Source of the DNA: a virus | Length of the DNA: 48,333 nt | Virus record (IMG/VR): IMGVR_UViG_3300009320_000027 | Coordinates: 1 to 48,333 of that record | Strand: one strand, 5' to 3' | The notes under the pieces: model-generated | What the model saw: only the letters and a program-made list of their open reading frames with translations | What the model was told of the DNA's origin: nothing | Database searches by the model: none | Position numbers and translations under genes: made by a program | In this document: piece by piece, positions 1-48,333 of the stretch | How positions within the stretch are numbered: position 1 is the stretch's first letter | Layout: every line of letters starts with the position of its first letter

Positions 1-1
1 C

Positions 2-403
2 GTGTTCGCCATGACCGCTGACCCGATGGGCATCGGGGACGGTACGGTGGATGCCGGAGTCGATGACGCGCTCATCGACGAGGTGTTCGGCGTCGAGGCC
101 GCCAAGAAGTCCGAAGACGAGGGCGAGGAGAAGGGCGAGGAAGAGGAAGCCGACAAGGAAGCCGCCAAGAAGTCCGACGACGACTCCGAAGAGGAAGTGG
201 TCGAAGAGGAAATCGAGGGCGAGACGGCGGCCAAGAAGGCGGACGAGCAGAAGCCCCAGCGCCCGAAGCAGGCCGCCGGACCCAAGACCGTCGGGAACAT
301 GACCCGGACCGCCGGACAGGCGGGCGACGCCGACGAGCTGCAAAGCCTCTGGAACACCGCCCCGGACGTTTCCGAGGTCTTCGGCATCCCGAAGGGCGAG
401 TAA
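2..403 (+). CDS. Acidic low-complexity protein, C-terminal part (scaffold- or protease-like), partial
   Basis: The frame is open from the window edge, so the true start is probably outside. The visible 133 residues are dominated by Glu, Asp and Lys, with a motif of the form AAKK followed by an acidic run repeated three times. A more ordinary tail follows, ending in VSEVFGIPKGE. The gene lies just upstream of a small virion protein and the major capsid protein. That position and composition are typical of capsid scaffold or prohead-protease/scaffold genes, but no catalytic motif is visible here, so the role is inferred from context only. It could equally be another disordered internal head protein. 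A hairpin terminator follows its stop. Confidence 0.55.
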   Translation: MFAMTADPMGIGDGTVDAGVDDALIDEVFGVEAAKKSEDEGEEKGEEEEADKEAAKKSDDDSEEEVVEEEIEGETAAKKADEQKPQRPKQAAGPKTVGNMTRTAGQAGDADELQSLWNTAPDVSEVFGIPKGE

Positions 404-414
404 CCGACCCCACG

Positions 415-438
415 GCACCCCCGATTATTCGGGGGTGC
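415..438 (+). terminator. Rho-independent terminator-like hairpin
   Basis: A perfect 10-bp stem (GCACCCCCGA paired with TCGGGGGTGC) closes a TTAT tetraloop 12 bases after the preceding stop codon. A short T-rich stretch follows at 446-450. It separates the scaffold-like gene from the next transcription unit. Confidence 0.75.
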
Positions 439-584
439 TAGGGTGGTTTTCACTAACCGCCCTATATATGGGCCGTATTAGTGGATGAAAGGTCGCCTCG
501 GGGGGTGGCCTGACCTTGGAGGTTCCGAATGGGACCAGTACCCCACCGACCCTGTGAACAGGGTTCAGCAGCAAGGAGGTAATC
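439..584 (+). promoter_or_regulatory. Leader region before capsid genes, with TATA-type motif and possible 17-codon leader peptide
   Basis: This gap holds a TATATAT motif at 463-469, which may be a phage promoter element. It also holds a short frame at 529-582 (17 codons, starting ATG GGA CCA). That frame has a good GGAGG site upstream and ends inside the Shine-Dalgarno region of the next gene. A six-pair hairpin (ACCCTG/CAGGGT) lies inside it. Translational coupling through a leader peptide is possible but unproven. Confidence 0.3.
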
Positions 585-1280
585 ATGCCGCTGGATGGAC
601 AGGCTTCGGGTGGATGGACGGAAAGCTCGTCGGCTCTCCGATTGCTGAATGCGGGTGTCCGCAACAGCATCGGGATTCTCACCGACGACGCCTACACCCA
701 GACCAACCCGACTGCGGTGGCCACGAATGTCACGACACGGGTGGACCAGACCCTCACGGGCGTCCTCTCCGGTTCCGTGGCCTTCACCCGGCCAGACGCA
801 GGAAGCAACTTCGTGGGTGGCCCCGGCAGCAATGCCGTTCAGGTCGCCATCGCCGCAGACGTGGCTCAGGCCATCGGCTACCGCGTTCTCGGCGTCTTCA
901 TCAACAGTGCCAACGGAAACTCATACGAGAACCTGCCCGGCATCGCGTCCGGGAAGGGGCCGTACATGAGCGCCCAAGGCACCTACGGGAACGCCCTCTA
1001 CGAGACGGCCCTCATCGGGGACTCGGTGGGAGGCGACCCGGCGGCAGGCGCGGCCATCACGTACACGAACGGGCAGCGCCTCATCGCCTCGCGGAACGGC
1101 TTTTTGATGCCTCGGGACCAGCTCAACGCTGCCGGTCTGGCCATCGTCTCGTGCGATGACCAAGCCTGCGCCGCAGAGAGCTTCGTCCTCGCGGCGGACA
1201 ACAGCTCGACCATGATTGGCATCCTCAAGATGCCGCCGGACAGCGTGCAGACGGAGCTGGTCTACGACCAGCGAGTCTAA
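585..1280 (+). CDS. Small virion protein upstream of the major capsid protein (decoration-type candidate)
   Basis: A 231-residue protein with a perfect AAGGAGG site six bases before its ATG. The sequence is rich in Gly, Ala, Ser, Thr and Asn, with no membrane segment and no signal peptide, which suits a beta-rich secreted-free structural protein. Two Cys pairs appear only near the end (CDDQAC). It sits 18 bases before the major capsid protein gene, in the same transcription unit. Head decoration or stabilising proteins commonly occupy this slot, so that is the best guess. I do not recognise a named family. Confidence 0.6.
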   Translation: MPLDGQASGGWTESSSALRLLNAGVRNSIGILTDDAYTQTNPTAVATNVTTRVDQTLTGVLSGSVAFTRPDAGSNFVGGPGSNAVQVAIAADVAQAIGYRVLGVFINSANGNSYENLPGIASGKGPYMSAQGTYGNALYETALIGDSVGGDPAAGAAITYTNGQRLIASRNGFLMPRDQLNAAGLAIVSCDDQACAAESFVLAADNSSTMIGILKMPPDSVQTELVYDQRV

Positions 1281-1298
1281 CCAAGGGAGGTTACTACC

Positions 1299-2171
1299 AT
1301 GAGTGTATCGAACGCGACCAAGCAGCGCGTCATCGGTGAACTCATCAAGACCCCCCAAGGTCGGATGAGGCTCGCTGCCAGCATGACGCAACCCCTTCGC
1401 ACCCGGCGTGACTACGCCGCCGTGGGGCGCAAGACGTTCCTCGTGGAACAACTGCCGGATGGGGCATTGCCCATCTACGACAAGGACCCGGACGTGACAG
1501 CGTATGTGGTCGGAGAGGAGGGTCAGAACATCCTCGCCGTCACCAAGCCGCGCAGGGTCATCTTCCCGCTGTTCGAGATTGCCTCGAACCCCGAAATCCC
1601 GCTGACCCAAATCAAGGAACGGCGCTTCGACCTCATCGAGCGGTCGCAAGACCTCGCCCGTTCAACGATTCAGGCCGCCGAGGACGAGAGGGTGTTCGCG
1701 GTACTCGACAGCATCGCAACCGCAGGCTTCGACAGCCTGCCCGCCCAGCTCAACCCCGACATCCCCGTGGTGGCCCCGCTCTCGGGCGCGGTACTCGCGG
1801 ATGCCTTCTCGCTCATCGAACGCCACGACCTTCGGGTCGCCCGCGTCTACATGAACGCGAGGGACTACGCCGACCTGCGGAAGTTCGGGCGCGACATCCT
1901 CGACATCGAGTCGCAGGCCACCCTGCTGAAGACCGGCCTCATGGCGACCCTCTGGGGCGCACAGGTCGTGACCAGCAGGCTCGTCCCCGTGGGAACGGTC
2001 TACGTATGCTGCGAGCCGGAACACTTCGGTCGGATTCCCGTCCGTACCGAGCTGACCGTGCTGTCCGCAGACGACCCCAAGACCCGGACCATCGGCTTCT
2101 CGGTGTTCGAGAACCTCGGCCTCGGTGCCTTCAACCCCCGTGGACTCACCCGCCTGACCATCACCCGGTAA
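1299..2171 (+). CDS. Major capsid protein, probable HK97 fold
   Basis: A 290-residue protein preceded by GGGAGG. Features expected of this class of capsid protein include an N-terminal helical region (residues 1-40), a long central helix containing the run EDERVFAVLDSI, and a beta-rich C-terminal half. The C-terminal half ends with the pattern PVRTELTVLSADDP then GFSVFENLGLG. This tail pattern is what I associate with phage major capsid proteins that lack a separate delta domain. Size, position behind scaffold and decoration-type genes, and a strong terminator immediately after it fit a highly expressed capsid gene. Fold assignment is from memory of the family, not a search. Confidence 0.75.
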   Translation: MSVSNATKQRVIGELIKTPQGRMRLAASMTQPLRTRRDYAAVGRKTFLVEQLPDGALPIYDKDPDVTAYVVGEEGQNILAVTKPRRVIFPLFEIASNPEIPLTQIKERRFDLIERSQDLARSTIQAAEDERVFAVLDSIATAGFDSLPAQLNPDIPVVAPLSGAVLADAFSLIERHDLRVARVYMNARDYADLRKFGRDILDIESQATLLKTGLMATLWGAQVVTSRLVPVGTVYVCCEPEHFGRIPVRTELTVLSADDPKTRTIGFSVFENLGLGAFNPRGLTRLTITR

Positions 2172-2210
2172 CGGGTGAAGTGGCGGCCCACTGGGCCAAC
2201 CTGACCCAAT

Positions 2211-2259
2211 CGAACGCCCGGCCCCCGAGCCGGGCGTTCGTGTCTCTGGTCACTTTTTT
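2211..2259 (+). terminator. Strong Rho-independent terminator after the capsid gene
   Basis: A perfect 12-bp stem (CGAACGCCCGGC with GCCGGGCGTTCG) closes a six-base CCCCGA loop at 2211-2240. A run of six T follows at 2254-2259. It ends the capsid transcription unit before the lower-GC helicase gene. Confidence 0.85.
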
Positions 2260-2317
2260 CTCCCCAAGTAGGTCCTCTTTGACCCTCTTCCGAGTAGCAA
2301 GGTAACAAGGAGGGTCC

Positions 2318-4903
2318 ATGTCCAGACAATCCGCTCCCCATGGCATTGATGACCTCATTGCAGGCACCCTTGGGCTACCTAAAAAAGAACTGTGGGACTA
2401 TCAAGTCTTTCACGCCTACGAGCTTGTGGGACAACTACTCACGGACCACGTAACCATATTGGGTGGCCCCATGGGGTGCGGGAAGACTATCATCGTCCGG
2501 TACTCTGTTGAGATTCTTCTCTCGACTGGGGCACTGCGGGCGGCCTTGGTTGTAGCCCCCCAGCACCAAATCAAAGCCAGTTGGAGCGAGGGCGCGGTCC
2601 TGACCCTCCCCAAGAAATACGACCCTACGGTCTGGGAACTCGGGTCAGGGGTCACTATCCGACAAGACCAGTGGGAGGAAGTGTCCAAACCCTCCTATGA
2701 GCTGGCTCCGTGGTTGGCGCAGAAGTCACCCACCCCCAGAACTCTGGTTGCAACCCATCAGGGCCTCCTCACTGCGTTTGACTCGGCTCGCGGGGGCTTC
2801 TTCGAGAAGGGATTGGATGGGAAATTCACAGACAAGAAGCTCGATTTGACCGGGAGACTCCTTATCCTCGATGAAACCCATCATGTCGCTGTGGACAACG
2901 CAATGGGGCGAGCCGTAAAGGCTTGGGAGGAGCAAGGAGGAATGCTGGCATACGTTTCCGGGACATTGTTCCGGCAGTCGGGCAAGATACGTCTTCCCGA
3001 CATCACGCCGTCGTTCCGTTCACAGGCACAGCACGTTATGGAGGGGTTCGCCCCGGAGCTTAATTTCGAGTTCAAGAATTTTTCCTTCAAAGCATTGTCC
3101 AAGGAGAGTTTGGCGGGGGACATATTACCGGAGGGCGACCTGTCGACGCTGGCCAAGGAAATCGTCCAGTGGTGGGATAATGCAGAGCGGCCCCCTTTCG
3201 TCCTTGTAGTCCCCCGTGCTTCCAAAAAGACCACGATGGGTTCCAAGAAATGGGCGGTGATGCTGAAAAGAGAGTTTGAAAAACTCCCAGAAGCCCCACG
3301 AGTATTCGATGCTGTCGGGTCTTCACAGGACGTTAAGGAGCGACTCTACCGTGTATTGAGGGAAGAACGGGCGCGAGCCTCGAAAGGGGAAGAACGGGCA
3401 TGGGATATTTTCCTCGCGGGTAAGCGATTTGATGAGGGGACTGACTGGCCCTTCTGTTGTGCCGTGGGGGTCATCGGGCTTCCCCGTTCTTTGCTTCGTA
3501 TCATGCAACTGATGGGACGCGGGGGCCGGAGGAAGGATAATCTGGTTGGTATCCCACCGAGATACCAAAGATGTTCTACGATGGTGTTTTTCATGCCCGC
3601 CAGCCATGTCGAGAAGGCGTGGGCTGCTTATGAGAGGGACCATGCGGAATATGTGTGGTCCCTCTCCACGGCGTGGGTGAATTATCAGACCATCTCCAAA
3701 TACCTCGCGGAGCAAAGAAAGACTGGCACAGGTTTGGAGGTCCTGCGTAAGAGGGCTGGGGACAAACCCAAAAGCGCCCTTGTCTGGTTGGCCATCACCT
3801 CCCTCCTCGGGTGGGATATAGAGAAGACACACAGGGTCTACACGCTGCTCCAACAGGCTGTCATTGCAGCCAAAAAGCGTAAACCCACCAAGGCCGAATT
3901 AGAACAATGTCTCCGTGTCCGTCTGGGGTGTGACGACCGGCAGATTGCGGACGCCTTTCGGGCTTATCAGGTCCGGCAACTCATGGGAAATCCCAAAGAA
4001 CTTCAGCAGTTCGCTGCTCGTGTGACCCGGATGGTAGAGGGGACCAAGGTCAGCGACCGTCTCATCCGTCAGGAGTTACAGGTTTCATTCGATAAGGCCA
4101 CGGAGGACTTCTCGGACCTCGTGGATGCCTCTAGGGCGACTCAGACGCTCGTGGCCACCATCAAGGGGCAAACCGCAAAGCAGGTGGAGCGTGCGCTTCG
4201 GGAGGTCCTTCAGATACCAGACTATACATTGCCGGAGGTCACGGATATTGTTCAGCGGTATTTTGACCAGACCGGCAATGTACCGGACGCCGCTACCCGT
4301 GACAACTTGGAGAGGTACACCGGGGAGCCGCGTGTCACATTCCATCTTCTCAACAAGCACCTTATTGAGAAATTCGACGGGATGACCCTTTTACGTCTTA
4401 CGCAGGACATGGGGCTGGGGGGCTGGTCGGGGGGTCCTCGGAATAAGCATCAGATGGCGTTCGAGAAATTCCACCGGCAGAACCCGACTATATTGGAGCG
4501 ATTCATCGAAGGGGCTTTGGACCACCGGGCTGCGGGCAACACCAGATGCTCCATCCAACAGCTCGACGGGAAGCTGCGGTATGCCGACGGAGGCCATCCT
4601 TATGTGGACTCCAATATCACCTCGTACTACGTCCGAGTTATTATCAGTCTCGTCCCTGCCCTCACTGGATTCTTCAAGACTTTGAGTAAGGCCGACCGGG
4701 TTGTGGACCTGAAGGCTCTCGGTATCGACTGGGCGGACCGGAGATGGGATGACTACCACATCCGAGCTGGGGGGGAGTTGCCTCGGGAAATGCCCCGGAG
4801 GCTCGCGGGGGCCAATTCGGACTCGAAGAAAGCACCTGTGACCGCTCGGGCTTTCACTTTCCGCCCGGACGACATCGACATCTTTGAGGTCTTTGATGCC
4901 TAG
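2318..4903 (+). CDS. Superfamily 2 DEAD/DEAH-type helicase or translocase
   Basis: An 861-residue protein with clear SF2 ATPase motifs. Walker A is GGPMGCGKT at residues 49-57, the DExH-type Walker B is DETHH at 185-189, and a motif III-like VSGT follows about 30 residues later. A motif VI-like QLMGRGGRR lies at 397-405. The C-terminal 450 residues are of unknown fold and probably bind nucleic acid or partners. The start is set by AACAAGGAGGG five bases upstream. Codon use is visibly less GC-rich at third positions than in the capsid genes, suggesting later acquisition. The gene overlaps the next one by eight bases, so the two are probably co-translated. Whether it serves replication, repair or an anti-host or anti-phage function cannot be decided. 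Confidence 0.85.
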   Translation: MSRQSAPHGIDDLIAGTLGLPKKELWDYQVFHAYELVGQLLTDHVTILGGPMGCGKTIIVRYSVEILLSTGALRAALVVAPQHQIKASWSEGAVLTLPKKYDPTVWELGSGVTIRQDQWEEVSKPSYELAPWLAQKSPTPRTLVATHQGLLTAFDSARGGFFEKGLDGKFTDKKLDLTGRLLILDETHHVAVDNAMGRAVKAWEEQGGMLAYVSGTLFRQSGKIRLPDITPSFRSQAQHVMEGFAPELNFEFKNFSFKALSKESLAGDILPEGDLSTLAKEIVQWWDNAERPPFVLVVPRASKKTTMGSKKWAVMLKREFEKLPEAPRVFDAVGSSQDVKERLYRVLREERARASKGEERAWDIFLAGKRFDEGTDWPFCCAVGVIGLPRSLLRIMQLMGRGGRRKDNLVGIPPRYQRCSTMVFFMPASHVEKAWAAYERDHAEYVWSLSTAWVNYQTISKYLAEQRKTGTGLEVLRKRAGDKPKSALVWLAITSLLGWDIEKTHRVYTLLQQAVIAAKKRKPTKAELEQCLRVRLGCDDRQIADAFRAYQVRQLMGNPKELQQFAARVTRMVEGTKVSDRLIRQELQVSFDKATEDFSDLVDASRATQTLVATIKGQTAKQVERALREVLQIPDYTLPEVTDIVQRYFDQTGNVPDAATRDNLERYTGEPRVTFHLLNKHLIEKFDGMTLLRLTQDMGLGGWSGGPRNKHQMAFEKFHRQNPTILERFIEGALDHRAAGNTRCSIQQLDGKLRYADGGHPYVDSNITSYYVRVIISLVPALTGFFKTLSKADRVVDLKALGIDWADRRWDDYHIRAGGELPREMPRRLAGANSDSKKAPVTARAFTFRPDDIDIFEVFDA

Positions 4904-5561
4904 ATTGGTCAAGGACGATTACCACGAAGGGGCCAAGGAGAAGCACCAGACACGCCTGAAGACGTTGGAGTGGGTGACTGGCCCCACCAGCCGATTATGT
5001 GGGCGCAAGGGGCTTCTCTGTGGCTGGGCAGAGCTGACTGGCAGCAAGGACATGACTCCCCGATTGCTTCTGAACCGAGGACTCCTGTCCCCCGAAGCGC
5101 CGTACATAGGGATAAACACAGACGCCGCCCAACTCGCGGCCAACCGAATTCTTTACGAGAAGGAAACTCGGGCAGGGCTTGTGAGATGGGTACATGGGGA
5201 TATGAATCAACTCCTCGGGACTGGCCGATTGGCCAATGTCGGGGTGCTGGTCTACGACAGCTTCGATGCTATAGGGCAAACCAAACTTGTGAAGGGCAAA
5301 AAACGTCTCATCGAGTTCGGGCAGCGTCAGGCACAGTCGTTGCCTTCGGGTCAATGCCTTGTAGTTATCAATCTCGTCCATCGCGGGTCGCCCGGCCTCG
5401 GAGAACAAACTGCGTTAGAGACATGGAAGACGGGGCTTGCCAGAGAATTGGGGCAAGAGCGAGTACCCGAAGAGTGTTTTCACATCTACCGGAACAGCGA
5501 CAGCAGACGGCGTATGGTTCTGTGCCGCCTGCTGTTCGATTGTATGGTTCTTCGGGTCTAG
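4896..5561 (+). CDS. Methyltransferase-like Rossmann-type protein, uncertain
   Basis: A 221-residue protein whose ATG lies inside the last codons of the helicase gene, with GAGGT seven bases upstream. An upstream in-frame TTG at 4884 is less likely. A stretch reading PYIGINTDAAQLAANRIL followed by a WVHGDM segment and then VGVLVYDSFDAIG resembles the post-motif-I, motif-II and motif-IV strands of class I SAM-dependent methyltransferases. The canonical glycine-rich motif I is weak, so catalysis is unproven. Translational overlap with the helicase suggests the two act together. Base composition matches the helicase rather than the virion genes. Confidence 0.45.
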   Translation: MPRLVKDDYHEGAKEKHQTRLKTLEWVTGPTSRLCGRKGLLCGWAELTGSKDMTPRLLLNRGLLSPEAPYIGINTDAAQLAANRILYEKETRAGLVRWVHGDMNQLLGTGRLANVGVLVYDSFDAIGQTKLVKGKKRLIEFGQRQAQSLPSGQCLVVINLVHRGSPGLGEQTALETWKTGLARELGQERVPEECFHIYRNSDSRRRMVLCRLLFDCMVLRV

Positions 5562-6157
5562 TCTTCTTGAGCGGCAACGGTCCTTCGTCGGACACCTTCG
5601 AGGCGGCTCTCGACCTCCTCCCAGTTGGTGCCGTCGAAGCGGATGACGTTGGGGTGGGTGAAGTCTGCATTCCACGGCCACGCAGGCATGATGACCAGTC
5701 CTCTGGGACGCCATTCCAGCCAGCGTTTCACGTAGGGTGGCCAGTCGTCCACCAGCACCTTGCCGTAGACCAGCCCCTTGTCCTCTGTGATGGTCACAGA
5801 TGCCTCTGGGACATGCTCACGGCACCATTCCACCTTCTCGGTCCACGCAGAGGTGGTGTTGAACGGCCCCTTGGTCAGGATGTGTACCCTGAACCCCAAC
5901 TTCAGGAGAAGCTGGTAGACCCTCATGCCGGGCGGGTATGGCGGCAGGTTCCGCCAGAATCCGGGCTGTTTCTTGATGAGGCTCTTGCGGGCGTCGAGCC
6001 AGTCCTCGTCATCGTCGGTCGGTCCCCGGTGTTCAACGACGGGTTCGTTGGGGGAGGCAAGGCGAAAAAGGGCTTGGGACATCACACTGTCGAGGTCGCA
6101 GGTGGTCCCATCCATGTCCACGAGGGCCACGAGTTCGGGGGATTTCTTGTCAGGCAT
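5558..6157 (-). CDS. HAD-family 5'(3')-deoxyribonucleotidase-like protein
   Basis: A 199-residue protein with the HAD signature VDMDGT (nucleophile Asp14, acid/base Asp16). A motif II Thr lies in ILTKGP near residue 97, and a motif III/IV segment VLVDDWPP carries the Asp pair. The fold and spacing match cytosolic 5'(3')-deoxyribonucleotidases (NT5C type), which dephosphorylate deoxynucleoside monophosphates. Phages often carry these with nucleotide-pool genes. A GGGAG site lies eight bases before the ATG. The gene is convergent with the methyltransferase-like gene, overlapping it by four bases, and divergent from the next virion gene. The substrate is not determinable from sequence. Confidence 0.75.
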   Translation of the reverse strand: MPDKKSPELVALVDMDGTTCDLDSVMSQALFRLASPNEPVVEHRGPTDDDEDWLDARKSLIKKQPGFWRNLPPYPPGMRVYQLLLKLGFRVHILTKGPFNTTSAWTEKVEWCREHVPEASVTITEDKGLVYGKVLVDDWPPYVKRWLEWRPRGLVIMPAWPWNADFTHPNVIRFDGTNWEEVESRLEGVRRRTVAAQED

Positions 6158-6287
6158 ACTTTTCTCCCAGTGTCCTATCTGTAATACTCCATCGACAAGA
6201 AAATGAGCCGCTCATGAATTTTGTGGGTATCGTGACGCAGCAGCCCCGGAATATCGGGGTAACGAGTAGAACCGTGGAGGTTTGACC
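6158..6287. promoter_or_regulatory. Divergent intergenic region with TAATACT motif and small hairpin
   Basis: This region separates the minus-strand nucleotidase from the plus-strand gene at 6288. It contains GTAATACTCC at 6181-6190, similar to TATA-type motifs before other virion genes, and a five-pair hairpin (CCCCG/CGGGG, 6244-6259). GTGGAGG at 6274-6280 sets the next start. Confidence 0.3.
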
Positions 6288-7475
6288 ATGAGTGACATCG
6301 TATTCGTTACGGGTGAGTTCCAGAAGTTTCGGGTGACGGGTTCGGCGGGCCTGCATCTCGGGCAGTACGAGATGAACCTCCCGGAGAACGCCATCATCGA
6401 GTTCGACGGGCAGACCGTCCGGTACGCCGGGAAGGACTACGCAGCCCCCGCCGTGCAGGGCGCGGTACGGTCCAACTGGGTCGTCCCCGAAGCCGATAGC
6501 GTGTCCCAGTACGTCCCGAAGCCCGCCGGAGTTCGGGTCAAGGAGGCCCAGTCCACCGGGGACAAGCGGGAGGACGTGGACGTAGGCAGCGCCTCGGAAG
6601 AGGAGCGTGTCGTCGGGGATGTGGCCAACCAGAAGCAGAAGCGGGACGATGCCTCGACGGCGGCGATGTCCCGTCCCTTGGGGTCGAATGACCCGGCCAA
6701 CGCGCCCGCGCCTGCGGCTCCTGCCGAAGACGCAACGGCGGCCCCTCCGGCGGGTCCGGTCACGGCCACCGAGCCTCCCGCTCCCGTCAAGTTCCCGACC
6801 GTCGTGGACGAAGGAAGCGAGGGTGTCGTGGTGGGGCAGGCTACCAAGGAGGCCAAGGAGGCCGCCGCAGCCGAGGCCGAGGCAGCCCCCGCAGCCGCCG
6901 CCTCCGACGAGGGCGTCCCGGTCGCCGGGGTCAAGTTCAGCGACCCCAAGACCAAGGTGAACCTCGGGGATGCCGAGCAGGTCCGGGCGGCCAAGGAAGC
7001 GGGGCAGAAGCCTTCCGAGAACCTCGGCAAGGCCGCCCCGCCCGAGAGGCAGGCCAGCAAGGAGGAAATCGCCGCCGCTCGTGCGGCCACGGGTCGGGAA
7101 GCGCCCGCGTCCGGCGCTCCGCCGCTCCAAGCCCCCAGCACCACCATCGCGGAAGGCGAAGACATCAAGGCCACCGGAGAAGGCGGAGCCACCGGGGATG
7201 TGTCCGAGGCGAAGACGGGCGAAACCCTGACGGAGCTTCTCCCGGATGCCGCCTCCACAGGCGTCCCCGACCCCACACCCGCAGCTCCCGCCGCCCCTGC
7301 GGCCCCGGACATCACATGGGACAGGTCGGGCCACTGGCAGGCGCGTGTGACCAAGGCGCTGAAGCACGCGGACGACGCCGGGACGATGACCAAGATTCTG
7401 GCCGCCGAGACTCCCGCCGTGCAGAAGCACATCAAGGCCGGGCTGACGAAGCTCGGAAAGCCCATCCCCGAATAG
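6288..7475 (+). CDS. Probable virion protein with long Ala/Pro/Glu-rich linker
   Basis: A 395-residue protein starting eight bases after GTGGAGG. A compact N-terminal domain (about residues 1-75, beta-rich, with EFQKFRVTGSAGLHLGQYEM) is followed by about 260 residues of Ala, Pro, Glu and Lys-rich low complexity. The linker encodes extended repeats of AA and PA. A short helical C-terminal module (last 55 residues, starting near ITWDRSGHWQARV) closes the protein. The two folded ends joined by a flexible linker suit a tethering or head-interior protein. The low complexity produces long but meaningless frames on the opposite strand. No family recognised. Confidence 0.6.
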   Translation: MSDIVFVTGEFQKFRVTGSAGLHLGQYEMNLPENAIIEFDGQTVRYAGKDYAAPAVQGAVRSNWVVPEADSVSQYVPKPAGVRVKEAQSTGDKREDVDVGSASEEERVVGDVANQKQKRDDASTAAMSRPLGSNDPANAPAPAAPAEDATAAPPAGPVTATEPPAPVKFPTVVDEGSEGVVVGQATKEAKEAAAAEAEAAPAAAASDEGVPVAGVKFSDPKTKVNLGDAEQVRAAKEAGQKPSENLGKAAPPERQASKEEIAAARAATGREAPASGAPPLQAPSTTIAEGEDIKATGEGGATGDVSEAKTGETLTELLPDAASTGVPDPTPAAPAAPAAPDITWDRSGHWQARVTKALKHADDAGTMTKILAAETPAVQKHIKAGLTKLGKPIPE

Positions 7476-7539
7476 TCTTTTCGCTAGTCCTTCAATCAAG
7501 ACCCCCATGTAGGAGCCGCACTGCGGACCGGAGGACTTG

Positions 7540-7959
7540 ATGGAAGCGAAAAAGATGGACCGGACCGCCAGCAGTCAGGCTGCATGGGCGCTGTTGACCG
7601 AAGGTGTGACCCGCGCCCGAGTGGACGCCCACCGTTTGCATCATCTCGTGTCGCGTGCAGAAAAGCTCATCGAAGCCTCCGACCATCGGGAACATTTCTA
7701 CGAGGAAGCAGGGGACCTCATCCACGCAGTCCCCCGTAGATTGCAGTCCCTCGAACTCGCCCTCGACCGGACCGGGTTGGCGTTGAGCAGGATGGGGACC
7801 GACTTCTTGGAATCCCGACTCCCCCTGTCCGACAAGGTGATGGTGGACGAAGCCGTGTCCTCCGCCTTCGGGGGGTCCAGCGTTCGCCACTCCACAGCAG
7901 CCCAGCGTGTGGCCGCCCGGTATCTGGCGGCCAAGGTCCGTAAGGCACGGAAGGAATGA
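7540..7959 (+). CDS. Small helical phage protein with QRVAARYL tail motif
   Basis: A 139-residue, mostly helical protein. GGAGG sits six bases before the ATG; an in-frame TTG one codon upstream is not needed. The C-terminus ends AAQRVAARYLAAK followed by basic residues. The neighbouring SWIM protein ends with the related ALQRVVRRYL, so these two adjacent genes share a short C-terminal motif (see findings). Its stop overlaps the next start as ATGA, implying coupled translation. No enzymatic motif or membrane segment is visible, and the function is unknown. Confidence 0.65.
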   Translation: MEAKKMDRTASSQAAWALLTEGVTRARVDAHRLHHLVSRAEKLIEASDHREHFYEEAGDLIHAVPRRLQSLELALDRTGLALSRMGTDFLESRLPLSDKVMVDEAVSSAFGGSSVRHSTAAQRVAARYLAAKVRKARKE

Positions 7960-10379
7960 AGGACAGAACCTCAGACCTGAGTCCACCTCTCGGGTATCCG
8001 GGTGGGCCGTGCCACGTCGTGCAGCGCATACACGAGGAGGTGGGGAGTCCCCGGCTTGAGGAGAAACTCATCGGGCAGGTGGAGCGCAACAAGGGCTTGA
8101 CCAACACCGACGCCGGGAAGGTCTACGACGTGGAGACGGAGGCGGGGACCACACACGGTATCCGCAAGATACTCATCAGCCCGCACGCCCAGTATCGAAT
8201 GGACCTTCGAGGGGTCACAGTCCCGGAAGTGCGGCTGGCCCTCAAGAACTTCGTGAAACAGCTCAACGACTGGAAATCACAGCAGGACTCCCGGTACAAC
8301 TCCACGGTGGAGGACATCGCCAGAGGGGAGGGGGTCCGCTGGGAAGACCCGAAGCTCAAGCTGGTTGTCGTGTTCACGGGACACGGGCGAGAAACCGTCC
8401 GTATCGTCACCGCCTTCTGGAAAGGGGTGCCGGACGAGAGAGCGCCCGGTCCCGGCCAGTGCAGTATCAACGCAGGCTACCAGCCCCCGGCGGGGGACTT
8501 GGGGAGTTACCGGACCTTCGTGAAGTTCCCTGACGGGGACCACGCCCCGGACCGAGAGAAGGAACAGCCTCTCCCGACGCCTCCTTGGAAAAGGCAGAAG
8601 CCCTTTGGCAAGCCCGAGTACAACACGCCCGGCTGGTCCGGTCAGGGGCCGCAGGAGAAGTCCATCAACAAGGACTTGATGCGGACCAAGGGACTCCCCG
8701 GAGAGTACAGCCCGCCGAACGACGAACCCTCCCGAATCACGCCCAAGCGCCGCTCCATCGAAGGGGCCGATGCGGACATCGAAGCATCGTGGGGCGAGGT
8801 TCTGGCGTACAAGCCCAAGGGGCCGCTGAGGGTCAAAATCAGGCAGAAGCCCGTGAAGCGGCAGCGCAAGCAACGCGGACGGGCGAAGATGTACTCCCGC
8901 CGTTACTACAAGAAGAACAGGGCCAAGGCCCGACTGCGCGGCAAGCTGCGCTACAGGAAACTTCGGAGGCTCCCGACCTACAAGAGGATGCAGAAGATTC
9001 GCCGCAAGAACCCTCAGCGGTTCAAGAGGCGACCGGGTGGGGGCAGGACGAGTCCGGGCCAGCGGCTCGCTTACGTGCTGACGGCCCCGGACATCGCTTT
9101 CGTCATCGGGCGGGACATGACATTGGGATACGTCCACAACGTCTCACCTCTGACTGGGATGGTCACGTACTACCTCACCGACCGGGATGGGAACTTCGCG
9201 GCCCTGCGGTCCATGGTGGTCCCGGACTTCCTCGCGGCGGTCGGATTCCTGTCCGAGGAAGACGTTAATGCCATGTTCCGACTGGTCGATGCAGAGTTGG
9301 GCGTAGAAGCCTACGAGGAGCTGTCTGAAGCAGGTCTGAGGGCATCCATGGACATCGAGGGGGTGGACTGTGATGACCCGGAGTTCGAGTCCATCTGCGA
9401 GCAGCTCACGGGCAAGCGGGAACTGGGGGACATGACCGGGGACGAGATGTCAGAGGTGGAGGGTTACTTCATCAGCCGGGTCGTCTACGATGACCCCCCG
9501 GAGTTCCCCCATGAGGACAGGCTCGTCAGTCCGGCGGACCCCTACCTGACCGACCCGACGGATGACGACTTCATCTACGGGGTGGTCTACTTGCCCGAGG
9601 AGTGGAGGGAATCGGTCGAACGGTTGGCCTGCCACTACGCCGAGATGCTCTACGAGAAGTACCCCGTGGAACACGAGCCGGGGACTTGGTACGACCGTGC
9701 AGGCCCGGACACCCTCATCCAGAAGATGTACGAGGACCGCGAGCGGGCCGAGGCCGAACCGCTCGCGCCGGTCGAGCCGGACAACCCCGGCTCCGCCAAG
9801 GTCATCCCTTACGACAGCGACCTCGTGAACAACAAGGCTGCCGCCCGCATCGCGGAAATCAGGGACGGCTGTTCCGCCAACCTGCATCGGAAGTCACGGG
9901 GGCTGCCCATCCGGCTGAAACGGTCGGACACGAAGAACCGGCTCTGGCTGTTCGATGTGAAGGGGTCCTCCGGGACGTACCGGGTCAAGGTCAAGGCCGT
10001 GGCTCAGGCCAACATCGTGGACCCGAAGAAGGCGGACGTGCAAGTGACCTGCTCCTGCCCGTTCTGGCAGTGGCAGGGGCCGGAATACTGGGCGTCGAAG
10101 AGGGGCTACCTGTACGGGCGACCCCGTGGCACCGCGACGCGCCCGGACCAGAAAGACCCCCACGGAAAGCACGGTGCCTGCAAGCACGTTCTGGCGGTGC
10201 TGGACCGGGTGTCCAGCTTCATGATGAAGAAGCAACCTGCTCGTCGGTTCGCCTCCTTGGTCCCTCTGGCCGAGATGCTGGCCACTGGGCGCATCACCAT
10301 CTCTTCTTCGGGGAGAGCTGCGCTTCAGAGGGTGGTACGTCGGTATCTTGAGGGAGGAGGTGGCCATGCCGACTTATGA
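7956..10379 (+). CDS. Large protein with DUF4258-like N-terminus, basic middle and SWIM zinc finger
   Basis: An 807-residue protein with ATGA coupling to the previous gene. Residues about 70-160 (starting ISPHAQYRMDLRGV and later KLVVVFTGHGRETVRIVTAF) resemble DUF4258/RelE-like small folds. Residues about 300-362 are extremely basic, with many Arg, Lys and Tyr, and likely bind nucleic acid. An acidic region follows. Residues 699-744 form a SWIM zinc finger: Cys699-x-Cys701 then Cys742-x-His744, with CSCPFW and ACKH. SWIM fingers bind DNA or proteins. The C-terminus carries the QRVVRRYL motif shared with the upstream gene. It lies inside the virion gene block, so it may be an injected or DNA-condensing head protein, but that is inference. 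Confidence 0.7.
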   Translation: MKDRTSDLSPPLGYPGGPCHVVQRIHEEVGSPRLEEKLIGQVERNKGLTNTDAGKVYDVETEAGTTHGIRKILISPHAQYRMDLRGVTVPEVRLALKNFVKQLNDWKSQQDSRYNSTVEDIARGEGVRWEDPKLKLVVVFTGHGRETVRIVTAFWKGVPDERAPGPGQCSINAGYQPPAGDLGSYRTFVKFPDGDHAPDREKEQPLPTPPWKRQKPFGKPEYNTPGWSGQGPQEKSINKDLMRTKGLPGEYSPPNDEPSRITPKRRSIEGADADIEASWGEVLAYKPKGPLRVKIRQKPVKRQRKQRGRAKMYSRRYYKKNRAKARLRGKLRYRKLRRLPTYKRMQKIRRKNPQRFKRRPGGGRTSPGQRLAYVLTAPDIAFVIGRDMTLGYVHNVSPLTGMVTYYLTDRDGNFAALRSMVVPDFLAAVGFLSEEDVNAMFRLVDAELGVEAYEELSEAGLRASMDIEGVDCDDPEFESICEQLTGKRELGDMTGDEMSEVEGYFISRVVYDDPPEFPHEDRLVSPADPYLTDPTDDDFIYGVVYLPEEWRESVERLACHYAEMLYEKYPVEHEPGTWYDRAGPDTLIQKMYEDRERAEAEPLAPVEPDNPGSAKVIPYDSDLVNNKAAARIAEIRDGCSANLHRKSRGLPIRLKRSDTKNRLWLFDVKGSSGTYRVKVKAVAQANIVDPKKADVQVTCSCPFWQWQGPEYWASKRGYLYGRPRGTATRPDQKDPHGKHGACKHVLAVLDRVSSFMMKKQPARRFASLVPLAEMLATGRITISSSGRAALQRVVRRYLEGGGGHADL

Positions 10380-10746
10380 GTACGAATGCCCCCAGTGCGA
10401 CAAGGTTTTCGAGGTGACAAAACCCATGTCAAAGCATGGCACCCCCGAATCCTGTTCGGAGTGCGGAGTCGAGGGCGAGCGCCGTCTATCCGAGACGGGC
10501 GTCATCTTGCGGGGGGACGGCTGGCCCGGCAAGGCGGGGAAGGTCAAGGGCCAGATGGCCCGACGCCGTGCCATGCTCGGTCAGAAGGAAAAGGACCATG
10601 CAGCCCCGCCCCTGACACTCACCCCGAATGTCGAGGGCGAGGTAACGGATACATGGTCAGATGCTCAAAAGCTCGCGGCGGACAAGGGCAAGAACACTGA
10701 ATCCTTCGAGCCGCTCGTTGAGAAGGAAAAGAGAGGTGTGACATGA
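10366..10746 (+). CDS. FmdB-type zinc-ribbon protein
   Basis: A 126-residue protein starting MPTYEYECPQC, the hallmark of FmdB-type zinc ribbons. Zinc ligands are Cys8, Cys11, Cys30 and Cys33. The remainder is charged and probably disordered. GGAGGAGG lies five bases before this ATG, inside the end of the SWIM gene (14-base overlap). The upstream in-frame TTG is disfavoured because it would sit before the ribosome site. A second protein of this type occurs at 37976. FmdB-like ribbons are common small phage proteins, possibly regulatory, with no firm function. Confidence 0.8.
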   Translation: MPTYEYECPQCDKVFEVTKPMSKHGTPESCSECGVEGERRLSETGVILRGDGWPGKAGKVKGQMARRRAMLGQKEKDHAAPPLTLTPNVEGEVTDTWSDAQKLAADKGKNTESFEPLVEKEKRGVT

Positions 10747-11570
10747 GTGACCTCGGACCATTGGCAGTAAGGCCGGGACTCCTTCAGAGGTCCCCGAATT
10801 GGATTGACCTCATCGTGCGGACGCGCCCCGGCACCACGGCCTTGCGGCTCTGGGGCGCTCCAACTCCGAACGACGCCTACGGGAACCTCGTGGGAAGCGG
10901 GGTGCTGGGGGCCGGGCCAACTCTCTTGTTGACGGCCCCGAAGGACCAGATTGTCCGGTCGGTGCAGGCCGCGTTGGCGGGGGCCGCACAGGTGCCGGAG
11001 AAGCGGACGGGCCAGACGAGCTTCCAGCTCGACCCCGAGGACTACATGGGTCCACTGGGACCAGATGGGGAGGTCAGCTTCTACCGGATTCAGGAGCGTC
11101 GCATCACCACGGGTGGGTGGCTCGCGGTCACGGGAATCAACAACAACGGCGACCCCATCCTCGGCCCCATCCTCCCGGTCCCGGCGGCGGCCTTCTATGG
11201 GAAGTCCACCTCGGCCTTGGCTTTCTTCGGCACGGCCCCATCCAACACGGGCTGTCTGGCGGGGCATCCTCCCGTCATCGACGAGACGGTGCAGGCACCC
11301 CTCCCGATGCACTTCGTTCTTCCTCGGCCTTCAGCGCGGTTGGAAATCAGGAACCTCGGTGGTGGGTCCGTCGGAGCTGCGGACGCGGTTCTGCTCGTGT
11401 CCCTCGACAGGGGGCCGATGATTCCGATTACGGCAGGGGAAACCCTCGATAGTGGTGGATTCGGTCACATGGCCGGGCTTGTCACGGAGATTTTCCTCGC
11501 GGTTGAGGACAATGACGACGGTTGTGAATTCTTCATCAACGCGGGTATCGACAACGAACTCGGTGGCTAA
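10743..11570 (+). CDS. Virion structural protein, unknown type
   Basis: A 275-residue protein whose ATGA overlaps the previous stop. It is rich in Gly, Pro and beta-branched residues, with no signal peptide, which is typical of phage structural proteins. The segment LPRPSARLEIRNLGGGS followed by LVSLDRGPMIPI looks like a beta-sandwich edge, resembling domains in tail or decoration proteins. It is the last gene before a 141-base gap and the three tandem paralogs, so it may belong to the same particle substructure. No named family recognised. Confidence 0.6.
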   Translation: MSDLGPLAVRPGLLQRSPNWIDLIVRTRPGTTALRLWGAPTPNDAYGNLVGSGVLGAGPTLLLTAPKDQIVRSVQAALAGAAQVPEKRTGQTSFQLDPEDYMGPLGPDGEVSFYRIQERRITTGGWLAVTGINNNGDPILGPILPVPAAAFYGKSTSALAFFGTAPSNTGCLAGHPPVIDETVQAPLPMHFVLPRPSARLEIRNLGGGSVGAADAVLLVSLDRGPMIPITAGETLDSGGFGHMAGLVTEIFLAVEDNDDGCEFFINAGIDNELGG

Positions 11571-11711
11571 GTGGCCGGGGTCATTCAGTTTAGCCCACCT
11601 TCCCCACACTAATAAAGGCATTTCGAGAGGCTGAATAGTCCGTCTATATTCCAGCCTTAGTGATAAGGCGGGACACGACGCCCCGTCAGAAAACCAAGCG
11701 GCGAGGTGGTC
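11571..11711 (+). promoter_or_regulatory. Intergenic leader with TATATT motif and hairpin
   Basis: It contains CTATATTCC at 11644-11652, a candidate phage promoter motif, and a six-pair hairpin at 11654-11669 (GCCTTA, loop GTGA, TAAGGC). No TTGACA-like -35 is present. The next gene starts after GCGAGGTGG. Confidence 0.3.
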
Positions 11712-12506
11712 ATGCCTTACATCTGTCTTGCACGGGGCGACATCCCAAACGGCACCGTCCAAATCGTGGACCTGATACCGAATTCCTCCCAGCGCAGCCC
11801 GGCCTATGACCCGCCCGGTCAAAGCCGGTATGTGAACCGGGTTCAGAACAACCGGGTGTTCTTCACGGCGGCTGGCGTCACGACGGGTAACACCGACGGG
11901 CTTTCGGCTCTGCTGGTGGACCTCGTGGACCCCGGAGTGAATGACTGGACCCCAGCCGTTCAGGCTGCGGTATCGGCGGGCCTCATCGCTCGTGTGGATG
12001 CAGGAGTAGCCCTCGCCATCGCGGATGTGAATACCGTCATCCAAGTGTCGCTCGCGGGGGCAACCCTCCCGGCGGGAAATCTTGTGGACCTGCTGGCATG
12101 TCTTTCGGGGCGGACCTACAGGCTCCCAGCGGCGGTCATCAAGGGGCCGGGCGGTGTCTGGGCAGCCGCGCAGGCGGGCGCTTTCACGGCGAACTTCCTG
12201 AACCCCTCTACGAGGATGAGCCATGGCGAGTGGACTTCCACCGCCATCGGCGGTGATGTGACCGCACGGGAAATCGGGGGCATCAGGCACTCCTACAGCC
12301 TGATGAGCTTCACCCGGTCCATCGGGGACAGCAACCTCGTGTGTTTCTCAGGGGGCAGCGGTGAGATTGCTTCCCCGACTCTGTGGCCGGATAGCGACAG
12401 GTCGGTTCACTACCCGTGGTCGATGCAGGGCGCTTTGGCCCATGCCCAAACGCATGTGGAGCGTGTCGTGACCGTCTATGACGATGACGGCACCCTGCTG
12501 GGATAA
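11712..12506 (+). CDS. Virion protein, tandem paralog 1 of 3
   Basis: A 264-residue protein starting MPYICLARGDIPNG. It shares an architecture with the next two genes. The N-terminus has QIVDLIPNSSQ (compare QFVDVTPNTSQ and QVLDLKPNTSL). A central helix contains LAIADVNTVI (compare LALADINTLI and LALADINTVL). Next comes a LSGRTYRLP-type motif, and the C-terminus reads VTVYDDDGTLLG. The three genes therefore arose by tandem duplication. Internally they look like surface or fibre-attachment head proteins, but there is no direct evidence. The ATG follows GAGGTGG; the GTG six bases upstream is inside that site. Confidence 0.65.
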   Translation: MPYICLARGDIPNGTVQIVDLIPNSSQRSPAYDPPGQSRYVNRVQNNRVFFTAAGVTTGNTDGLSALLVDLVDPGVNDWTPAVQAAVSAGLIARVDAGVALAIADVNTVIQVSLAGATLPAGNLVDLLACLSGRTYRLPAAVIKGPGGVWAAAQAGAFTANFLNPSTRMSHGEWTSTAIGGDVTAREIGGIRHSYSLMSFTRSIGDSNLVCFSGGSGEIASPTLWPDSDRSVHYPWSMQGALAHAQTHVERVVTVYDDDGTLLG

Positions 12507-12518
12507 GGAGGTAGAACG

Positions 12519-13295
12519 ATGCCACGCGCATACATCGCGCTCAACAGGAATGACCTGCCCGACAACCTGCTTCAGTTCGTGGACGTGACTCCCAATACCT
12601 CGCAGATGAGGGGGAACCACACGCACGGGCCGTCGGGGGCTGGGCAGACCGGCTACATCACCTACACACCCCAGAATGTGCTGCCCGTCACCGCAGGTGC
12701 GGGGCCATTCACGATGGACGGTGACACCATGGGGTTGGCCGCCTACATCTTCGGCAACGTCGAGGATGTCTTCGGGGGCAACATCACTCCGGTCCCGGCA
12801 GATGCTCTCGCCATTGCGGATGCTATTCTCGCCCGTTCCATGGGCGGGCTGGCTCTCGCTCTGGCGGACATCAACACGCTCATCGTTGCCACTCTGGGGG
12901 CCGGTGCGGACCTCGACGGTGCAGGGGCGGGTTCCGCTTCGACCGGGAGTGTGGATGACGTTCTCCGCGTCCTGAGCGGGGAGGTCTACCAGATTGACGA
13001 TGGGACCACGGTTGCCGGAATCGGTGGGGCTTTCGTCGGAGGTGTGGGGGCTTTCGTGGCAACGACCCACGCCCATTACCGCCCACGGCGCTATTACTTC
13101 GAGTCCGGCTCCTTGGCCGTGTCGGTGCTGACGGGCCAGCTCTCGAAGCTCGATGTCGCCACCTACTCGTGGCTCAACCCGAGCAACACCTACGGTGCGG
13201 CGGGGACGGCTCTGTTCACAGACCGGACACACATCCCGGCGACCGGGGTGGGACAGGCTGTCACGGTTTACAACGGCGACGGTACCTTGCTGTAA
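12519..13295 (+). CDS. Virion protein, tandem paralog 2 of 3
   Basis: A 258-residue protein, 12 bases after paralog 1, with AAGGAGG seven bases before its ATG. It keeps all the shared motifs: QFVDVTPNTSQ near residue 20, LALALADINTLI near residue 112, LSGEVYQI near 150 and VTVYNGDGTLL at the end. The middle is Gly/Ala-rich. The C-terminal half diverges strongly from its neighbours, suggesting that the conserved ends form a common assembly domain and the variable part is exposed. Function unknown beyond a likely structural role. Confidence 0.65.
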   Translation: MPRAYIALNRNDLPDNLLQFVDVTPNTSQMRGNHTHGPSGAGQTGYITYTPQNVLPVTAGAGPFTMDGDTMGLAAYIFGNVEDVFGGNITPVPADALAIADAILARSMGGLALALADINTLIVATLGAGADLDGAGAGSASTGSVDDVLRVLSGEVYQIDDGTTVAGIGGAFVGGVGAFVATTHAHYRPRRYYFESGSLAVSVLTGQLSKLDVATYSWLNPSNTYGAAGTALFTDRTHIPATGVGQAVTVYNGDGTLL

Positions 13296-13307
13296 GGAGG
13301 ACCAGAG

Positions 13308-14267
13308 ATGCGTGTATTCATCGTTCCCTTGAGGACAGATTTCGAGGGCATGAGTGTCCAAGTCCTCGACCTGAAGCCGAACACGAGCCTCAAGAACAAC
13401 AACCTCGAAGGCGTTGGGGAAACCCACTACGTCCCGCCGGGGATTGACACGTTCGGCGCGACCGTGTTCCATGCGGATGCCTACGCCTCCGGGTCGAAGA
13501 ACTCGTTGGGGTTCGCGGACGCCGCAGCCGACGACACCACGGGCGGCGGGAACGACGTTCTGTCAACGCCCGGTCCGGCTCTGGGACTCGCCGCGTATCT
13601 GCGCGAACGGGTGCAGCCGGGTGGTGTGGTCGCCGCCGCAGCAGGTCGCATGGCCGTGGCTGATTCGATTACCCTCGGTACGGAACTCCTCAACCGCCTC
13701 GGCAATGGGGACGAACTTGCTCTGGCTGACATCAACACAGTCCTGTCCAACGTGGCTTTCGGTGGGACGGTAGGGACGGACCTCGACGGAACGGCGGCCC
13801 TGTCCAAGTCCTTCGGAACCGTGTTGGAGGTCTTCCGCATTCTCACGGGTGAGGTGTACCGCTCCCCGAGCAACACCATCATCTGCAACGTGGCCAACCA
13901 GTTCCGCTCCGAGGCAGAACGGGATGTTCTCGTGGCGGCACAGGATGTGGCAGCCAACGGAGGCACGACCTTCGTGTCCAAGGGCGCTTTCCTCACAACG
14001 ACCGAGAACGGGTACGAAGGAATCCCCGAGCTGGCGTGGACCGAGGCAATGGCCGGTTCCATCAACGGTGGCCAGCTCCACGAGATGCTGGGTGCGACTC
14101 AGGACATGACCTTCACCAACCCGGCCTTCGCCTACGCGGCTGCGGATGTCACCGCAGACATGCCCCGTGCCTTCTACTGGGATGCGGCAGCCCCGCATGT
14201 TATCCCGGCCACGGGAGTTGCTCCGGGCCTCACCGTCTACGACGAGGACGGCAACTTCATCGCGTAA
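13308..14267 (+). CDS. Virion protein, tandem paralog 3 of 3
   Basis: A 319-residue protein, the longest of the three, 12 bases after paralog 2 with AAGGAGG upstream. Shared motifs are QVLDLKPNTSL near residue 20, ELALADINTVL near 140, LTGEVYRSP near 185 and LTVYDEDGNFIA at the end. Extra length lies around residues 60-110 and 200-260. The regular 12-base gaps and identical Shine-Dalgarno sites imply equal co-expression. A pseudo-symmetric complex made of all three is conceivable, as is functional divergence after duplication. Confidence 0.65.
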   Translation: MRVFIVPLRTDFEGMSVQVLDLKPNTSLKNNNLEGVGETHYVPPGIDTFGATVFHADAYASGSKNSLGFADAAADDTTGGGNDVLSTPGPALGLAAYLRERVQPGGVVAAAAGRMAVADSITLGTELLNRLGNGDELALADINTVLSNVAFGGTVGTDLDGTAALSKSFGTVLEVFRILTGEVYRSPSNTIICNVANQFRSEAERDVLVAAQDVAANGGTTFVSKGAFLTTTENGYEGIPELAWTEAMAGSINGGQLHEMLGATQDMTFTNPAFAYAAADVTADMPRAFYWDAAAPHVIPATGVAPGLTVYDEDGNFIA

Positions 14268-14375
14268 CCCGACCCCTTCTTCCTTTCGCTGATTCACCTA
14301 TAAGCACCCCCTTATGAGAGAAGAACCCTGCTCCGTGTTGGAGCGGTGGATGATGTGACCAGACAGGAGGACCAA
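14268..14375 (+). promoter_or_regulatory. Intergenic leader with TATAAG motif and two small hairpins
   Basis: It contains CCTATAAGC at 14297-14305, an ATAAG/CTTAT hairpin overlapping it, and a GCTCC/GGAGC hairpin further down. GGAGG at 14366-14370 sets the next start. It resembles other gaps that precede virion genes. Confidence 0.3.
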
Positions 14376-14648
14376 ATGAACTCACCGACGGACAAGCCCG
14401 GAACGACGGGCCAGTACAAGACTTCGGACTTGTACTATGCCGCTTACCTGAAGGTAGCGGGTGTGGAGCATGTGGACACCACAAACGACGGGCCTCGCAC
14501 CTATTTTGTGTTCAAGACGCCCGAAGGAGGCATCCGCGACCTCAAGAACGGATATTTCAACCGGCAGGCCAAGGTGGCCGCGCTGACTTACGCGGACGAG
14601 GTACGGAGTTTGAAGGCGCTGATGCACATGGGCGCAGACGGGGAGTGA
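14376..14648 (+). CDS. DUF5659-like small protein
   Basis: A 90-residue protein whose ATG follows CAGGAGG by five bases; an upstream GTG at 14346 lacks a site. Residues about 12-85 (YKTSDLYYAAYLKVAGVEH, then FVFKTPEGGIRDLKNGYFN, then a C-terminal helix with ADEVRSLKALM) match my memory of the DUF5659 family. That family is a compact alpha/beta domain common in phages and gram-positive bacteria, of unknown function. It opens a run of small genes between the paralog array and the next homing endonuclease. Confidence 0.65.
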   Translation: MNSPTDKPGTTGQYKTSDLYYAAYLKVAGVEHVDTTNDGPRTYFVFKTPEGGIRDLKNGYFNRQAKVAALTYADEVRSLKALMHMGADGE

Positions 14649-14649
14649 C

Positions 14650-15012
14650 ATGGCAGTCGAAGCCCTCATCGGGAGCGACTACACCTTTCAGGTGTTGTTC
14701 ACGGACGACGCGGGCGTTCCGCAGGCGGTGGGCAGCCCCACAATCGACGTATTCAACTTCAGCGCGACGGGGGTCCGCCAAGACCTTGTGGTCGCGCAGG
14801 CAATGGACCCTGCAACTCCGGCAGAGGTGGGACGGTACACTTACGTCTACACCATCCCGTCCACGATGGATGACGGAGATGTCATCTACGGCGAGATGAC
14901 CGGAGTTGAACCCATAACGCTGGACACGCTCCGGGGAGAGGAGACTGTCAACGTCATCTCCCCGAACAGGTCACAGCGGGATGTAACGGGCCTGCGGACC
15001 CGGTTCTTCTGA
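14650..15012 (+). CDS. Ig-like beta-domain phage protein
   Basis: A 120-residue protein one base after the previous stop, with GGGGAG upstream. The sequence reads as one beta-sandwich: DYTFQVLFTDDAG, then EVGRYTYVYTIPS, then a C-terminal tail. The layout resembles the N-terminal domain of the larger virion protein at 16731, where EVGRY corresponds to QVGEYYASLMVPP. Likely a small virion or assembly protein; no family named with certainty. Confidence 0.55.
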   Translation: MAVEALIGSDYTFQVLFTDDAGVPQAVGSPTIDVFNFSATGVRQDLVVAQAMDPATPAEVGRYTYVYTIPSTMDDGDVIYGEMTGVEPITLDTLRGEETVNVISPNRSQRDVTGLRTRFF

Positions 15013-15028
15013 TGGGTTGGAGGGTATC

Positions 15029-15319
15029 ATGGAGATGCTGGTCTACGCCTTGGCCGCCTACGGGCTGGTCTTCGGTGTCCAGCAAAAGTTGCCGTTCATT
15101 CGGCAGTGGAAGTTGCACGACCTGTGGGAATGTCCCTACTGCCTCGGCTTCTGGGCCGGGTGGTTGACATGGGGTGCATCGTGGGCGCTCGGGAAGCCTG
15201 TCTTCGCCCCTGTGGAGCTTCAGGCAGCCCGGCTCGCTCTGGCGGGTCTGACGTGGGCGCTGGCAATCGCCGCCTTGTGCGTGCTGTTGGAAAGCGTCTC
15301 GGAGAAAGTCAGTGGATGA
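15029..15319 (+). CDS. DUF1360-like small membrane protein with CPYCLGFW motif
   Basis: A 96-residue protein with two or three predicted membrane segments: residues 3-18, about 40-58 and about 70-90. Between the first two lies ECPYCLGFWAGW (Cys35, Cys38), the signature of DUF1360-type small phage and Bacillus membrane proteins. The ATG at 15029 follows GGAGGG by four bases and is preferred over an earlier TTG at 15017. Its function in phages is unknown; a holin-like role has no support beyond size and topology. The end overlaps the next gene. Confidence 0.65.
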   Translation: MEMLVYALAAYGLVFGVQQKLPFIRQWKLHDLWECPYCLGFWAGWLTWGASWALGKPVFAPVELQAARLALAGLTWALAIAALCVLLESVSEKVSG

Positions 15320-15596
15320 CGTAAGGGTCGATTGCCCGGTGGTCAAGGTACCGCCGGGGAAAGAGGTCGGGGAGTTCGCCAACGCCTTCAGAATCCTGCG
15401 GGATGGAGGGACGGAATGGCTGCTCGATTTCCTTGTGTACTCTGCCCAAGGGCAGACTGCCGTGGTGGTGAGCCGCCTGCGGGTACAGCAAGAGTTCCTT
15501 CCGGCCATGCGGGACCGCCTAGAAGGCACCCTGACGGAAGTTACGACCCCGGACCTCGCCCTTGCACCCCCGACGGACGAAGAGGTCCAGCATTGA
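15312..15596 (+). CDS. DUF3467-like small protein, GTG start
   Basis: A 94-residue protein starting with GTG inside the end of the membrane protein gene. No in-frame ATG precedes the conserved part. The pattern EFANAFRILRDGGTEWLLDF then VVSRLRVQQEFLPAMRDRL resembles DUF3467, which is typically about 100 residues with an N-terminal ANxF segment and a helical tail following a VLSPEHAK-type stretch. The role is unknown. AGAAAGT upstream is a weak ribosome site, so expression may depend on coupling. Confidence 0.55.
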   Translation: MDDVRVDCPVVKVPPGKEVGEFANAFRILRDGGTEWLLDFLVYSAQGQTAVVVSRLRVQQEFLPAMRDRLEGTLTEVTTPDLALAPPTDEEVQH

Positions 15597-15612
15597 TGCG
15601 TAGGAGCGTCGA

Positions 15613-16740
15613 ATGGCAATAGCTTGGACTTCTCAAGAAGATGCGTTGCTTGAGGGCTACGCTAAGGGAGAACTCACGCTAGACGAAGTTAGTATACAGA
15701 CAGGCCGCACAAAGCAGGCTGTGTCTGGGAGATCACACAAGAGGGGCCTCACTAAGAGGGTTTGGAATACACGGCTGCCTGCACAAACCATCCAGCAGAT
15801 TTGTGACCTTTACAGACAAGGTGAGACTCTTCAAAAGATTCAGGGTGATACAGGTCTTTCATATCACCAAGTCCGGTGGTGCCTGAAGGTGCAGGGGCTT
15901 TCCGTAGATAGAAGGAGGGCGAGCCTAGAAGCCACAAAAGAGAAACGTCGGGTCTTCAAGGTGGCAGAAATAGAAAAGACGAAGACCCTGTGGGATGGGG
16001 GGATTTCGGAGAAGGATATTGCAGCAGAGCTGGGGTGCTGCAAGCAGGTTTTGAGAAGGCTTGTGTCGGAACAAGGGTGGGCACGCTCTGCTAAGGATTT
16101 GCGGGGGAACCGCAGCCAAAGAAAGGTATTTTCGGAGAAGGAACTTCAACACATGGTACGGGCCTATGTGAGGGGGTTGGACGGATTGACTGTGACAGCC
16201 CGTCACTTTGGAACCTCAAAAAGCACCCTCCGAAGGTGTTTTCAATCGGTTGGAATTGACTTTGGAAATGTGTCCCGAAAGAAGCATTCTGCGCTGCTGA
16301 AGCGGGACTTTCGCAGGGGCAAGAGAGTGATTTCACCCCGCACCGGGCGTGGTATCAGGAGTTACTGTGTGACTCCTTTTCAGGGTCGGGTGCTTTTACG
16401 AAGTCAAGACGAAGCCCGAAGGGTTCGTGAATTGGTGGGGACTGCTTGGTTCTATGAAATAAACCGTTACACACTTTCCACAGGGGGGACATATCTCCCG
16501 GATTTCTGGGAGACAGGACTCCCGGAAGATGTAGTTAGGACAATGTTTTCCAAAAATCCTACTAAACAGGATATTCTGTCTCTTCTTCGGGGAATTCCTC
16601 ATAGGATAGTAGACGTGAAAGGGTGGTGGGGGCCGCAGCATCCTTCGTGGGATAAGATTCAACAGTTTCGGCGGGAATTTCCAAATATATCCTTTCACCT
16701 TCTTGTGAATGATAAGAATGGGGGTTGGTCATGGGAGTAG
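15613..16740 (+). CDS. Free-standing homing endonuclease with HTH repeats and PD-(D/E)XK-type nuclease
   Basis: A 375-residue protein with markedly AT-richer codons than its neighbours. Residues 1-230 contain several helix-turn-helix-like units (for example EDALLEGYAKGELTLDEVS and EKDIAAELGCCKQVLRRLV), suited to recognising a long DNA site. Residues about 280-345 carry a PD-(D/E)XK-like core: LPDFW with Asp297, and VDVKGWW with Asp334 and Lys336. Its first 13 bases (ATGGCAATAGCTT) nearly repeat the start of the virion gene at 16731 (ATGGGAGTAGCTT), and its stop overlaps that start. It therefore seems inserted at that gene's start codon and re-supplies it. The nuclease subfamily is uncertain. 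Confidence 0.7.
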   Translation: MAIAWTSQEDALLEGYAKGELTLDEVSIQTGRTKQAVSGRSHKRGLTKRVWNTRLPAQTIQQICDLYRQGETLQKIQGDTGLSYHQVRWCLKVQGLSVDRRRASLEATKEKRRVFKVAEIEKTKTLWDGGISEKDIAAELGCCKQVLRRLVSEQGWARSAKDLRGNRSQRKVFSEKELQHMVRAYVRGLDGLTVTARHFGTSKSTLRRCFQSVGIDFGNVSRKKHSALLKRDFRRGKRVISPRTGRGIRSYCVTPFQGRVLLRSQDEARRVRELVGTAWFYEINRYTLSTGGTYLPDFWETGLPEDVVRTMFSKNPTKQDILSLLRGIPHRIVDVKGWWGPQHPSWDKIQQFRREFPNISFHLLVNDKNGGWSWE

Positions 16741-17711
16741 CTTTCCAGCCTTCGGAGACGCTTGCGCGGGGCGACCTCGACATCTTTTTGACCAATGCTC
16801 AGGGAAACCCGGCTAACGCGGCAGAGATTTACTTCACCCTCTACTACGTGGACCCCGGCCCGCCCGAGACGGAAGTCCTCATCGGCCCGGCCCAACGGAC
16901 GCCGGTCAACCCGCAAGTGGGGGAGTATTACGCTTCCCTGATGGTGCCGCCCTCCGCGACGCCCGGCACGTACCGCATCAAGTGGACCTTCAAGGAGTTC
17001 CTGACCTCGCCCTACCAGCAGGTGGCGCAGGAGTTCGCTGTCGTGACCACGAGTGCTGTCATCACTCCGGGGTACAACACGGCCCAAGTGGCCATGATTC
17101 GGTCCCTTCGCATCCTGCTCCGCGACCAGAACCCGGACAAGTTCTACCATTTCCGGCCCCCGGAGCATGAAGGGGACATCGGCCAGTACAACCGCATCTT
17201 CGGGCAAATCTGGGAGGACGAGGAGCTGCTGGAATATCTCCAACGCTCCCTCGACTGGTTCAATATGTTCCCGCCGAACACGGCTCACAACATTCTGAAC
17301 CTCACCATGCTGATACAACAGCGCCCGGACTGGCGCACGGCTATCCTCTGGGGAGCCATCGTCCATGCCTGCTTCGCCCTGTCCCTGAACTGGGTTGCGG
17401 ATGAGTTCGACTACAGCATCGGCGGGGTGAGTCTCAGCATCGAGAAGTCGAGCAAGTACGAGAGCTTGAAGCAGAACGCCGAGAGTCAGTCCACGCTGGC
17501 CACCGAGGCCAAGGCCCGGACGGTCAAGTACATCCGTGGGTTGCAACAGCCACGTTACGGGCTGGGTGTTCGTAGTGCATTCGGACCCTACGTTGGCAAG
17601 GGTGTCCTCTCGCCCCGGAACTTCATAGTTTGGGCTAGTGCCTTGTTATCTGGTACAATCATGGCGGAGGTACTCTGCCATGTCAGTAATGTGTCCTCGA
17701 TGTTTGCGTGA
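16731..17711 (+). CDS. Virion protein with Ig-like N-terminal domain, C-terminus possibly altered by insertion
   Basis: A 326-residue protein starting MGVAFQPSETLARGDLDIF. Residues 1-105 form a beta-sandwich (LTNAQGNPANAAEIYFTLYY, then VNPQVGEYYASLMVPP, then TYRIKWTFKEF). A helical region follows, then KYIRGLQQPRYGLGVRSAFG and GVLSPRNF near residue 300. The last 20 or so residues (ending SNVSSMFA) overlap the start of the next homing endonuclease gene and may be a replaced tail. The upstream endonuclease ends inside its start. The gene is thus hemmed in by mobile genes on both sides. Probably a head, neck or tail component. Confidence 0.65.
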   Translation: MGVAFQPSETLARGDLDIFLTNAQGNPANAAEIYFTLYYVDPGPPETEVLIGPAQRTPVNPQVGEYYASLMVPPSATPGTYRIKWTFKEFLTSPYQQVAQEFAVVTTSAVITPGYNTAQVAMIRSLRILLRDQNPDKFYHFRPPEHEGDIGQYNRIFGQIWEDEELLEYLQRSLDWFNMFPPNTAHNILNLTMLIQQRPDWRTAILWGAIVHACFALSLNWVADEFDYSIGGVSLSIEKSSKYESLKQNAESQSTLATEAKARTVKYIRGLQQPRYGLGVRSAFGPYVGKGVLSPRNFIVWASALLSGTIMAEVLCHVSNVSSMFA

Positions 17712-18990
17712 GTTCCCCGGCTCATCTCTAAATGCCCGGCATCTCTCCAAGTGCAGTCCAGAGGCATCCCCCAAGGTGCCGCCTTGTCTGTGCGGCCACG
17801 AGTCAACGTCCCTGACTCAGATGAAACGACACAGGAGGACTTGTGCTGTTTGGCAAAACCGAGACAAGAAGGCCATCCGAGAGTCCCGTAGAAAGAAGAC
17901 AAGCCTTGAACGCTACGGGGTCGAAGATGCCAGCCAGATTCCTGAAGTACAAGCACGCCGGGCTGCTACGAACCGAGAGCGTTTCGGGGCTGACAATCCT
18001 TTTAGCAAAGAGGCTTCAACTTTCGATAAGGTGCAGGCTTCGCTGGAAGGGAAACGGATAGGTTTGAAGGGTTCAGATAATCCTTTTGCCCGACCCGAGG
18101 TGCAGAAAAAGATACGGGCCTACTGGCAACGGAATCCTCAACGAGCTTCAGAGATTCGGGAGCAGACCAAGGCCACAAATCTCGAACGCTACGGAGCGGA
18201 GGAGCCATTGTCTTTGCCCGAGGTCCGTGAACACATCAAGGATACCTGTGAGGCCCTTTACGGGGGGCCAGCGCCATCCTGTGACCCGGAGGTGATGGAG
18301 AGGGCCAGAAAGACCAACCGAGAACGCTATGGAGTGGACTGGACGTGCCAAGACCCCGACATCCGGCGGCGACAACTGGAAACCATGGAGGAAAACTGGG
18401 ATGGGCATTTTTTCGCTTCCGCTGAGGGCAAAGCGATTGTCAGGGCAGCTTTAACGGAACGGTACGGAGTGGAGTCCCCCGGAGCCATCGACGGACATTG
18501 GGAAAAAGCCGTAACGGCCTTTCAGGCCCGTTACGGTGTGGCCCACCCCCTCCAACTAAAGGTGTTTCGGGAGAAGCAAAGAGCTACCAACACCCGCAGG
18601 TACGGTTCTCCCTTTCCGGGGCTGCGGAATAGGGGGCCGAACCTACTGGAACGAAGAGTAGGCCGGATGTGTCCCAGTCTCATCTTTACCGGGGATGGGG
18701 CCTTTTGGAAATTGCTTCCGAAGCTCAACCACTACAAGAATCCTGATTTCATTGTCCCCGGTCCAGACCCGGCCAAGCCCAAGAAGGGTGTCACCAAAGT
18801 TGTGGAGGTGTTCGGAGACTTCTGGCACTCCCGAATATTCACAGGCAAGGCACCCTTTGACCATGAGCAAGAATTGATTGAGGCGTTTCGGGAGATTGGG
18901 ATTACCTGCTTGATTATCTGGGAGTCCGAGGTGAGACAGAACAGGGAGGGCGTGTCAGCAAAACTGTCCGAGTTCGCCCTAGAGAATTGA
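17680..18990 (+). CDS. Homing endonuclease with zinc-finger start, repeated ERYG modules and Vsr-like nuclease
   Basis: A 436-residue protein. The ATG at 17680 has GGCGGAGG nine bases upstream; an earlier in-frame ATG at 17638 lacks one. Residues 1-60 include Cys/His pairs (CPRCLREF, CLCGHES, HRRTC). Then come eight repeats of the form TNxERYG followed by an acidic or polar turn (residues about 75-330), likely DNA-reading modules. The C-terminus has NPDFIV near residue 354 and VVEVFGDFWHS near 377, followed by a helix and CLIIWESE, the layout of Vsr-like (EDxHD) homing nucleases. A TACAAT box at 17654-17659 may drive it. AT-rich codons mark it as mobile. Confidence 0.7.
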   Translation: MSVMCPRCLREFPGSSLNARHLSKCSPEASPKVPPCLCGHESTSLTQMKRHRRTCAVWQNRDKKAIRESRRKKTSLERYGVEDASQIPEVQARRAATNRERFGADNPFSKEASTFDKVQASLEGKRIGLKGSDNPFARPEVQKKIRAYWQRNPQRASEIREQTKATNLERYGAEEPLSLPEVREHIKDTCEALYGGPAPSCDPEVMERARKTNRERYGVDWTCQDPDIRRRQLETMEENWDGHFFASAEGKAIVRAALTERYGVESPGAIDGHWEKAVTAFQARYGVAHPLQLKVFREKQRATNTRRYGSPFPGLRNRGPNLLERRVGRMCPSLIFTGDGAFWKLLPKLNHYKNPDFIVPGPDPAKPKKGVTKVVEVFGDFWHSRIFTGKAPFDHEQELIEAFREIGITCLIIWESEVRQNREGVSAKLSEFALEN

Positions 18991-19026
18991 TTTTGCACCA
19001 ACGCTACTCTAAGCTCCGAGAAACCC

Positions 19027-19055
19027 TTGACACCATTGGGCTTCCGCCCTACCTT
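19027..19055 (+). promoter_or_regulatory. TTGACA-type promoter
   Basis: A consensus -35 TTGACA at 19027-19032 is followed by a 17-base spacer and TACCTT at 19050-19055 (four of six consensus bases). It lies 21 bases before the next start codon, directly after the homing endonuclease, and would restart transcription of downstream genes. Confidence 0.55.
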
Positions 19056-19075
19056 GTCTGAAAGGGAGGTGTCCC

Positions 19076-19306
19076 ATGGCTTTCTACCCCGAGTTCTCCA
19101 TCGTCGGAACCGTCGATGACTACCGCAAGCGTCTTGCGGCCTCGCTGAAACAGGACGTGCGGAAGTTCGAGGTCGAGGCCGCCGAGGCACCGGAGTCAGT
19201 AGACCCCGGACCGCCAGTCCACCGGGTTCTGGGCAGCCTGCGTGAGATGTTCCCGAACATCGCTCCCGTGCCGACCATCCGGGAGGCATTCACGGTCGCG
19301 GCATGA
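19076..19306 (+). CDS. Small phage protein of unknown function
   Basis: A 76-residue protein with GGGAGG before its ATG. It has a short helical centre (DDYRKRLAASLKQDVRKFEVEA, residues about 14-35) and a Pro-rich second half. No family recognised. It is the first gene after a TTGACA-type promoter and overlaps the next gene by ATGA, so the two form a small coupled unit. Confidence 0.6.
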   Translation: MAFYPEFSIVGTVDDYRKRLAASLKQDVRKFEVEAAEAPESVDPGPPVHRVLGSLREMFPNIAPVPTIREAFTVAA

Positions 19307-19575
19307 GCGGCATTCGTGACCTCGTAGGCTCGAACCCGCCGGTCAGACAGCCCCGCACCGAGGCCGAAGATGCAGTGCGGGCCGCGATGCCCGGAGACGA
19401 CATCTCCGACCATCCGCTGGGCGCAACCAATCCTTACCTTGGACGTTCCTACACCGAGCTGAAGAAGCTGGGAGCCTCCCCGGACCTCCCCGCTGAGGAC
19501 CGTCGGCAGGTCATGGCCGCCCTCAGAGAGATGGACCAGCACCACCTTCACCCCCATACCAGCCGGGTTCGGTAG
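19303..19575 (+). CDS. Small phage protein of unknown function
   Basis: A 90-residue protein whose ATG overlaps the previous stop as ATGA. It is polar and charged throughout, with a Pro/Gly-rich middle and a helical segment AEDRRQVMAALREMDQ near the end. There is no membrane segment and no catalytic motif. It is probably translated by coupling with the previous gene. It ends 50 bases before the next gene, with a TATACTTCC motif between. Confidence 0.55.
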   Translation: MSGIRDLVGSNPPVRQPRTEAEDAVRAAMPGDDISDHPLGATNPYLGRSYTELKKLGASPDLPAEDRRQVMAALREMDQHHLHPHTSRVR

Positions 19576-19580
19576 CGCGT

Positions 19581-19616
19581 CTATACTTCCCCTTGAATGA
19601 ACGCTGAATCCCCGAG
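19581..19616 (+). promoter_or_regulatory. TATACTTCC motif before tagged-protein genes
   Basis: CTATACTTCC at 19581-19590 lies 44 bases before the start at 19626 and resembles the motif at 28880. Further down, CCCCGAGGGG overlaps the ribosome site and could fold over it. Confidence 0.3.
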
Positions 19617-19625
19617 GGGAGTTGT

Positions 19626-20492
19626 ATGTCTGCCAAAGAAGCCGCGAATGTGACTGCGTTTATCGACGCTGCATTGCACCAGCTCAACATGGCGAAGCGC
19701 CTTACGGCGGCGGGACATTCGCAAGGGTGGTCCGCGATGGCAGCCGCATTGTCTTCGCTCGGGATGGCAATGCAAAGGTCTGTGCAGCTCGGGTCGCCCA
19801 TAGACTTCAGGGACGTGAGCGGACTGGTGTTGAAGGCTGCCAAGGAAATGGAAGCCAGAATTCGGTCCAGTGACGCCTATGTGATGGCGTCCCATGAGGA
19901 GAGCAACATGAATGGACTACGTAATGCGGTCGTGAAGCTGGCCCACGAGAACCCGGAGCTGAGGGCGCATCTCGTACCCGTCCTGCGGCGCACGGCGGCT
20001 GCGAAGGAGTACCAAGTACAGGACGGCATCGGCAAGTCCAAGTACACGGTGAGCTACCACGACGGCAAAAAGACCCACAAGGACGGCAGCCCCTTCTTCG
20101 ACATCAAAATCTTCAAGAACGTGAAGGAACGCGACAAGTTCGTGAAGGAGCTGAAGGGCAAGGGCTACAAGGAGGAGCGCGGCAAGACCGCTTGCGGCTG
20201 CGGCGATGACGAGGGCCATGAACACGAGATGGTCCCCATGGCAGCCGGTGATGAAGTGGAAGCCGGACGGGAACACGGTGAGCGCGGCAAGGGTTACGGC
20301 ATGTCCGGCCCTGACGTTCGTGGCCCCGGTGCGTGGCAGCCCGAAGCTAAAGGCAAGTGCTACTACGAAACGGGCGACGAGGCGGACCGCTGCTACGTGA
20401 CCAACAAGGGCGGCCCCGGTGGCCAGAAGAAGAAAGGTCCTCCCCGCAAGCCCGGCGACTGGAAGGGCTACGAGAAGGACCGCTGGAAATAG
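19626..20492 (+). CDS. Two-part protein with internal tag module and probable second start
   Basis: A 288-residue protein with GAGGGGAG before its ATG. Residues 1-94 are a helical domain (FIDAALHQLNMAKRL, then MAAALSSLGMAMQRS). Residue 95 is a Met at 19908 preceded by GAGGAG at the right distance. From there the sequence begins NGLRNAVVKLAHENPELR and then HLVPVLRRTAAA, nearly the same as the start of the next gene. This suggests either an internal translation start or a fusion of two genes. The remainder has a compact segment (VSYHDGKKTHKDGSPFFDI, then VKERDKFVKELKGKGYKEE), one CGCG site, and a Gly/Lys-rich tail. It may be an internal head protein. Confidence 0.65.
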   Translation: MSAKEAANVTAFIDAALHQLNMAKRLTAAGHSQGWSAMAAALSSLGMAMQRSVQLGSPIDFRDVSGLVLKAAKEMEARIRSSDAYVMASHEESNMNGLRNAVVKLAHENPELRAHLVPVLRRTAAAKEYQVQDGIGKSKYTVSYHDGKKTHKDGSPFFDIKIFKNVKERDKFVKELKGKGYKEERGKTACGCGDDEGHEHEMVPMAAGDEVEAGREHGERGKGYGMSGPDVRGPGAWQPEAKGKCYYETGDEADRCYVTNKGGPGGQKKKGPPRKPGDWKGYEKDRWK

Positions 20493-20499
20493 GGCTACC

Positions 20500-21249
20500 A
20501 TGAATCTTCGACAGGGACTCGAAAAGCTGGCACACAGCCACCCCGAGCTTCGGCAGCACCTTGTCCCCATTCTCTGCCGGACGGCGGCAGCACAGAAGAA
20601 GGACGTTGAGCTGAAGCTCTACGACGGCAGCACCAAGACTGTCTCTGCGTTCGTCCTCGGCAACTGGGGTGTCTACAAGGCGTTGGCCGGGTCTGGTTGG
20701 GCCTTGACCTTCCTGCCCACCAGCCAGATGGCCCTGAAGGCCAAGACCAAGATGGAGGCACTCGGGGCGTTGGAGGCCATTTCGAGGGAACCCTCGTTGC
20801 TCAAAGCCCGGACTCACGGCGACGTGATGCGCCACGAGAAGTTGCTCAAGCAGCTCGTGGCGCAGACCAGCGGCAAGAAGCCTGTCATCGACATCGAGAA
20901 GATTCTGAGCGAAGAGGGGCTGGCCAATCAAGGCAGCCGCTACGGCAAAGCCGGGGAGTTCTGGGGCATCGCGGGGTCCAGCCGCATGATTGCGGTCGGG
21001 CGCAGGGACGTACTTCTCAACGTCTTCTTCGTCGGCATCGACAGCACGGACGCCATTCGTCGCCCGGACACCCGCTGGCTCATGAAGAACAACGTCCTGA
21101 AGACCAAGATGACCGAGGACAAGCTGCGGAAATGGGCCAAGTGGGCCAAGCAGGGCCTCTCCACCAAGAAGTTGCGTGAGGCGGCCCGAAAGCTGTTCCT
21201 GAATGAAGGGAAATACGTAGGCATCGACGGCGGGATGTACCGCCGGTAG
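20500..21249 (+). CDS. Protein with N-terminal tag shared with the upstream gene
   Basis: A 249-residue protein starting MNLRQGLEKLAHSHPELRQH, then LVPILCRTAAAQKK. About 20 of the first 30 positions match residues 95-125 of the upstream protein. The rest is alpha/beta (VELKLYDGSTKTVSAFVLG, then FLPTSQMALKAK), with basic helices near the C-terminus. It begins eight bases after the previous stop with AGGG only, so translation is probably coupled. The earlier in-frame start at 20419 would lie inside the previous gene and put 27 unrelated residues before the tag. A tag followed by RTAAA suggests targeting and cleavage, which is not proven. Confidence 0.65.
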   Translation: MNLRQGLEKLAHSHPELRQHLVPILCRTAAAQKKDVELKLYDGSTKTVSAFVLGNWGVYKALAGSGWALTFLPTSQMALKAKTKMEALGALEAISREPSLLKARTHGDVMRHEKLLKQLVAQTSGKKPVIDIEKILSEEGLANQGSRYGKAGEFWGIAGSSRMIAVGRRDVLLNVFFVGIDSTDAIRRPDTRWLMKNNVLKTKMTEDKLRKWAKWAKQGLSTKKLREAARKLFLNEGKYVGIDGGMYRR

Positions 21250-21252
21250 ACC

Positions 21253-21735
21253 TCAAAGGTTACTCGCCAGCATGTCCAAGGCCACCTGAAAGGCCGTCTC
21301 GGCAACCTGCCTCTTGGTCACACGCCGGTCGTCATCATCGACCAGCAACTTGGTAGTGGTGGTTTTCTTGTCCCGCCACATCACGCACAGGTGGACTTCT
21401 CCGACACGAGAGTCGGAGTTGGCCGGGTCAGCCCGGCCCAAGCTCCCCGTGACCGCGATGCAGATGTCGGCGTCCAGTTTTTCGAGGCCCACCTCGGCCA
21501 TAGCCTCCGCACACTCTGGCGAGTAGACCCCGTGGTCAGTGATGACTTCGGCAGGAACGCCGAGGGCGACCTTGGCCGCGTTGGAATAGGTAACGAAGGC
21601 ACCCTCGATGACCTCGGAGGAGCCTGATATGTCAGTGAGGGCGTTGACGATGGCCCCACCCGTGCAGGACTCGACAGTGGTGAGGGTGAGTCTTTCGATG
21701 GTCAGTTCTTTTACGAGCGACCCGGCAAATCTCAT
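21253..21735 (-). CDS. pncC: Nicotinamide-nucleotide amidohydrolase (PncC/CinA C-terminal type)
   Basis: A 160-residue stand-alone CinA C-terminal domain, the usual length for PncC. The signature TVESCTGG lies at residues 20-27 with nucleophile Ser23. A GAFVTYSNAAK segment carries Tyr51 and Lys56, and the Gly-rich VTGSLGRADP loop near residue 95 is conserved. PncC hydrolyses nicotinamide mononucleotide to nicotinate mononucleotide and recycles NAD breakdown products in the cytoplasm. CAGGAG precedes the ATG. It is the last gene of the minus-strand cluster, 47 bases after the ARPP-1-like gene. Phage carriage suggests NAD turnover matters during infection. Confidence 0.85.
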   Translation of the reverse strand: MRFAGSLVKELTIERLTLTTVESCTGGAIVNALTDISGSSEVIEGAFVTYSNAAKVALGVPAEVITDHGVYSPECAEAMAEVGLEKLDADICIAVTGSLGRADPANSDSRVGEVHLCVMWRDKKTTTTKLLVDDDDRRVTKRQVAETAFQVALDMLASNL

Positions 21736-21782
21736 GGGTTGACTCCTGTGGCCACCATTACGTCAACTCCCCGAGGCGGGTT

Positions 21783-22766
21783 CTAAGCCCCTGCCGCGCA
21801 GAGAGATACGTAAGGCATACGACCATCGGTCAGCACGAGCTGGCCCGCCAGCCGCGAGTTGGCGACCGTCACCAGTTCCATGCCCGTCAGCTTGTCATCC
21901 GCCTCTCCTGCGAACAGGAGCGGGGCAGCCTTCACCGAATCCACGGCTGCCTCGATGAGGGCAGTGGACTGTGTACGGGCGGTCTTCAGGGCTGCCGCGA
22001 TGCCCGCGAGGGACTTCTCCTCGACCACCATGGGAGAGCGGGTTGGCGGAGGGGTGTCCCCCAGCTTCACCCGTGCCTTGAGGGCGAGGGAGCCGTAGCA
22101 GACCCGCACGAGCGGAGTCCACAGTCGGTTCCAGAAGTCCACGTTGGGCGCACGCTCTACCCCCACGACCTGTCCGCCGATGAGGATGACAGCACCGAGC
22201 TGGTTCGGCACCAGCTCGAACTCGGCCACGAACTGGTCCAGTTCCGTCTCGTACTTCTTGAGGAACATGACCAGATGGCCACCGGAGTCCTCCACCCCGA
22301 GGCTCGTGTTGAACCGCGTGATGTCGTTCCACAGGAGGTCATACCCCTTCGAGTGCCGACCCGTGAGGGCCGGAGTCCGCAGGGATGCCGGGAGAATGAG
22401 CATGTCCTTCGCGTCGCGGATGTATCCGCCCTGTGAGGACTCGATGCACCTCGCCCGGTCGATGGTCTTGTTCTCGCCCGCCTTCATCAGGTGAGCGGAC
22501 GGAACAGCGTGGTCCTGTGCGTGCTGCTTCGTGACCCAGCCAGCTCCCGTCGGGAGAATGGTCGGGCGGTCCGGGCTGTCATTGCTGACGCGCACCGTTC
22601 CGTAGTCCGAGGTGCCAACGGTGAACTCCGGCGGAGCGAAGCTGGCATCGGAAGCATCCCCACCATCGAGGATGGGGACGACTTCCATGTGACCCACGGA
22701 CTGCACCTGTCCGAAGCCCGTTCCGTTCAGGATAGCTTTGACAGTGAGTTGTGTCTGCCTTGTCAT
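21783..22766 (-). CDS. ARPP-1-like domain protein
   Basis: A 327-residue protein with GGAGAGG before its ATG. Residues about 10-110 show the layout I associate with the ARPP-1 family: an N-terminal strand region, a segment GTVRVSNDSPDRPTILPTG, a Lys-Gln pair in TKQHAQDH, then a conserved Cys-Glu in RARCIESSQGG. The remainder includes a helical part and a DFWNRLW motif. In that family the function is unknown, with proposed links to conflict or nucleotide-ligand systems. It lies 12 bases after the Ro60-like gene, in the same direction, so it is almost certainly co-transcribed. Lack of the usual GExxxG sequence makes the match approximate. Confidence 0.6.
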   Translation of the reverse strand: MTRQTQLTVKAILNGTGFGQVQSVGHMEVVPILDGGDASDASFAPPEFTVGTSDYGTVRVSNDSPDRPTILPTGAGWVTKQHAQDHAVPSAHLMKAGENKTIDRARCIESSQGGYIRDAKDMLILPASLRTPALTGRHSKGYDLLWNDITRFNTSLGVEDSGGHLVMFLKKYETELDQFVAEFELVPNQLGAVILIGGQVVGVERAPNVDFWNRLWTPLVRVCYGSLALKARVKLGDTPPPTRSPMVVEEKSLAGIAAALKTARTQSTALIEAAVDSVKAAPLLFAGEADDKLTGMELVTVANSRLAGQLVLTDGRMPYVSLCAAGA

Positions 22767-22778
22767 GTTGCACCTCTC

Positions 22779-24398
22779 CTACTTGCACTCCACGAGTGCC
22801 TTCATCTCCACCGGGCCACTGGTGAGGGCCATACGCACGAGTGCGTTGATGCCCACGAGCGGCTCGTTCTCGATGAGGCCCCGGATGATGGTGGCCCCCA
22901 GAGACGCCGGAGACTGCACCGGCATGGTCGGAACCATGGTTGCAGCCAGCTCCCTGACTCCGGTTGCCTCAGCGGCGAATACCGGGTTCAGGTGGTAGAC
23001 CGGCGTCTCGATTCCAATCTCGCGGATGTGGCTCATCACTTCCGCGAACCGTCCCGCCGGGGCATTTTCGTACCCATCGGACAGGACGTAGACGGCCCCC
23101 GGCTCCTCCATGAGGACTTCCACGAGGCAGTCTGCCAGCGCGGTGTCACCCATCGGGCGCACGAGGTCGTTGCCTTCTCCCATCTGGCCGCCCACGTAGC
23201 GGGTCACGGCCTCGTCTCCCACATGCTGAAGCATGTCCCGCATGGCCAGCGTGGCTGCCATCGGGCAGAGCGGCTGGGTCTTGTCCCCTGCCATCGAGGT
23301 CGAGGCATCCACGACGATGCCGACCTTGGTGTACCGGGCCGGGAATCCGGCGGCGGCCTTCAGCGCCTTCTCTGCCAGCGCCTTGATGATGTCCTCGGTG
23401 AGGCCCATCTCGAAGGCGTACAGGTACAGGCGCACGGCGTCGTACTTGGTCGGGTCCAGCTTGACCTCGACTCCGGCGGCCTTGGCCTTCCGCTGGGCGG
23501 CCATCTTCTGACCGGACGACATCTTGCCGCCCTTGGAGACGAGCTTGAGAACCTCGTCCTTGGACACGCCCTTGTGGTACGTGGCCCGGATGCCTTCCAG
23601 CACCTCCATCGGGAGCCGCGCACCGGCCTTGAGGTCGGTCTTGGCCTCGACGAAAGCCCGGAGCATCGGCACAGTCAGCCCCTCGCGGTTGCCGAACACG
23701 AACCCGACGCACTCGCGGACGGTCTTGGTCTGGCCCGACTTGGCGTACTGGTCGATGAGGGCCGCGACGATTCCCTTCTCCTTGGCGTCCCACTCACCCT
23801 TGGACAGGATGGCCCGCAGGGCAGACGACATCTTCTGACCCCATGCGTGCGTCAGAGCGGATGCCACCTTCGAGCGGTACTTCACGGCCCACAGCGGCAG
23901 GCGCGGGGACGAGAGCAGGGTCCGCAGGATGAGCTTGCGGGTACGGGCGTTGTTCGCCTTCTTGAGTCCCAGCTCCTCGGAGCCGAACCGGAAGGCGTCC
24001 ATCAGCCGCAGCATCCTCGGTGCCGGGAGGCTCTGGATGAGGTGGTACAGGACCGCCCTCTCCATTGCCGGGTTCAGGAACTCCTCCATTGCCCCGTTGC
24101 GCGGGGTGGACAGGAGGGCCTTCATCCCGACCTGTACGGAACGGTCCGTGATGCCCGGCAGCGCAAGCAGGACCGCGTAGAGGTCCCGGCTCATCCCCAT
24201 CAGGTTCATGTGGGATGCCAGCTCGGCCACCTGCTGTTCCTCGCGGGTGTTGTAGTGCGAGGCCCGGCCCATGCTGGTAGTCGCAGCGTCAAGGAACGAC
24301 GTGACGAACAGTCCGGCCACCTCGGGCGTAGTTTCGCCCTTCGGCTGCCACAGAATGGCATCCGTTCCCACGGTGGTCATCAGAGTCTTTTCAGTCAT
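22779..24398 (-). CDS. Ro60-like TROVE-type ring protein with C-terminal vWA domain
   Basis: A 539-residue protein. The ATG at 24398 follows CCGGAGG; the frame is open further upstream but without a site. Residues 1-320 are all-helical repeat, with NNARTRKLILRTLL followed by LPLWAVKYRSKVASALTHAWG, the kind of segment found in TROVE modules. Residues about 355-539 form a von Willebrand A domain: strand KVGIVVDASTSM with a complete MIDAS (Asp364, Ser366, Ser368), later VYVLSDGYEN. Ro60 proteins bind Y RNAs and misfolded RNAs through the helical ring. A tRNA-like RNA with its own promoter lies directly upstream, which fits. The TROVE call rests on architecture and context. Confidence 0.75.
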   Translation of the reverse strand: MTEKTLMTTVGTDAILWQPKGETTPEVAGLFVTSFLDAATTSMGRASHYNTREEQQVAELASHMNLMGMSRDLYAVLLALPGITDRSVQVGMKALLSTPRNGAMEEFLNPAMERAVLYHLIQSLPAPRMLRLMDAFRFGSEELGLKKANNARTRKLILRTLLSSPRLPLWAVKYRSKVASALTHAWGQKMSSALRAILSKGEWDAKEKGIVAALIDQYAKSGQTKTVRECVGFVFGNREGLTVPMLRAFVEAKTDLKAGARLPMEVLEGIRATYHKGVSKDEVLKLVSKGGKMSSGQKMAAQRKAKAAGVEVKLDPTKYDAVRLYLYAFEMGLTEDIIKALAEKALKAAAGFPARYTKVGIVVDASTSMAGDKTQPLCPMAATLAMRDMLQHVGDEAVTRYVGGQMGEGNDLVRPMGDTALADCLVEVLMEEPGAVYVLSDGYENAPAGRFAEVMSHIREIGIETPVYHLNPVFAAEATGVRELAATMVPTMPVQSPASLGATIIRGLIENEPLVGINALVRMALTSGPVEMKALVECK

Positions 24399-24455
24399 CA
24401 CGCACCTCCGGTACAAGGCGCACACCATCCCCAATGATGTGCGCGTCGAGAAAAC

Positions 24456-24517
24456 AGCGGGCAGGGAGCGCATCGGGTTGTGGTAGCTTCACCTGAACCA
24501 ATACGCTAGTTCCCGCT
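24456..24517 (-). ncRNA. Structured hairpin RNA, copy B
   Basis: A 62-base hairpin upstream of the Ro60-like gene. The outer stem is AGCGGG/CCCGCT and the inner stem AGCGTAT/ATGCGCT, which includes a G-U pair only when read as minus-strand RNA. The apical part has GGTT/AACC and GGT/ACC. It is homologous to the copy at 24584-24643: the same outer stem and a shared AGTTCCCGC on the plus strand, but a different inner stem that still pairs. Confidence 0.6.
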
Positions 24518-24583
24518 GGGTCTTCTACTCGACCGCTCGCAGTTCTAAGCCCCTTGGTGGATTTTAGTTCTGCTGGGGAAGAA

Positions 24584-24643
24584 GCGGGCAGGGGTAACAA
24601 CGAGGGTTGGTTGTGATACCTGTATCGTTGTCAGAGTTCCCGC
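24584..24643 (-). ncRNA. Structured hairpin RNA, copy A
   Basis: A 60-base hairpin with outer stem GCGGG/CCCGC, a perfect seven-pair inner stem ACAACGA/TCGTTGT and an apical GGT-ATCACA-ACC loop. It shares outer-stem and loop sequences with copy B but not the inner stem, so the base pairing is preserved through compensatory changes. Both lie on the transcript predicted from the promoter at 24788-24816. Confidence 0.6.
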
Positions 24644-24660
24644 GTCAGTGACGTTGGGTC

Positions 24661-24782
24661 GAGTCGAGCAAGACGGGTGTCAGTGTTTGAAGAATCCGGC
24701 TTTGACACCGGGACCTTCGGCTTAGTAGGCCGACGCTCTACACTGAGCTAATCCAGAACCGACAACACAGTTCTCGACTCAA
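24661..24782 (-). ncRNA. Y-RNA-like RNA with tRNA-like module
   Basis: Read as minus-strand RNA, the ends pair perfectly over eight bases (GAGTCGAG with CTCGACTC, extendable by two wobble or AU pairs). Inside is a tRNA mimic. The D-arm is GCTC-AGTGTA-GAGC (24735-24748). A five-pair anticodon-type stem TCGGC/GCCGA has the seven-base loop CTACTAA (24717-24733). A T-arm-like CCGG-TGTCAAAG-CCGG lies at 24696-24711. The acceptor stem does not close properly and the T-loop is not canonical, so this is not an ordinary tRNA. Known bacterial YrlA RNAs place exactly such a tRNA-like module inside a Ro-binding end stem. The predicted transcription start coincides with the stem's first base. Confidence 0.65.
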
Positions 24783-24787
24783 GGCCA

Positions 24788-24816
24788 CTTTTACATGGGT
24801 CCAAATCTCGTGTCAA
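24788..24816 (-). promoter_or_regulatory. TTGACA-type promoter for the Y-RNA/Ro60 unit
   Basis: On the minus strand, TTGACA (24811-24816) is followed by a 17-base spacer and TAAAAG (24788-24793, four of six consensus bases). Initiation about seven bases on, near 24781, begins at the closing stem of the tRNA-like RNA. Just upstream is an A/T-tract inverted repeat (AACTTTTT and AAAAAGTT, 24818-24835). The element GAAAAAAGTTCTTGACA differs at only two positions from that of the MerR promoter. Confidence 0.65.
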
Positions 24817-24873
24817 GAACTTTTTTCAAAAAGTTTCTAGGCCAACTCCCCCGACAAATAGGGTAGGAGTGCC

Positions 24874-25440
24874 ATGAGCGTCCAAGTGATAGGCCCCAAG
24901 GACTTCCGCCCGCCCCACGCCATCGACACGACTTCGAGGTCGAGAAATTGGAGTCGGGGGCTGAGTCCTTTCTTGGTTGGGCCGGTCCCTCTCTACGAAG
25001 GGGCGGTTGTCCCCGAGTCCAAGAACATGGAGAACGCTTGGCAGTTCGCCAAGGTCTACCCGGAGCATGTCGGGGACTTGGGGTTCCCCGACTCTCCCTA
25101 CTTCGAGTGGGCCAGACGCGGCTGGAAAGACCCTCGTGGCCATCGGCACCCCATGGGTCGCCGCGCCCCCGCCTATTCGTGGTGGGGCGGAGAGAGGCTC
25201 GGGTACGTCGAGGCCCGGAAGCGCATCTACATCCCGCTCTACGCGAGGGCCGTGGCCAAGACCGAAGCCTTCTCGCAGCTCCGGGCGTTGTACGTGGAGC
25301 GTGGGGAGCTGACTCTCTGGGACTTCGACGGGTACGACTACAGGGCGATGGGGATGAGCTGGAAGGAAGTGCGTGATAACGTGAACAGGCCAATGGGCCA
25401 CGCCTTCGTGCTGGCCTATTTGTTAGAGGGATTGCGTTGA
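24874..25440 (+). CDS. DUF6939-like protein
   Basis: A 188-residue protein with TAGGAG before its ATG. The string NMENAWQFAKVYPEH, then PMGRRAPAYSWW, then GYVEARKRIYIPLYARAV, then TLWDFDGYDYR and MGHAFVLAYLLEG covers the whole length. It matches my memory of a compact family (DUF6939) of unknown function seen in phages and some bacteria. The Glu-x-x-x-Gln arrangement in ENAWQFAK is reminiscent of NADAR ADP-ribose-handling domains. Given the nearby NAD-related genes this is worth testing but is not established. It diverges from the Ro60 promoter, 58 bases away. Confidence 0.65.
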   Translation: MSVQVIGPKDFRPPHAIDTTSRSRNWSRGLSPFLVGPVPLYEGAVVPESKNMENAWQFAKVYPEHVGDLGFPDSPYFEWARRGWKDPRGHRHPMGRRAPAYSWWGGERLGYVEARKRIYIPLYARAVAKTEAFSQLRALYVERGELTLWDFDGYDYRAMGMSWKEVRDNVNRPMGHAFVLAYLLEGLR

Positions 25441-26282
25441 GCTGGGTGGAGCAGACGTACTGGGTTCTGATGGATGATGGGCGCTTTCAGGCGGTGTCCC
25501 CAGACGGGAAGATGGACCTTGCGGGGATTCTGGGGGATGAAGGTGTGAAGGTTGTAAGGGCCACGGTAAAGGAACCCTGCGACACCTGCCACCACATACA
25601 CATCTGCATGGACAGCATGTGGAATGGAGGCAGGCGAATGGGAGGACCCGAAGGGGCCGCTTCCCTCTCCTCTGTCCACACCTGCAAGTCCTGTAACCAG
25701 AAGGTGTTGAATCTGCACGGGGTCCGTGAACGGTTGCTTGTGCCTGACGGGTGCTTACGCTGGGAGAAGACCTTTGGGGCGGCTCTCGATTGCGGGGGCT
25801 GTGAGGCGGAGAAGCGGGCGCTTCGGGAGGCTCACCCCCTGTACGCCCAGCAGATGAAGACCAGCGGAGAGGTCCTCAAGGAATTCTTCTCTCCTCAAAA
25901 AGAAGGGGAACCCCCTCGGGATTTCCGCAAGGCGGCGGAAGCCATCGTAGGGGGCCTCGAACGCCGCATGACCTTGACTCCTGAGCGGTTGGTGCAGACC
26001 CAGCGCGTGCTGGGGCATCTTATTGTGGACATCCGCAGGCGCTTCGAGCTGGACTTCTCCAAGGAGCGGGCTGGTAGGATAATGCAGGAGTGGCTTGAAG
26101 CGGTCTACCTCTCGCTTCAGCGCCACCCGGACGACCCCGAGAAGGTGGCCCATGAGTTCGTCCTCGTATTCAACGACACCCCGCCGTTCTCGCAGGCGTG
26201 GGTGGAAACAGGTCCGGCGAAAAGGCGCTTCACCGAGCGCATCTGGGCGGGCCTCATCATCAAAGCCCTCCAAGCCGGATGA
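25437..26282 (+). CDS. Cys-rich phage protein of unknown function, TTG start
   Basis: A 281-residue protein starting with TTG in a TTGA overlap with the previous stop, and weak AGAGGG upstream. Residues about 45-125 carry several Cys/His clusters (CDTCHHIHIC, CKSC, CGGC), suggesting one or two zinc sites. The rest is helical: the middle includes ERRMTLTPERLVQTQRVLGH and the C-terminal part an EWLEAVYLSLQRH helix. I do not recognise the family. Coupling to the DUF6939-like gene suggests a shared task. Confidence 0.6.
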   Translation: MSWVEQTYWVLMDDGRFQAVSPDGKMDLAGILGDEGVKVVRATVKEPCDTCHHIHICMDSMWNGGRRMGGPEGAASLSSVHTCKSCNQKVLNLHGVRERLLVPDGCLRWEKTFGAALDCGGCEAEKRALREAHPLYAQQMKTSGEVLKEFFSPQKEGEPPRDFRKAAEAIVGGLERRMTLTPERLVQTQRVLGHLIVDIRRRFELDFSKERAGRIMQEWLEAVYLSLQRHPDDPEKVAHEFVLVFNDTPPFSQAWVETGPAKRRFTERIWAGLIIKALQAG

Positions 26283-26289
26283 CCGTTTG

Positions 26290-26894
26290 TCAGGAGCGTG
26301 GCTCCCCCGTCCGTAGGTTCCTCTTGGCCCATTGAGCCTTGGCCCGCTCCGACCGAACCCGGCGCTGCTCATCTGTCAGGTTCAGTTTTCGACCCTTCCT
26401 TTGTTTGCTCCAACGGGCGCAAAGTTCAGGGGACCATTCGTGGGTGGCCCGCCAGACCTTCGACATCTTGGCTTTTGCCTCCTTCGATTTCGGGACATCC
26501 CTTTGGGGGCTGCTACCTTCTCCCTCTCAGCGGGGTCTTCAAAACGCTTCTTGGCCTTCTCGCTGAGGGTCAGGCACGTCTTCTCGAAGTCGGGGTTGTA
26601 CTGGGCCGAACCCGAGAGGTTCACACATCCGGGTTTCCCGAAGTTCCGGTCGAGCCACTCCTGCTCCATTTGGATGAGGGCCTCGGGGTCGGCTGCGGTA
26701 GCGATTACTTCCGGCTCAAATCGGTGGCCGTGTTTGTTGAACACCGACTGCATGAAGTCGTTGGGGTGGTTTCCGCTACGGAGCATCCGGCGATGTCGCT
26801 GCCATCTTTCGGGGACGTTTTTCGAGCGGCCCCCGTAGTAGTGGGTGTCCGAAAGGTGGATGACATAAAGGCTTAGTGGGGTAGGATTGTCCAT
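26290..26894 (-). pseudogene. GIY-YIG homing endonuclease with frameshift
   Basis: The 5' part (from 26894) encodes a GIY-YIG-type nuclease: LSLYVIHLSDTHYYGGRS with the variant YVI/YYGG, then ERWQRHRRML and an EWLDRN segment with the catalytic-type Glu. After FEDPAEREK, about residue 125, the open frame becomes basic nonsense and stops at 26382. In a neighbouring frame the sequence continues sensibly as AKAKMSKVWRATHEWSPEL and then KQRKGRKLNLTDEQRRVRSE, a NUMOD-like DNA-binding tail ending at 26290. A one-base indel near the five-G run at 26515-26519 would restore it. The intact product would be about 200 residues. Confidence 0.7.
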
Positions 26895-26928
26895 CAGGAC
26901 CCTCTCCGGTTAGAGGTTCTTGGTCACG

Positions 26929-26960
26929 CCCCCCGGCCTGCTTGCGACAGGCGCGGGGGG
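26929..26960. terminator. Strong GC hairpin between GIY-YIG genes
   Basis: A stem of about 12 pairs with one bulged base (CCCCCCGGCCTG with CAGGCGCGGGGGG) closes a seven-base loop. It lies between two divergent GIY-YIG reading frames. It has no T-run, so it could be a leader structure instead. Confidence 0.4.
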
Positions 26961-26993
26961 TACACCTGTCGAATCTTATAGGAGGGCTACCAA

Positions 26994-27113
26994 ATGGCAC
27001 GGGATGAACGGGTGTTTTGGGCCTACGTCATTCAGTCTGAGGTGCCCCGAGGCACCAAGCCCGGTTTCTTCTACGTCGGCTGCACCACCGACCCGGCGCG
27101 ACGCCTGCGCCAT
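26994..27113 (+). pseudogene. 5' fragment of a second GIY-YIG endonuclease gene
   Basis: An AGGAGGG site and ATG introduce MARDERVFWAYVIQSE followed by PGFFYVGCTTDPARRLR, clearly the first 40 residues of a GIY-YIG domain. They are close to PGFFYVGMTTDPSRRLR in the minus-strand gene at 27071. After about residue 40 the reading frame loses all similarity because the DNA is now the antisense of that minus-strand gene. The fragment keeps its ribosome site but has lost its catalytic C-terminal part. Confidence 0.65.
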
Positions 27114-28189
27114 TCAAGAGGACTGGGAGGTTTCCATGAGGGGTCCGAAACCCAAGGATGTTGCGGCCCTTCACCCCGGCAAAGTGGGCTATCTTGGAGG
27201 GACCAATGCAGGCGGCCTTGCCCCCGTTTCTGGCGTTTCAGAGCATATTCGGCCCTGAGAGATTCGGAGCGGCTGAAGTAAGGGCCGTACAAAGCCTTAG
27301 CTTCCCAAGGTCGATGTTTAGAGGTGTACTTCCCTCCGTTTGGGTTCCCTGACATTCCATTCATATATAGTCCGTTGTGTTCACGGAGCCGCCTTGAGGG
27401 GTCTGTTGTCATCCCGACGTAGAAAAAGCCGGGGAGTGGTTGTCCTCTGGCTCCTGTTCGGGGTTTAAGGCTTTGGATGACATAGACCCAATAAAGATTT
27501 TTGGGCAGTGCAGGTAGGGTTTTATTGACACAGCCATCTCCTGTGTCCCAACCCCTTTGAATATAGCGGGTTTCTGCTTCCAGTGCCATTTCTTCGCTGG
27601 GGTGGGTTTCCACGATTATGAGGTCTGCGGTGGCAAAATCCTTCTTTTGAAGATTGCTGGTGTGCTGGCACCTTGCAACGAGGCTCTTGTGGGCGTTGAA
27701 GCGAAGGTCAGCATGACAGGAAGACCCCAAATAGTAGGTACTGTCAGAGAAGTTTATTCGATACACACACCATTGTCTTCTGGCTTCCTTCTTTTGTCTG
27801 ATGGAGTCAGCGTTGGCCGCATAATAAGCACGGTCGCGGTGCCGGTTTTTCTTTCTGTATTTCTTGATATATTCTTGGTTCTCCCTTCGCCACTTCCGCG
27901 CATTCTTTTGTACTTTCTTGGGATTTGCTTCTGCATATTTCCGGGAAGCCTCCCTTTTTTTCTCTGGGTCTTTGTAGTAGCTGCGGTGTCTTTGTGCAGC
28001 CACTTTATCCGGGTTGCGTTTTTTCCAATCCCGGTTGTAATCTGCTCGGGCTTTCTTGGTGATTTTTCTATATGCCTTCTCGCATTCTCGGCACTGGCTA
28101 CGAAGACCATCTTTGCTAGAGGATTTTCGGTTGAACTGAGTTTTTTCTTTACGGGTTTTGCAGCAGGAGCAAACTTTGAAATTTTCCAT
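27071..28189 (-). CDS. Fused double GIY-YIG endonuclease with zinc motif
   Basis: A 372-residue protein. Residues 1-40 hold a zinc site (Cys7, Cys10, Cys33, Cys36), then a Lys/Arg-rich helix. A first, degenerate GIY-YIG domain spans about 140-215 (CVYRINFSDSTYYLGSSC, then NAHKSLV). A second, better one spans about 232-330 (YWVYVIQSLKP, then PGFFYVGMTTDPSRRLREHN, then HRPWEAKALYG and SLRAEYALKRQKRG). The final residues run antisense through the start of another GIY-YIG gene, so the C-terminus is probably non-native. Codons are AT-rich. The ribosome site is weak. A homing role is likely. Confidence 0.7.
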   Translation of the reverse strand: MENFKVCSCCKTRKEKTQFNRKSSSKDGLRSQCRECEKAYRKITKKARADYNRDWKKRNPDKVAAQRHRSYYKDPEKKREASRKYAEANPKKVQKNARKWRRENQEYIKKYRKKNRHRDRAYYAANADSIRQKKEARRQWCVYRINFSDSTYYLGSSCHADLRFNAHKSLVARCQHTSNLQKKDFATADLIIVETHPSEEMALEAETRYIQRGWDTGDGCVNKTLPALPKNLYWVYVIQSLKPRTGARGQPLPGFFYVGMTTDPSRRLREHNGLYMNGMSGNPNGGKYTSKHRPWEAKALYGPYFSRSESLRAEYALKRQKRGQGRLHWSLQDSPLCRGEGPQHPWVSDPSWKPPSPLEWRRRRAGSVVQPT

Positions 28190-28254
28190 GCAGGCATCTT
28201 ACAACCCTCTACGGAGAAATCAAGGGTGGCGGCGGACCCCTGCTGGACACCCGG

Positions 28255-28854
28255 CTAGAGCCACATGGAGTCCGACAGGAAATAGTGTGGCTCCATCCCC
28301 TCGAAGTTGAAGAACAGCACTTCCATGTGAAAGGCCACATTCGGGAAAATATCTATTGGCAGGGCGAGGATGGAGGACAGCTTGGCTCCGCAGTCACGAA
28401 GCCATCTCCATCGGTGGCTCCGTAGGCGTTGGTTCAGCCGGAAGCCCATGGGGACGAATATGATGGTCTTGACCTTCGGGGTGCCCAGCCCAAATATCCG
28501 CCGCAGGAAAAGCTCTGGTAACAGCTTCCTCTTGAACTCCTTGTGGGTGTCGTTGAAAGGGGGGTTGCAAATCACGAGGTCCGTGGGTTGGATGGGCAAC
28601 TGAAGGGTTAGAACATCCCCGTGCAGAAACTCGTAGGGGTAGTCACAGGCCATTCTGTCAACACCGATACGCTTGTGGCCCTCGAAGGGGATACTCAAGT
28701 TACCGGAATTGCAGCCCAAGTCCCACACAGCCCCGAACTGCTGGTCCTTTACCAGTGAGTAGATGTACTCGCAAAGCCGGGGGTTGGTCAAGATGGTGGA
28801 TTCCTTGGCGGCATCCGAGTCCCAATTAGTGACATCCATGTAGGACTGCTTCAT
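28255..28854 (-). CDS. N6-adenine-type DNA methyltransferase-like protein
   Basis: A 199-residue class I methyltransferase. The SAM-binding motif I is WDLGCNSGNLS at residues 44-54, an acidic strand end follows (RIGVDRM), and the catalytic motif IV is CNPPF at 96-100. That form of the motif (NPPF/Y) is used for adenine or other amino-group methylation. There is no obvious separate target-recognition domain, so it is a minimal enzyme. The start has no strong ribosome site. It lies immediately upstream (5') of the GIY-YIG gene on the same strand. It may protect phage DNA from nucleases or methylate RNA; the substrate is unknown. Confidence 0.7.
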   Translation of the reverse strand: MKQSYMDVTNWDSDAAKESTILTNPRLCEYIYSLVKDQQFGAVWDLGCNSGNLSIPFEGHKRIGVDRMACDYPYEFLHGDVLTLQLPIQPTDLVICNPPFNDTHKEFKRKLLPELFLRRIFGLGTPKVKTIIFVPMGFRLNQRLRSHRWRWLRDCGAKLSSILALPIDIFPNVAFHMEVLFFNFEGMEPHYFLSDSMWL

Positions 28855-28879
28855 GAAAGTATTTTACCCGGTTGTCTCT

Positions 28880-28909
28880 TTATACTTTCCACAGATAGGG
28901 CGCAAGCCC
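28880..28909 (+). promoter_or_regulatory. TATACTTTCC motif plus GNRA-type hairpin in the leader
   Basis: TTATACTTTCC at 28880-28890 lies 46 bases before the next start, resembling the motif at 19581. A GGGC-GCAA-GCCC hairpin with a GNRA-type loop follows at 28898-28909, just before GGCGGAGG. Confidence 0.35.
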
Positions 28910-28926
28910 CTCGGCGGAGGTGCCAC

Positions 28927-29226
28927 ATGCAATCGAAGATTTGGGATTGGGTTCGATGGGGGTTGTCCGTTCTGGTCATCCCTGTCGCTCTTTGGGGCCT
29001 CTCCCTCGACAGGAAGATGGTTGTCATGGAAACAACTATCACGACCATCAAGGCCGACCACCAGAAAGACATAGACCGGCTGGAACAGGACCTCAAGGAT
29101 GCCAAGAACATCAACAAGGATGTCAAGGCCAACAACGACGCACTTATCAAGCTCGCTACCCAGATGGAGGGAGTGAGTGGATACCTCAAGGACATCAAGG
29201 AGCTGCTGTATGTTCGACCTCGGTAA
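28927..29226 (+). CDS. Small membrane/coiled-coil protein, inner-membrane spanin candidate
   Basis: A 99-residue protein with GGCGGAGG before its ATG. A single membrane segment (about residues 10-26, WGLSVLVIPVALWGLSL) is followed by a coiled-coil region (residues 35-90, with IDRLEQDLKDAKNI). An N-terminal anchor with an extended coiled coil is the layout of inner-membrane spanins. The next gene overlaps it by 17 bases and encodes a lipoprotein, as in two-component spanins. A holin accessory or structural role remains possible. Confidence 0.55.
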   Translation: MQSKIWDWVRWGLSVLVIPVALWGLSLDRKMVVMETTITTIKADHQKDIDRLEQDLKDAKNINKDVKANNDALIKLATQMEGVSGYLKDIKELLYVRPR

Positions 29227-29749
29227 CTGGGTCGCAGCAGGGGTGGCCGCAGGTCTGGTCTTGCTGATGAGTTGCGCGAAGACAGCCCCGGAGACGGCTG
29301 CTGTCCCCGTTGATGCGGCACCGCCTTCGCCCCCGGAACCCGCCGAGGAGCAGGTGAACCTCGCCGTTCAGCAGCAAGTCATCGAGACACAACAGCGGCA
29401 GTCGGACGACTTGGCCAACGAAGTCGCGGAAATCCGTTGGCAGCTCATCGAGGACCGCTACATCCGCCTCAATACCGAGGCCGAGAGACGCCACTGGGAG
29501 GAGCGCCCGCCGGAGGAGGACTCCCCGGCTTGGGATAGGTATCAGGAGTGGCTCTACATTCGTGAAAACACCAAGGAATTGAAGGCCGCCCCGGAGGCCA
29601 ATCTCACCAAGAAAAAGGTCGTCAAGAAGAGGGCCATCAGGAAGTCAGTGGACATGAAGGTGGGTGGCTTGCGTGACAGGGGCGGAGAGGCAGCAGCAGA
29701 GGTCAGGGCCAAGAAGGCTAGGGCGTACAAGCCGGTGTGGAAGAAATGA
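29210..29749 (+). CDS. Lipoprotein, outer-membrane spanin candidate
   Basis: A 179-residue protein with a lipoprotein signal: hydrophobic residues 8-19 and the lipobox LMSC with Cys22. The mature part begins with a Pro/Ala-rich stretch. A charged helical region follows (DDLANEVAEIRWQLIEDRY), then a Lys-rich C-terminus. The start overlaps the coiled-coil membrane protein gene. Together they fit a two-component spanin that joins the membranes at lysis, implying a Gram-negative host. At 179 residues it is longer than most outer-membrane spanins, so the call is tentative. Confidence 0.55.
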   Translation: MFDLGNWVAAGVAAGLVLLMSCAKTAPETAAVPVDAAPPSPPEPAEEQVNLAVQQQVIETQQRQSDDLANEVAEIRWQLIEDRYIRLNTEAERRHWEERPPEEDSPAWDRYQEWLYIRENTKELKAAPEANLTKKKVVKKRAIRKSVDMKVGGLRDRGGEAAAEVRAKKARAYKPVWKK

Positions 29750-29961
29750 AGAAGACGGCAGCACGGTCGCGGGTCTATGAGTACGTGGACGGGGATGGGA
29801 ATACCTACTGGTCCCTCACGAAGAGCCAAAACATCATCTCTCCCCCGACTCGACTTGTGCTGCAAGATAGAAAGGGGGAACACCCCATGCGGTTCATCAC
29901 CAGACTCCGGCAGACCATCACCGCCATCCTGACCGACTCATTGCCTGAAGATGATGGGTAG
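29746..29961 (+). CDS. Small basic phage protein of unknown function
   Basis: A 71-residue protein with ATGA coupling to the lipoprotein gene. The N-terminal half (YEYVDGDGNTYWSLTKS) looks like a small beta hairpin. A further in-frame ATG at 29887 has AAAGGGGG upstream and could give a 24-residue product with a short hydrophobic helix (RLRQTITAILTDSL). No family is recognised. Its place after the spanin-like pair suggests it belongs to the lysis unit. Confidence 0.5.
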   Translation: MKKTAARSRVYEYVDGDGNTYWSLTKSQNIISPPTRLVLQDRKGEHPMRFITRLRQTITAILTDSLPEDDG

Positions 29962-29990
29962 TGTATCGGGTGGACCTACACGAGGAGTAG

Positions 29991-30593
29991 ATGATGGACC
30001 CGAAGCCCCAGAACGAAGAAGACAAGAAGGTGGCAGAGGCAACAGAAGCCCCTGTCGAGACGGAAACCCCTCCCGAGGAGGAACCCAAGGCCACGGCGAG
30101 TCAGCCGGACGCCCCGGACAGTGGTCCCGCCAAGGACGGCCCCGAGCCGAGCATGGCCGGTCCCGAGGAATCCGCAGCCGAAAAGGACACCCCGGAGGTT
30201 CCCCCGAATCCGAACTTCATGGGGACCATGGAGCCGGGCGAACTGGCCATGATGACCACCCTCCGGCAGCAGACGCGGAAGATTCAGAACGACATCGGCG
30301 GGATGGAAATCCAGAAGGCACGGCTCATCGGGAATCTGTCGGGCGTGGAAGCCCAGCTCGACAACCACCTGAACATGGTCGGCCAGCGCCTCGGCGTGCC
30401 GCAGGGAACCCAGTTCCAAGTCACGCAGGACGGGCAATGCTACCGGATGCCCCCACAGGGCATGGGCAATTTCCCCGGCCTTCAGATGGTGCCTCCCGGA
30501 CCCGGCGCTCGTGCGCCCCAGCCCCCACCCCCTGCGCCGCCCGCAGACGCAGCGGAGAAGAAGCCGGAGGAGTCCCCCGAGGCGGGGAAGTAG
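29991..30593 (+). CDS. Disordered protein with short coiled-coil core
   Basis: A 200-residue protein whose two consecutive ATG codons at 29991 and 29994 follow GAGGAG. Residues 1-75 are acidic and Pro-rich. A helical core (about 80-125, with LAMMTTLRQQTRKIQNDIG) follows, then a Gln/Met/Pro-rich tail. Such composition is common in phage adaptor or chaperone proteins, but nothing specific can be said. It ends nine bases before the next start. Confidence 0.55.
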   Translation: MMDPKPQNEEDKKVAEATEAPVETETPPEEEPKATASQPDAPDSGPAKDGPEPSMAGPEESAAEKDTPEVPPNPNFMGTMEPGELAMMTTLRQQTRKIQNDIGGMEIQKARLIGNLSGVEAQLDNHLNMVGQRLGVPQGTQFQVTQDGQCYRMPPQGMGNFPGLQMVPPGPGARAPQPPPPAPPADAAEKKPEESPEAGK

Positions 30594-30602
30594 GAGGAAT
30601 GA

Positions 30603-32015
30603 TTGAGCCACGGATGGGAACCCGGAGCAACGGACCAGCCGCGTCCCCCGCAAAACGGGACCGTGGTAAGCCCGTATCTCCCCGGAGTTCTCGACCTCCG
30701 GTGGGATGACCCTTCGATTCTGAGGGGGAACTCCGTCTACACGGTAGTCGGGGTCAACATCTACCGTTCCGATGTCTCGGACCGTGGCCCCTTCTACCGC
30801 ATCAACGACTTCCCCGTCGGCAGCACCTTCTGGCGTGACCAGACCGAAAACGTCTTCATCGACCGCGAGGTCGTGAGCTGGGCCACCGGGTGGAAGTTCA
30901 AGGGCGACGCCCCGAATAGCAGGGAGTGGACCCTTCGCACCCAGTACCCCATCGTCAAAAGGTACGACTCCGCCCCTTACCAGAAGCCCACAGCCGCCGA
31001 CGCCATCACGGATGTCGCGCTTTACATCGACGGGGTGCAGGTCGAGGTGGACCGGGTGTTCGGGCCATCCGGGGAAGTGACGCTCATCAACAACCCGTAC
31101 TTCGATGTGGCCACGGAGCGGATGATTCCGCCGGTCATCCCGAGCGAGACTTCCCTCGTCGAGGTGTCCTACTACGCCAATCGGAACCATGTGCAGTCGG
31201 GGCTGGACCTCAATCTGTTCTACCGGCTGACCACCGTGGCGCTGGACTCCGAAACCCCCAGCGGCTACACGGAGACGGAACTCGCCATGTGCGAGCCGTT
31301 CTCGACCGTGGAGGTGGAGCGTCTCGATTACATCTGGAAGGAGGCCATCCGTCGGAACCACTGGATTCTTCAGCAGGGCGGCGAGCGGGTCAAAATCTTC
31401 ATCTGCCGGACGGCAGGGGTTCCATGCTCCTGCTCCATCGACCCCCGCACGCGGGAATTCCTGAAGCAGCCCGCGAATAACTGCCTGACCTGTTTCGGGA
31501 CCGGGTACGTCGGGGGTTACGAGGGGCCGTTCGACACCATCGTCGCGCCGGACGACGCCGAGCGCAGAATCGCCCAGACGCCATGGGGCCGCCGCAAGGA
31601 ACACACCTACGAGGTGTTCATGACCAACTCGCCGGTCGTGACCCAGCGGGACTTCATCGTCAAGCAGACGAACGAACGCTACTCCATCGGAGCAGTCCGG
31701 CGGCCCACGAACCGAGGCAACCTGCTTCAGCAGCATTTCAACATCGGCTATCTCGACGAGGGGGACATCCGGTATCAGGTTCCCATCGACGGCGTGGCCC
31801 AGCTCGTTTGGCCGCAGACCCGGTACGGATTCCGTCCGGCCCCGCACATCTCGGTGGACGGTGACGACTACCGGCAGCCTTCGACGATGCCGACGCGGCC
31901 CCCATACCCCGAAGGCCCGGAGATGCAGAACCCGATGCAGACCGACAAGGCCGGGTGGGACAAGAGCGTGGAGCAGCGTGGCCGCACGCCCGTCTGGGAA
32001 AACCAGAACGAGTGA
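30603..32015 (+). CDS. Virion structural protein with Ig-like module and Cys motif, TTG start
   Basis: A 470-residue protein. The only start matching the TAGGAGG site is TTG at 30603; the ATG at 30599 is too close and out of frame. A beta domain at about residues 131-199 (ALYIDGVQVEVDRVFG, then VEVSYYANRN) has the same layout as repeats in the sheath-like protein at 38654. A Cys cluster CSCSIDPRTREFL, then CLTCFGTGYVGG near residue 280 could bind metal. The C-terminal part is polar. Its neighbours and size suggest a neck or baseplate component. Confidence 0.65.
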   Translation: MSHGWEPGATDQPRPPQNGTVVSPYLPGVLDLRWDDPSILRGNSVYTVVGVNIYRSDVSDRGPFYRINDFPVGSTFWRDQTENVFIDREVVSWATGWKFKGDAPNSREWTLRTQYPIVKRYDSAPYQKPTAADAITDVALYIDGVQVEVDRVFGPSGEVTLINNPYFDVATERMIPPVIPSETSLVEVSYYANRNHVQSGLDLNLFYRLTTVALDSETPSGYTETELAMCEPFSTVEVERLDYIWKEAIRRNHWILQQGGERVKIFICRTAGVPCSCSIDPRTREFLKQPANNCLTCFGTGYVGGYEGPFDTIVAPDDAERRIAQTPWGRRKEHTYEVFMTNSPVVTQRDFIVKQTNERYSIGAVRRPTNRGNLLQQHFNIGYLDEGDIRYQVPIDGVAQLVWPQTRYGFRPAPHISVDGDDYRQPSTMPTRPPYPEGPEMQNPMQTDKAGWDKSVEQRGRTPVWENQNE

Positions 32016-32021
32016 GGCGGC

Positions 32022-32672
32022 ATGGCCAAGGCAAAACTCAAGCGTGTTCGAGGAACCTACGGGAAGCCATGGTCCCGCCTCACTTCACTTCCCGTCACCA
32101 AGGAGTTGCTGACCCAGCTCGGGGAGTGCATCGTCAGAATCTTCGTGGAAGAAGCCACGAAGGACTTTGCCAAGCGAGGCTGGTCCCCGCGTGACCCCAT
32201 GGGCGGCCCGGACATCGGAAAGTCCTTCTCCTTCAACATCCGGGGTGCAAGCACTCTCGAAATCACGTCCACCTTCTACGGGCTGCCCGAGCTGGTGGAG
32301 GGGGACATCCCTGAACGGAAGATGGTCTGGCTCACACAGGAGGCCAAGCAGCGGCACAAGAGCAGGTACAAGATAACCGAGACGGAACGGCGTCAGAGGG
32401 CGGCCAAGAGGGCCGCAGCCGCCCGCAAGCTCAAGACCGGGCAGTTCCAGCGGGGGACCGAGCGGCGGTCGCTGGTGGTCCCCATGACCGGCAAGGGCGG
32501 GCAGGTCATCTTTCGCACTGCGCCGCTCAAAACCAGCGACGCATGGATTCATCCCGCCATCGCCAAGTTCACTTTCGCCCGACGGGCCATTGACAAGGCA
32601 AAGAAGGAGTGTGTCGATATACTGGTCGAGGCCGCCTTGCAGGCTTACGCCGAGGGGGACGCATCATCTTGA
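32022..32672 (+). CDS. Tail-completion/neck-type protein (HK97 gp10-like layout)
   Basis: A 216-residue protein with GAGGCGG before its ATG. It starts with a basic stretch, then helices with ELLTQLGECIVRIFVEEATKD. A basic, helical centre follows (QRAAKRAAAARKLK). Near the end, a segment TSDAWIHPAIAKFTFARRAI resembles the conserved end of HK97 gp10 and similar neck or tail-completion proteins (a hydrophobic strand leading to a final helix). That comparison is from pattern memory. It overlaps the next start by four bases. Confidence 0.5.
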   Translation: MAKAKLKRVRGTYGKPWSRLTSLPVTKELLTQLGECIVRIFVEEATKDFAKRGWSPRDPMGGPDIGKSFSFNIRGASTLEITSTFYGLPELVEGDIPERKMVWLTQEAKQRHKSRYKITETERRQRAAKRAAAARKLKTGQFQRGTERRSLVVPMTGKGGQVIFRTAPLKTSDAWIHPAIAKFTFARRAIDKAKKECVDILVEAALQAYAEGDASS

Positions 32673-33283
32673 GGGAAGCCCGACTCACCTGCCGCACCCA
32701 GTCCTACCATGTGAAGGACATGCGCCTGAACATGGTCCGGGGCGAGGTTGTCTGGTGTTCGATGGAAGAGGCAGAGGCTTCGAGCGATTTGATGGTCGCT
32801 CGAAGGGCCAAGGCCATCGAGGTGGTCTTTATAGAGAGGACCCGCCAAGAACGCGAATTAGCTCCGGCTCGGCCCGCGCCCGATGTCTTGCCTAAGTCCT
32901 CGAAATCTATATGGAATCCCCCTCCCAGCCGGGGCACGGAGATGCCAACCAAAATCGACGCAGAGGACCTGCTTCGACGGCTGGGTCCGAACCTCCTGAC
33001 CCGCGAGCAGGTGGCCGAGCTGATTCAGCAGCACTTCGCGGACTTCAAGGGCGACATCGGGGCGCTCCTGCGGGAGATTCTGGCCGGGCTGACACTGCCG
33101 CAGGCGGCCCCGGTGGGTACAGTGGGGGAGAAGGTCGGCGGTGATGAGCCTATGTTCATCCCTGAACAGATAATGGGTGACGCCAAGGCCACCATCACCG
33201 TGCAGGAAGAGGAAACTTCCGGTGACGGAGTGGATGCCGCTGCGGACGCCCTGAGAAAAGCTCGGCAAGGAGACAAGACATGA
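32669..33283 (+). CDS. Phage protein of unknown function, TTG start
   Basis: A 204-residue protein starting with TTG in a TTGA overlap. The N-terminal 65 residues (LTCRTQSYHVKDMRLNMVRG, then EEAEASSDLMVARRAKA) form a small beta-plus-helix domain common to phage virion clusters. The middle is Pro-rich. A helical part contains LLRRLGPNLLTREQVAELI, and the acidic C-terminus overlaps the actin-like gene by ATGA. It may be an adaptor in the neck region. No family named. Confidence 0.55.
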   Translation: MREARLTCRTQSYHVKDMRLNMVRGEVVWCSMEEAEASSDLMVARRAKAIEVVFIERTRQERELAPARPAPDVLPKSSKSIWNPPPSRGTEMPTKIDAEDLLRRLGPNLLTREQVAELIQQHFADFKGDIGALLREILAGLTLPQAAPVGTVGEKVGGDEPMFIPEQIMGDAKATITVQEEETSGDGVDAAADALRKARQGDKT

Positions 33284-35409
33284 AGCACAGACCACCAGCA
33301 CCGGCTCCGGCAGAAGCCGCCCCAGCCCCAGCAGTGTTGCCCGGCATCGGGCTTGACATCGGAACCATGAATTTGGTGTCTGCCCGGCGCGGCCCCAAGG
33401 GCGTCGTGACCAAGCGGATGCGCGACCTGTTCATCGACCTGCCCCTGAGCGCGAGGAAGATGCTGAAGCTCTCCAAGGCCAGCAGCTACGTGGAGCGCGA
33501 GGACGATGTGGTCATCCTCGGGGACGCCGCGTTGGAGACAGCCAACGTCTTCGGGAAGGAGCCACGACGCCCTCTGAAGGCGGGCCTCATCTCACCGGAC
33601 GAGTCACAGAGCCTCGAAATCCTCGGCCTCCTCATCAAGGAGGTTCTGGGCAAGCCCGTGGTCGAGAACGAGGTCTGCTACTTCAGCGTTCCGGCGGAAC
33701 CCATCGACCAGCCCGAGAAGGACATCATCTATCATCGGGCCGTGTTCGAGCGCATCGTCAAGGAGTGTGGGTACAAAGGCACCCCCTCGAACGAGGGCAT
33801 GGGCATCATCTACTCGGAGACGGCCAAGGACCAGTTCTCGGGCATTGCCCTGAGCTTCGGGTCCGGCATGACCAACGTCGCCCTCGCCATCAACACCATC
33901 GAGGGACTCACGTTCTCGGTCGCTCGCTGCTTGGCTGAGGGTTTCCCGGTGGTAACGAGACAAGGAGTCACTCGGATAGAGGGTGTATCAGAAGGGGATG
34001 AAGTGCTTGATGCCTTCGGTAAGTTCGTTAAGGTGCGGGAAAAACTGGATAACGGACAACGCACGGAGTTGGTTGAAGTAAAGTTGGAGAACCTTCCCGC
34101 ATTTCCCCATCAAATGACTCCTGACCATCAGGTCTTCGTGAGACGGCGATTTGGATGGGTGTGGGTGAAGGCCGAGAATCTGGTCCCCGGTGATGAGGTG
34201 GGTATCCCAACTATTCAGGCAGAACGGGACAGCGGGTCATGCTACTATTTTGGACGGGAGGGCAGTGATAATATCACCGTGGCAGGGGCTAGGAATTTAG
34301 GTCGATTTTTCGGAGTTTTTTTGGGGGATGGTTCCTGCGGGGGTTCAGCAAAGGATGGCCCCCGTTATGTGCAGATTGCCTTCAATCGCCGGGACCAACA
34401 TCTTGTCGAGAAGTATGCCGAGGTCTGTAATATTTTGTTCCACCGAAAAGTCGAGGTCGTGGATGCTGTGGATGAAAACATTACTCGGCTGAAATTGCAT
34501 GTTACTCCGGTTGCACGGCATCTGCATGAGCGGTTCTATAACGGGAATTGTGAGAAGACATTTCCTCTTGAACTATCAAAGGTTTCTAACCAGACAGCAC
34601 TCGGCATCCTTGAAGGGTTGTTTGATAGTGATGGGCACGAAGAACCCAAACGACTTACGCTCACCAACACCTCGCTTTCTGTGGTGATGTTAGCCCACCA
34701 CATCTTGAATAGATTTGGGGTTGCTCACAGTATTTCGCGGCGTCCCCCACGTTTGGGGGGTGTGAACTCACGGGGGGTTCGCATTGAGGGTCGAAAGGAT
34801 GTCTATGAAGTCCGTGTCCAAGGACACATTGCTGCAACAAAACTCAAGACTTTGTTGACTGTTGAGGGTCATCAAATATTCGACAAATTTTCTGATTTTA
34901 TGGTTTATCGAGTGGTTTCTGCCGAGACAGTGAACGCTACGGTCCGGGTCTACGACCTTCGGGTGGCTTCTAATCACCATTCGTTTGCATCACCCGGCAT
35001 GGTTGTTCACAACTGCGGGGACTGGATTGACAGAGGTGCCGCTCAGTCCACCGGGACCACACAGGCTCGTGCCTGCGCCACTAAGGAGAAGGGCATCGAC
35101 CTCACCAAGCCCAACGGTCGGCTGGAAGAGGCCATCGTGTTCTACTACCGGGCGCTGGGCAACTACGTCCTCGACCAGATTGCGGACCGCTTCAAGGCCA
35201 TCGCGGACCAGTTCTCGCTCTCGAAGCCCATCCCGCTGGTGGTGTCCGGTGGCACGAGCAAGGTCGGGGGCTTCATGCCCTTCTTCACCGAGCTGTTCGA
35301 GGAGCGCCGCAAGCGGTTCCCCATCGAAATCTCGGACATCCGGCACGCGGCGCAGCCGTTGAATGCGGTCGCGCTCGGAATGCTGGTGCAGGCGACCACG
35401 GGGGACTGA
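33280..35409 (+). CDS. Actin-like ATPase (ParM/StbA-type) split by an intein
   Basis: A 709-residue precursor; after splicing about 347 residues. The host protein shows the actin-fold ATP site: phosphate-1 loop GLDIGT at residues 24-29, a second loop ALSFGSGMTNVAL before the intein, and the adenosine motif SGGTSKVGGF after it. The intein (residues 217-578) interrupts just before CGDWIDRGA. Actin-like filaments in phages and plasmids position or segregate DNA, so a filament role is plausible, but the location in a virion block is unusual. CAAGGAG precedes the ATG. Confidence 0.8.
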   Translation: MKHRPPAPAPAEAAPAPAVLPGIGLDIGTMNLVSARRGPKGVVTKRMRDLFIDLPLSARKMLKLSKASSYVEREDDVVILGDAALETANVFGKEPRRPLKAGLISPDESQSLEILGLLIKEVLGKPVVENEVCYFSVPAEPIDQPEKDIIYHRAVFERIVKECGYKGTPSNEGMGIIYSETAKDQFSGIALSFGSGMTNVALAINTIEGLTFSVARCLAEGFPVVTRQGVTRIEGVSEGDEVLDAFGKFVKVREKLDNGQRTELVEVKLENLPAFPHQMTPDHQVFVRRRFGWVWVKAENLVPGDEVGIPTIQAERDSGSCYYFGREGSDNITVAGARNLGRFFGVFLGDGSCGGSAKDGPRYVQIAFNRRDQHLVEKYAEVCNILFHRKVEVVDAVDENITRLKLHVTPVARHLHERFYNGNCEKTFPLELSKVSNQTALGILEGLFDSDGHEEPKRLTLTNTSLSVVMLAHHILNRFGVAHSISRRPPRLGGVNSRGVRIEGRKDVYEVRVQGHIAATKLKTLLTVEGHQIFDKFSDFMVYRVVSAETVNATVRVYDLRVASNHHSFASPGMVVHNCGDWIDRGAAQSTGTTQARACATKEKGIDLTKPNGRLEEAIVFYYRALGNYVLDQIADRFKAIADQFSLSKPIPLVVSGGTSKVGGFMPFFTELFEERRKRFPIEISDIRHAAQPLNAVALGMLVQATTGD
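33928..35013 (+). mobile_element. Intein with LAGLIDADG-type homing domain
   Basis: 362 residues from Cys1 (CLAEGFPVVTRQGV) to the C-terminal VVHN, with Cys as the first extein residue. Splicing blocks are visible: an N-terminal Cys, block B MTPDHQVFV with Thr and His, and the final His-Asn. Two LAGLIDADG-type motifs, FFGVFLGDGSC and LGILEGLFDSDG, keep the acidic residues expected of an active homing nuclease. The intein is clearly AT-richer than the exteins, consistent with recent arrival. Splicing and nuclease activity look intact. Confidence 0.85.
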
Positions 35410-35528
35410 TGAAGTGGACACGGGACATGGAGGACGACTTGTGGGTCTTCCATGGGATTGCCCCGTCCGACCCGGCACCCGAGGAACCCAAGGAGCCACC
35501 GGAGGAGACTGAAGATGAGGAGTCGTGA
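35409..35528 (+). CDS. 39-residue acidic protein of unknown function
   Basis: A small frame starting at the TGATG overlap with the actin-like stop and ending inside the next gene. The product begins MKWTRDMEDDLWVFHG and finishes with a Pro/Glu-rich tail. No good ribosome site is needed because coupling with the previous stop is direct. It is short, so its reality is uncertain, but its overlaps on both sides fit the local gene style. Confidence 0.45.
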   Translation: MKWTRDMEDDLWVFHGIAPSDPAPEEPKEPPEETEDEES

Positions 35529-35901
35529 GTACAGGGTGGTCCGGGTCGGGGACCAGTATTACCTTCAGTTCAAGAGTTGGTTCCACTGGCACTTTGCCTG
35601 CGGATACCACCGGGGCGCTCCGGGCCAGTTCAACTACCAGTACGACAAGTCCGCCAACCCGTTCTTCCCTGCGGATTCCACCTTGAGGGGCATCGAGCAA
35701 GAACGCCAACACCCAACCCTTCCGAGGGTCAGGGTGTGGAACGCCCGGCGGCTGCGCCCGAAACGGCCCGGCCCGATTGCGGAGATATTCGAGATTCAGG
35801 ACATCAAGAAGGCGGTGGCCGAGCATCGGAAGGTGGAGCGCCCAGCAACCGAGCCGTACCCGCTCGTCCGTGACCTCCGGGCTTTGATGGTAGGGGCGTA
35901 A
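35515..35901 (+). CDS. Small phage protein of unknown function
   Basis: A 128-residue protein with GGAGGAG seven bases before its ATG. The sequence is rich in Arg, Tyr and Trp, with a possible strand-rich core (EYRVVRVGDQYYLQFKS, then FHWHFACGYHRG). A C-terminal helix follows (IFEIQDIKKAVAEHR). Its stop overlaps the start codon of the displaced virion gene (TAATG). No family recognised. Confidence 0.6.
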   Translation: MRSREYRVVRVGDQYYLQFKSWFHWHFACGYHRGAPGQFNYQYDKSANPFFPADSTLRGIEQERQHPTLPRVRVWNARRLRPKRPGPIAEIFEIQDIKKAVAEHRKVERPATEPYPLVRDLRALMVGA

Positions 35902-35933
35902 TGTACTTCCAGCTCACAGAGGCAAGGGCGTAA
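35901..35933 (+). pseudogene. Displaced start of the virion gene now at 36746
   Basis: ATG followed by codons for YFQLTEA, then Arg-Ala and a stop. The same peptide, in different codons, reappears at 36725-36745 directly in front of the downstream virion gene. The stop is immediately followed by the ATG of the homing endonuclease, so this mini-frame now serves as a coupling leader for it. Confidence 0.65.
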
Positions 35934-36737
35934 ATGGCTGTCCGCACACATCCTTTGTTGGGCAAGGAAGTCCTTGTGCATCTTTACTTCGAGGAAGGAA
36001 TATCCCTGCGGGGGATAGCCCAGCACACTGGTACAAACTATCGGTTGGTTCGGGATTCTTTCCGAGCTTGCGGGTTGAACTGGAAAAGTAAGTCTGAGGC
36101 CAGACGGGGGCGCAAATGGGATGAAGATACCAAGGCTAAGATTGCCGCCGCTCATCTGGGACAACATGATGCACCAGAGGTGGCAGAAAAGAAGCGGATA
36201 TTTCTCAAAACTGCTGGGGGCCGAGGATGGAATAAGGGGCTGACCTCCCACTCCGATGAAAGGGTGGCCCGACAGAGGGCTGCTGCTGTGAAGGTCATGC
36301 GTACCCCAGAATGGCGGGAACGACGCTCTCGCCAAACAGCGGCGAGGATTCGCAAGGGGGGCTACTGGGAGCGGGGGTACTGTGACACTTCCAAGGAAGG
36401 CCGCCTCTATTATATGTCTGGGTGGGAACAGCGTCGGTGGTTAGAGTTGGACGGAGATTCAGAGGTTACGTCTTTCACTCGGCATCCTTGTCAGGTGCCT
36501 TATCTTTGGGAGGGTGTCCAACATCTGTACCTTCCAGATGTTCTTATCCAGTACCGAGACGGGACCAAAGTGTTGGAAGAAATAAAGCCCTATTTAGTTG
36601 CACAAGACGCCCGCAAGAAGGAGAACAGATTAGCTGCAAAACTTGTCGCAGGACGAGCTTATGCTCTGGCACGGGGCTGGGTGTGGCGTATGTTCTCGTA
36701 TGATGGGGAAGGGGGTGGGCCATTTATTTTCAGCTAA
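35934..36737 (+). CDS. Homing endonuclease with NUMOD-like region and TnsA-like PD-(D/E)XK nuclease
   Basis: A 267-residue protein with AT-rich codons. Residues 1-60 hold an HTH-like unit (EEGISLRGIAQHTGTNYRLV). A GRGWNKGLT motif near residue 100 is NUMOD3-like. The C-terminal part has SGWEQRRWLEL, then YLPDVLI with Asp202 and EEIKP with Glu216 and Lys218, which fits a TnsA-like restriction fold. The ATG is adjacent to the stop of the displaced start of the target gene. The 3' end carries a re-coded copy of that start. Confidence 0.7.
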   Translation: MAVRTHPLLGKEVLVHLYFEEGISLRGIAQHTGTNYRLVRDSFRACGLNWKSKSEARRGRKWDEDTKAKIAAAHLGQHDAPEVAEKKRIFLKTAGGRGWNKGLTSHSDERVARQRAAAVKVMRTPEWRERRSRQTAARIRKGGYWERGYCDTSKEGRLYYMSGWEQRRWLELDGDSEVTSFTRHPCQVPYLWEGVQHLYLPDVLIQYRDGTKVLEEIKPYLVAQDARKKENRLAAKLVAGRAYALARGWVWRMFSYDGEGGGPFIFS

Positions 36738-36745
36738 CGGAAGCC

Positions 36746-37921
36746 ATGAAGCGGCGCTTCATCCACGAGCTGCGCCAATACTGGCAGTTCGACCCCAAGT
36801 TCCGGGACATCGTGGACTCCATTCAGGGGAAATTCTCCTTCGAGGAGCGGCCCCAGCGTGGCATCGTGGTGAAGGCTTCCGGCGGCAGCCGGGTGGACCT
36901 CTCCGCCGACAACTACGTGGGGATGATTCACAGCTTCCCCTTCCTGACCAAAGTCGCCCAGTACCCCGGCGTGGCTATCGAGTGGGTCCGCGAGGACGCG
37001 GTGGCCATCCAGAAGAACAACGGGATATTCCCCTCGTTGCCCGGCGTCTACTTCATCGAGCTGACCGAGGACACCGAATACTACGTGGACCCCCTCTACG
37101 ACGTGCAGGGGGAGATTGTCCTGATGTCGGACACCGTGACAGGGCAGCTTCAGAACGCACCTCTTACCGGGACGCTCTGCCTGTTCGAGATGCCCGCAGG
37201 CTACCAGTTGTTCGAGGGGACCAACTACACCTTGACTCTGGACGCCCAAGGCAAGCCCACGGGAGAAATCATCTTGGTGCAGCCCTTGACGGGAGGCCGC
37301 TCCCTGTCGGCGGACTATCGTCATCCCGGTGTGAGCCAAGGCCCCATCACCCTGTACCCCGGCTACGCCAACAACAAAGTCATCCCCGGCGTGGTGCTGG
37401 CGTTCGGGCGCAAGAACGAGAAGGGCGACCGCATGGCTGTCGTGGTCCAGAACCGGCGGCTGCCGTCAGCTCTGGAATACGGGGGCAAGTGGCAGCTCTC
37501 CATGGAAGTCGAGGTGATGGCCCGCGATGTGTATGACCAGATGCAACTGCTGGACGAGTCCGTCATCTACATCTGGGGAGTCCTGCGGTCCTACTTGGCC
37601 GACGAGGGCATCCACATCATCGACATCTCCCTCGGCGGCGAGGCCGAGGAGGTCTACGACGAGACAGGGGACGACTACTTCTACACGGGCAATTTCTCTC
37701 TCACGGTCGAAACGGAATGGTCCATCCATGTCCCCCTGAACGTGAAGATGCGGAGGGCGGCCCCGCTCACCCAGCAGCAGGCACAGCTCATGGCCGCCAT
37801 GACCGATACCGAGGTAGCCCAGCAGCAGAACGACATCAGGATGCTGGAAGACCTTGGCCTAGAGCGGCTCTCTGACCCGTATTTCAGCGAGCGGATACGC
37901 ACCTACGAGGTGATTCGGTGA
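36746..37921 (+). CDS. Virion structural protein with interrupted start, possible ATT initiation
   Basis: A 391-residue protein beginning MKRRFIHELRQYWQF at the first ATG. In the same frame upstream, codons from 36722 read ATT then YFQLTEA, matching the displaced start at 35901. AAGGGGG lies seven bases before that ATT, while the ATG has only a poor site. True initiation may therefore be at the ATT, giving 399 residues. The body is beta-rich with a conserved-looking segment RVDLSADNYVGMIHSF and a helical end. It probably belongs to the neck or baseplate. Confidence 0.65.
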   Translation: MKRRFIHELRQYWQFDPKFRDIVDSIQGKFSFEERPQRGIVVKASGGSRVDLSADNYVGMIHSFPFLTKVAQYPGVAIEWVREDAVAIQKNNGIFPSLPGVYFIELTEDTEYYVDPLYDVQGEIVLMSDTVTGQLQNAPLTGTLCLFEMPAGYQLFEGTNYTLTLDAQGKPTGEIILVQPLTGGRSLSADYRHPGVSQGPITLYPGYANNKVIPGVVLAFGRKNEKGDRMAVVVQNRRLPSALEYGGKWQLSMEVEVMARDVYDQMQLLDESVIYIWGVLRSYLADEGIHIIDISLGGEAEEVYDETGDDYFYTGNFSLTVETEWSIHVPLNVKMRRAAPLTQQQAQLMAAMTDTEVAQQQNDIRMLEDLGLERLSDPYFSERIRTYEVIR

Positions 37922-37975
37922 CGCCCATTCATGCCGCATCGGTTGGGCCGATGCTGGTCAGACAGCGAGGATGTG

Positions 37976-38446
37976 ATGCCAACGTACACCTACCAATGTG
38001 AGTGCGGGGTTCGGTTCGAGAAGACCACCCGCATGGAGGACCACGACAAGCCTGCCAAATGCCCCGACAGTACGTGCGGGAAGATGGCCCCTCGGGCCGT
38101 CCCGGATGACGTGGGCGGAGTGTTCAAGCAGGGAGGTGACGGGTCGCCGCTGCCCCAGAACACGGGCCTCTCGAAGGACGTGGACACCGACCGGGTTATC
38201 GGGGAATCCGCCGAGCAGGGTTGGGAAGCGCAGAAGGCCCGCGACGAGGAGAAGCGCCGCATTGCGACGGAGGAGGGAGTGGGCGGAGCCGACCTTTCCA
38301 TGAAGCCGGACCGCAGTGGCTACAACGTCCTGAAACCCGAGGAAAAGGGCGTCCATGAGCGGGCGCTCGACATCCACGGGAAGGCCATGAAGAAGCGCGA
38401 GGAAGTTCTGGGTGACAAAAAGAAGAAGCCGACCGGGGTTCAATAA
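37976..38446 (+). CDS. FmdB-type zinc-ribbon protein, second copy
   Basis: A 156-residue protein starting MPTYTYQCECG with zinc ligands Cys8, Cys10, Cys29 and Cys34. It has the FmdB layout, but the first pair is spaced by one residue instead of two. The rest is charged and helical, ending in a Lys-rich tail. GCGAGG precedes the ATG; two earlier in-frame starts lack sites. It relates to the protein at 10366 only in the ribbon. Its role is unknown. Confidence 0.75.
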   Translation: MPTYTYQCECGVRFEKTTRMEDHDKPAKCPDSTCGKMAPRAVPDDVGGVFKQGGDGSPLPQNTGLSKDVDTDRVIGESAEQGWEAQKARDEEKRRIATEEGVGGADLSMKPDRSGYNVLKPEEKGVHERALDIHGKAMKKREEVLGDKKKKPTGVQ

Positions 38447-38653
38447 TGAGCTGATAAACCCCATGTTACAGAGGAAGGAGACTTCCTTTCCAGACCTCCG
38501 GGTCAGGTGTGATGTGGATGAACAGGCGAACTAACATCCTTTCTTGAGCTGCTTTTCCGCCCTTGCGGGCCGGTCAGATGTGGACTCGACACACACGACG
38601 GACAGCGATGTTGTACTGACTCGCTTGACGGCGACCGACTTGAGAGGTGTTAC
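38447..38653 (+). other. Leader before the sheath gene, no convincing gene
   Basis: This 207-base gap holds a small GGAAG/CTTCC hairpin near 38473-38486 and a GC-rich CCGCCCTTGCGGG hairpin further on, but no reading frame with a good ribosome site. It probably carries promoter and leader sequence for the large gene that follows. Confidence 0.4.
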
Positions 38654-41600
38654 ATGAGTTTTCTCCGCGAAGCATACGCGCCCCCCAGTGTCTACACGAG
38701 GACCAACTTCGACAGCCCTCTTGGGCAGGCTCTCGAAGCCCTGAAAATCCCCGTGTTCATCGGGGAGGGCAGCGAGGACCTCATCCAGACGGACTTGGAG
38801 GTCGTGCGTGGCTCCTCGTCCACGGTGGACCAGCGTCGCGTCGATGAAGACGAGACGGGTCGCGCCGTAGTCAGCATCTCCGCGACCGGAGTGGTGACGC
38901 GAGGCAGCTTCGACGGGTCGCTGGACAGGTTCCAAGTCCAGCACTTCCCCATCGTGACCGGGGACGGCACCGGCACGACGAGCAACAGCCGGACCGACGT
39001 GAGCGTCACCATCAACGGCCAGCCCATCGTGGTCCGGGCGGTGACGGGCGCGACCGGCATCGTGCAGCTCGCGCAGGCACCCAAGGCGACCGACGAGGTA
39101 CTCTGCACCTACTACTTCAACCGGACGGACACCCTCATCACCGATGACCTGTCCGAGCAGGTGGACCCCGACACGGCGGTCGTGCGGGCGGGCTTCGGCC
39201 TGTTCGACAGTGACTCCCCCGGAAGTGTCGGCGGAGCCGGTGGCGGAGCGGAGACGCTCGACATCCACGGCGACATCACGGACGCGAACGGCGCAGTCGT
39301 CGTCGAGAACAACAACACCCTGAACCTCGTGGTCGATGGGGTGGACGCCCAAATCATCATCCCGCCGCGCAGCGACTACAAGATGTCTCAGGTGGCCTCG
39401 GCCATCACGGCAGCCGCGAAGGGAACCCTCGAAGGCAACACCTTCATCAACCACCTCGGCCAGTCCACCCTGATGCTCGTGTCGGACCACAGCATCGTGG
39501 TGAACGAGGGGACGGCGAACGGCATCCTCGGGCTGCTCACCGGGCAGGCCGACACCCGCGTCGCCACCTTCTACACCTTCCAAGGCCCAATCGTGACCGG
39601 CGACAACGGCGGTGTCACCACGACCGACCCCAGCCACGTCACCGTCAAGGTGGACGGTGTGCAGGTCATCCCGACCTCCGTGGACGGCGCGAGCCGGGCC
39701 GTGACGCTGCCCGTAGCCCCCAAGGCGGGCGCGACCGTGGCCATCACGTACTACTTCAATTCGTGGCAGGACACCTTCGACTACCTCGCCCACGTCGGCG
39801 TCCAGAGCGTGACGCGGTGCGGAGATGTCCCCGGAGGCTCCGGCTACGTGCAGGGTGCGGACTTCATCCTTCAGGACGACAAGATTCTGTGGGGGACCGC
39901 CTCCACAGTCGAGAGCGGTGTTCACTCCACCGGCTCCCAGTATTTCGGGGAGCGGCAGGTCACGCTGTCCCTCATCGACAACCGGACCTTCCTGTCCGCC
40001 TGCACGGCGGTCACGACTGCCTCCGGTGGTGTCTCCGTGGCAAGCACACGGGATTTCCAGCTCCCCTTCAGCCCGACCCTCGGGAACGGCAGGAACACCC
40101 CGCTGGGGACCAGCCTGTACCAGACGGTCGCCAACGGACGCATCGACGTGGCGGTCAACCGCCCGGATGTGGTCTGGGCCTACTGGGGCTGGAACGAGCA
40201 GGACGCGCTGGACCGTGGACAAGTGGAAGTCCTCAAGGTCGAGGGCAACGTCATCTCCCTCGGAGAGGATGTTCCCGTCGGCGCGACGGTCTACGCGACC
40301 TTCTACTACAACCAAATCGTGGACGAGGAGTACACCCTGACGTGCATCAACCCCGGCTTGTCCGGGACCGGCACCTACGGGGTGGCCAAGGAAGACGCCA
40401 CGTCGCTGTACGGTGCCTTCTTCGACACCACGACCAAGGGAGCGCAGCTCACGGGCGTCCCCATCGAGTTCCCCTCCGGCTCCGAGCTGACCCCGGACCT
40501 CCGCTACGAGACGGTATCCGGCAGTGACTTTGACGGGCCGGTCGAGGAAATCGTCACGGTCCAGTTCGCCGCCAAGGTGGCTACGCTGGCCAAGTACACC
40601 GTGCCGGGCTACGGCCCCTACAAGTTCATCCCGACGTACTCGGACCACCTCGCCGTCCGTGTGAGGGCGGTTTCCATCGCGGGGACGGCTGGCCTCGACC
40701 TCATGAACCCCTCCGGTCACGACGCAGGCTTCTTCGCTTCCCTCGTGGGCGCGGAAATCGACTACGACGGTAGCGGTCTGGGTGTGGCGGGCGAGTCCTA
40801 CCAAATCACCACCACGCAAGAGCTGGTCCTCGAAGTGGACGACGCGGACGTGGAAGTCTCCACCGGCACTTCGGGTGGTGTGGCCGTGGACATCGGCTTC
40901 TTCTCGGACGCCATCAACGAGGCGGCCTCGGGTCACCAGTCCACGGCGGCTGGCGGTGGTGCGGCAGCCATCATTCTGAACGCGGCGGCCCGACGTGACG
41001 TTCTGAACGGCTACGTCGGCTGGCGTGTCGTCATCGGCAACGGGGCGGCGCTGGCCACGGCAGGCCAGTTCGCCACGGTCACGGCCTACAACCCGACCAC
41101 GGGCGAATGCACCATGGACGGCAACTGGGCAGGTGGCGCGGTCGGCGCGGGCGACCCCTACTACATCTACAACCCGGACGCCCGGTCGAGCATGGCGACT
41201 GCCACGGCCTTCAACGGTCCTGTGACGCTGGCCAACAACATGCACGACAAGCTCCGCATCGCCTACACGGGCGATGTGTCCGGCCTGCTCACCTTCGAGG
41301 CGGACCTCGGGAATGGACCCTTCGCCACCCCGGCGGCGCTGGCAACCGAAGTGGCGGCTCAAATCGCCACGGTGGTCGCGCTGGGTGTCGTCGGCAGTCC
41401 GAACCACGCGGGCCTCGCCGTCGAGGTTGTGGCCAACGCGGACGCGGCGCTGGAATTCCGTCTTCAGCTTCCCGGCCTCGACAGCATGGGCTACATTCAG
41501 TTCATCGACGCGGCAGGCGGCGCTGCTGTGGACTTCGCGGTCTTGGCCGGACTCGACACGGGTACGACCAACGGCCCACAGGCAGCTCTGCTGCAATGCC

Positions 41601-43966
41601 CCGTCGCCCGGACCTACGAAGTGCCGGGTGCAATCGGCATCGGCCAGAAGCCCTACGACCGGCTCATCCTCCGCAACCGGCTCCTGCCGGGCCACTCGGG
41701 GAGCATGGCCGCCCAGAACGCCCTCTCCCAGACGAAGCTGGAAGTGAAGGTCGGCAACGACCTCGCCGGTATCGAAACCGGGGATTACGGGACCGCAGGC
41801 ATCGTGGCCACCGTCATCCCCGCCACGACCTCGGGCGAGGTCGGACTGTTGGGCGGCATGGACGCCTCGGCAGAGCCGCAGGTCACGTTCTACGATGGCT
41901 CCGGCACGCGGCCCGCGAACGACGAATTCAGCTTCGAGCTGGACGGCAATCCGGTCACGGTGGCTTTCACCTCGACCGATACCGGGACGGTAACGCCTCT
42001 CGGCCCGGCTTCGGGCGCGAGCAACGGCTCCATCCTCGACCAAATCATCGACGCGATGGCGGCGGTGCCGGGAACCCCGTGGGGGAACGCGGCGGCCATC
42101 TTCGCGCTGGGCATCGTCTGGCAGGAAGGCGCGGGCCTTCGGCTCCACAGCCAGATGAACGACACCACGAGCCGTATCACCATCGGTCAGGGGAGCGCAA
42201 ACAGCCTCCTCGGGTTCTCCGGTGGCACCGTGGCTGTGCGGACCGAAGTGGCTCCTCGTGTGCTGGCCTCCGCCCTCATGGGCAACCAGAACCCGGCGTC
42301 CTTCGCCAACTGGATGTTCAACGTCAACGCGGCCCTGACCAGTGTCTTCGCCAACGTCGCCATCGCCTCGGTCATCGACGACGCGGCGGGTCAGGAATAC
42401 CTCTACATGCAGGATGCGCCGGTCCTCCCGGCCAACCTCGGGGCGTCTTCTTCCATCGGCCTGTTCGACACCTTCCAGAGCATTGCCAATGCCCTGCGGT
42501 ACGACACGGGACTGGATGCGGAGTCCGGGGACGGTGCGGTGGGCGAGGCATCCCTCAACGGGTTCTTCGTCACCTCCTCCAACCCGAACGGCTCCGGGTC
42601 GAAGAACGACTCGGTGCTGAACGACGGAGTGGGCGCGGACGGCATGGTCGGGCAGACCTATCGGGACGTGGTGACGGGCCTCACCTTCACCATCCTGCCG
42701 AGGGGCTGGTCCACCAACCAGCACGGACCGTGGGTGGCCTACCCGGTCGGACCCAACGCGACGTTCCGGTTCAACTGCACCAAGACGTTCACCACGGACG
42801 CCAACATTCCGCACAACGCCATGCCGGGCGTCGAGATGCGGGTGGCCAACACGGAGAGCGTGGCGGTCGGTGACACGGCCATCGCCACTTCCTACCCCCG
42901 TGGAGGGAATGAGCCGTCGATTGGCGACCTCTACTACACCACCTACGTCTACCAGAAGCAGGACTTCGCGGTTTCGTTCTACACGAAGCTCTCGGCCATC
43001 GAGCAGAACTTCGGGCCGTCCACCCCGGACTACCCCGTGTCGCTGGCCGCGAACCTCTGTATCCTCAACGGCGCGGTCCTCATCGGTATCAAGCAGGTGT
43101 TGAAGGCGACGGATTCACAGCAGGCGAGTCTCGCCAGCTACCGGGCGGCCATCGAAGACCTCGAAGGCGTGCTGCCCGGACAGGTACTCCCCGACATCAT
43201 CACGCCGCTGCGTGGCGACTCGACGGAGCTGTACCAGATTCTCAAGCGGTCGGACGCCATCCAGTCCAGCATCCGGTACAAGGCCGAGCGGACCTCCATC
43301 GTGGGCGTCAGCGCCGGGACCACTCCCGAAGGCGTGCAGCTCATGGCGCAGGCGCTCGGGGACACCCGGATGAGGGTCGTGTACCCGGACATGGCGACCG
43401 TCTCCATCGTGGACCAGTTCAACAACATCAGCGAGGAACTCATCGACGGCACCTACATCGCGGCGGCAATGGCCGGGTCGGTGTCCAGCCCGAACCTCGA
43501 CGTGGCGACCCCGTGGACGGGTCGTCGGCTGGTCGGCTTCACCCAGCTCGGGCGTGTCCTCGACGCAGTGGAACAGAACCAGATTGCCGTCAAGGGTGTC
43601 ACGGTCATGGAGGACCGCTCCCCGTTCCTGCGGGTGCGCCATGGCCTGTCCACCGACATGAGCAACATCCTGACCAAGACCCCGACGGTCATCATGATTG
43701 CCGACCAAGTGCAACAGCAGTCCCGCGTGACGCTGGACAGCTTCGTCGGCATCAAGTTCATTCCCGGTGTCCTGTCACAGGTCGAGGGTCGGCTGGCCAT
43801 GATGCTCAAGGCGTTCGTCAAGGCACAAATCATCAGCGCGTACACGGGTGTCAAGGCGACGGTGGATGCGGATGACCCGACGGTGGCGAATGTCGAGGCG
43901 TTCTACAGCCCGGTGTTCCCGCTGCTCTACCTCATCTTGGCGTTCCACCTCCGGTCAAGTTTGTAG
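38654..43966 (+). CDS. Very large tail-sheath-like protein with internal beta repeats
   Basis: A 1770-residue protein with GAGAGGTG before its ATG. The C-terminal 250 residues (RVRHGLSTDMSNIL, then TLDSFVGIKFIPGVLSQVEG and SPVFPLLYLILAFHLRSSL) have the layout of a phage tail-sheath C-terminal domain. The first 570 residues contain three related beta modules at about 114-160, 325-379 and 494-562, each ending in a YYFN-type strand. At nearly three times the size of the T4 sheath, the extra domains may decorate the tail surface. Dominant G/C third positions confirm the plus strand as coding. The sheath call is probable, not certain. Confidence 0.65.
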   Translation: MSFLREAYAPPSVYTRTNFDSPLGQALEALKIPVFIGEGSEDLIQTDLEVVRGSSSTVDQRRVDEDETGRAVVSISATGVVTRGSFDGSLDRFQVQHFPIVTGDGTGTTSNSRTDVSVTINGQPIVVRAVTGATGIVQLAQAPKATDEVLCTYYFNRTDTLITDDLSEQVDPDTAVVRAGFGLFDSDSPGSVGGAGGGAETLDIHGDITDANGAVVVENNNTLNLVVDGVDAQIIIPPRSDYKMSQVASAITAAAKGTLEGNTFINHLGQSTLMLVSDHSIVVNEGTANGILGLLTGQADTRVATFYTFQGPIVTGDNGGVTTTDPSHVTVKVDGVQVIPTSVDGASRAVTLPVAPKAGATVAITYYFNSWQDTFDYLAHVGVQSVTRCGDVPGGSGYVQGADFILQDDKILWGTASTVESGVHSTGSQYFGERQVTLSLIDNRTFLSACTAVTTASGGVSVASTRDFQLPFSPTLGNGRNTPLGTSLYQTVANGRIDVAVNRPDVVWAYWGWNEQDALDRGQVEVLKVEGNVISLGEDVPVGATVYATFYYNQIVDEEYTLTCINPGLSGTGTYGVAKEDATSLYGAFFDTTTKGAQLTGVPIEFPSGSELTPDLRYETVSGSDFDGPVEEIVTVQFAAKVATLAKYTVPGYGPYKFIPTYSDHLAVRVRAVSIAGTAGLDLMNPSGHDAGFFASLVGAEIDYDGSGLGVAGESYQITTTQELVLEVDDADVEVSTGTSGGVAVDIGFFSDAINEAASGHQSTAAGGGAAAIILNAAARRDVLNGYVGWRVVIGNGAALATAGQFATVTAYNPTTGECTMDGNWAGGAVGAGDPYYIYNPDARSSMATATAFNGPVTLANNMHDKLRIAYTGDVSGLLTFEADLGNGPFATPAALATEVAAQIATVVALGVVGSPNHAGLAVEVVANADAALEFRLQLPGLDSMGYIQFIDAAGGAAVDFAVLAGLDTGTTNGPQAALLQCPVARTYEVPGAIGIGQKPYDRLILRNRLLPGHSGSMAAQNALSQTKLEVKVGNDLAGIETGDYGTAGIVATVIPATTSGEVGLLGGMDASAEPQVTFYDGSGTRPANDEFSFELDGNPVTVAFTSTDTGTVTPLGPASGASNGSILDQIIDAMAAVPGTPWGNAAAIFALGIVWQEGAGLRLHSQMNDTTSRITIGQGSANSLLGFSGGTVAVRTEVAPRVLASALMGNQNPASFANWMFNVNAALTSVFANVAIASVIDDAAGQEYLYMQDAPVLPANLGASSSIGLFDTFQSIANALRYDTGLDAESGDGAVGEASLNGFFVTSSNPNGSGSKNDSVLNDGVGADGMVGQTYRDVVTGLTFTILPRGWSTNQHGPWVAYPVGPNATFRFNCTKTFTTDANIPHNAMPGVEMRVANTESVAVGDTAIATSYPRGGNEPSIGDLYYTTYVYQKQDFAVSFYTKLSAIEQNFGPSTPDYPVSLAANLCILNGAVLIGIKQVLKATDSQQASLASYRAAIEDLEGVLPGQVLPDIITPLRGDSTELYQILKRSDAIQSSIRYKAERTSIVGVSAGTTPEGVQLMAQALGDTRMRVVYPDMATVSIVDQFNNISEELIDGTYIAAAMAGSVSSPNLDVATPWTGRRLVGFTQLGRVLDAVEQNQIAVKGVTVMEDRSPFLRVRHGLSTDMSNILTKTPTVIMIADQVQQQSRVTLDSFVGIKFIPGVLSQVEGRLAMMLKAFVKAQIISAYTGVKATVDADDPTVANVEAFYSPVFPLLYLILAFHLRSSL

Positions 43967-44004
43967 GGCAGTATACACAGTATCACCCTTCTGGCAAGTA
44001 ATCC

Positions 44005-44033
44005 TTGACAACTTCTTACGGAGTTCTTAATCT
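44005..44033 (+). promoter_or_regulatory. TTGACA-type promoter of a homing endonuclease
   Basis: TTGACA at 44005-44010, a 17-base spacer and TAATCT at 44028-44033. It lies 21 bases before the endonuclease start, with TAAGGAGG between, so the endonuclease can be expressed independently of the sheath gene. Confidence 0.65.
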
Positions 44034-44054
44034 AAACCCGTAAGGAGGCCGTCA

Positions 44055-45620
44055 ATGATTCAATGTCCTTTCTGTCCCCATCAGGCTATTAATCAACGTG
44101 GTCTTGCCACTCATTTCAGGCACCAGTCCGATACACATCCTGACTACCAGAAGTGGCGGGAAGACCAGAGATGGGCAGGCAAGACAGAGGACGATGACTT
44201 CGTGGTTTGCCGGGTGTGCGGGCATAAGGCGGCAACGCTGGCTCGACACCTGAAAGCCGCGCACGGAATCACTGCGGATGTCTACAGGGCCGAGTACGGC
44301 CCTGATGTACTGATACGTCCATCCAAAGTGACTGCTAAACGAAGTGCTGCTATTCGGAACCGACAAGGTGGGTTCGGCAAGGGCGCAACCAAGGTGGTTG
44401 AGTGTCCAGAGTGCCACACACCCCATGAGGTTTCCAAGTTCCTTGTTCTTGGGATACACGACCCCCGATGCCCTGATTGCAAGCAGAAAGCAGAAAACGC
44501 CCGGTGGGAAGGTAAGACAGAACCCGAGGACTACGTGACCTGCCTCGATTGCGGTCATCGGGCGGAGAACCTGACATCCCACATCCGACACGCCCATCCT
44601 GATTACCGGGCAAGACACCCAAAGGCTTCGATAGTTGCCTTGAATTCAGCGGTACGGGACAAGTCCACATTGCAGGGTCGGGTTCTTTCTGACGGGACCA
44701 AGCAGAAGATGTCCGAGAACGCGGGACGTTGGAACGCTGGTTTGACCAAAGAAACTGATGCACGGATAGCAGCCGGGGCGGAGAAGATGCAAGGCAAGGT
44801 TCCATGGGCAAAGGGACATACGGCGCAGGAAGACCCTCGGCTGGCAGAGACAGCCCGCAAGCTCAAGTTCTACGTAGGGGAGAATCGCCCATGGGATAAC
44901 GGGCTGGCTGCCAATTTGACGCTCAAGGATTTCGAGCCTTTTATGGACGTTGAAGGTCGGGTAGACCACCAAAAAGTGGTCGAGGCCACGGGGGTTTCTT
45001 GGAAGACGGTGCGGGGTTACATTGCAGACCTTGGGCTGGCCCAGACGAAACGGTACAAAGAAGAAGCCGCAGAAAGCCAAACCGTCCGACTTGCTAAGGA
45101 AACCTTGGAGCAATTCAAACTGGGTAACGGCAAGGTGAGTATTGGCAAGGCCATGTCGGTTACAGGACACACTTTCGGGGTCATAAAACGGGAGTGCCGA
45201 CGACACGGCCTGCCCACCTTTCACAGGCACATCAGACAAACGCTTTGTTTGGACGCGGTGTCGGCAGCCTTGGGGGACATCCCCTACCGGATGGAATGGG
45301 AGTCTTTGAGGTTTGTGAACCCACCGACAGGGCATCGTTTCCGATTCGACGGGTACTTCCTCGACATTGGTCTTATTGTCGAGTTCCAAGGTCATCAGCA
45401 CTACACCTTCCCCAACGCCTTCATGGTGAATGAGTCCTATTTGCCCGAATACGAGGCCCTTCGGGAACGTGACCGGATTAAGAAATCCCTTATCGAGGCA
45501 GCTCCCGACCTGACCTACTTTGAGGTCCGCGAGGACGAGCCTTACACAGATGCCATGTACCTGCGAGGAAGACTCACCCAGTTAGGTGTTTCACCCCCGT
45601 CTTCGGTATCTCATTTATAG
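44055..45620 (+). CDS. Zinc-finger homing endonuclease with EDxHD/PD-(D/E)XK-type nuclease
   Basis: A 521-residue protein. Residues 1-190 hold four Cys/His fingers (CPFCPHQAINQRGLATH, CRVCGHKAATLARHLKAAH, CPECHTPHE with CPDC, CLDCGHRAENLTSHIRHAH). A NUMOD-like region follows (GRWNAGLTKETD near residue 230). HTH-like stretches come next, then the nuclease at about 425-500: RFRFDGYF, LIVEFQGHQHY, then a helix with RDRIKKSLIEAA. Asp and Glu of the core are present. It has its own promoter and sits between the sheath gene and the next virion gene. Codons are less GC-rich. Confidence 0.75.
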   Translation: MIQCPFCPHQAINQRGLATHFRHQSDTHPDYQKWREDQRWAGKTEDDDFVVCRVCGHKAATLARHLKAAHGITADVYRAEYGPDVLIRPSKVTAKRSAAIRNRQGGFGKGATKVVECPECHTPHEVSKFLVLGIHDPRCPDCKQKAENARWEGKTEPEDYVTCLDCGHRAENLTSHIRHAHPDYRARHPKASIVALNSAVRDKSTLQGRVLSDGTKQKMSENAGRWNAGLTKETDARIAAGAEKMQGKVPWAKGHTAQEDPRLAETARKLKFYVGENRPWDNGLAANLTLKDFEPFMDVEGRVDHQKVVEATGVSWKTVRGYIADLGLAQTKRYKEEAAESQTVRLAKETLEQFKLGNGKVSIGKAMSVTGHTFGVIKRECRRHGLPTFHRHIRQTLCLDAVSAALGDIPYRMEWESLRFVNPPTGHRFRFDGYFLDIGLIVEFQGHQHYTFPNAFMVNESYLPEYEALRERDRIKKSLIEAAPDLTYFEVREDEPYTDAMYLRGRLTQLGVSPPSSVSHL

Positions 45621-45646
45621 GACATCCTTAATAGATGTAGCGAGTT

Positions 45647-45679
45647 CGGGAGGGTCGTTCTTTGTGACGACCCCTCCCG
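45647..45679 (+). terminator. Long hairpin after the homing endonuclease
   Basis: CGGGAGGGTCGT pairs with ACGACCCCTCCCG over 12 bases with one bulge and an eight-base loop. It lacks a T-run, so it may be a leader structure for the next gene rather than a terminator. A TATAGG motif at 45616-45621 lies just before it. Confidence 0.4.
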
Positions 45680-45700
45680 CTTACATTCAGGGGAGTCCAG

Positions 45701-46321
45701 ATGCTTGTCTACCAGTGGGGGTCGCTTGCCAAAGAGGCCCGGCGTGTGGAGGTATCCCCTGTGGATGACCTCGACCAGTACATGACGGGGCTGCTGGCGG
45801 GTTTCCTCCTCCCCTACCCGGCCATCTGGAACTCCCTCGGGGTGGAACGCAATGACGTGAGGCACTCGCTCCATGTCACGCCCCGCAAGGGCATCATTAA
45901 TTTCACGGCTCCCAAGGCGAAGGCCAAAATCAAGGTGGAGGTATCCCCGAACGGGACGCACACCGTGACCGGCACCGCCTACGGGGTCAAGCTCAACCAG
46001 CGGTTCAAGTTTCGTCCACCCATGGGCGGAGTCCATCGGGGGACGCAGGGGCAAATCAGCTCCTACATCGAAGAGGAGATTCCGTCCAAGGTCATCTACA
46101 AGGTCTACGGCCTTGGTGCGCCGCAGGAGTTCAAGACCAAGGAGGAACTCCTGCGAAAGTACAAGCAGGAGGGAATCGCAAACAGCTTCGGCCTCAAGAA
46201 GGAGCTGCGTGGCCAGCCCAGACTTGAAAACCTTGCTGGTCCCATGTGGGATGGGCGTGACAAGGACGTTGTGACCGTCCGATACGAGACGTGGGCTTTG
46301 AACGACCAGTTATCGAGGTAG
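45701..46321 (+). CDS. Phage protein of unknown function after the sheath gene
   Basis: A 206-residue protein with AGGGGAG before its ATG. A Lys-rich centre (FTAPKAKAKIKVEVSP) follows an N-terminal helical domain with YMTGLLAGFLLPYPAIWN. Then come GVKLNQRFKFRPP and a basic C-terminal part. In sheath-type phages the tube protein often follows the sheath, but this sequence does not look like one. Function unknown. It ends two bases before the next gene. Confidence 0.55.
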   Translation: MLVYQWGSLAKEARRVEVSPVDDLDQYMTGLLAGFLLPYPAIWNSLGVERNDVRHSLHVTPRKGIINFTAPKAKAKIKVEVSPNGTHTVTGTAYGVKLNQRFKFRPPMGGVHRGTQGQISSYIEEEIPSKVIYKVYGLGAPQEFKTKEELLRKYKQEGIANSFGLKKELRGQPRLENLAGPMWDGRDKDVVTVRYETWALNDQLSR

Positions 46322-46323
46322 AT

Positions 46324-47313
46324 ATGCCGACACCTCTCGAAGAAACATGGTGGCATCTCCGGCACGGTAAGCCCAAGGGCGACAAGGGTCCGACTGTAGG
46401 TTGGCCTTTCATGGGTCGGGGCCGGGAACACAAGTGGCATCTGGGCGACGCCGAGTACCGCGTCACAGTGGACCGTGACCAAGGTGGCTTCGCGGGCGGC
46501 AAGCTCTACTACTTCGCTCCGGGTGCGGGTTCCGGCAAGGAAATCGCCTCGGACGGCCAGCACGCATGGAAGCTCGTCGTGGCCGCCCTCCTTCATGCCG
46601 AGAAGCACCACAAAGACCTCGTGGAGGAGCGCAAGAAGACCGACGGGTACTTCAAGGCCCGGTTCGACCGTGAGAAGAAGACCCAGCTCAAGCCAGCGAA
46701 GATGAAGCTGGCCGAGCAGTGGGGGCCGGTCATTAAGACCGCAGGCCCTCGTGACAAGGCCCTGCCCCCGGAGCTGGCAGGCAAGAAGCCCAACGTGGAC
46801 CCCAAAGGGACTGACATGGCCATCTGGCAATGGACCGACGAGAAAGGTCGTTTCATCGCCATCGCTTATCAGGGTCGCTCAGACAAGGCCATCTGGTTCG
46901 AGGCTTTCCGGGATGAGCGCAGTCGTCAAGAACGCATCAAGAGAACCATCGGAAACCGGAAGGAGTACCTCAAGGAAAAGAAGGAAAAGGCTGAGTGGCA
47001 GCACTCCGTCAAAGCCGGGGACATCTTCGATATGTCATGGGGATACGACCAGACCAACATCGACTTCTTCCAAGTCACCGAAGTCAAGGCGAAGTTCGTT
47101 GTCATTCGGGAGCTGGACCAGAAGGTAAAACCCAAGTCTCAAGGCACCATGGACGAAGTGACGCCATTGAAAAACAAATTCGTGGGGCGTCCCATGAAAA
47201 AGAAAGTTCTGGTCAGCGGTGGAAGGCCCTACCTGAAGATGACCAGCTACGCAAACGCTTACCCATGGAACGGGCGGCCCCTGCAACAGACCAACCCCAT
47301 GTACGGTCACTAG
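46324..47313 (+). CDS. Lys-rich phage protein with WGYDQTNIDFF motif
   Basis: A 329-residue basic protein; GAGGTAG precedes the ATG. The first 190 residues are polar, with a core WHLGDAEYRVTVDRDQGGFA. The second half has DMSWGYDQTNIDFFQVTEVK, a motif I have seen in a family of phage proteins of unknown function that contain a small beta barrel. Then comes a basic stretch and an end with NAYPWNGRPLQQTNP. It may bind nucleic acid. It is not membrane-linked and has no catalytic signature. Confidence 0.6.
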   Translation: MPTPLEETWWHLRHGKPKGDKGPTVGWPFMGRGREHKWHLGDAEYRVTVDRDQGGFAGGKLYYFAPGAGSGKEIASDGQHAWKLVVAALLHAEKHHKDLVEERKKTDGYFKARFDREKKTQLKPAKMKLAEQWGPVIKTAGPRDKALPPELAGKKPNVDPKGTDMAIWQWTDEKGRFIAIAYQGRSDKAIWFEAFRDERSRQERIKRTIGNRKEYLKEKKEKAEWQHSVKAGDIFDMSWGYDQTNIDFFQVTEVKAKFVVIRELDQKVKPKSQGTMDEVTPLKNKFVGRPMKKKVLVSGGRPYLKMTSYANAYPWNGRPLQQTNPMYGH

Positions 47314-47412
47314 GCCCGACTATCATGCAGAGCCGGAATTAGCTCCAACCCCAACCACGCCGCAGCAACCCGCTACGACCCCCGACCGTAAGGCGTCGTC
47401 CCCGGACTGCGC

Positions 47413-47595
47413 TTACTTTCGCAGGTCCAGCGCTTTCTTCCGCAGACCGTCGCAGGTCTTCTTGGTGGCGCTCAGGGCGACACGCACGCGGGTTCCGGCG
47501 GCCTTGTTGCCCTTGTCGGCAGCCTCGGCGTCCCTCTTGAGGTCGGTCAAGCCGTCAATCATCTTCGTGAGCTGGGTGAATAGGGATTCGTCCAT
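47413..47595 (-). CDS. Histone H1 (Hc1)-like small basic protein
   Basis: A 60-residue protein with AGGAGG before its ATG. The second half, GNKAAGTRVRVALSATKK followed by GLRKKALDLRK, matches the pattern of bacterial Hc1/histone H1-like proteins (the NKAAGTRxR segment is characteristic). These bind and condense DNA. In a phage it could shape host or phage DNA. It is divergent from the MerR gene, 137 bases away, and may share its control region. Confidence 0.7.
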   Translation of the reverse strand: MDESLFTQLTKMIDGLTDLKRDAEAADKGNKAAGTRVRVALSATKKTCDGLRKKALDLRK

Positions 47596-47651
47596 GGGGT
47601 CCTCCTAGAGTAGGTCGCACCACTGCGACTTTCCTATTACCCCATCGAAAG

Positions 47652-47674
47652 TTTTTTCGACCCCCTCGAAAAAA
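47652..47674. repeat. A/T-tract inverted repeat in the divergent promoter region
   Basis: A perfect nine-base inverted repeat (TTTTTTCGA and TCGAAAAAA) is separated by CCCCC. It lies between the divergent Hc1-like and MerR genes, directly before the first TTGACA. It may be an operator, an UP element or a bidirectional terminator. Confidence 0.6.
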
Positions 47675-47719
47675 GAACTTGACAGAACTTGACAGTGACG
47701 TTATGTTGCTCCCTAGATT
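47675..47719 (+). promoter_or_regulatory. Tandem -35 promoter for the MerR gene
   Basis: The ten bases GAACTTGACA are repeated directly (47675-47694), giving two TTGACA boxes. The first pairs with TATGTT at 47702-47707 over 17 bases. The second pairs with TAGATT at 47714-47719 over 19 bases, the long spacer typical of MerR-controlled promoters. GGGAGG at 47722 precedes the start. Confidence 0.6.
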
Positions 47720-47732
47720 CTGGGAGGACCTA

Positions 47733-48158
47733 ATGACAACCGCAACATTCACCATGGACGAGCTGGTGACGGCCAGCTCGATTTCGGCACGGACCATCCG
47801 CTACTACATCTCCTCGGGACTGCTCGCCGGTCCTGTGGGCCAAGGCCGCACGGCCAGTTACACGAAGGAAGGCCATCTGGACGTTCTCAAGGCCATCCAG
47901 AACCTCAAGGCTCAGGGAAAGGGCCTCGAAGAAATCCGCCGGATTCTGGAAGACCAGAGGGCGGACTTTCACCGGAGGCTCACCACCCCGGACGGGACGT
48001 GGGACCAGTTCGAGCTGGCCGACGACGTGACCGTTCAACTCAAGGTGGGGATGTCCCCACACCGCCGACACCGGGTCACACATGCCCTCGGGACGTTCTC
48101 GAAGGCTGTTGAAAATGTAGACGAAGAAGACACAAAGGAGGACAGGAAATGTCGCTGA
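47733..48158 (+). CDS. MerR-family transcriptional regulator
   Basis: A 141-residue protein with GGGAGG six bases before its ATG. The N-terminal winged HTH (residues 5-70) includes FTMDELVTASSISARTIRYY, the classic MerR recognition helix. The wing and linker follow (GQGRTASYTKEGHLDVLKAI), ending in EEIRRILEDQ. The remaining 65 residues include VTVQLKVGMSPHRRHRV and are too short for a ligand domain. Its promoter has a 19-base-spaced -35/-10 pair, so self-regulation is likely. It overlaps the next gene by ten bases. Confidence 0.85.
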   Translation: MTTATFTMDELVTASSISARTIRYYISSGLLAGPVGQGRTASYTKEGHLDVLKAIQNLKAQGKGLEEIRRILEDQRADFHRRLTTPDGTWDQFELADDVTVQLKVGMSPHRRHRVTHALGTFSKAVENVDEEDTKEDRKCR

Positions 48159-48333
48159 CAACCGTACCCAACTTCGGGGGCAATCCCGGCCAGTGGGTCC
48201 ACACAATTCTGGATGCCGCCACGCGGCAACCCATCGAGCTGGCCATGCAGCACCTCGACTTGTCCGGGCGAGTCAGTCCGGCGGGTGCGTTGCTGCGGGC
48301 CACGCACAGGTTGAAGTGCAAAGGAGACGGGCC
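48149..48333 (+). CDS. VIT-domain-like protein, N-terminal part, partial
   Basis: A frame starting at ATG 48149 inside the MerR gene end, with AAGGAGG eight bases upstream; it runs off the window. The 61 visible residues include PIELAMQHLDLSGRVSPAGA, then LLRATHRLKCKGDG. This resembles the first strands of VIT domains, which often follow a MerR gene and lead into a vWA domain. The call is tentative because the rest is missing. Confidence 0.45.
   Translation, partial: MSLTTVPNFGGNPGQWVHTILDAATRQPIELAMQHLDLSGRVSPAGALLRATHRLKCKGDG

Follow-up and report, generated by a model that had tools for sequence, protein, structure and literature searches.

Internal proteins of phage T4 reach the core of the head by means of short propeptides that are then removed; Alt is cut at both ends, and gp21 is a head gene with an internal start (PMC9026906). 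In the giant phage SPN3US, many head and ejection proteins carry removable N-terminal propeptides of 20 to 254 residues, which are cleaved after A-x-E by gp245 (PMC10052503). Here we compare with these systems two adjacent genes from a 48,333-nucleotide stretch of viral DNA (hereafter, the window), together with their relatives in other huge phages.

Two Unrelated Genes of the Window Share a Tag

A first-pass annotation, made from the letters of the window, had pointed to five blocks common to the two genes (LR, KLAH, PELR, HLVP and RTAAA). All five are found in the translation from Met19908, MNGLRNAVVKLAHENPELRAHLVPVLRRTAAAKE, and in that from Met20500, MNLRQGLEKLAHSHPELRQHLVPILCRTAAAQKK. The pair conforms to the pattern LRx2-4[K/R]LAHxxPELRxHLVPxLxRTAA. 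The shared tag thus stands as annotated; its length, put earlier at about 30 residues, does not, the conserved core being about 26 residues followed by the RTAA junction. An alignment of the two tag regions covers 35 residues at 60% identity (E = 1.9e-8). Behind the tags, the best local match between the genes spans 15 residues (E = 2.8), and hence these parts are unrelated, as had been proposed, and homology of the whole proteins is ruled out. Whole-gene duplication was rejected by the same comparison. Gene 1 as a whole is laid out as tag, RTA, module A, KTA and module B (Table 1).

At the DNA level the two tags are 64% identical. Since pS (0.70) is far above pN (0.24), it is the peptide that has been conserved, and a recent duplication of the DNA does not account for the pair. 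The adjacency of the genes could suggest ordinary tandem duplicates, or a common N-terminus that acts as a leader for regulation or expression and has no part to play in the virion. With unrelated passengers, synonymous sites far more diverged than the peptide, and tags that in relatives also lie at C-termini and inside ORFs, we regard this as highly improbable.

Where translation of gene 1 begins affects the place of its tag. The GAGGAG reported by the first-pass annotation ahead of the internal Met is indeed there, at a good distance from the ATG, and an internal start at 19908 is plausible. Judged from the sequence, initiation may occur at 19908 (tag N-terminal), at 19626 (tag internal) or at both. 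Both forms may be made, because relatives have internal tags and T4 gp21 has an internal start. A search for homologues of the 94-residue pre-tag stretch found none, and Pfam and PHROGs family searches with gene 1 gave no match. For gene 2, an IMG/VR search for close relatives with its own peptides likewise found none; single-sequence AlphaFold modeling gave a poor model, with a mean pLDDT of 39, in which the tag region alone reached 57-70, as two helices.

Table 1. Features of the Capsid Locus and of the Tagged Gene Pair in the Window
Feature	Position	Strand	Basis
Acidic scaffold-like protein, C-terminal part; junction motifs KEAA, KQAAG, RTAG	2..403	+	
Decoration-protein-like gene (cf. phage G gp26)	585..1280	+	Position
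Major capsid protein (MCP), phrog_2522; query for finding relatives	1299..2171	+	
Shine-Dalgarno-like site of the long reading of gene 1, GAGGGGAG	19614..19621	+	Sequence
Gene 1, long reading, 288 aa	19626..20492	+	ORF
Pre-tag stretch of the long reading, 94 aa, helical-looking	19626..19907	+	
GAGGAG, Shine-Dalgarno-like, well spaced ahead of internal ATG 19908	19896..19901	+	Sequence
Tag 1, MNGLRNAVVKLAHENPELRAHLVPVLRRTAAA, with junction RTA/A (predicted cut between A and A)	19908..20003	+	HMM, E = 5e-14
Cargo module A of gene 1, KEYQVQDGIGKSKYTVSYHDGKKTHKDGSPFFDIKIFKN...	20004..20183	+	
K-T-A, second junction of gene 1, separating modules A and B	20184..20192	+	
Cargo module B of gene 1, CGCGDD...KCYYETGDEADRCYVT...	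20193..20489	+	
Tag 2, MNLRQGLEKLAHSHPELRQHLVPILCRTAAA, with junction RTA/A (predicted cut between A and A)	20500..20592	+	HMM, E = 5e-13
Gene 2 cargo	20593..21249	+	

The Window Comes from a Larger Phage

The window is part of a larger phage. It shows synteny with LR745208.1, a 485-kb unannotated record from an uncultured phage, and the two MCPs are 84% identical. Members of this MCP family occur in at least 485 stretches of IMG/VR, on contigs of up to 619 kb, and Tunturiibacter phage Tunturi_5, Bacillus phage G and mycobacterial myoviruses are more distant relatives. The head genes of LR745208 follow the order terminase, portal, protease, scaffold-like gene, tagged gene, decoration-like gene and MCP, so that a tagged gene separates the scaffold-like gene from those of the capsid. 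The protease gene falls outside the window. Elsewhere in the window, a Volactin-like actin homologue (33280-35409; PF25216, E = 3e-67) is split by a LAGLIDADG intein; its counterpart in LR745208 (337414-338475) is free of the intein and aligns as two blocks flanking the intein position.

The Tag Recurs on Many ORFs of Related Huge Phages

Relatives of the tag were recovered by tblastn of INPHARED and with a degenerate DNA pattern, and were counted with a tag HMM. The first-pass annotation had called for a search for further copies; this gave none in the window itself, scanned over all 48 kb with the pattern and the HMM, and was productive in related phages. The HMM matched in 30 of 35 related records, with a maximum of 19 copies per record and 11 in LR745208.1. 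We read 159 tags on 144 distinct ORFs, 13 of which carry two or three. The tag had been taken for an N-terminus, which holds for the majority (117) and fails for those inside ORFs (23) or at C-termini (19). One ORF of 1243 residues (L148:5116-8844) has three tags and is polyprotein-like.

The consensus reads xLRxxLIRLAxENPELRxHLxPLLK, or, written otherwise, LRxxLIRLAHENPELRxHLLPLLK. Among the 11 copies of LR745208, synonymous sites are far more diverged (pS 0.62) than nonsynonymous ones (pN 0.15), showing that selection keeps the tag peptide. The HMM found no match in the distant relatives phage G and Tunturi_5, though the same protease family is present there (see below). In bacterial genomes there was no exact match to the tag pattern, which is a strict one.

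At the position of the window pair, and with flanking genes in common, LR745208 has a tagged pair of its own (351222-352533), which differs from that of the window in cargo and has the opposite relative strand. Comparison of the two sequences makes this look like a cargo-swap site. A DUF7487-type homing endonuclease gene (17638-18990) adjoins the pair in the window, and a homologue adjoins that of LR745208.

The Tag Junction Matches a Motif of the Scaffold-like Protein and the Protease

Behind the core of N-terminal tags there follow K or R, any residue, A, and then A, G or S. RTAAA, suspected earlier to be a cut site, turns out to be one form of this predicted junction. A [K/R]xA lies no more than six residues from the core in 79% of 111 N-terminal tags, compared with 8.7% of control 6-mers. 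When the next residue (A, G, S or C) is included, the motif is found 67 times in forward and seven times in reversed orientation. A clear [K/R]xA within 10 residues is absent from 24 of 130 N-terminal and internal tags, or about a fifth. C-terminal tags have the motif just ahead of them in 41% of cases, compared with 23% by chance.

The same motif is enriched 8-fold in the scaffold-like protein and conserved in the protease. Over 80 capsid loci, 375 motifs (44.7 in shuffles, 68 reversed) lie in ORFs upstream of the MCP gene, mainly scaffold-like ones, and 51 (34.8 in shuffles) in ORFs downstream. In LR745208 the strongest enrichment is that of the very acidic scaffold-like protein, with seven sites compared with 0.85 expected. 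At scaffold-side sites Ser is favored 8-fold after the Ala. Only five of 80 MCP N-terminal arms have the motif, which may mean that the capsid protein escapes cutting, and cleavage of MCP at [K/R]xA was rejected as a general rule.

The head-maturation protease of LR745208 was assigned by PHROGs and homology (phrog_18299, E = 2e-10), and a search of 35 records, which took in phage G and Tunturi_5, found such a protease in every one. Across 29 sequences His128, Ser179 and Glu242 do not vary, and cysteines 189, 192 and 203 suggest a zinc ribbon. Every close homologue has a [K/R]xA[A/G/S] close to the N-terminus. Its form is WxxIR-x-A in nearly all, and the site is likely to be one of self-cleavage. 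The Pfam prohead protease models PF04586 and PF03420 (S77, gp21) gave no match in these genomes; PF03420 does match in T4-like contigs. In L252-L255, G027, G035 and G037, the protease ORFs are 900-1480 aa long, with homology split at several places, and these probably contain inteins or insertions.

Two other readings of the tag bear on these results. It could be a retained domain for docking or assembly in the virion, binding scaffold, portal or another head protein, with KxA sequences as flexible linkers. C-terminal and internal tags, ORFs with two or three tags, and tags that have no adjacent KxA would all fit such a domain. Against it stands a junction that matches both the scaffold motif and the N-terminal site of the protease and is sensitive to orientation (375 and 67 motifs, compared with 68 and seven reversed), and we consider a docking domain unlikely. 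Alternatively, the tag might address another site in the cell, such as a phage nucleus, a replication compartment or a membrane; by analogy, a terminal peptide common to unrelated enzymes resembles an address label. Yet chimallin (PF25677) gave no match in LR745208 and seven other records (phiKZ control, E = 0), a search that a diverged chimallin could escape; known import into the phage nucleus does not depend on terminal signals (PMC13282480); and the link to the scaffold and protease motif would be left unexplained. Such an address has little probability in our judgment. A nuclear import signal in particular is unlikely, with no chimallin among the eight records.

Tagged Cargo Is Diverse and Modular

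Most tagged cargo has no recognized family. Matches were obtained to RNA ligase (E = 3e-27), to RelA/SpoT-like proteins (best E = 3e-5, which does not reach the Pfam cut-off), and to GNAT acetyltransferases, SAM lyase, ParB-like nuclease and DUFs. Going by these family matches, the recognized cargo would suit early delivery for host takeover or resistance to defense.

Cargo modules begin right after KxA, whether behind a tag, within other proteins or within scaffold ORFs. Module B stands directly behind the tag in L132 (RHA, then SCGCGDD) and in L133 (RHA, then SCACGDE). The GCEKLPEGGMRD module lies behind the tag in L138 and L156, behind an internal KTA in L135 and L155, and within the scaffold ORFs of L061, L062 and L074. 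Module boundaries fell near KxA 72 times compared with 43 expected, a count inflated by tag-tag alignments, and we therefore relied on individual cases. In L114, a homologue of the gene 2 cargo follows a Dps-like domain (PDB match, E = 3e-5) that ends in SRTAA and takes the place of the tag; this fusion (L114:1783-2892) is possibly a DNA-protecting protein carried in the virion. The window also has two untagged genes (45701-46321 and 46324-47313) homologous to tagged cargo of relatives, and in the second of these a KTA followed by G precedes the module shared with tagged cargo.

Module A recurs in 12 contigs, there among several modules with ESVNE, and then A or G, between them. Among eight ESVNE contigs tested, five have a gene for a gp21-type protease (PF03420, E down to 5e-30; phrog_207); in L218 and L214 this gene lies about 3 kb or less from the polyprotein-like ESVNE ORF. 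T4 gp21 cleaves after (L/I)xE; hence two unrelated phage groups seem to set module A between sites of their own head proteases. The ESVNE ORFs of L212-L224, which are T4-like environmental phages, could be a parallel cargo system.

Discussion

The first-pass annotation had read the tag as a capsid-targeting signal or a propeptide. A tag family under selection, its use in many copies on unrelated cargo, a protease gene in every record searched, and a junction motif common to tag, scaffold-like protein and protease argue for that reading, and we think it probable that the tag is a capsid-targeting propeptide removed by the head-maturation protease, that is, that it serves in targeting and cleavage jointly. 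Tagged proteins would bind to the core, be cleaved at the motif, be packaged and be delivered to the host cell. The tag, a helix-Pro-helix of about 26 residues on otherwise unrelated proteins, would bring them to the scaffold, or to the core, of the head as it assembles, acting from the N-terminus, from the C-terminus or from inside an ORF. The maturation protease would then cut after [K/R]-x-A where the next residue is A, G or S. This would release the cargo within the capsid, and DNA and cargo would presumably be delivered together. Cleavage at [K/R]xA before A, G or S is predicted to be a new protease specificity. Since the separators between modules are the same predicted cut sites, one ORF could carry several cargo modules.

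A broader reading is that tag and separator make up a modular code of address plus cut site, in which a reusable tag and a new separator allow host-takeover or protective proteins to be strung together and swapped as head-packaged polyproteins, with modules exchanged with T4-like phages that use VNE followed by A or G as separator. We lean slightly toward this view.

If these predictions are correct, the tag would list, from sequence alone, the head-packaged and probably delivered proteins among hundreds of unknown huge-phage genes, and the delivered set would include anti-restriction and RNA-repair enzymes. It would also provide a second capsid-loading label, unrelated in sequence to the T4 CTS and usable at either terminus, for placing foreign proteins in phage heads. 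The predicted cut site of the protease is specific and testable in vitro, and the shared modules would suggest that cargo proteins built of modules and separators arose in, or are shared across, distant phage groups. The literature searched gave no description of the tag and no paper naming LR745208.

Like the T4 CTS of IPI, IPII, IPIII and Alt, which gp21 cuts off, the tag is a short peptide common to otherwise unrelated proteins (PMC9026906), and the function predicted here, targeting to the prohead core followed by removal by the maturation protease, is also alike. It differs in its sequence, which looks unrelated, in length (about 26 residues, compared with 10-19 in T4), in number (up to 19 per record, compared with a handful), in C-terminal or internal placement, and in the predicted cut, which is at [K/R]xA before A, G or S and not after Glu and would be made by a protease unmatched by the S77 model. 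The [K/R]xA junction and the lack of a PF03420 match set the tag apart from the T4 IP/Alt CTS family, to which it does not appear to be homologous.

With SPN3US the phages studied here share giant size, a prohead protease and, at the cut predicted here, a preference for a small residue next (Ser in SPN3US) (PMC10052503). They differ from SPN3US in putting a single short tag, homologous from copy to copy, on cargo proteins that are unrelated, and in a cut predicted to follow [K/R]-x-A; the junctions, with Ala at P1 and Lys or Arg at P3, depart from the A-x-E / S-x-E cleavage of the phiKZ/SPN3US type. The ESVNE ORFs have cargo module A in common with gene 1 and differ in using VNE followed by A or G and another protease family; no LR..HLLPLL tag was seen in those ESVNE ORFs of L212-L224 that were read. 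As far as the literature searched shows, the system described here would thus be of a known kind, that of the T4 CTS and giant-phage propeptides, and new in the sequence and copy number of its tag, in its use at both ends and inside ORFs, in its polyprotein layout and in its predicted cut site.

Follow-up and report, generated by a model that had tools for sequence, protein, structure and literature searches.

In this work we describe a viral locus that probably encodes a Ro60-type ribonucleoprotein, which would act in trans by showing a tRNA surface to a tRNA-acting enzyme. The window, by which we mean the whole stretch of DNA analysed, is a virus record of 48,333 bases with 61% G+C. Comparative evidence is decisive for the reality of the longest of its small RNAs, RNA 1, which to judge from its relatives is almost certainly a conserved structured RNA gene, and very probably the partner of the Ro60-like protein encoded downstream. 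This supports the original prediction that the phage encodes its own Ro60–Y RNA particle, as a structured RNA with a putative promoter of its own stands beside a gene for a protein of predicted Ro60 fold, and the pair is conserved across many phages and in some bacteria; we infer binding of the RNA by the protein from the genomic pairing and the architecture. The features of the locus are as follows.

24788–24816, minus strand: putative sigma-70-type promoter, TTGACA-N17-TAAAAG, read from the sequence; predicted start at 24781–24780
24659–24782, minus strand: RNA 1, about 124 nt, two-stem scaffold with a natural-order tRNA-like module (folds, strict descriptor match, Rfam tRNA)
24692–24754, minus strand: tRNA-like module of RNA 1 (Rfam tRNA match), anticodon ACU at 24726–24724, acceptor of 4 bp, no CCA
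24584–24643, minus strand: RNA 2, same scaffold, a 16-nt loop replacing the tRNA (strict descriptor; covariance model R2, 12.2 bits, E 0.33 in the window)
24455–24518, minus strand: RNA 3, same scaffold, 16-nt loop (strict descriptor; R2, 19.3 bits, E 0.003 in the window)
22779–24398, minus strand: Ro60-like protein (TROVE fold plus vWA), 539 aa, start ATG at 24398 behind GGAGG (AlphaFold2, Foldseek, VIA)
21783–22766, minus strand: second gene of the operon, a predicted enzyme with an ARPP-1 domain (Pfam PF20208, E 1.7e-25)

The scaffold RNAs and their relatives

RNA 1 is framed by stem A (24782–24773 paired with 24668–24659, 10 pairs including one G-U) and stem B (24764–24758 paired with 24684–24678), with CCCGUCUUG at 24677–24669 as the 3′ side of the internal loop. 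The perfect eight-pair stem noticed originally, GAGUCGAG/CUCGACUC, is present and extends to the ten pairs of stem A. The D-arm, the five-pair anticodon arm with its seven-base loop and the T-arm-like hairpin were likewise all found by folding and by the Rfam tRNA match; they stand in that order and are not circularly permuted. The D-arm pairs GCUC with GAGC, the anticodon arm (24733–24717) reads UCGGC-CUACUAA-GCCGA with anticodon ACU, and the T-arm is hairpin-like but degenerate. On 24754–24692 the Rfam tRNA model (RF00005) reaches 37 bits, above its cut-off of 29, and covers only positions 4–67 of its 71. Because the acceptor is reduced to 4 of 7 pairs, no CCA follows and the T-arm is degenerate, RNA 1 is not a working tRNA; ARAGORN calls no tRNA at this position, and we rejected a plain tRNA on the acceptor, the missing CCA and this null result. 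The outcome that the original prediction had named as evidence against itself, a tRNA called with confidence and with its acceptor stem closed, was thus not obtained in the window. The fold energy, taken alone, is modest (z −2.46; 1 of 200 shuffles lower).

The kinship with YrlA proposed at the outset holds for the end stem enclosing a tRNA-like module, but not beyond it: the Rfam YrlA model (RF02553, gathering score 69) has no match in the window and the module is in natural order, not permuted. We therefore rejected RNA 1 as a YrlA RNA, as it lacks the Rfam match and is a natural-order tRNA that keeps its anticodon arm. It nevertheless has the features of a bacterial Y RNA in the broad sense, namely paired ends, a stem–internal loop–stem, an effector module and an adjoining Ro60-fold gene.

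The putative promoter comprises TTGACA at 24816–24811, a 17-nt spacer and the −10-like TAAAAG at 24793–24788 on the minus strand; seven bases separate TAAAAG from GAGTCGAG at 24780–24773, so that the predicted start, at about 24781, is the foot of the end stem of RNA 1. TTGACA followed 16–18 bases on by a −10-like hexamer that ends 5–9 nt before stem A occurs in the window and in the related loci L010, L014, L016 (two RNAs), L017 (two), L018, L019 and L062, and L058 has TTGACT with TATAAT in the same position. The original reading of this promoter, with initiation near 24781, agrees with the sequence and is supported by the promoters at the matching place in relatives. A DUF6939 gene (24874–25440, plus strand) lies directly upstream of the promoter on the opposite strand.

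Two further copies of the scaffold, at 24643–24584 and 24518–24455, had escaped the original prediction. All three RNAs lie 5′ of the Ro60-like gene, on its strand and within 385 nt, RNAs 2 and 3 being placed between RNA 1 and the gene. A strict scaffold descriptor applied to both strands of the window gives exactly three matches, which are adjacent (24772, 24638 and 24511), whereas shuffled windows give 0.1 on average. In other loci it gives 34 sense matches and 1 antisense, counts that are not fully independent, since the descriptor and the R2 training set derive from loci found through the protein. The independent covariance model R2, from whose training the window was excluded, misses RNA 1 in its scan of the window, so that RNA 1 is placed by the descriptor and by comparison alone; this miss is probably due to the 70-nt insert and to an unpaired A beside stem A. 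We set aside the highest-scoring R2 match in the window (25068–25093, plus strand), a short hairpin within an open reading frame to which only the outer stem aligns. Model R1, built from an AT-rich group, has no match in the window. As wholes, the scaffold RNAs of the window match no Rfam family.

Searches of viral and genome collections with the Ro60-like protein as a single query recovered no relatives; these were recovered by searches with an alignment of two sequences and then of eight. About 33 viral loci, on contigs of up to 436 kb, and 26 cellular loci, among them Minicystis, Deltaproteobacteria and Planctomycetes, encode relatives. In most of them, short RNAs with a common scaffold lie upstream of the Ro60-like gene. 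The scaffold is made up, in order, of stem A, RACU, a 12-base stretch including stem B, CAG, the module, stem B′, a 9-nt stretch whose eighth base is U, and stem A′; in a divergent, AT-rich group the 12 bases are 11 and the loop is of 6–7 bases. More than 60 members of this RNA family were found. A scaffold scan of the 1.8 kb upstream of the gene in 52 loci gave 66 sense and 2 antisense matches (1.4 in dinucleotide shuffles), and the same scan over 423 kb downstream gave 7 sense and 9 antisense. The bacterial matches are an independent check, because the motif had already been fixed from viral loci when the bacterial loci were obtained.

MAFFT alignment of the untrimmed RNAs gave no consensus structure, which was obtained from trimmed, register-fixed sets. 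Among 17 group-I RNAs, 11 of the 14 pairs have changed on both sides, with 64 compensatory cells against 20 in shuffled sets and at most 16 with partners slid; the second, divergent group gave 60 against 16.6 shuffled. The RNAs in these sets were chosen for pairing, which biases the fraction paired; the informative measures are the two controls, slid and shuffled, and the diversity of pair types. Judged by these measures, the scaffold structure is under selection.

The Ro60-like protein and its gene neighbourhood

The original prediction called the neighbouring protein TROVE/vWA, which holds for the predicted fold but not for Pfam sequence matching. An AlphaFold2 model of the 22779–24398 protein, made from eight relatives (pLDDT 79), retrieves with Foldseek only Ro60/TROVE structures at ranks 1–9 (probability 1.00), and with VIA-align it reaches Z 16.5 against 9kop, a TROVE domain, 15.8 against 9l5y, the Ro60 dimer of Thermus phage phiLo, and 11.2 against 2nvo, Deinococcus Rsr. 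These Ro60/TROVE alignments span about 400 residues, and vWA-only proteins reach Z 10.5 at most. In the model, the chain is over nearly its whole length a HEAT-repeat ring plus vWA fold like that of Ro60, which supports a homologous fold and not RNA binding. Neither the window protein nor its relatives match Pfam TROVE (PF05731), the window protein is not identified as TROVE by sequence searches of Pfam, PHROGs and PDB, and hhalign against canonical phage Ro60 aligns 132 columns in the vWA part only (probability 42, E 2.7e-4). The combination of Ro60-ranked structural matches with the lack of a Pfam TROVE match indicates a Ro60-fold protein that is far from the canonical family by sequence.

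The ARPP-1 gene adjoins the Ro60-like gene in every close relative examined. The PF20208 protein has been described as a predicted enzyme with conserved Cys and Gln (PMC9503650). It is common to the ARPP domain systems and to the window locus; the known contexts of those systems are ADP-ribosylglycohydrolase conflict systems, whereas a pairing with Ro60 is absent from the description in the accessible part of that source (PMC9503650). Downstream of ARPP-1 lies a gene with a CinA C-terminal domain (21253–21735, minus strand); among relatives, a CinA match near the Ro60-like/ARPP-1 pair occurs in L066 only. Two GIY-YIG homing-endonuclease-like genes lie near the locus (26382–26894 and 27071–28189, both minus strand), and the phage encodes a Volactin-like protein (PF25216, E 3e-67; 33280–35409, plus strand) split by an intein with a LAGLIDADG endonuclease domain. 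In L043, L044, L045, L048, L051 and L055, the bacterial Ro60-like/ARPP-1 pairs are embedded in tRNA gene arrays with between 16 and 49 calls, the longest having 49 ARAGORN calls in 13.6 kb.

tRNA-like modules and the action of the particle

The scaffold holds three kinds of module: natural-order tRNAs (the window, L010, L011, L014, L016–L019, L024, L029, L047–L051 and others), permuted tRNAs of the YrlA kind (L016, L017, L019, L020, L029, L034 and L043), and plain or hairpin loops. An anticodon-like hairpin, defined as 4–7 pairs with a 7-base loop that has U second and a purine sixth, T-loops being set aside, occurs in 41 of the 72 modules of at least 17 bases, against 2.8 in shuffled modules. 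Among modules without a T-arm motif, the degenerate one of the window included, 15 of 36 hold such a hairpin. The anticodon differs at the same place between close relatives: the stem UCGGC/GCCGA is common to the window (ACU), L018 (ACA) and L014 (UGA), and only 6 of 112 positions vary among five Planctomycete orthologues, three of them being tRNA positions 34, 36 and 37. Differing anticodons are also normal between tRNA genes, and the argument from variability rests on the orthologous position, with a planctomycete sample of five sequences.

Other structured RNAs were seen in these loci. A second planctomycete RNA with two hairpins (L048 5736–5827, L049 1298–1391, L050 5792–5884, L051 4256–4349) has in the four species one hairpin with a 7-base anticodon-like loop, with triplets CAG, GAA, UAG and UGA. 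A permuted YrlA-like RNA is followed immediately by a phage tmRNA-like gene in L004 (1347–1705) and L005 (1468–1845). In the huge phage LR756500 (L002), the acceptor 5′ strand of two tRNAs (2940–3085 and 3330–3485) is at least about 70 nt from the D-arm, and the intervening stretch carries hairpins and the ACU...CAG signature, in what may be a nested or permuted arrangement.

We propose that up to three small RNAs come from their own promoter and have a common clamp, in which an internal loop with RACU on its 5′ strand and 9 nt on its 3′ strand joins the outer stem A to the inner stem B; this clamp would be bound by the Ro60-like ring protein encoded just downstream. In RNA 1, the clamp would hold a tRNA-like domain that cannot be charged, having no acceptor or CCA, and that retains the elbow and a canonical 7-nt anticodon loop. 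Acting in trans, the particle would present a tRNA surface, above all the anticodon arm, to a tRNA-acting enzyme; that relatives in huge phages and in bacterial tRNA islands have the same arrangement with changing anticodons suggests a particle that offers fake tRNAs to tRNA-handling enzymes. The target would most likely be a host anticodon nuclease or a similar tRNA-directed effector, which would be decoyed or captured; alternatively, the particle may hold a nuclease, as Rsr–YrlA holds PNPase. RNAs 2 and 3 have no tRNA-like module, therefore a tRNA decoy is not the role of every copy, and RNAs of this kind may gate the ring or carry other cargo.

How the tRNA surface would be used is less firm. 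An anticodon-directed decoy is a tentative reading, and a decoy or capture role is favoured by an anticodon arm that is retained yet varies, by ends that are uncharged, by the tRNA arrays and by the occurrence in phages. We know of no anticodon nuclease in the host of this phage, which counts against a decoy. The main rival is a plain nuclease tether, in which the RNA, like YrlA, would serve only as an adaptor that fastens a nuclease such as PNPase to the ring, its likeness to tRNA providing stability and docking without display of an anticodon. We hold this adaptor-only reading to be rather doubtful, and a tethering role, suggested by analogy, to be possible but on the unlikely side. An action of this type is already known for Rsr–YrlA–PNPase, in which the paired end of the Y RNA is the binding site of Rsr and the tRNA-like part of YrlA holds PNPase (PMC8394870), and permuted YrlA-like RNAs with the same scaffold and neighbourhood occur in L016, L017 and L019. 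However, the arms that YrlA imitates are D, T and acceptor (PMC8394870); in the present RNAs it is the anticodon arm that is kept and varied, even in some modules that lack a T-arm. It has also been proposed that YrlA might competitively inhibit anticodon nuclease (PMC7790460).

The remaining explanations do without a decoy or a tether. The scaffold might store or protect genuine tRNAs for later excision and charging, as suggested by relatives that have 6–7 acceptor pairs and then ACC(A) (seven in L016; six with ACCA in L017 and L041), by the closed seven-pair acceptor that L032 has, like L016, inside the same scaffold, and by the bacterial relatives within tRNA arrays; but in the window module the acceptor is too short, the CCA is missing and the T-arm is broken, some modules have the anticodons UUA or UCA, which would read stop codons, and permuted or hairpin-only modules could not yield tRNAs. 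We regard such caged precursors as improbable. The position of all three structures ahead of the gene would also fit a cis-acting leader that regulates the Ro60-like mRNA, for instance as an autoregulatory binding site; this is very improbable, as module lengths and types vary freely and copies with their own promoters stand 3–4 kb from the gene in other phages (L016, −3799; L017, −3682), an observation that argues for action in trans. That RNA 1 is a decayed tRNA gene surrounded by a chance hairpin, as its truncated acceptor and modest z-score might suggest, is hardly credible: scaffold, promoter and covariation are conserved across phages and bacteria, and the covariation and the strict descriptor counts in essence refute it.

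Relation to known systems

Phage Ro60 with Y RNAs is already known as a kind. TROVE in jumbo phages and phage Y RNAs have been mentioned (PMC7824862, PMC7765460), 343 phage records match human Ro60, and YrlA-like matches lie near the Ro gene in 4 of the 5 canonical phages checked. The locus resembles YrlA (RF02553) with Rsr in its end stem, internal loop and second stem closing a tRNA-like module, in the adjoining Ro60-fold gene, and in the permuted YrlA-like copies with the window's scaffold in related phages, which are sub-threshold Rfam matches (YrlA scores of 29–33 bits were obtained for other RNAs, in L004 and L005 only). It differs in that YrlA is circularly permuted whereas RNA 1 is a natural-order tRNA with an intact anticodon arm, in the signature RACU-N12-CAG, the 9-nt 3′ loop and the several RNAs per locus, and in having no Rfam YrlA match, a protein beyond Pfam TROVE and an ARPP-1 partner. 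The Ro-like proteins of actinobacteriophages and jumbo phages stand, as here, beside tRNA genes and YrlA-like RNAs; however, their profile aligns with the window protein in the vWA part only, none of the five canonical phage Ro loci has the scaffold beside the Ro gene (the single match of a relaxed scan lies in L073, at 1.75 kb from the gene), and neither R1 nor R2 matches anything in these five loci. TROVE has been reported in 20 of 29 archaeal tRNA clusters (PMC6333295) and mycobacterial tRNA arrays have been called putative antidefence (PMC12803027). The bacterial relatives likewise sit in tRNA arrays, but the accessible parts of these papers (PMC6333295, PMC12803027) describe no scaffold RNAs, and the present clade is mainly bacterial and viral. 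As far as these sequence comparisons reach, what is new is the divergent Ro60/ARPP-1 clade, the RNA arrays, the scaffold signature unreported by Rfam, the natural-order tRNA module and the variable anticodons.

The arrays of huge phages and bacterial tRNA islands could, in a speculative extension, be racks of Ro60-clamped decoy RNAs with ARPP-1 as enzyme partner. Each RNA would present either an uncharged tRNA or just an anticodon hairpin, with anticodons that turn over quickly among close relatives, and the rack would soak up or capture the anticodon nucleases of phage defence. For the roles of bacterial and phage Y RNAs, this clade offers a concrete hypothesis, testable with short RNAs and one protein, in which Ro60 particles may act as tRNA decoys or tRNA-damage sensors in the conflict between phage and host.

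Follow-up and report, generated by a model that had tools for sequence, protein, structure and literature searches.

A free-standing homing endonuclease has very probably inserted at the start of a predicted tail-terminator gene of a phage, carrying with it a re-coded version of the gene start that it displaced, and the terminator gene itself seems to tolerate near-cognate start codons. The evidence comes from the window, that is, the whole stretch of 48,333 nucleotides analysed (IMG/VR virus record IMGVR_UViG_3300009320_000027), and from the same site in other phages, all the sequences compared being metagenomic contigs. An earlier note on this DNA had proposed that an endonuclease displaced the start of a virion gene and re-supplied it in other codons, possibly with a rare ATT start, an interpretation that is partly supported by what follows.

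The twin gene starts flanking the endonuclease are present in the window exactly as that note had described them. The upstream gene (35521..35901, + strand, frame from 35521, its listed open reading frame opening at 35452) ends with a TAA (35899-35901) that shares bases with the ATG at 35901 (TAATG), where the target gene originally began. This displaced original start, or copy 1 (ATG plus YFQLTEA, 35901..35924, +), encodes the peptide that is the native start of uninterrupted alleles, but now opens a 10-residue leader, MYFQLTEARA-stop (ATG TAC TTC CAG CTC ACA GAG GCA AGG GCG TAA). The end of the leader, AGG GCG TAA (35925..35933, +), abuts the ATG of the endonuclease at 35934, a junction that, from its layout, probably works by termination-reinitiation. 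The homing-type endonuclease (267 aa, 35934..36737, +; assigned by Pfam, TnsA fold and alignment) has its stop codon, TAA 36735-36737, supplied by the CTAAC of copy 2, the re-supplied and re-coded gene start (36722..36745, +). Copy 2 reads ATT(36722) TAT TTT CAG CTA ACG GAA GCC, continues with ATG(36746) AAG CGG and thus encodes (I/M)YFQLTEAMK in frame with the MKRRF of a 391-codon open reading frame, which makes a gene of 399 codons from ATT (36722..37921, +), identified as the tail terminator by structure match. A Shine-Dalgarno-like stretch for the re-supplied start, GGAAGGGGGTGGGCC (36707..36721, +), lies within the C-terminal codons of the endonuclease, and GGGGAAGGGGGTGGGCC precedes ATT 36722. 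Upstream, the ATT frame is closed by TGA 36701, and there is no ATG, GTG or TTG between this stop and the internal ATG at codon 9 (36746..36748, +), the rival start. Since an identical ATT is found in L002 (3300013120_000375), a second public contig, a base-calling error is improbable.

Six of the seven codons shared by the two copies differ, every change being silent and at a third position, and for six random substitutions in 21 bases the probability of an unaltered peptide is about 5e-6. When copies 1 and 2 are compared over 26 codons in four lineages (window, L006, L090 and L240), 14 codons differ silently, one changes the amino acid and 11 are identical, with 3, 1 and 15 differences at first, second and third positions. 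All four lineages therefore have a duplicate gene end with mainly silent differences and retain the original. L050 and L055 did not serve as a clean empty/filled pair in this respect, the divergence of L050 being too great for any excess of re-coding to show.

The uninterrupted allele that the note had expected in relatives exists: MYFQL..KRR, with small variations, occurs in L003, L004, L009, L010, L030 and L050, and alleles free of the endonuclease are found in L003, L004, L010, L030, L050 and many others. IMG/VR relatives such as L003 and L004 start at the MYFQL residue, with ATG or GTG, and not at the internal ATG.

What had been termed a virion gene can now be named more precisely, as its product has a predicted tail-terminator fold. 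The AlphaFold2 model (pLDDT 82.5, 53 aligned proteins) matches the phage 812 neck (Z 14.6), the E217 gateway (14.0), T5 p142 (13.8), lambda gpU (12.3) and T4 gp15 (9.8); for solved terminators and neck proteins matched at Z 12-14.6, 116-173 residues are aligned. Residue 1 of the model pairs with residue 1 or 2 in several solved terminator chains, and the first helix covers residues 2-21, which argues that the N-terminus belongs to the predicted terminator fold.

The main alternative is that the terminator of the window starts by re-initiation at the internal ATG 36746, the YFQLTEA of copy 2 being an untranslated leftover. Near the start, this ATG is the one in-frame canonical codon, it lies 8 nt past TAA 36737, and L009 and L090 also have a Met at residue 9. 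Nevertheless, this reading is unlikely, on several counts. All 141 clusters of the terminator gene set (defined at 97% identity) align from the residue before Y/F, whereas just 12 of them have Met at residue 9; codons 2-8 of the window differ from those of L009 only silently; and dropping eight residues would truncate the N-terminal helix of the predicted fold. Moreover, L240 keeps the ATT and the overlap with the endonuclease but has no ATG there (it does have TTG at residues 5 and 9), and many relatives with ATT or ATC lack any canonical codon over a stretch of 13-72 residues. Conservation thus argues for full-length translation from ATT 36722, that is, for initiation at AUU.

Near-cognate starts are held to be very rare in bacteria and phages, infC and sigR being the usual examples. 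In the terminator gene they are recurrent. Start codons in the 141 clusters are ATG (65), GTG (40), TTG (12), ATC (12), ATT (10) and ACG (2), so that an apparent near-cognate start is found in 24 of 141, and this state requires 21 changes on the tree, 19 of them forced by well supported branches, counts that rest on quick trees. In 20 of the 24 (the window and 19 others) there is no canonical in-frame codon upstream that would keep the conserved N-terminus, whereas one does exist in L058, L084, L149 and L183; in some, such as L035 and L183, the next canonical codon downstream comes only after more than 60 residues. In L178 and L201 the terminator apparently starts at ACG, with a CTG immediately before it in L178. 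Control genes at the same loci are near-cognate in only 1-2 of about 188 cases: starts are canonical in 45/45 volactin genes, 63/63 genes of the 1770-aa type, 21/21 of the 32022 type and all but one or two fmdB-like genes (the set up486, with wrong frames, was left out). The fmdB-like gene, which sits just after the terminator, has an apparent ATT start in L056 and ATC in L017 (with AGGAGGA upstream). In three contigs totalling 258 kb, the terminator is the sole gene with a best-placed ATT or ATC start and no canonical codon within three codons, and genome-wide use of such starts can be ruled out, since it is limited to the terminator save for the two fmdB-like cases. Searches for an IF3 gene in 12 contigs gave no match, and neither the window nor three other contigs had tRNA genes.

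The ATT start predicted by the note recurs in an independent lineage, L240, which conserves it with the same endonuclease overlap, but the displaced gene is not alone in having such a start. Indeed, no endonuclease or remnant was detected in 19 of the 24 near-cognate clusters. Near-cognate starts are found in 5/10 alleles with an endonuclease or remnant vs 19/131 others (one-sided P 0.013, groups set post hoc), and in 3/6 alleles with an intact or cut-short endonuclease (P 0.06, groups likewise set post hoc), a modest association. The Shine-Dalgarno match is longer in near-cognate alleles (mean 5.33 vs 4.02 for ATG, P 8e-5). ATT initiation thus appears to be a recurrent trait specific to this gene, enriched beside the endonuclease but not created by its insertion.

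Relatives of the endonuclease (38-64% identical) lie immediately upstream of the target gene in five further lineages, L006/L007, L088-L091, L055, L058 and L240, and the family, as in the window, carries a re-coded gene start. In L006/L007, L088-L091 and L240, the native start (copy 1) is followed by the endonuclease relative and then by the re-supplied start. In L055, the native GTG serves as the first codon of the endonuclease, and the re-supplied start is the only copy to be seen, because the original N-terminal codons are gone; L058 is truncated by the end of its contig. Coupling of endonuclease expression looks different from lineage to lineage, with (i) a leader and a stop-start in the window, (ii) what looks like a longer leader in L006, (iii) an apparent in-frame fusion in L090 and L240 and (iv) seemingly direct use of the start codon in L055. 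The distribution is patchy, since the closest relatives of the gene (L009, L015, L030 and L050) have no detectable intact endonuclease. Remnants in L280 (middle missing), L224 (last 60 aa kept), L235 and L242 (traces of 17 and 11 aa) mark apparent stages of its decay. The L224 remnant sits immediately after the end of another gene, and a large deletion therefore took the genes that usually intervene. L009 and L235 share a near-identical 38-nt junction (0.87 vs 0.67 in the codons right after), the sole such pair among 9870, which suggests that L009 carries a scar too.

The two trees disagree. In the endonuclease tree, the window and L240 are sisters (100/99) with 64% identity, but their target genes sit in different clades and a forced pairing is rejected (p-AU 1e-40), a discordance that reveals horizontal movement of the endonuclease relative to its host gene; the endonuclease tree holding L006 with L240 has p-AU 0.0097. 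In both the window and L240 the end of the endonuclease (..FSYDGEGG..) overlaps the ATT start, and GAAGGGGGTG, part of the Shine-Dalgarno-like stretch, is shared. Since sister endonucleases in different target-gene clades both carry the ATT junction, it is probable that element and replacement start travelled together, but the codons of copy 2 differ between the two, and what they visibly share is just part of the junction. A very improbable account is that the gene start was simply duplicated in tandem, the endonuclease being a passenger and the silent differences due to drift under coding constraint. This would explain why the same peptide is encoded on both sides of the endonuclease, but not why the gene tree is contradicted by the endonuclease tree, nor why several distant lineages have the unit, with endonuclease relatives, at the same codon positions.

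The window endonuclease has a C-terminal TnsA-like PD-(D/E)xK domain (Pfam PF08722, 5e-10), its model matches a TnsA structure over 110 residues (Z 10.6), and E165, D202 and E216-x-K218 are invariant across aligned homologs, all of which points to an intact nuclease domain with its catalytic residues. The model, built on three sequences, is only fair overall (pLDDT 70); the N-terminal part shows HTH-like helices. NUMOD3 is a DNA-binding module of homing nucleases, and the L055 homolog scores for it as well. Comparison with known phages by megablast found nothing, and a protein search of the Phages collection gave a weak endonuclease match in Bacillus phage Moonbeam and one unannotated relative of the terminator. 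That the endonuclease sits within a spliced-out group I intron or an intein has a negligible chance of being right, for although inteins do occur elsewhere in the same phages (in the volactin gene), 35400-37200 has no Rfam match, the endonuclease has no intein domain and, with stop codons and duplicated codons present, splicing is unnecessary.

The window is crowded with mobile endonucleases. At 33280-35409, a volactin-like actin homolog (PF25216, 3e-67) is broken by a LAGLIDADG intein that the volactin genes of L003, L006, L009 and L090 lack, and there are five further nuclease-like or DNA-binding open reading frames, 15613-16740, 17683-18990, 26382-26894 (-), 27071-28189 (-) and 44055-45620 (HTH, DUF7487, two GIY-YIG and a ROS/MUCR zinc finger). 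No displaced gene end was seen beside two further nuclease genes of the window, where the proteins concerned (16725-17711 and the 1770-aa one) both reach their natural ends. In L099-L104 (G006, G012), the homolog of the 16725-17711 gene is in three pieces; there is a gap at the first break, and the second holds an intein-like sequence. Neither Pfam nor PHROGs supported a 'sheath' label for the downstream 1770-aa gene.

The preferred reading, insertion by homing, would then run as follows. A free-standing homing endonuclease would target the first codons of the tail-terminator gene in tailed, partly jumbo, phages, insert at codons 1-8 and so split its original target. It would commandeer the ribosome-binding site and start codon of the gene, and would be expressed either through translational coupling to a short leader or as an in-frame fusion. 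Its 3' end would bring a new Shine-Dalgarno, a start codon (ATT in the window and L240) and synonymous codons 2-8, restoring the N-terminus. With almost all its third positions changed, the re-coded copy should escape self-cleavage, and loss of cleavage by this route is plausible. Tail terminators are hexamers. Near-cognate starts are probably tolerated because few copies of the product would be needed and a strong Shine-Dalgarno would compensate. There is perhaps an even chance that the terminator repeatedly evolved AUU, AUC or ACG with a strong Shine-Dalgarno as a low-copy translational throttle, the endonuclease family spreading re-coded starts, ATT included, that are left as scars after its decay.

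The closest parallels are mobile open reading frames of fungal mitochondria, which bring foreign C-terminal gene ends to atp6, atp9, cox2 and nad3 (Beaudet et al. 2013, PMC3630166), Allomyces atp6 being the first such case (PMC3630166). As in the window, an endonuclease open reading frame lies near a gene end and a largely silent duplicate replaces the native end, but the end replaced in our phages is the 5' one, with start codon and ribosome-binding site, and the enzyme is a TnsA-like PD-(D/E)xK rather than a LAGLIDADG or GIY-YIG nuclease (PMC3630166). In the available text of one account, the free-standing mobE and seg genes of T4 are likewise intronless, lie between conserved genes and harness upstream expression, with UAAUGA-type coupling; T4 endonucleases are, however, intergenic or split genes into two polypeptides, and that text describes no re-coded replacement start for them (PMC2988022). 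The hidden HNH insertion of ShiLan, as far as the available part of its description goes, is also a homing insertion that is neither intron nor intein and has overlapping frames, but it is read through in frame with its host gene, whereas the window element replaces a gene start (PMC11855218). As for the start codon, the AUU/AUC starts of infC (in E. coli and Streptomyces) and the GUC of Streptomyces sigR are held down by IF3 (PMC5472188). They resemble the terminator in having a near-cognate start on one particular gene, where it lowers translation, but they are cellular genes, as opposed to a phage structural gene that has changed its start codon about 20 times by the quick trees (PMC5472188). 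In the open-access literature, no described phage precedent was found.

These findings suggest that a selfish nuclease can settle in the first codons of an essential open reading frame with no need of splicing, paying with a rewritten start. For this endonuclease site there are alleles of four stages: empty, filled, decaying and scar. To our knowledge, near-cognate start codons are ignored by gene callers, and annotation pipelines will truncate the terminator wherever ATT, ATC or ACG is used. The terminator family, with about 20 apparently independent start changes (again on quick trees), offers a natural allele series for testing why and how a phage gene would come to start in this way.
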